The notes under the pieces are model-generated. The model searched no databases and was not told the origin of the DNA. It saw only the letters and a program-made list of their open reading frames with translations. This document shows, piece by piece, positions 1-13,113 of a DNA stretch of 13,113 nt. Source of the stretch: an uncultured Opitutia bacterium (GTDB lineage: Bacteria > Verrucomicrobiota > Verrucomicrobiae > Opitutales > MB11C04); the NCBI GenBank assembly GCA_913048545.1, contig CAJWWH010000044.1, positions 1 through 13,113 on the forward strand, in the 5' to 3' direction. Each line of letters begins with the position of its first letter. Within the stretch, counting starts at the first letter, position 1. The position numbers were made by a program, and so were the translations under genes.

Positions 1-11
1 AATCGTATTAA

Positions 12-1703
12 ATGAATTCCTGCAACCGCAACTTTTCATCCATCGTAGTTGATGGGAATGATCGCGCTCCCAATCGCTCGATGCTTCGGGCCGTGGGCTT
101 CGAAGATGAAGACTTTCAAAAACCACAGGTGGCGGTCTGCTCCGCCTGGAGTATGGTCACCCCATGTAATTCCCATCTTGATGTGCTGGGGAAAGCATCT
201 GTTCAGGGAGTGGATCAATCCGGAGGAAAGGCGGTCCCTTTTGGAACGATCACCGTTTCCGACGGAATAAGTATGGGTACGCCTGGAATGCGTTATTCCT
301 TAGTTTCCAGGGAAGTGATTGCAGATTCCATTGAAACGGTCGTTGGGGCAGAGGGAATGGATGGAGTGGTGGCGATTGGTGGTTGCGATAAGAATATGCC
401 CGCATGCGTGATGGCGCTTGCCCGTCTGAATCGTCCCGGAATTTTTGTTTATGGAGGAACAATACTCCCGGGCTTGCATAAAGAAGAAAATTTAGACATC
501 GTCTCGGTCTTCGAGGCTGTGGGGTCACACGCAGGAGGTAAGATTGATAAGGACGAGCTTACTGCCATTGAAAAAAAGGCGATACCCGGACCGGGTTCCT
601 GCGGAGGAATGTATACTGCAAACACCATGTCCTCCGCCATTGAGGCTCTGGGCATGAGCTTACCCGACAGTTCCGCACAATTGGCCATTTCAGACGAAAA
701 AAAGCGAGATGCTCAGGAGGCGGGTGCCGCGGTGGTGAACTTAATCAGAAATGATATCAAACCCCGCGATATAATGACAAGAAAGGCATTCGAGAACGCC
801 ATCACCGTGGTCATTACTCTGGGAGGTTCAACCAATGCAGTCCTTCATCTGCTTGCTATGGCTCACACCGCAGAAGTTAAACTTGATCTCGATGATTTCA
901 CTGAAATTGGGAAACGGGTACCCGTTCTCTGCGATCTCAAACCCAGTGGAAAGTATAATATGTCTCATTTTGTTCGCATTGGCGGTTTACGCCCATTACT
1001 TAAAACTTTACTCGAGGAGGGGCTTCTTCACGGTGATTGTATTACTGTAACCGGAAAAACTCTCGCCGAGAATGTTCAGAATGCCGCTCCCTACGCACCC
1101 TACCCCAGCGGGCAGGATTTAGTCCGTCCATTTGATCAGCCAATTAAAAAAGATAGCCATCTTCGAATTTTATATGGAAATCTTTCACCAGAAGGCTCTG
1201 TCGCCAAGATTACCGGTAAAGAAGGTCTAAAGTTTACCGGCAGGGCAATTATTTTTGAATCGGAAGAAGCCTCACTGCGGGGGATATTGGAAGGAGAAGT
1301 GAAAGCAGGGCATGTTATTGTTATTCGTAATGAAGGACCCGTCGGAGGCCCCGGAATGCGGGAAATGCTTTCTCCCACATCAGCCATTATGGGAAAGGGA
1401 CTCGGTAAGGAAGTTGCCCTGATCACGGATGGTCGTTTTTCAGGGGGTAGCCACGGTTTTGTGGTCGGGCATGTTACCCCCGAAGCTGCAGTCGGAGGAC
1501 CTATTGGGTTACTTCAAAATGATGACCCAATTACGATTGATGCGGAGAAAAACGAACTTTCAATCGATGTAGACGATGATGAAATTATCAAGCGCAGAGC
1601 AGTGTGGAAAGCCCCCGAACCCAAGGAAAAGAGGGGTGTTTTAGCCAAGTATGCAAAACTCGTGAGTTCGGCTTCAAACGGAGCAATCACTGACAAATTC
1701 TAA
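12..1703 (+). CDS. ilvD: Dihydroxy-acid dehydratase (IlvD)
   Basis: Cytoplasmic iron-sulfur enzyme that dehydrates 2,3-dihydroxy acids to 2-keto acids, a late step of valine, isoleucine and leucine synthesis. The 563-residue length is normal for the IlvD/Edd family. Visible motifs: TPCNSHLD with Cys52, [10 protein letters not shown] with Cys125 and Lys127, and GPGSCGG with Cys197, which are the three expected Fe-S cysteines and the CDK lysine known to be carbamylated in the family. SDGIS (83-87) is a metal-binding segment, and [12 protein letters not shown] (471-482) is the C-terminal signature with the catalytic serine. A TAA lies in frame directly before the ATG at 12, so the start cannot be further upstream. 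No Shine-Dalgarno is visible in the 11 bases available. The Edd paralogue (phosphogluconate dehydratase) is usually longer, so IlvD is preferred. It is probably co-transcribed with pgi, 4 bases downstream. Confidence 0.97.
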
Positions 1704-1707
1704 CGAT

Positions 1708-3282
1708 ATGAATCAAGATTTTTACATTTCTCATTCCCAATGCCAATTTTGGGCAGATTTTTCATTTGTTGACTTTTCTGGAGACTACCTGTCTTCAATG
1801 GATCAGTCCATTAGCCGAGCACTCAAGCAAATGCAGGATCTAGAGGGCGGAGAGATTGCCAATCCGGATGAAAACAGGATGGTCGGGCACTACTGGCTCC
1901 GAAATGCTGACCTCGCACCAACCGAAAAGCTAAAGAAGGCGATTAAAGAAACTTTGGAAAAAGTCAGGGAGGTATCGAGTCAGGTCCATTCCGGTGTTCT
2001 TCAATCTCCACACGGTCCATTTACCGACCTTCTGGTTATTGGTATTGGTGGATCCGCACTTGGACCACAATTTGTGGGCAGAGCCTTGGGGGATCCGCAG
2101 AGTGACAGGCTGAAAGTTCACTTTTTCGACAACACCGATCCCGATGGAATCGATCTTACCCTTGCTGAAATAGGGTCCGCTTTAAAAACTACGCTCGTTG
2201 TAGTTATATCCAAGTCCGGGGGCACGGCTGAAACACGGAACGGTATGCTGGAAGCGGAAAATGCCTTCTCCACGGCCGGTTTGGATTTCTCCAAGCATTC
2301 TATCGCGATCACCGGAGAAGGTAGTAAACTGTACGAATACTCGCAACAAAATGGATGGCTCGACTTCCTGCCGATGTGGGACTGGGTCGGTGGCCGAACA
2401 AGTGAAACTGCCGCGGTCGGATTGCTCCCCGCCGCACTTCAAGGTATAGATATCGATAATTTTCTTGCGGGTGCCAGGGAAATGGATGACTTAACCAGAA
2501 ATTCAGATTTTAGAAAAAACCCGGCCGCCATGCTCGCACTTACATGGCACTTTCTCACCGGAGGAAAGGGGTCAAAAGATATGGTAATCCTGCCTTACAA
2601 GGATCGGTTAGAGCTTTTTTCCAAATACCTGCAACAGCTTATCATGGAATCACTTGGTAAGGAAAAGGACCTCGATGGAAACATCGTTCATCAAGGAATT
2701 TCAGTTTATGGGAATAAGGGCTCAACGGACCAGCACGCCTATGTTCAGCAATTGCGCGAAGGGGTACCCAATTTTTTTGCCACCTTTATCGAAGTCCTGA
2801 AGCACCGCAATGGAACCTCCATCGAGGTGGATAACGAAGGAATGAATTCGGGAGATTACCTCCATGGATTCCTTCTCGGCACGCGAGACGCACTCTACGA
2901 AAAAAATCGGAAATCGGTGACCCTGACAATTTTAGAGGTTAATCCGGCAGCAATCGGCAGATTAATTGCGTTGTTCGAACGGGCAGTTGGGTTGTATGCT
3001 TTTTTAGTCAATATAAACGCCTACCATCAACCAGGCGTGGAAGCGGGAAAACAAGCGGCTTCAGCCGTTTTGGCTATCCGCAAGTCGGTCATTGAAAAAC
3101 TTAAGTCAGAGCAAGGGGTTCCCCAAACAGCCTCCCAATTAGCAAACGCAATTGAGCAAACTGAAAAAACTGGTTGGGTGTTCAAAATTTTGGAAAACCT
3201 CGCAGTCAATCAACCCAACCAGTTTGAAAGAAGGAGTGGAGAAAATCCACTCGAAGATCTTTTTCTCGCACGCCAGGACTAA
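1708..3282 (+). CDS. pgi: Glucose-6-phosphate isomerase
   Basis: Interconverts glucose 6-phosphate and fructose 6-phosphate in glycolysis and gluconeogenesis; cytoplasmic. The protein has 524 residues and two SIS folds. Visible motifs: [12 protein letters not shown] (110-121), [16 protein letters not shown] (165-180), [14 protein letters not shown] (225-238), MESLGKE with the expected catalytic Glu314, DQHAYVQ with His343, and [14 protein letters not shown] with Lys448. The GGRT and AYHQ variants differ from the classic signatures (GGRF/Y, DQ) and resemble the cyanobacterial/chlamydial type as I remember it. The ATG is 4 bases after the ilvD stop, suggesting one transcript, and no Shine-Dalgarno is evident. 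Its TAA overlaps the stop codon of the convergent ExbD-like gene within CTAA at 3279-3282. The 3' end also carries a 13-bp inverted repeat (3167-3225) that may terminate the opposite operon. Confidence 0.96.
3167..3225 (-). terminator. Candidate terminator for the minus-strand motor operon, inside pgi
   Basis: A perfect 13-bp inverted repeat: AAACTGGTTGGGT at 3167-3179 and its exact complement at 3213-3225, with a 33-base loop. Read on the minus strand, the second arm ends directly in a run of six T, as in an intrinsic terminator. It starts 54 bases past the stop codon of the minus-strand gene ending at 3279. That gene and pgi share their stop codons, so no intergenic room exists and any terminator must lie inside pgi. 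On the plus strand no T-run follows. The loop is longer than in typical terminators, so this remains a candidate. Confidence 0.42.
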
Positions 3283-4364
3283 TCCAGCACATTGGCCGGT
3301 TTTTTAGGTGGAACCGCTTTAGGCTTGCCGGTGGATGGCTTAGGCTTTGGTCGGGCAGCCAAATATGCCTTTCTCCCCACCACTCGATAACCCCAGTCGT
3401 ACGGCCACCAGTCACTTCCGCGATGTGCAGGCTTCCAACCAGCAGGAAATTTCCTTTGATTCGAAAGATCACGCGCCGCTAAGTAAGCACCAAAACTATC
3501 CGGAAAAACTTCAAATAAAAGGTAGTGCTTTGTTGGATTTAATCCACCCAGAGCTTTAAGATAGTTCGAGTTTGGCTTGCTCATTCCAGTTTCATCCTCA
3601 CCGGCATTGGCTTTTCTCTCGATCACAAATCGTAAGACTTTATCAGGACTCAGCTTAGACTGAACCGTGACTGAAGAATCTCCGATTTTTTTATCATTAA
3701 TCAGCTTCATTAGCTTCGCCCCTTCATACTCTCTGTCCTTATTGGGTTTGAGCCCGGACTGGGCAACGACTGATTTAACACGGTTTTGAAGACCAGAATC
3801 GTCAACTGAAAAAATTTCCCCTCCCCTGCATAGGAATCGGAAAGGCTTTGCCCCGGGGGAGGCTGGTTTAGGATCCGGCAAACTCACCTCCTTACTCAAA
3901 GATTCTGTGCCTCCCTTGGGTGCCTGGACAAGTAGTCCCTTAACTTTTTTAAACTTTACCTCTATCGCATTTTTACTGCTGTCCAACTTTGCCTTTTCTT
4001 TTCTAAGGTTTTGCAATGCGGGAGGGGCAGGAGGCATATTTTTCTTCTTTTCCAAGACTTCTTTTTCCAACCTGGAAATTTCCTGAATCAATTGTATTTG
4101 TCCCTTATTCTGCGCGGCCATTTTAAGTTGTAATTTTTTCTTTTCCTCCAAAAGGGCTTTTTTTTGAGACTCAAATTGCTGCATTGCTAACTCCATAAGC
4201 TCCTTGGAATTTTCTTCCTTTTTTTCATCCACGATCCGCTTGACCGCCGAGTCTGCTCCCAACTGTACAACAATTAATAAAATAATCAGAATACCAACCA
4301 CCGTTGTGATAGTATCCAAAAGTGAATCAAGGCTTCCCCCCTCATCTTTCTTTCTTTTTTTCAT
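3279..4364 (-). CDS. ExbD-like membrane coiled-coil protein, aspartate-bearing (second of pair)
   Basis: A 361-residue single-pass protein, last gene of the channel operon. A basic N-terminus is followed by one membrane segment (about 18-35) preceded by LDSLLDTIT. Asp17 sits where ExbD/TolR proteins carry their essential aspartate. A coiled coil rich in Lys, Glu and Gln runs about 40-145, then a Pro-rich linker, then an ExbD-like periplasmic domain in two halves: [13 protein letters not shown] (175-187) and [20 protein letters not shown] (281-300). These halves match the neighbouring 328-residue protein, so the two are paralogues with different inserts. Trp-rich (310-324) and Lys/Pro-rich (337-361) segments end the protein. 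Its ATG overlaps the upstream gene's TGA as ATGA at 4361-4364, implying translational coupling. Canonical ExbD is about 140 residues, so the coiled coil and insert are additions. No OmpA-like peptidoglycan-binding domain is seen, so it is not an ordinary MotB. The ExbD assignment rests on topology, motif and context. Confidence 0.8.
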
Positions 4365-5347
4365 GAGCCCTTAAAAAGAGATAGGTCTATTTCCCCTTCA
4401 CCATCCAGGGGTAACTGTCCAAACTTACACCCCATACTTTGACAAACGGATGAAGCGTTATACCAAGAGGAAAAGCCTTTTGAGCGAAGCAGAAAAATAA
4501 CATACCGGGATTCGGGATCGGGCAGCTTGGCCTTTCTTGCCTCCTCGTATTTATAAATAATTTTGCGTGAACCAGGATCCAATTGAAGGGCATTCAATTG
4601 GATGTCCTTCCCTTTTTTATCCCTCAGTACAATGTCACTCCCCTCCCGTTTTACAAACCGAGCATCCATTTTACTTCCCTGAGCACTTCTCCAAGTCCTG
4701 TAAGGAGCTTCCTTGACCAGTTTTTGAATGATCGCCTTGAGCTTGGCATGCGATTTGATCTGTGCAGTTGCAATATCAAAGTGCTCTCCACTCTTTTCGT
4801 AAACCCGAACGCCTTCTGCCCGGCATTCAATAAATGTGGGTTCAAGTTCTCCCCCCATGCCGGATCCGCTCTGCTTAACCACCATGGTGGCAAATTTTTC
4901 CGGATTCTTCATCAATTCCCATTCGCTTTCTGCCTTTTCCAGGTTTTTCATTACACTTGCCAACTCTGACCGAACCTTAACCACTTCTCCCTGAATTTCT
5001 TTACTCTTCTTGTTTTCATCGGCTCTTTTTTTTGCCTCCGCAGTCAGGGAAACCATTTCTTTTTTTAACAATTCTTTTTTTTGGGGATCTATTTTCTTAA
5101 GTGGATTATTTCGAATTTCACCTATCTCCTGACGCAACTTTTCAATTTCCTCTTTTTTTTCTTTAATTTTGTTTTGAAACTCCTCGTCATCTTCCAACGC
5201 AGTCTCAATCTTCTCGTTCACTGCTTCCGGATCAATCTGGGCAATCACAATTGCAGTGATCATAAGAGTAAGAATTCCAATCACGCAGGCTAGAATGCTG
5301 AGAAATGGGAAAAGCGAAATCTGTAAATCTGCTTTTTTCTTTTTCAA
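4361..5347 (-). CDS. ExbD-like membrane coiled-coil protein with an SHD1-like insertion (first of pair)
   Basis: A 328-residue single-pass protein. KKKKADLQ precedes ISLFPFLSILACVIGILTLM and the rest of one membrane helix (about 12-37). This aligns with the ExbD N-terminus (PF-I-D), but Ser17 replaces the usual aspartate. A charged coiled coil spans about 40-150. The periplasmic part begins TFIECRAEGVRVY (171-183), is interrupted by an SHD1-like domain (about 217-267), and resumes at RYVIFLLRSKGFSSWYNASS (281-300). The first and last parts resemble the 361-residue neighbour. The start is TTG at 5347: an in-frame TAA lies 12 bases upstream and the next Met is residue 29, inside the helix. No Shine-Dalgarno is visible. 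It lies 34 bases after the channel gene and overlaps the next gene by 4. The expected role is a stator or rod subunit that turns proton flow into movement in the periplasm; this is inferred. Confidence 0.82.
   Translation of the reverse strand: MKKKKADLQISLFPFLSILACVIGILTLMITAIVIAQIDPEAVNEKIETALEDDEEFQNKIKEKKEEIEKLRQEIGEIRNNPLKKIDPQKKELLKKEMVSLTAEAKKRADENKKSKEIQGEVVKVRSELASVMKNLEKAESEWELMKNPEKFATMVVKQSGSGMGGELEPTFIECRAEGVRVYEKSGEHFDIATAQIKSHAKLKAIIQKLVKEAPYRTWRSAQGSKMDARFVKREGSDIVLRDKKGKDIQLNALQLDPGSRKIIYKYEEARKAKLPDPESRYVIFLLRSKGFSSWYNASSVCQSMGCKFGQLPLDGEGEIDLSLFKGS
4547..4699 (-). other. SHD1-like domain within the ExbD-like protein
   Basis: Residues 217-267 of the 328-residue protein read RTWRSAQGSKMDARF, then REGSDIVLRDKKGKDIQL, then a short linker and DPGSRKIIYK. 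This is the order typical of SHD1 (SLA1 homology domain 1) as it appears in many Planctomycetes and Verrucomicrobia proteins: RxW, a short beta strand with A-x-[FL]-V, a GxxVxLxxxxGKxIxV-like hairpin, and a final [LQ]xxxDxxxI. The domain separates the two halves of the ExbD-like periplasmic fold. The assignment is by eye from motif memory and needs a profile search. Confidence 0.6.
4577..4603. repeat. 11-bp perfect inverted repeat inside the SHD1-like coding segment
   Basis: ATCCAATTGAA at 4577-4587 and its exact complement at 4593-4603, with a 5-base loop. It codes for IQLNALQLD on the minus strand. No T-run follows on the minus strand, so it does not look like a terminator for the operon. 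It could form a hairpin in the messenger between the two ExbD-like genes' coding parts, or be chance from the near-repeated codons CAA TTG. Confidence 0.55.
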
Positions 5348-5381
5348 TGAATAACGGGATTAATGCAGTGGAAATTAATTA

Positions 5382-6437
5382 TTATTCATTTTGCTCCTCG
5401 AACGAGGTATTTTGCATGATCTGATTAAACTGGAGGGCGACCTGAGTCATTTGTTCAGCAACCAAGCTTTGAGACTCTTGAAGTTGCAGGAGATAAGCCT
5501 GAAGGTTTTCAATTCGCCCCATGGTGTCTCCGGATTCCAAATTACCGACCTCTCCGTGTGGCTCGCGCAGACGCTTAAGAAAATACTCATTGCAGTACTC
5601 GTCTACCTTGTTCAGTAAATCCTCCTCATTCTTTTGCATCACACTGGTGGGAAACATCACCCAAAGACTAAAAATCAAGGAGACAAGCGTAGTGTCAAAC
5701 GCCTCACTCAAACCTCCCGTTACCTGTCCAAGCTGCTCCTTGATAACCTCAATATCCGCGGCGGCACCCATCTCTCCTCCGAAGCTCGATACCGCATCAC
5801 TAATGCCAAGAACTGTGCCGATAAAACCAAGTATTGGAATTGCCCAAATAAAAACCTTGATAAGAACATAACTTGAATCGACCATTGTGGCGTCGATTTC
5901 AGATTGAGACTTGAGCATATCCGCTGTCTCCGTGTGATTCTTCCTGACGCTGAAGTGCTCTAACCCCCGCAAGATTCTCGTTAATAAAAAACTTTCCCTT
6001 GGATTAAAACCCAGGCGATTGATATGGGCACCAAAATGCGGCAGGTTCTCAACGCGGATATCCTGACTAATATCCTCGGGCAAAAGTTTAAACTGCATAA
6101 TATTAAGTTGACCTTTGAGTTTTTTCCTCTTCAGGAACAAAATCGCAAAAGACCAGCAAGCTAAGTAGGTCAAAACATAAGGTACCCAGCCCCGCTCGTA
6201 AAAATAGTCCGATAAAATTTGCGTGTTCGGTGAAATTCTAAAAATCAAAATAAATAAATAAAAGACCACTTCAACGCCTAGTCCAATTAAGGCAGTGATA
6301 CCCATCGATACTGAAGTGGCAGAAGCATTGTCAAACTTTCCCATTTCATCTGTGCTTCGTTGCATCATGTTAACTTGAGCCGCCCTTTTTTTTGCTTGCA
6401 TCGGGACTTTTTGAATTTTTTGCGAATTTTTCTGCAT
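5382..6437 (-). CDS. MotA/TolQ/ExbB-family proton channel protein
   Basis: Inner-membrane channel subunit that would pass protons and drive the two ExbD-like partners encoded just downstream. With the ATG at 6437 it has 351 residues. Membrane segments lie at about 44-66, 85-102, 189-214 and 245-268. The family signature is clear: IPILGFIGTVLGISDAV (200-216, with GTVLG) and GGLSEAFDTTLVSLIFSL (241-258), carrying the polar residues (Thr208, Thr249/250) that line the channel in ExbB/TolQ. A Gln-rich helical tail (about 305-340) may be a coiled coil. The reading frame stays open to an ATG at 6590, but that would overlap the divergent gene at 6533 and add an uncharged-to-mixed stretch with no family match, so 6437 is preferred; 6401 is another option. 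No Shine-Dalgarno is evident. It is the first gene of a three-gene operon. Known relatives include TonB, Tol and flagellar motors; here the cargo is unknown. Confidence 0.88.
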   Translation of the reverse strand: MQKNSQKIQKVPMQAKKRAAQVNMMQRSTDEMGKFDNASATSVSMGITALIGLGVEVVFYLFILIFRISPNTQILSDYFYERGWVPYVLTYLACWSFAILFLKRKKLKGQLNIMQFKLLPEDISQDIRVENLPHFGAHINRLGFNPRESFLLTRILRGLEHFSVRKNHTETADMLKSQSEIDATMVDSSYVLIKVFIWAIPILGFIGTVLGISDAVSSFGGEMGAAADIEVIKEQLGQVTGGLSEAFDTTLVSLIFSLWVMFPTSVMQKNEEDLLNKVDEYCNEYFLKRLREPHGEVGNLESGDTMGRIENLQAYLLQLQESQSLVAEQMTQVALQFNQIMQNTSFEEQNE

Positions 6438-6532
6438 ATTACATGCTAATAATAATTCTTTAGTTAATTCAAAGGAAATATGATGATTTAGATTGTGTTT
6501 TTTGTGTAAACTTTTTTTCAATAGACGCACCA
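6438..6532. promoter_or_regulatory. Divergent intergenic region between the channel operon and the small basic protein gene
   Basis: Ninety-five AT-rich bases separate two divergently read genes, so promoters for both are expected here. No convincing -35/-10 pair was found on either strand. TTGAAT and TATTAG on the minus strand are only 15 bases apart, which is weak. No operator-like palindrome stands out. Confidence 0.4.
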
Positions 6533-6904
6533 ATGTCCAAGACCTTAAATAAAGATGGGACTCCCAGAAAGATTGGGAGTGGAAAAACAAAAGGAGCCGG
6601 TTGCTATGCTCAAGTTACTCTGGCTGAACTCCAGGAAGTTTTAAGCAATGATGCCAAAATTCAAGTCAGTCGGGTATGGCTCAAAAACATTGGACTCCTT
6701 GAAGAGAATGCTCAAAAGAAATTACCGTCCAAAGCCCAGGTAAAATCATCGCCTACCCAAACCAAAGATTTACCCACTCCCAAAATTATCCGAATAAACA
6801 GCAAAAAAGAAGGTACTGGGCAATCCAACGACACACAAAGTAATGAAAGTTATGAGCCTCCCCCGCTTTTCGCAACCGGAGAAATCAAACTAGACCAGTA
6901 TTAA
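6533..6904 (+). CDS. Small basic hypothetical protein
   Basis: A 123-residue protein I cannot assign to a named family. The N-terminal third is rich in Lys, Gly and Thr (LNKDGTPRKIGSGKTKGAG at 5-23) and resembles the start of small verrucomicrobial proteins with a similar KDG-PRK-GSG-KGxG opening. A short predicted alpha/beta region follows, VTLAELQEVL (28-37) and KIQVSRVWLKNIGLL (42-56). The second half is polar, probably disordered, and ends GEIKLDQY. No signal peptide or membrane segment is seen, so it is probably cytoplasmic. The basic opening and the VSRVWLKNIGL helix could suit nucleic-acid binding, but that is speculation. It is transcribed away from the channel operon and converges on the lipoprotein gene ending at 6922, 17 bases away. 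The start has no Shine-Dalgarno. Confidence 0.68.
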   Translation: MSKTLNKDGTPRKIGSGKTKGAGCYAQVTLAELQEVLSNDAKIQVSRVWLKNIGLLEENAQKKLPSKAQVKSSPTQTKDLPTPKIIRINSKKEGTGQSNDTQSNESYEPPPLFATGEIKLDQY

Positions 6905-6921
6905 ATTCTTTATTGATTCAA

Positions 6922-7575
6922 TTATCCGAAAGGGTCAGGCTGAGGATTATCCGCAGATTCTTCCAAGGGATCCAGGGGGGGAAGTCCTTCTGGTAACGGG
7001 GCAAAAGGAGCGGGTGCAGTGCTTTCCTCATTGGGCAAAGCGGGCACGGCGTCAAATGGCAGGGGAGCAAATGGAGTATCATCGCTAGAAGGTTCAGTTG
7101 TAACGGATGGAAAATCAGCATCAGCCGAAATCTCAACAGAATTTTCATTGGGGCTCTCAATAACCTCACTCGACTGGGCTGGACTAGGGTCAGGTAAATT
7201 ATCCAGGTTAATTCTATTCAAAGATGTGCCTTGATCATTGTTTTGTTCTTTTATGATTCTTAAAGCAGTGGATGGACTCGCTTCTAAATCCTCTTTTTTA
7301 ATATCTCTGACCCACCACTCCTTGTATTCTAAAGTTCCATCCTCCTTATACTCCTGAATCGCTCCCCACCGTGTCCCTCCGACCATGGGGATCAACATTC
7401 TTCGCTCATGGTCATATTTATTCCGGGCAAGCCATGCTCTTTCAACCGCGGCTTTTGGTTTTGCAGGACGAACAAATTCTTTTTTTTGATAGCCATAATT
7501 TTGCGCACCCGTACAACCCCCAAAAAATAGTGCCAGCAGTAATGGAAGAGTAATATTAATTATTTTCATCGGCAT
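6922..7575 (-). CDS. Proline-rich lipoprotein, paralogue of the one at 12408-13013
   Basis: A 217-residue protein with a lipoprotein signal: MPMKIINITLPLLLALFFGG then Cys21. A conserved block at 44-98 includes VERAWLARNKYDHERR, a G-x-x-x-E-Y segment, and LEYKEWWVR. This block matches the lipoprotein at 12408-13013 (VQQAWNARYQYDLENRR, INYDQYWV). The C-terminal half is acidic and Pro-rich, with two copies of PFAPLP 22 residues apart (168-173 and 190-195), each followed by a P/L/D-rich stretch. It is probably anchored in a membrane with the tail exposed. The ATG at 7575 or at 7569 (Met3) could start it; neither has a Shine-Dalgarno. It lies 19 bases after the lipoprotein gene at 7595-8071 and is probably in one transcript with it. 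Function unknown. Confidence 0.82.
   Translation of the reverse strand: MPMKIINITLPLLLALFFGGCTGAQNYGYQKKEFVRPAKPKAAVERAWLARNKYDHERRMLIPMVGGTRWGAIQEYKEDGTLEYKEWWVRDIKKEDLEASPSTALRIIKEQNNDQGTSLNRINLDNLPDPSPAQSSEVIESPNENSVEISADADFPSVTTEPSSDDTPFAPLPFDAVPALPNEESTAPAPFAPLPEGLPPLDPLEESADNPQPDPFG
7282..7446 (-). other. Shared N-terminal domain of the paralogous lipoproteins, copy 1
   Basis: Residues 44-98 of the 217-residue lipoprotein. It aligns with residues 31-86 of the lipoprotein at 12408-13013 over V-x-x-AW-x-AR-x-x-YD-x-E-x-R, a glycine-containing middle, a G-x-[LI]-x-Y step, and a [YW]WV ending followed by a basic stretch and [DN]L. I do not know a named family for it. Confidence 0.6.
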
Positions 7576-7594
7576 ATCAGTAATTGATTTGTGT

Positions 7595-8071
7595 CTATTT
7601 AATACTGGAAATCAAGCGTAACTTGTTCGAACTCATACTGAAACATTCAATTTCTCCGGATTCCATGTTACATCTATAAATCCATCTTTCGTTTTCATCG
7701 CAAATAAACTGATATTTGCTTCCCTCATCCTCTGCTTTGCTTTCGAGTAACATTTTGAGAAAAGATCCCTCTAACCGATTATAATCGACCACGGGGGTAT
7801 CCGGAATTTCCTTACTAACCTCATCAATAATTTTACCCACATATTTCTGCAACAATAAATCCATTAATTGAGGAGTCATTGCTTCACCGGGAATTAACCC
7901 GGGAATTTTAGTGACCGGTTCTGGAGAAATATTCTGACTCGCACTTGTTTCATTGGCATCCGTGTTTTCCGACTTCAAATCTTCCATTTTACAGCCCGTC
8001 ACCCCAAGGGAAAAAATAATCAAAGCAAAGGACATGCTGGTGCAAAGAAGAAAAAATAAGGATTTAAGCAT
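7595..8071 (-). CDS. Small lipoprotein of unknown function
   Basis: With the ATG at 8071 the protein has 158 residues and a clear lipoprotein signal: MLKSLFFLLCTS, a hydrophobic core, then GVTGC with Cys27 as the acylated residue. The frame is open to 8110, but that would put charged residues before the signal, so 8071 is chosen; AAAAGAAT upstream is at best a weak ribosome site. After the cysteine comes a Ser/Glu/Asn-rich linker, then a helical segment MTPQLMDLLLQKYVGKIIDE (66-85). A C-terminal part has three cysteines (Cys124, Cys134, Cys143) in short beta-like strands such as RWIYRCNMESGEIEC (129-143), which might form a disulfide outside the cytoplasm. No family is recognised. It is the first gene of a likely two-gene transcript with the Pro-rich lipoprotein, 19 bases downstream. 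Confidence 0.75.
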   Translation of the reverse strand: MLKSLFFLLCTSMSFALIIFSLGVTGCKMEDLKSENTDANETSASQNISPEPVTKIPGLIPGEAMTPQLMDLLLQKYVGKIIDEVSKEIPDTPVVDYNRLEGSFLKMLLESKAEDEGSKYQFICDENERWIYRCNMESGEIECFSMSSNKLRLISSIK

Positions 8072-8173
8072 ATTATTCTTTTCAAATAATAAATCACCTT
8101 CGTCAACCAAGAGCGTTCATAATTTTACTAGATAAAGATTGCCTGCTTATCCAAAAGACATTCTAAACAAAAC
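8072..8173. promoter_or_regulatory. Divergent promoter region between the lipoprotein pair and the oxidoreductase
   Basis: About 100 AT-rich bases between divergent genes. On the plus strand TTGCCT (8139-8144) and TCTAAA (8162-8167) are 17 bases apart, each matching 4 of 6 consensus positions. If real, transcription would begin about at the ATG at 8174, giving a leaderless message. On the minus strand a TTGACG (-35-like) is present but has no good -10 at the right distance. All of this is tentative. Confidence 0.3.
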
Positions 8174-9163
8174 ATGATCAAACAGATTCAATGGGGCATA
8201 ATGGGGACAGGAAGGATCGCAAATGCATTCGCGGAGGGGTTACAAAACACCTCAAATGGGGAACTTCAGGCAATTGGTTCAAGAAATCAGGAATCTGCTC
8301 AAAAATTTGCCAAGCGTTGGAATATTCCGACTGTCTATAATTCCTATGAGGGGTTAGCCTCCAGTACATCAGTTGATGCAGTTTACATCGCCACGCCTCA
8401 TACTGAGCACGCAAAAAACGCCATCCTTTGCATGACCCAAGGGAAAGCAGTATTATGTGAAAAACCCTTTGCGGTAAACTCCGAACAGGTTCGCAGTATG
8501 ATTGAAAAATCCCGTGAGCATAATGTCTTATTAATGGAAGGAATGTGGTCAAGATTTCCTCCACTCATGAGAAAAATTAGGAATATTATCAAAAATAATG
8601 AAATGGGAGAGATTAGAACCATTCATGCTGATTTTGGCTTTAAACCCGAGAATAATGACCCTAAAGGCAGACTTTTTAATCCTGAACTTGCTGGAGGATC
8701 TCTGCTGGATGTGGGGATTTATCCGATTTCCCTCGCTTTCATGATTAATGGTAAACCTGATTCCATTGTCAGCGAGTGGACCCGAGGAAAAACCGGCGTG
8801 GATGAACAGGCATCTATTATTTTTACATACGCGAACGGAAGTATGGCAGTACTTCATTCATCTATTCAGTCAGACACGGGACAGGAAGCTTTCATATCGG
8901 GCACAAAGGGAACAATCCGGATTCATAAACAATGCTGGAAACCACAGATTATGACCCTAACCGATTCAAAAACGGGTGAAAGTAAAAAGTTGGAAAGCCC
9001 GTTCATTGGAAATGGTTTTAATTATGAAGCGGAACATTTTGGACAGTTACTGATCGAAGGAAGAAAGGAAAGTCCAATCATGCCGCTGGAAGAAAGCATT
9101 TCGATTATCTCCACATTGGATGATATTCGGAAGATATGGGGCCTTCGTTATCCGTTTGAATAA
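8174..9163 (+). CDS. Gfo/Idh/MocA-family NAD(P)-dependent oxidoreductase
   Basis: A cytoplasmic dehydrogenase of 329 residues. The N-terminal Rossmann fold has GIMGTGRIA (8-16) for the dinucleotide, then VDAVYIATPHTEH (67-79) and the family motif CEKPFAVN (95-102) with catalytic Lys97. The C-terminal alpha/beta domain carries AGGSLLDVGIYP (173-184), where Asp179 and Tyr183 sit at the usual active-site positions. The general pattern (MEGMWSRFPP, GRLFNP, GGSLLDVGIYP) is like the branch that includes trans-1,2-dihydrobenzene-1,2-diol dehydrogenase and NADP-dependent xylose dehydrogenase, so a sugar or sugar-like substrate is likely but not fixed. The ATG at 8174 gives the normal start. It stands alone on its strand and converges on the glycosyltransferase gene, 12 bases away. 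Confidence 0.92.
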   Translation: MIKQIQWGIMGTGRIANAFAEGLQNTSNGELQAIGSRNQESAQKFAKRWNIPTVYNSYEGLASSTSVDAVYIATPHTEHAKNAILCMTQGKAVLCEKPFAVNSEQVRSMIEKSREHNVLLMEGMWSRFPPLMRKIRNIIKNNEMGEIRTIHADFGFKPENNDPKGRLFNPELAGGSLLDVGIYPISLAFMINGKPDSIVSEWTRGKTGVDEQASIIFTYANGSMAVLHSSIQSDTGQEAFISGTKGTIRIHKQCWKPQIMTLTDSKTGESKKLESPFIGNGFNYEAEHFGQLLIEGRKESPIMPLEESISIISTLDDIRKIWGLRYPFE

Positions 9164-9181
9164 ACTTGGGAATTTTTATTC
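9158..9181. terminator. Weak AT-rich inverted repeat between convergent genes
   Basis: GAATAAA (9158-9164) and TTTATTC (9175-9181) form a perfect 7-bp inverted repeat with a 10-base loop, and contain both stop codons of the oxidoreductase and the glycosyltransferase genes. It could act in both directions, but the stem is almost all A:T, so it is weak. Confidence 0.25.
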
Positions 9182-9940
9182 AATCGGTCTTCGATACCAA
9201 AAACTACACCATCTTTTTGACCGAACGGCCCAGGGAATAAAAACCGGGATTAGAACGGCCAGCAAAATCTGAAAAGGATTAAACCAGCTAAGCTTTCTGG
9301 ATGATGTGATGACCGGAAAACTCGTCAAAATTTCAAATCTTAGTTTTTCTTTTTTACAAACCTTTTTCATTTGCGAAGAGAAGAGCAATTCTTCAGCAGC
9401 AAAAAGTTTTTCTGAAAAACCATCCACTTTTAAAAAAAGTCTTTTTTTACAGAAAATAAAACTCCCTGCAGCCAATTGCAAGGTATGGGAAATACATGAC
9501 CAAAAAAAGGGCAAAAATGAGCCAAAAATAAGTTGGTTTTGATTCGAATCAAACTTGAGGGTTGCCCCTCCCCCTCCGTATCCCTCATGATCCAATTTTT
9601 TTAAGGCAAGTGCGAGAAGTTCAACGGGGATTTTGGTATCGGCGTCCACGAATATTAAATTTCGGCCTAATGCCTGTCTGGCACCCGCGTTTCGGGCTCG
9701 TGATATCTGATTAATCGATTCGAAAATTACCCGTGCTCCCTTAGATTTTGCTAAATTTGCGGTTTGATCGGTGGAGTTATTGTCCACCACAATGATCTCC
9801 CCCTTTAGGTTGGGTAGTTTACTCATACCAAGATGGAGGATATCGAGCACTTCACCTAAATAAGACTCCTCATTGTATGCAGGTACAACGATCGAATAAT
9901 CCAATCTGTTTGCAGTTTGTTGTTGTTCCGTGACAGGCAA
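9176..9940 (-). CDS. Family 2 glycosyltransferase
   Basis: A 254-residue GT-A fold enzyme that would transfer a sugar from a nucleotide-sugar, probably at the inner face of the membrane. Motifs: YSIVVPAYNEESYL (15-28), IIVVDNNSTDQT (49-60), a RARNAGAR segment (81-88), and FVDADT (97-102) whose DAD is the metal-binding DxD. AAEELLFSSQ (181-190) sits where the family's acceptor-base ED motif is expected. A hydrophobic segment at about 222-240 (FQILLAVLIPVFIPWAV) suggests membrane attachment. The start is TTG at 9940: an in-frame TAA lies 15 bases upstream and the next Met is residue 39, after the first motif. The TAA is the stop of the preceding acidic-protein gene, in the same frame. The substrate cannot be told from sequence; it may act on polysaccharide, lipid or glycoprotein. 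Confidence 0.9.
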   Translation of the reverse strand: MPVTEQQQTANRLDYSIVVPAYNEESYLGEVLDILHLGMSKLPNLKGEIIVVDNNSTDQTANLAKSKGARVIFESINQISRARNAGARQALGRNLIFVDADTKIPVELLALALKKLDHEGYGGGGATLKFDSNQNQLIFGSFLPFFWSCISHTLQLAAGSFIFCKKRLFLKVDGFSEKLFAAEELLFSSQMKKVCKKEKLRFEILTSFPVITSSRKLSWFNPFQILLAVLIPVFIPWAVRSKRWCSFWYRRPIE

Positions 9941-9955
9941 AGAATTAATGCCTGA

Positions 9956-10582
9956 TTATTTGGAAAATTTCTTGGCCCGCTTACTCACCCCGAAAGAAAG
10001 ACCAGAAAGCCATCCATCCAACCTCGCGGTCGGGCGCTTTCCGAAAAGATCACAATCACCAGTTGGTTTAAGAAGTTTTTCGCCCGAAATATCCGAGGCG
10101 ATCTCATTAAGGGAAGGCAAACTCTCACCCGAGTCCTGTAAAGACTTATGTAAAAAAGCAAGTCTGTCCAATTCCAACTGTCTCGACAAACTAGCCAAAG
10201 TCTGTCTGAACTGTGCAACATCTCCATCTCCATTGGTCTTGGAAACCGGTCTGACAGGATTTTCAGTAAGAGTGACTTCGGTCTCTTCAGCAGAACCATC
10301 TATCATTTCTGGTTCACTTTTTTGACTGATCTCATCTGGTGCATCACCCTCGTCGCCTTGACTACTTTGTGGCTGAAAATCTTCATCAAAGTCATTAATG
10401 CTGAAAGATTCCTCACTGCTATCCACCTCGGGACTGGAATCATCTAATTGGGGAGGAATACCAGTTTCCACCGCCCCGCTACCATCTTTCATGTCTTTTT
10501 CTGCTCCATCAACATTCTCATTATCAGCCATCAAATTGGCTAATTCTTCGTCTGAATTTTCTTCGGGGGTAGTCACAAACAA
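9956..10582 (-). CDS. Acidic low-complexity protein with a basic C-terminus
   Basis: A 208-residue protein with no family I recognise. Residues 1-105 are very rich in Asp, Glu and Ser (for example NDFDEDFQ at 63-70) and probably disordered. A predicted helix, VAQFRQTLASLSRQLELDRL (122-141), follows, and the end is basic (KRPTARLDG, then KRAKKFSK). No signal peptide or membrane segment is seen. The start is TTG at 10582 or GTG at 10576, two codons later; neither has a Shine-Dalgarno, and Met18 (10531) is a third option. It ends 15 bases before the glycosyltransferase start and is in the same frame, so the two are separated by one stop codon. A linker or scaffold role near the coiled-coil proteins is possible but not shown. 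Confidence 0.7.
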   Translation of the reverse strand: MFVTTPEENSDEELANLMADNENVDGAEKDMKDGSGAVETGIPPQLDDSSPEVDSSEESFSINDFDEDFQPQSSQGDEGDAPDEISQKSEPEMIDGSAEETEVTLTENPVRPVSKTNGDGDVAQFRQTLASLSRQLELDRLAFLHKSLQDSGESLPSLNEIASDISGEKLLKPTGDCDLFGKRPTARLDGWLSGLSFGVSKRAKKFSK

Positions 10583-10672
10583 ATTAAAGGGTTTTTATTA
10601 AGAATGAGGGAATAAAAAATATTTAGCAAGGAAGAATCTAATTTCAGTTCGGTGCGCTTAACAAATACAAAT

Positions 10673-11578
10673 TCACTTCGAGTTCGTAAGAACTTCAGAG
10701 GAATTCTCGTCTAAAATAAAGTTTCCACTACGAATAAGTGTCAATATCTGCCCTTCATTTGCATAACTGGGGTCCGACACTTGCGTTGCATCCAAAAACT
10801 CTAAATACGAAAAGTTTTTTTGTACTAAGGTCGCTTTTAAACGGAAGGATAAATTTGAGGTTGCACCTTCATTTTTAGTTAAAAATTCCATCCCTGCACG
10901 CAATCCTTCCACATATCCAAAATTGATAAAAATTCCTTTCCCGGAAGGTGCACGGCTTGCAATGGTGACTTCTTTCGGCTCTGCATAATAAAGGTGAAAG
11001 GGCTTTTTTATTCCTTTCATTAATCTGTTCAAATCCTCATCGAAACTTTCCTTGGCTATATTCCTTTTCGCTTCAAGATTACTTAACTCAAGTGCCTTCT
11101 CGTCCGCTTCTTTTTTGTGTGAAAGTAAAGTTTGAAGAATTTTTGATTTCTCATCTTCCAACCTTTTTCTTTTCTCCTCGAGTGGTTTCTTTTCAGACTC
11201 TATTTCCTCCAATGGGGCAAGCGCAGAGAGAAGCTTGGTTTCCAATTGTTTCAATTCTCCCGCCTTATCATCTTTTTCTTTTTCAATTTCAGTTTGTCTC
11301 GGAACAAACCCGTCAATTTGAGATTTTAAATCTTTTATTTGCCCCAAAAAGCCCTCTTCTTTATCACGAAAGTCACCGCGTGCCCGGTAAAGACCAGATA
11401 AAGCAGCTTCGGATTCATTTTTATCAATTTCCAACTGCAAAGATAATTGGTTTAGCCTAACCTTGGTCTGTTCCACATCTGACTTGACTGAACTGGTGTC
11501 AAACTGACCAAGAAGCAGGAAGACAATCAAGCCAACGAGCGAGAGCAAAGTCACAAATCTAAAGATAAATAAGATCAA
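10673..11578 (-). CDS. Membrane-anchored coiled-coil protein with C-terminal beta domain (second of tandem pair)
   Basis: Starting at TTG 11578 gives 301 residues. A membrane helix lies at about 2-24, a Lys/Glu-rich coiled coil at about 30-190, and a C-terminal domain from about 195. The latter has GKGIFINFGYVEGLRAGMEF (213-232), matching the G-x-x-x-G-[LI]-x-x-x-M-x-F step in the upstream protein, followed by beta-strand-like segments. GAGGAG, 10 bases upstream of the TTG, is the one clear Shine-Dalgarno in the window and decides this start; the frame is also open to a TTG at 11596 (307 residues), which has none. It overlaps the preceding gene by 20 bases, which suggests coupled translation. 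The pair look like paralogues sharing anchor, rod and head. A rod-shaped envelope role is plausible, but the function is unknown. Confidence 0.8.
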   Translation of the reverse strand: MILFIFRFVTLLSLVGLIVFLLLGQFDTSSVKSDVEQTKVRLNQLSLQLEIDKNESEAALSGLYRARGDFRDKEEGFLGQIKDLKSQIDGFVPRQTEIEKEKDDKAGELKQLETKLLSALAPLEEIESEKKPLEEKRKRLEDEKSKILQTLLSHKKEADEKALELSNLEAKRNIAKESFDEDLNRLMKGIKKPFHLYYAEPKEVTIASRAPSGKGIFINFGYVEGLRAGMEFLTKNEGATSNLSFRLKATLVQKNFSYLEFLDATQVSDPSYANEGQILTLIRSGNFILDENSSEVLTNSK

Positions 11579-12404
11579 GTTTTGAAAACTCCTCAAGTTT
11601 GCTGGGGTTACCGAGTAAGGGAATGATCATGGCCACGCAGTGGTCAAATCCGACTTTTTTTATTTCGACTTGGCAAATCGATTGACCTTCTGCCCGCACT
11701 GCGAATCTCATTTTTTGCTCAATACCGTGATCTTTTCCGATCGGAAGCATAAGCAAGCCCGAAGTTAAATCTAGTTTTGAAAATTCGACACTCACCCTTT
11801 CCCCCCGGTCTAACCACGGGCGTTCGTAAAAATCTTTTTGTAACGCGGATATTGTTTTATCATAGTGATCCTTAAGAACTCCGGTCTCTTTATCGTAAGT
11901 GGCAATTTCATAACCTAAATCTTCTTTTCTTTGCTTTTCACCCAAAATCTTATTCTCCGTTTCTGTTATTTTTGATTGGAGAGTTGGTATACTGAGGGTC
12001 ATCGCACGATTTTCAACTCGAGCGGCTTCAATCCTGGCGTCCGCACTCCCCAAACTCACTTTATGCTTTTGAATTTCCGCGGATAGCTCGTCCGATTCCT
12101 TTTGGGCACTGGCAATAACTTGATTCATTTCATCACGCTTGCGGGTAAGATCGGAAACTTCATCAACAAAGGCATTTGCTTGATCTTCGAGCTCCAGATT
12201 TTTTCTTTTTTCCCGGGCTAAGCGGTCTTCTTGCCCTTTTTTTGCCTCATCCAGTGCCAGTGTCAAATCGGAAATCTTTAATTTAAGTTCTGAAAGTTTT
12301 CCTTGGGAGTATTCAATTTCTGCCTGTATGGAAAAAATCTTCCATGCCCCGATCAGACAGAAAAGCAATGCCAGTGAATTAAGAATGTAAGCTGACTTGA
12401 TCAT
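11559..12404 (-). CDS. Membrane-anchored coiled-coil protein with C-terminal beta domain (first of tandem pair)
   Basis: A 281-residue protein starting at ATG 12404. A membrane helix (about 7-24, YILNSLALLFCLIGAWKI region) is followed by a long coiled coil (about 28-190) of Lys, Glu, Asp and Gln heptads. A C-terminal domain starts around 203 with VSVEFSKLDLTSGLLMLPIG (204-223), then GKDHGIEQKMRFAVRAEG (223-240) and CQVEIKKVGFDHCVAMI (244-260). The G-x-x-x-G-[LI]-x-x-x-M-x-F step and following strands resemble the next protein and recall small beta barrels at the ends of envelope proteins (MreC- or FlgT-like), but I cannot assign a family. The gene lies 3 bases after the lipoprotein gene and overlaps the next by 20, so all three are probably co-transcribed. 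The orientation (N-in, rod in the periplasm) is inferred from the lysine near the N-terminus and the lone helix. Confidence 0.83.
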   Translation of the reverse strand: MIKSAYILNSLALLFCLIGAWKIFSIQAEIEYSQGKLSELKLKISDLTLALDEAKKGQEDRLAREKRKNLELEDQANAFVDEVSDLTRKRDEMNQVIASAQKESDELSAEIQKHKVSLGSADARIEAARVENRAMTLSIPTLQSKITETENKILGEKQRKEDLGYEIATYDKETGVLKDHYDKTISALQKDFYERPWLDRGERVSVEFSKLDLTSGLLMLPIGKDHGIEQKMRFAVRAEGQSICQVEIKKVGFDHCVAMIIPLLGNPSKLEEFSKLDLIYL

Positions 12405-12407
12405 AGA

Positions 12408-13013
12408 TCACAGAGGGGGTAGCGGATCAAATGGAGAAGGTGGTTGGGCTTCGGTATCTGCGGGTATTCCAGGACCATTTAAATTTGAGTCCGGGAAAGG
12501 AGGAGCGCCTGGTGAATCCATAGGAGGAAATAAATCAGCAGGAGGCTCTTCTGAGTCAATCGAAATTCCCTGAGGTAAAAAAGGAACTGGCATCGAATCA
12601 TCAAATTCTTCCGTTGCCTCCACTTCATCCCCACCCTTCTCATCTTCATTACTTGCGACTTCGGAGAGTTTTAGCTTTCGAGCTTCAATTAAATTTCGAT
12701 TTGCCAAGTTCCACCTATTTTCACGTGCAGAATCAAGTTTAGCCTCATGGTGCTTCATGAGATTCTCTCCCTTAAACGGTCGAGTGACCCAGTATTGATC
12801 ATAGTTTATTCTTCCATGCTCATCCCTGCCGGTAGCTCTTCCAATCTTTTGGTTTTCATAAATTGAAACGATTCTGCGGTTTTCCAAATCATATTGATAC
12901 CTGGCGTTCCACGCCTGCTGTACTTTTGAAACTTCATTATCGTCCAATGGTCCGCAGCCGATCGACCAGAGGAAAGAAATCATTAAGTAACACTGTAAAG
13001 TATAATTTTTCAA
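12408..13013 (-). CDS. Proline-rich lipoprotein, paralogue of the one at 6922-7575
   Basis: A 201-residue protein with a probable lipoprotein signal, MKNYTLQCYLMISFLWSIG then Cys20; the -3 Ser and -2 Ile are not ideal for a lipobox. Residues 31-86 hold VQQAWNARYQYDLENRR, GRDEHGRINYDQYWV and KGENL, matching the lipoprotein at 6922-7575. A helical Asn/Arg-rich part, an acidic linker and a Pro-rich tail follow (PPMDSPGAPPFP at 163-174, PSPFDPLPPL at the end), like the PFAPLP tail of the paralogue. The start is TTG at 13013: an in-frame TAA lies 9 bases upstream, and the next Met (residue 11) would leave too short a signal. It is 3 bases before the first coiled-coil gene, so it probably heads that operon. 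Function unknown. Confidence 0.82.
   Translation of the reverse strand: MKNYTLQCYLMISFLWSIGCGPLDDNEVSKVQQAWNARYQYDLENRRIVSIYENQKIGRATGRDEHGRINYDQYWVTRPFKGENLMKHHEAKLDSARENRWNLANRNLIEARKLKLSEVASNEDEKGGDEVEATEEFDDSMPVPFLPQGISIDSEEPPADLFPPMDSPGAPPFPDSNLNGPGIPADTEAQPPSPFDPLPPL
12756..12923 (-). other. Shared N-terminal domain of the paralogous lipoproteins, copy 2
   Basis: Residues 31-86 of the 201-residue lipoprotein, the counterpart of residues 44-98 of the lipoprotein at 6922-7575. Shared positions include AW-x-AR, YD-x-E-x-R, a G-x-[LI]-x-Y step, WV, and [DN]L. Confidence 0.6.
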
Positions 13014-13113
13014 TTTCGTATCTTACGATAATTAATTCTTTTAATGCAAGTACTCTTCAATCTAATATTCTCCCGTATTTATGATCGGTCATTCCGCATT
13101 TTTTTATTTGGGG
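13014..13113 (-). promoter_or_regulatory. Upstream region of the lipoprotein/coiled-coil operon
   Basis: One hundred AT-rich bases at the window edge, read on the minus strand toward the TTG at 13013. A small perfect hairpin, TCGTA-TCT-TACGA (13016-13028), lies just upstream of the start. TTGCAT (13044-13049) and TAAGAT (13020-13025) are promoter-like but poor matches (3 and 4 of 6). No gene is seen; a promoter for the operon is expected here or beyond the edge. Confidence 0.3.

What the first reader, a model, noticed from the sequence alone, without database searches (positions are those of the whole stretch)
3279..6437. Proton-channel operon with two different coiled-coil ExbD-like partners
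A MotA/TolQ/ExbB-type channel is followed by two single-pass proteins with ExbD-like N-termini. Between membrane helix and periplasmic domain each has a coiled coil of roughly 100 residues, which canonical ExbD and TolR (about 140 residues in total) lack. The periplasmic domains of the two align with each other (CR-x-x-x-V/I step; YxxFxxxxxxFxx[WY]xA step), so they are paralogues. No TonB, TolA, TolB, Pal or flagellar gene is nearby. Such a set would send proton-driven motion deep into the periplasm, with an unknown target.
Basis: partly seen in the sequence, partly recalled or inferred. Interest (0 to 1): 0.7.

Follow-up and report, generated by a model that had tools for sequence, protein, structure and literature searches.

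The report
Proton motor with one Asp-less partner
This is a three-gene set, probably from an Opitutales-type bacterium, that looks like a proton-driven membrane motor of the ExbB/ExbD/TolQR kind, but its two stalk-bearing partner proteins differ, and one of them has lost the acidic residue that normally carries the protons.

Summary
A PF01618 channel (C, 5382-6437 -) is followed by two paralogous single-helix stalk proteins, A (4361-5347 -) and B (3279-4364 -). C-A-B stands in 63 of 75 loci fetched with B. Strong A and B hits fall in the same 7 of 199 Planctomycetota and the same 9 of 240 Verrucomicrobiota genomes, even where B is unlinked.

B keeps the pore aspartate (D17) at the ExbD/TolR position; A has serine in 107 of 107 intact listed relatives. 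Two Verrucomicrobiota A proteins have Asp.

Best reading: a proton-driven envelope motor, probably five C around an A-B heterodimer with one proton site and a stalk of about 100 residues. Stoichiometry, motion and target are untested. Heterologous TolR-like pairs are in print (PMC12204202), as is AglRQS; I found no report of an Asp-less partner. New variant of a known kind.

The parts
5382..6437 (-). C: MotA/TolQ/ExbB-type channel, about 351 aa from Met at 6437 (start inferred from L001); motifs PILGFIGT and FDTT with invariant Thr
   Evidence: PF01618 E 4.6e-9; T196, T237, T238 invariant in 25 rows, numbered from Met 6401
4361..5347 (-). A: single-pass partner, LFPFLS pore helix (Ser at the Asp position), helical stalk, TolR/ExbD-like periplasmic domain
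4538..4708 (-). SHD1 (SLA1 homology domain 1)-like insert in A, residues about 214-270
3279..4364 (-). B: single-pass partner, SLDSLLDT pore helix with D17, helical stalk, periplasmic domain, Pro-rich tail
4361..4364 (-). ATGA overlap of the A stop and B start (translational coupling, inferred)
   Evidence: same -4 spacing in 22 of 63 A-B pairs, window included

Best explanation
C-A-B is a proton-motive-force-driven envelope motor of the ExbBD/TolQR/MotAB kind. Five C subunits form the channel (inferred from the family). One A and one B helix share the pore as a heterodimer (inferred). Protons pass by way of B's aspartate 17 only, because A has serine there (inferred from the sequence). C turns around, or strains, the A-B axle. 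A helical stalk of about 100 residues, of nearly the same length in A and B, carries the movement to TolR/ExbD-like periplasmic domains that bind the cell wall or an unknown partner; in Opitutia-type genomes an SHD1-like insert on A probably gives that partner specificity. Shown here: gene unit, paralogy, co-occurrence, Asp/Ser asymmetry, similar stalk spans. Inferred: stoichiometry, proton path, motion, target.
Confidence: 0.55

Rival explanations
1. B forms a homodimer in the pore (5:2) and A is the force transducer, its helix docked on the outside of the pentamer as TonB and TolA are.
For: A lacks the pore Asp, as TonB and TolA do (recalled); TonB/TolA attach at the side of the pentamer (PMC12204202 section 8). 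In G056, G077 and G189 B is unlinked while A stays beside C.
Against: A is a paralogue of B over most of its length; its P-F-L-S lies where ExbD has P-x-x-D, and two A proteins have PFLD. No SHLS/His motif is seen in A's helix (sequence). Stalk spans are close to B's.
Confidence: 0.22
2. It is a defence device of the Zorya sort: the motor senses envelope damage by phage and acts through partner effectors.
For: C gives one weak ZorA hit (E 2.5e-4). Coil-less C-A-B sets on two cyanobacterial plasmids lie among defence genes: after type III-B cmr6 and a CARF-HEPN gene in Anabaena; after a helicase of PADLOC type HKD+Snf2, with a 2TM/SLATT effector gene one further up, in Microcystis.
Against: No nuclease or helicase domain in the 10 window ORFs scanned with Pfam. 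Genes of the window's two downstream families (pgi and ilvD by my reading of the sequence) recur in 17 and 16 of the 76 loci examined, window included. B had no match in 50,697 phage records and one partial match in 72,556 plasmid records. Only two cyanobacterial neighbourhoods were read.
Confidence: 0.08
3. It is a gated ion leak or sensor, not a motor: A's missing Asp makes rotation impossible and the stalks only gate the pore.
For: Known axles carry an Asp on each helix (ExbD, TolR, ZorB; passages); here one is missing.
Against: A published view lets one of the two Asp carry the proton and give the power stroke (PMC12215075 passage), so a single Asp may do. D17 and the channel Thr are invariant in the alignments, as expected if proton passage matters.
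Confidence: 0.1

Closest known systems
AglRQS gliding motor of Myxococcus xanthus
   Same: One TolQ/MotA-like channel gene followed by two different ExbD/TolR-type genes in one cluster
   Different: AglQ (162 aa) and AglS (194 aa) both hit PF02472 (PMC3169522 table passage), too short for such a stalk, and both are said to have the conserved Asp (PMC9389320 passage). Glt genes were not looked for here
ExbB-ExbD and TolQ-TolR (Ton and Tol-Pal motors)
   Same: Channel family PF01618; pore helix with a motif related to P-x-x-D; A's modelled domain resembles TolR/ExbD
   Different: Canonical partners are homodimers of about 140 aa, without a stalk, with Asp on both (recalled; ExbD set); TonB, TolA, TolB, Pal not recognised near
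Heterologous tolR-like pairs and TPH-vWA motors of PVC bacteria (PMC12204202, section 8 read in full)
   Same: TolQ-like channel with two unlike partners in Planctomycetes/Verrucomicrobia
   Different: Those often come with TPR and vWA genes, or are vWA proteins with an Asp each; no vWA hit in A or B, and A has Ser. Whether some of those tolR-like pairs are the present set could not be checked
Zorya ZorAB
   Same: 5:2 channel relative; weak ZorA score of C
   Different: ZorB has a peptidoglycan-binding domain and a critical Asp (PMC11890865 passages); no partner effector gene recognised in the window
GldLM
   Same: Ion-driven channel with a long periplasmic partner (recalled)
   Different: Two-gene system with a large multi-domain GldM (recalled); no relationship tested

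Membership tests
MotA/TolQ/ExbB channel (PF01618) | Score above the family cut-off | tested here: met
   36.5 bits against cut-off 22.9, E 4.6e-9
MotA/TolQ/ExbB channel (PF01618) | Conserved Thr in two pore helices | tested here: met
   T196 and T237/T238 invariant in 25 rows; equivalence to TolQ Thr145/Thr178 inferred from motifs
ExbD/TolR (PF02472) | Score above the family cut-off for A and B | tested here: not met
   No hit for either; PF02472 is not among the 25 families shown (of 45 and 35) for 70 A and 72 B members. Bridging relatives P0233 and L170 reach 17.8 bits, below the 25.4 cut-off
ExbD/TolR (PF02472) | TolR/ExbD periplasmic fold | tested here: inconclusive
ExbD/TolR/MotB partner | Proton-carrying Asp in the pore helix of each partner | tested here: not met
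   B: Asp in every member read. A: Ser in the window and in all but two of the close relatives read
5:2 rotary motor | Pentamer around a dimeric axle; ion-driven rotation | not testable with these tools
   Only monomer predictions are offered
Tol-Pal system | TolB in the genome | tested here: inconclusive
   The window's own genome is not held. TolB_N in 2 of 22 genomes that hold B, both from loci titled Myxococcota; but also only 7 of 145 in the Verrucomicrobiota sample, so this is not specific
AglRQS | Two partners, both PF02472 with Asp | tested here: not met
   definition from passages
Zorya | Effector genes ZorC/D/E beside ZorAB | tested here: inconclusive
   PADLOC was run on C, A and B only; the other ORFs scanned with Pfam show no such domain (10 ORFs)

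The most novel reading that the evidence does not exclude
A natural heterodimeric 5:1:1 proton motor in which only one axle helix can be protonated, so that it would take five protons a turn instead of ten. It would be spread over Verrucomicrobiota, Planctomycetota, Kiritimatiellota, Myxococcota and Cyanobacteriota, with coil-less forms moved into defence islands.
Probability: 0.4. Interest if true: 0.78.

Novelty: new variant of a known kind. Interest (0 to 1): 0.58.

Why it matters
How 5:2 motors use two aspartates per axle is debated; if A and B pair in the pore, nature has long kept an axle with a single Asp, which gives a direct test of whether two proton sites are needed. It also adds a motor with a stalk of about 15 nm (helix-length estimate) to the envelope machines of bacteria in which TolB is mostly not found (no match in 138 of 145 Verrucomicrobiota genomes).

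Tried and rejected
Direct ExbD assignment by Pfam, NCBIfam, PADLOC and hhalign failed; I read the weak hits of A and B there (SMC, JetC, PbeC and the like) as coiled-coil noise. A sequence search of PDB chains with C gave nothing useful. Foldseek gave no hit at E 0.001 or better for either model; ExbD and TolR do not appear among the 50 VIA rows shown for B, which excludes nothing. TolB absence as a sign of functional replacement was dropped: the phylum sample also lacks it. Co-transcription with the upstream lipoproteins was not claimed: a divergent ORF lies between. Heptad periodicity of A was not significant. No Rfam match and no tRNA. The promoter/terminator scan found no more than shuffles give. 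Phage records: no match for B. Most of the 745 and 516 hits could not be read, as only 120 are listed in each. The cut-offs for 'strong' hits in the genome samples were set after seeing the gaps in the lists.

Full report
WHAT IS THERE. The window carries, on the minus strand, C (5382-6437), A (4361-5347) and B (3279-4364). C scores 36.5 bits with PF01618 (cut-off 22.9). The start at 6437 fits the spacing in L001; I used 6401 or 6590 in my searches. A and B overlap by ATGA. Downstream lies pgi, convergent, then ilvD; these names are my reading of the sequences and come from no call.

GENE UNIT. The genome scan with a B alignment gave 75 loci, titled as Opitutia and other Verrucomicrobiota, Planctomycetota, Kiritimatiellia, Myxococcota and one Spirochaeta bin. 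With iterated profiles, C, A and B stand in this order on one strand in 63 of 75. The other 12: three where the contig begins in or shortly before the unit (L009, L014, L044), seven with B alone (L023, L028, L029, L030, L040, L041, L074; L029 has only 515 bases upstream but shares neighbours with the others), L057 without C, and L038 with an unclear middle frame. A-B spacing, with a B start chosen by a rule in the script, lies between -4 and +9 in 51 of 63 pairs, and is -4 in 22 (pairs include the window). In the 76 sequences examined, window included, no other gene family is as widely kept; the next is in 28 and looks like a common oxidoreductase.

CO-OCCURRENCE WITHOUT LINKAGE. Profile searches of genome samples: A at E < 1e-40 in 7 of 199 Planctomycetota, B at E < 1e-50 in the same 7 of 199. 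In Verrucomicrobiota A at E < 1e-39 in 9 of 240, B at E < 1e-25 in the same 9 of 240. These cut-offs were set after seeing the lists. In G056, G077 and G189 A and B lie far apart on one contig, and in G332 on different contigs, A near a contig end. Weaker hits exist in all four searches and do not match one to one (for instance A without a listed B in G045 and G160, B without a listed A in G202); those I looked at are sister sets, below, or were not identified. In Myxococcota 7 of 112 have A. In the family of L001's genome, taken as the window's nearest, 21 of 42 genomes have A; in its order 6 of 103 have B.

THE ASYMMETRY. A profile-profile alignment of A and B (E 4.1e-19) puts A's Ser17 on B's Asp17. 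ExbD proteins from the same genomes read P-[LMF]-[ILV]-D at this place, with P18 and D21 invariant in the 24 rows (these were picked by a pattern with that P and D); A reads P-F-L-S; B reads S-L-L-D. Ser in A: 66 of 66 in loci plus window; 107 of 107 intact proteins among the 120 listed, 13 more being N-terminally short; 8 of 8 places in Planctomycetota; 7 of 9 in Verrucomicrobiota; 6 of 6 read of 7 in Myxococcota. Against the rule: L153 and L154 have I-P-F-L-D in A. Asp in B: 103 of 103 intact proteins, 9 being short; 8 of 8 and 9 of 9 in the two profile samples. The 74 of 74 are biased, since the scan used a pattern with that Asp.

LINK TO EXBD. A and B do not reach PF02472 and do not align significantly with the ExbD profile. 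Two bridges exist. A coil-less cyanobacterial A (P0233, 153 aa) aligns with the A profile at E 7.8e-16, with the ExbD profile at 2.5e-4 (probability 43%) and with PF02472 at 0.0036, below cut-off; some sources name its relatives 'biopolymer transport protein ExbD', and 120 of the 120 listed (of 516) have P-F-L-S. L170, whose domain is B-like, reads L-N-V-T-S-F-C-D and also reaches PF02472 at 0.0036.

STALKS. From the pore Ser/Asp to the first domain motif A spans 153 residues and B 145 (medians; 52 of 64 pairs readable, three of these plain misreads for B). Over 22 distinct pairs, misreads left out, Spearman is 0.60, p 0.003, and 0.54 without the longest pair; over all 52 rows it was 0.47. Rows are related, so this is only suggestive of parallel, matched stalks.

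A WIDER CLAN. Sister operons share the plan (not every partner was read). CAB2: A with FAFQD or FSFQD, B with LLLDT, so Asp in both (L117, L119, L156, L158, L204; one partner read in L159, L160, L205). CAB4: long A with FPFLA or FPFLT (L113, L115, L118, L192), B with DSFLD (L144, L146). A short set without stalk: A with FMS (L171) or FQN (L172), B with FTD (L172). The short names are mine. In a tree of 39 channels the 28 C-A-B channels part from ExbB and MotA by a long branch (support 77/99, so not firm); CAB1, the present kind, is not one clade in it, its Myxococcota and Spirochaeta rows falling with CAB2.

PRIOR ART. PMC12204202 (section 8 read, other passages seen; [quoted passage not shown] AglQ and AglS are both said to have the conserved Asp (PMC9389320 passages). 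PMC12505986 (passages) notes very large periplasmic domains in its generic group. I saw no report of a partner without Asp in searches (listings and abstract starts only); the library lacks most subscription papers.

VERDICT. A real, conserved, poorly annotated motor-type operon; the two-partner plan is not new, the stalks and above all the Asp-less partner are a new variant.

Noticed in passing
L207 (Anabaena cylindrica plasmid) 2664-5243; L215 (Microcystis plasmid) 4585-7185: Coil-less C-A-B sets lie among defence genes: after cmr6 and a CARF-HEPN gene in Anabaena (A with Ser, B with Asp), after a HKD+Snf2-type helicase and near a 2TM/SLATT effector gene in Microcystis (partner helices not read).
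   Followed up: partly
window 6922-7575 and 12408-13013, minus strand: Two lipoprotein-like proteins are paralogues (BLASTP E 4e-9); a family holding such a protein recurs in 19 of 76 loci, all with Verrucomicrobiota-type titles or the window.
   Followed up: partly
window 10673-11596 and 11559-12404, minus strand: Two overlapping genes for membrane-anchored coiled-coil proteins; MreC came to mind (recalled). They show no significant similarity to each other.
   Followed up: no
L021, L022, L026, L036, L046, L062 and others, start of C: In Planctomycetota and Roseibacillus loci C begins with a CxxC...CPxC zinc-ribbon-like stretch that the window's C lacks.
   Followed up: no
L023, L028, L029, L030, L041, L074: Planctomycetota loci (three titled Gimesia) with B alone share neighbours, one of which looks FHA-like (recalled); in three unnamed Planctomycetota genomes C and A stand together without B.
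   Followed up: partly
L172 1498-2721 (minus), L171 846-1397: A short C-A-B set without stalks in Verrucomicrobiota-sample genomes, with Ser or Asn in A and Asp in B where read.
   Followed up: partly
window 6533-6904, plus strand: A small divergent ORF between the lipoprotein and C recurs in 16 of 76 loci; function unknown.
   Followed up: no
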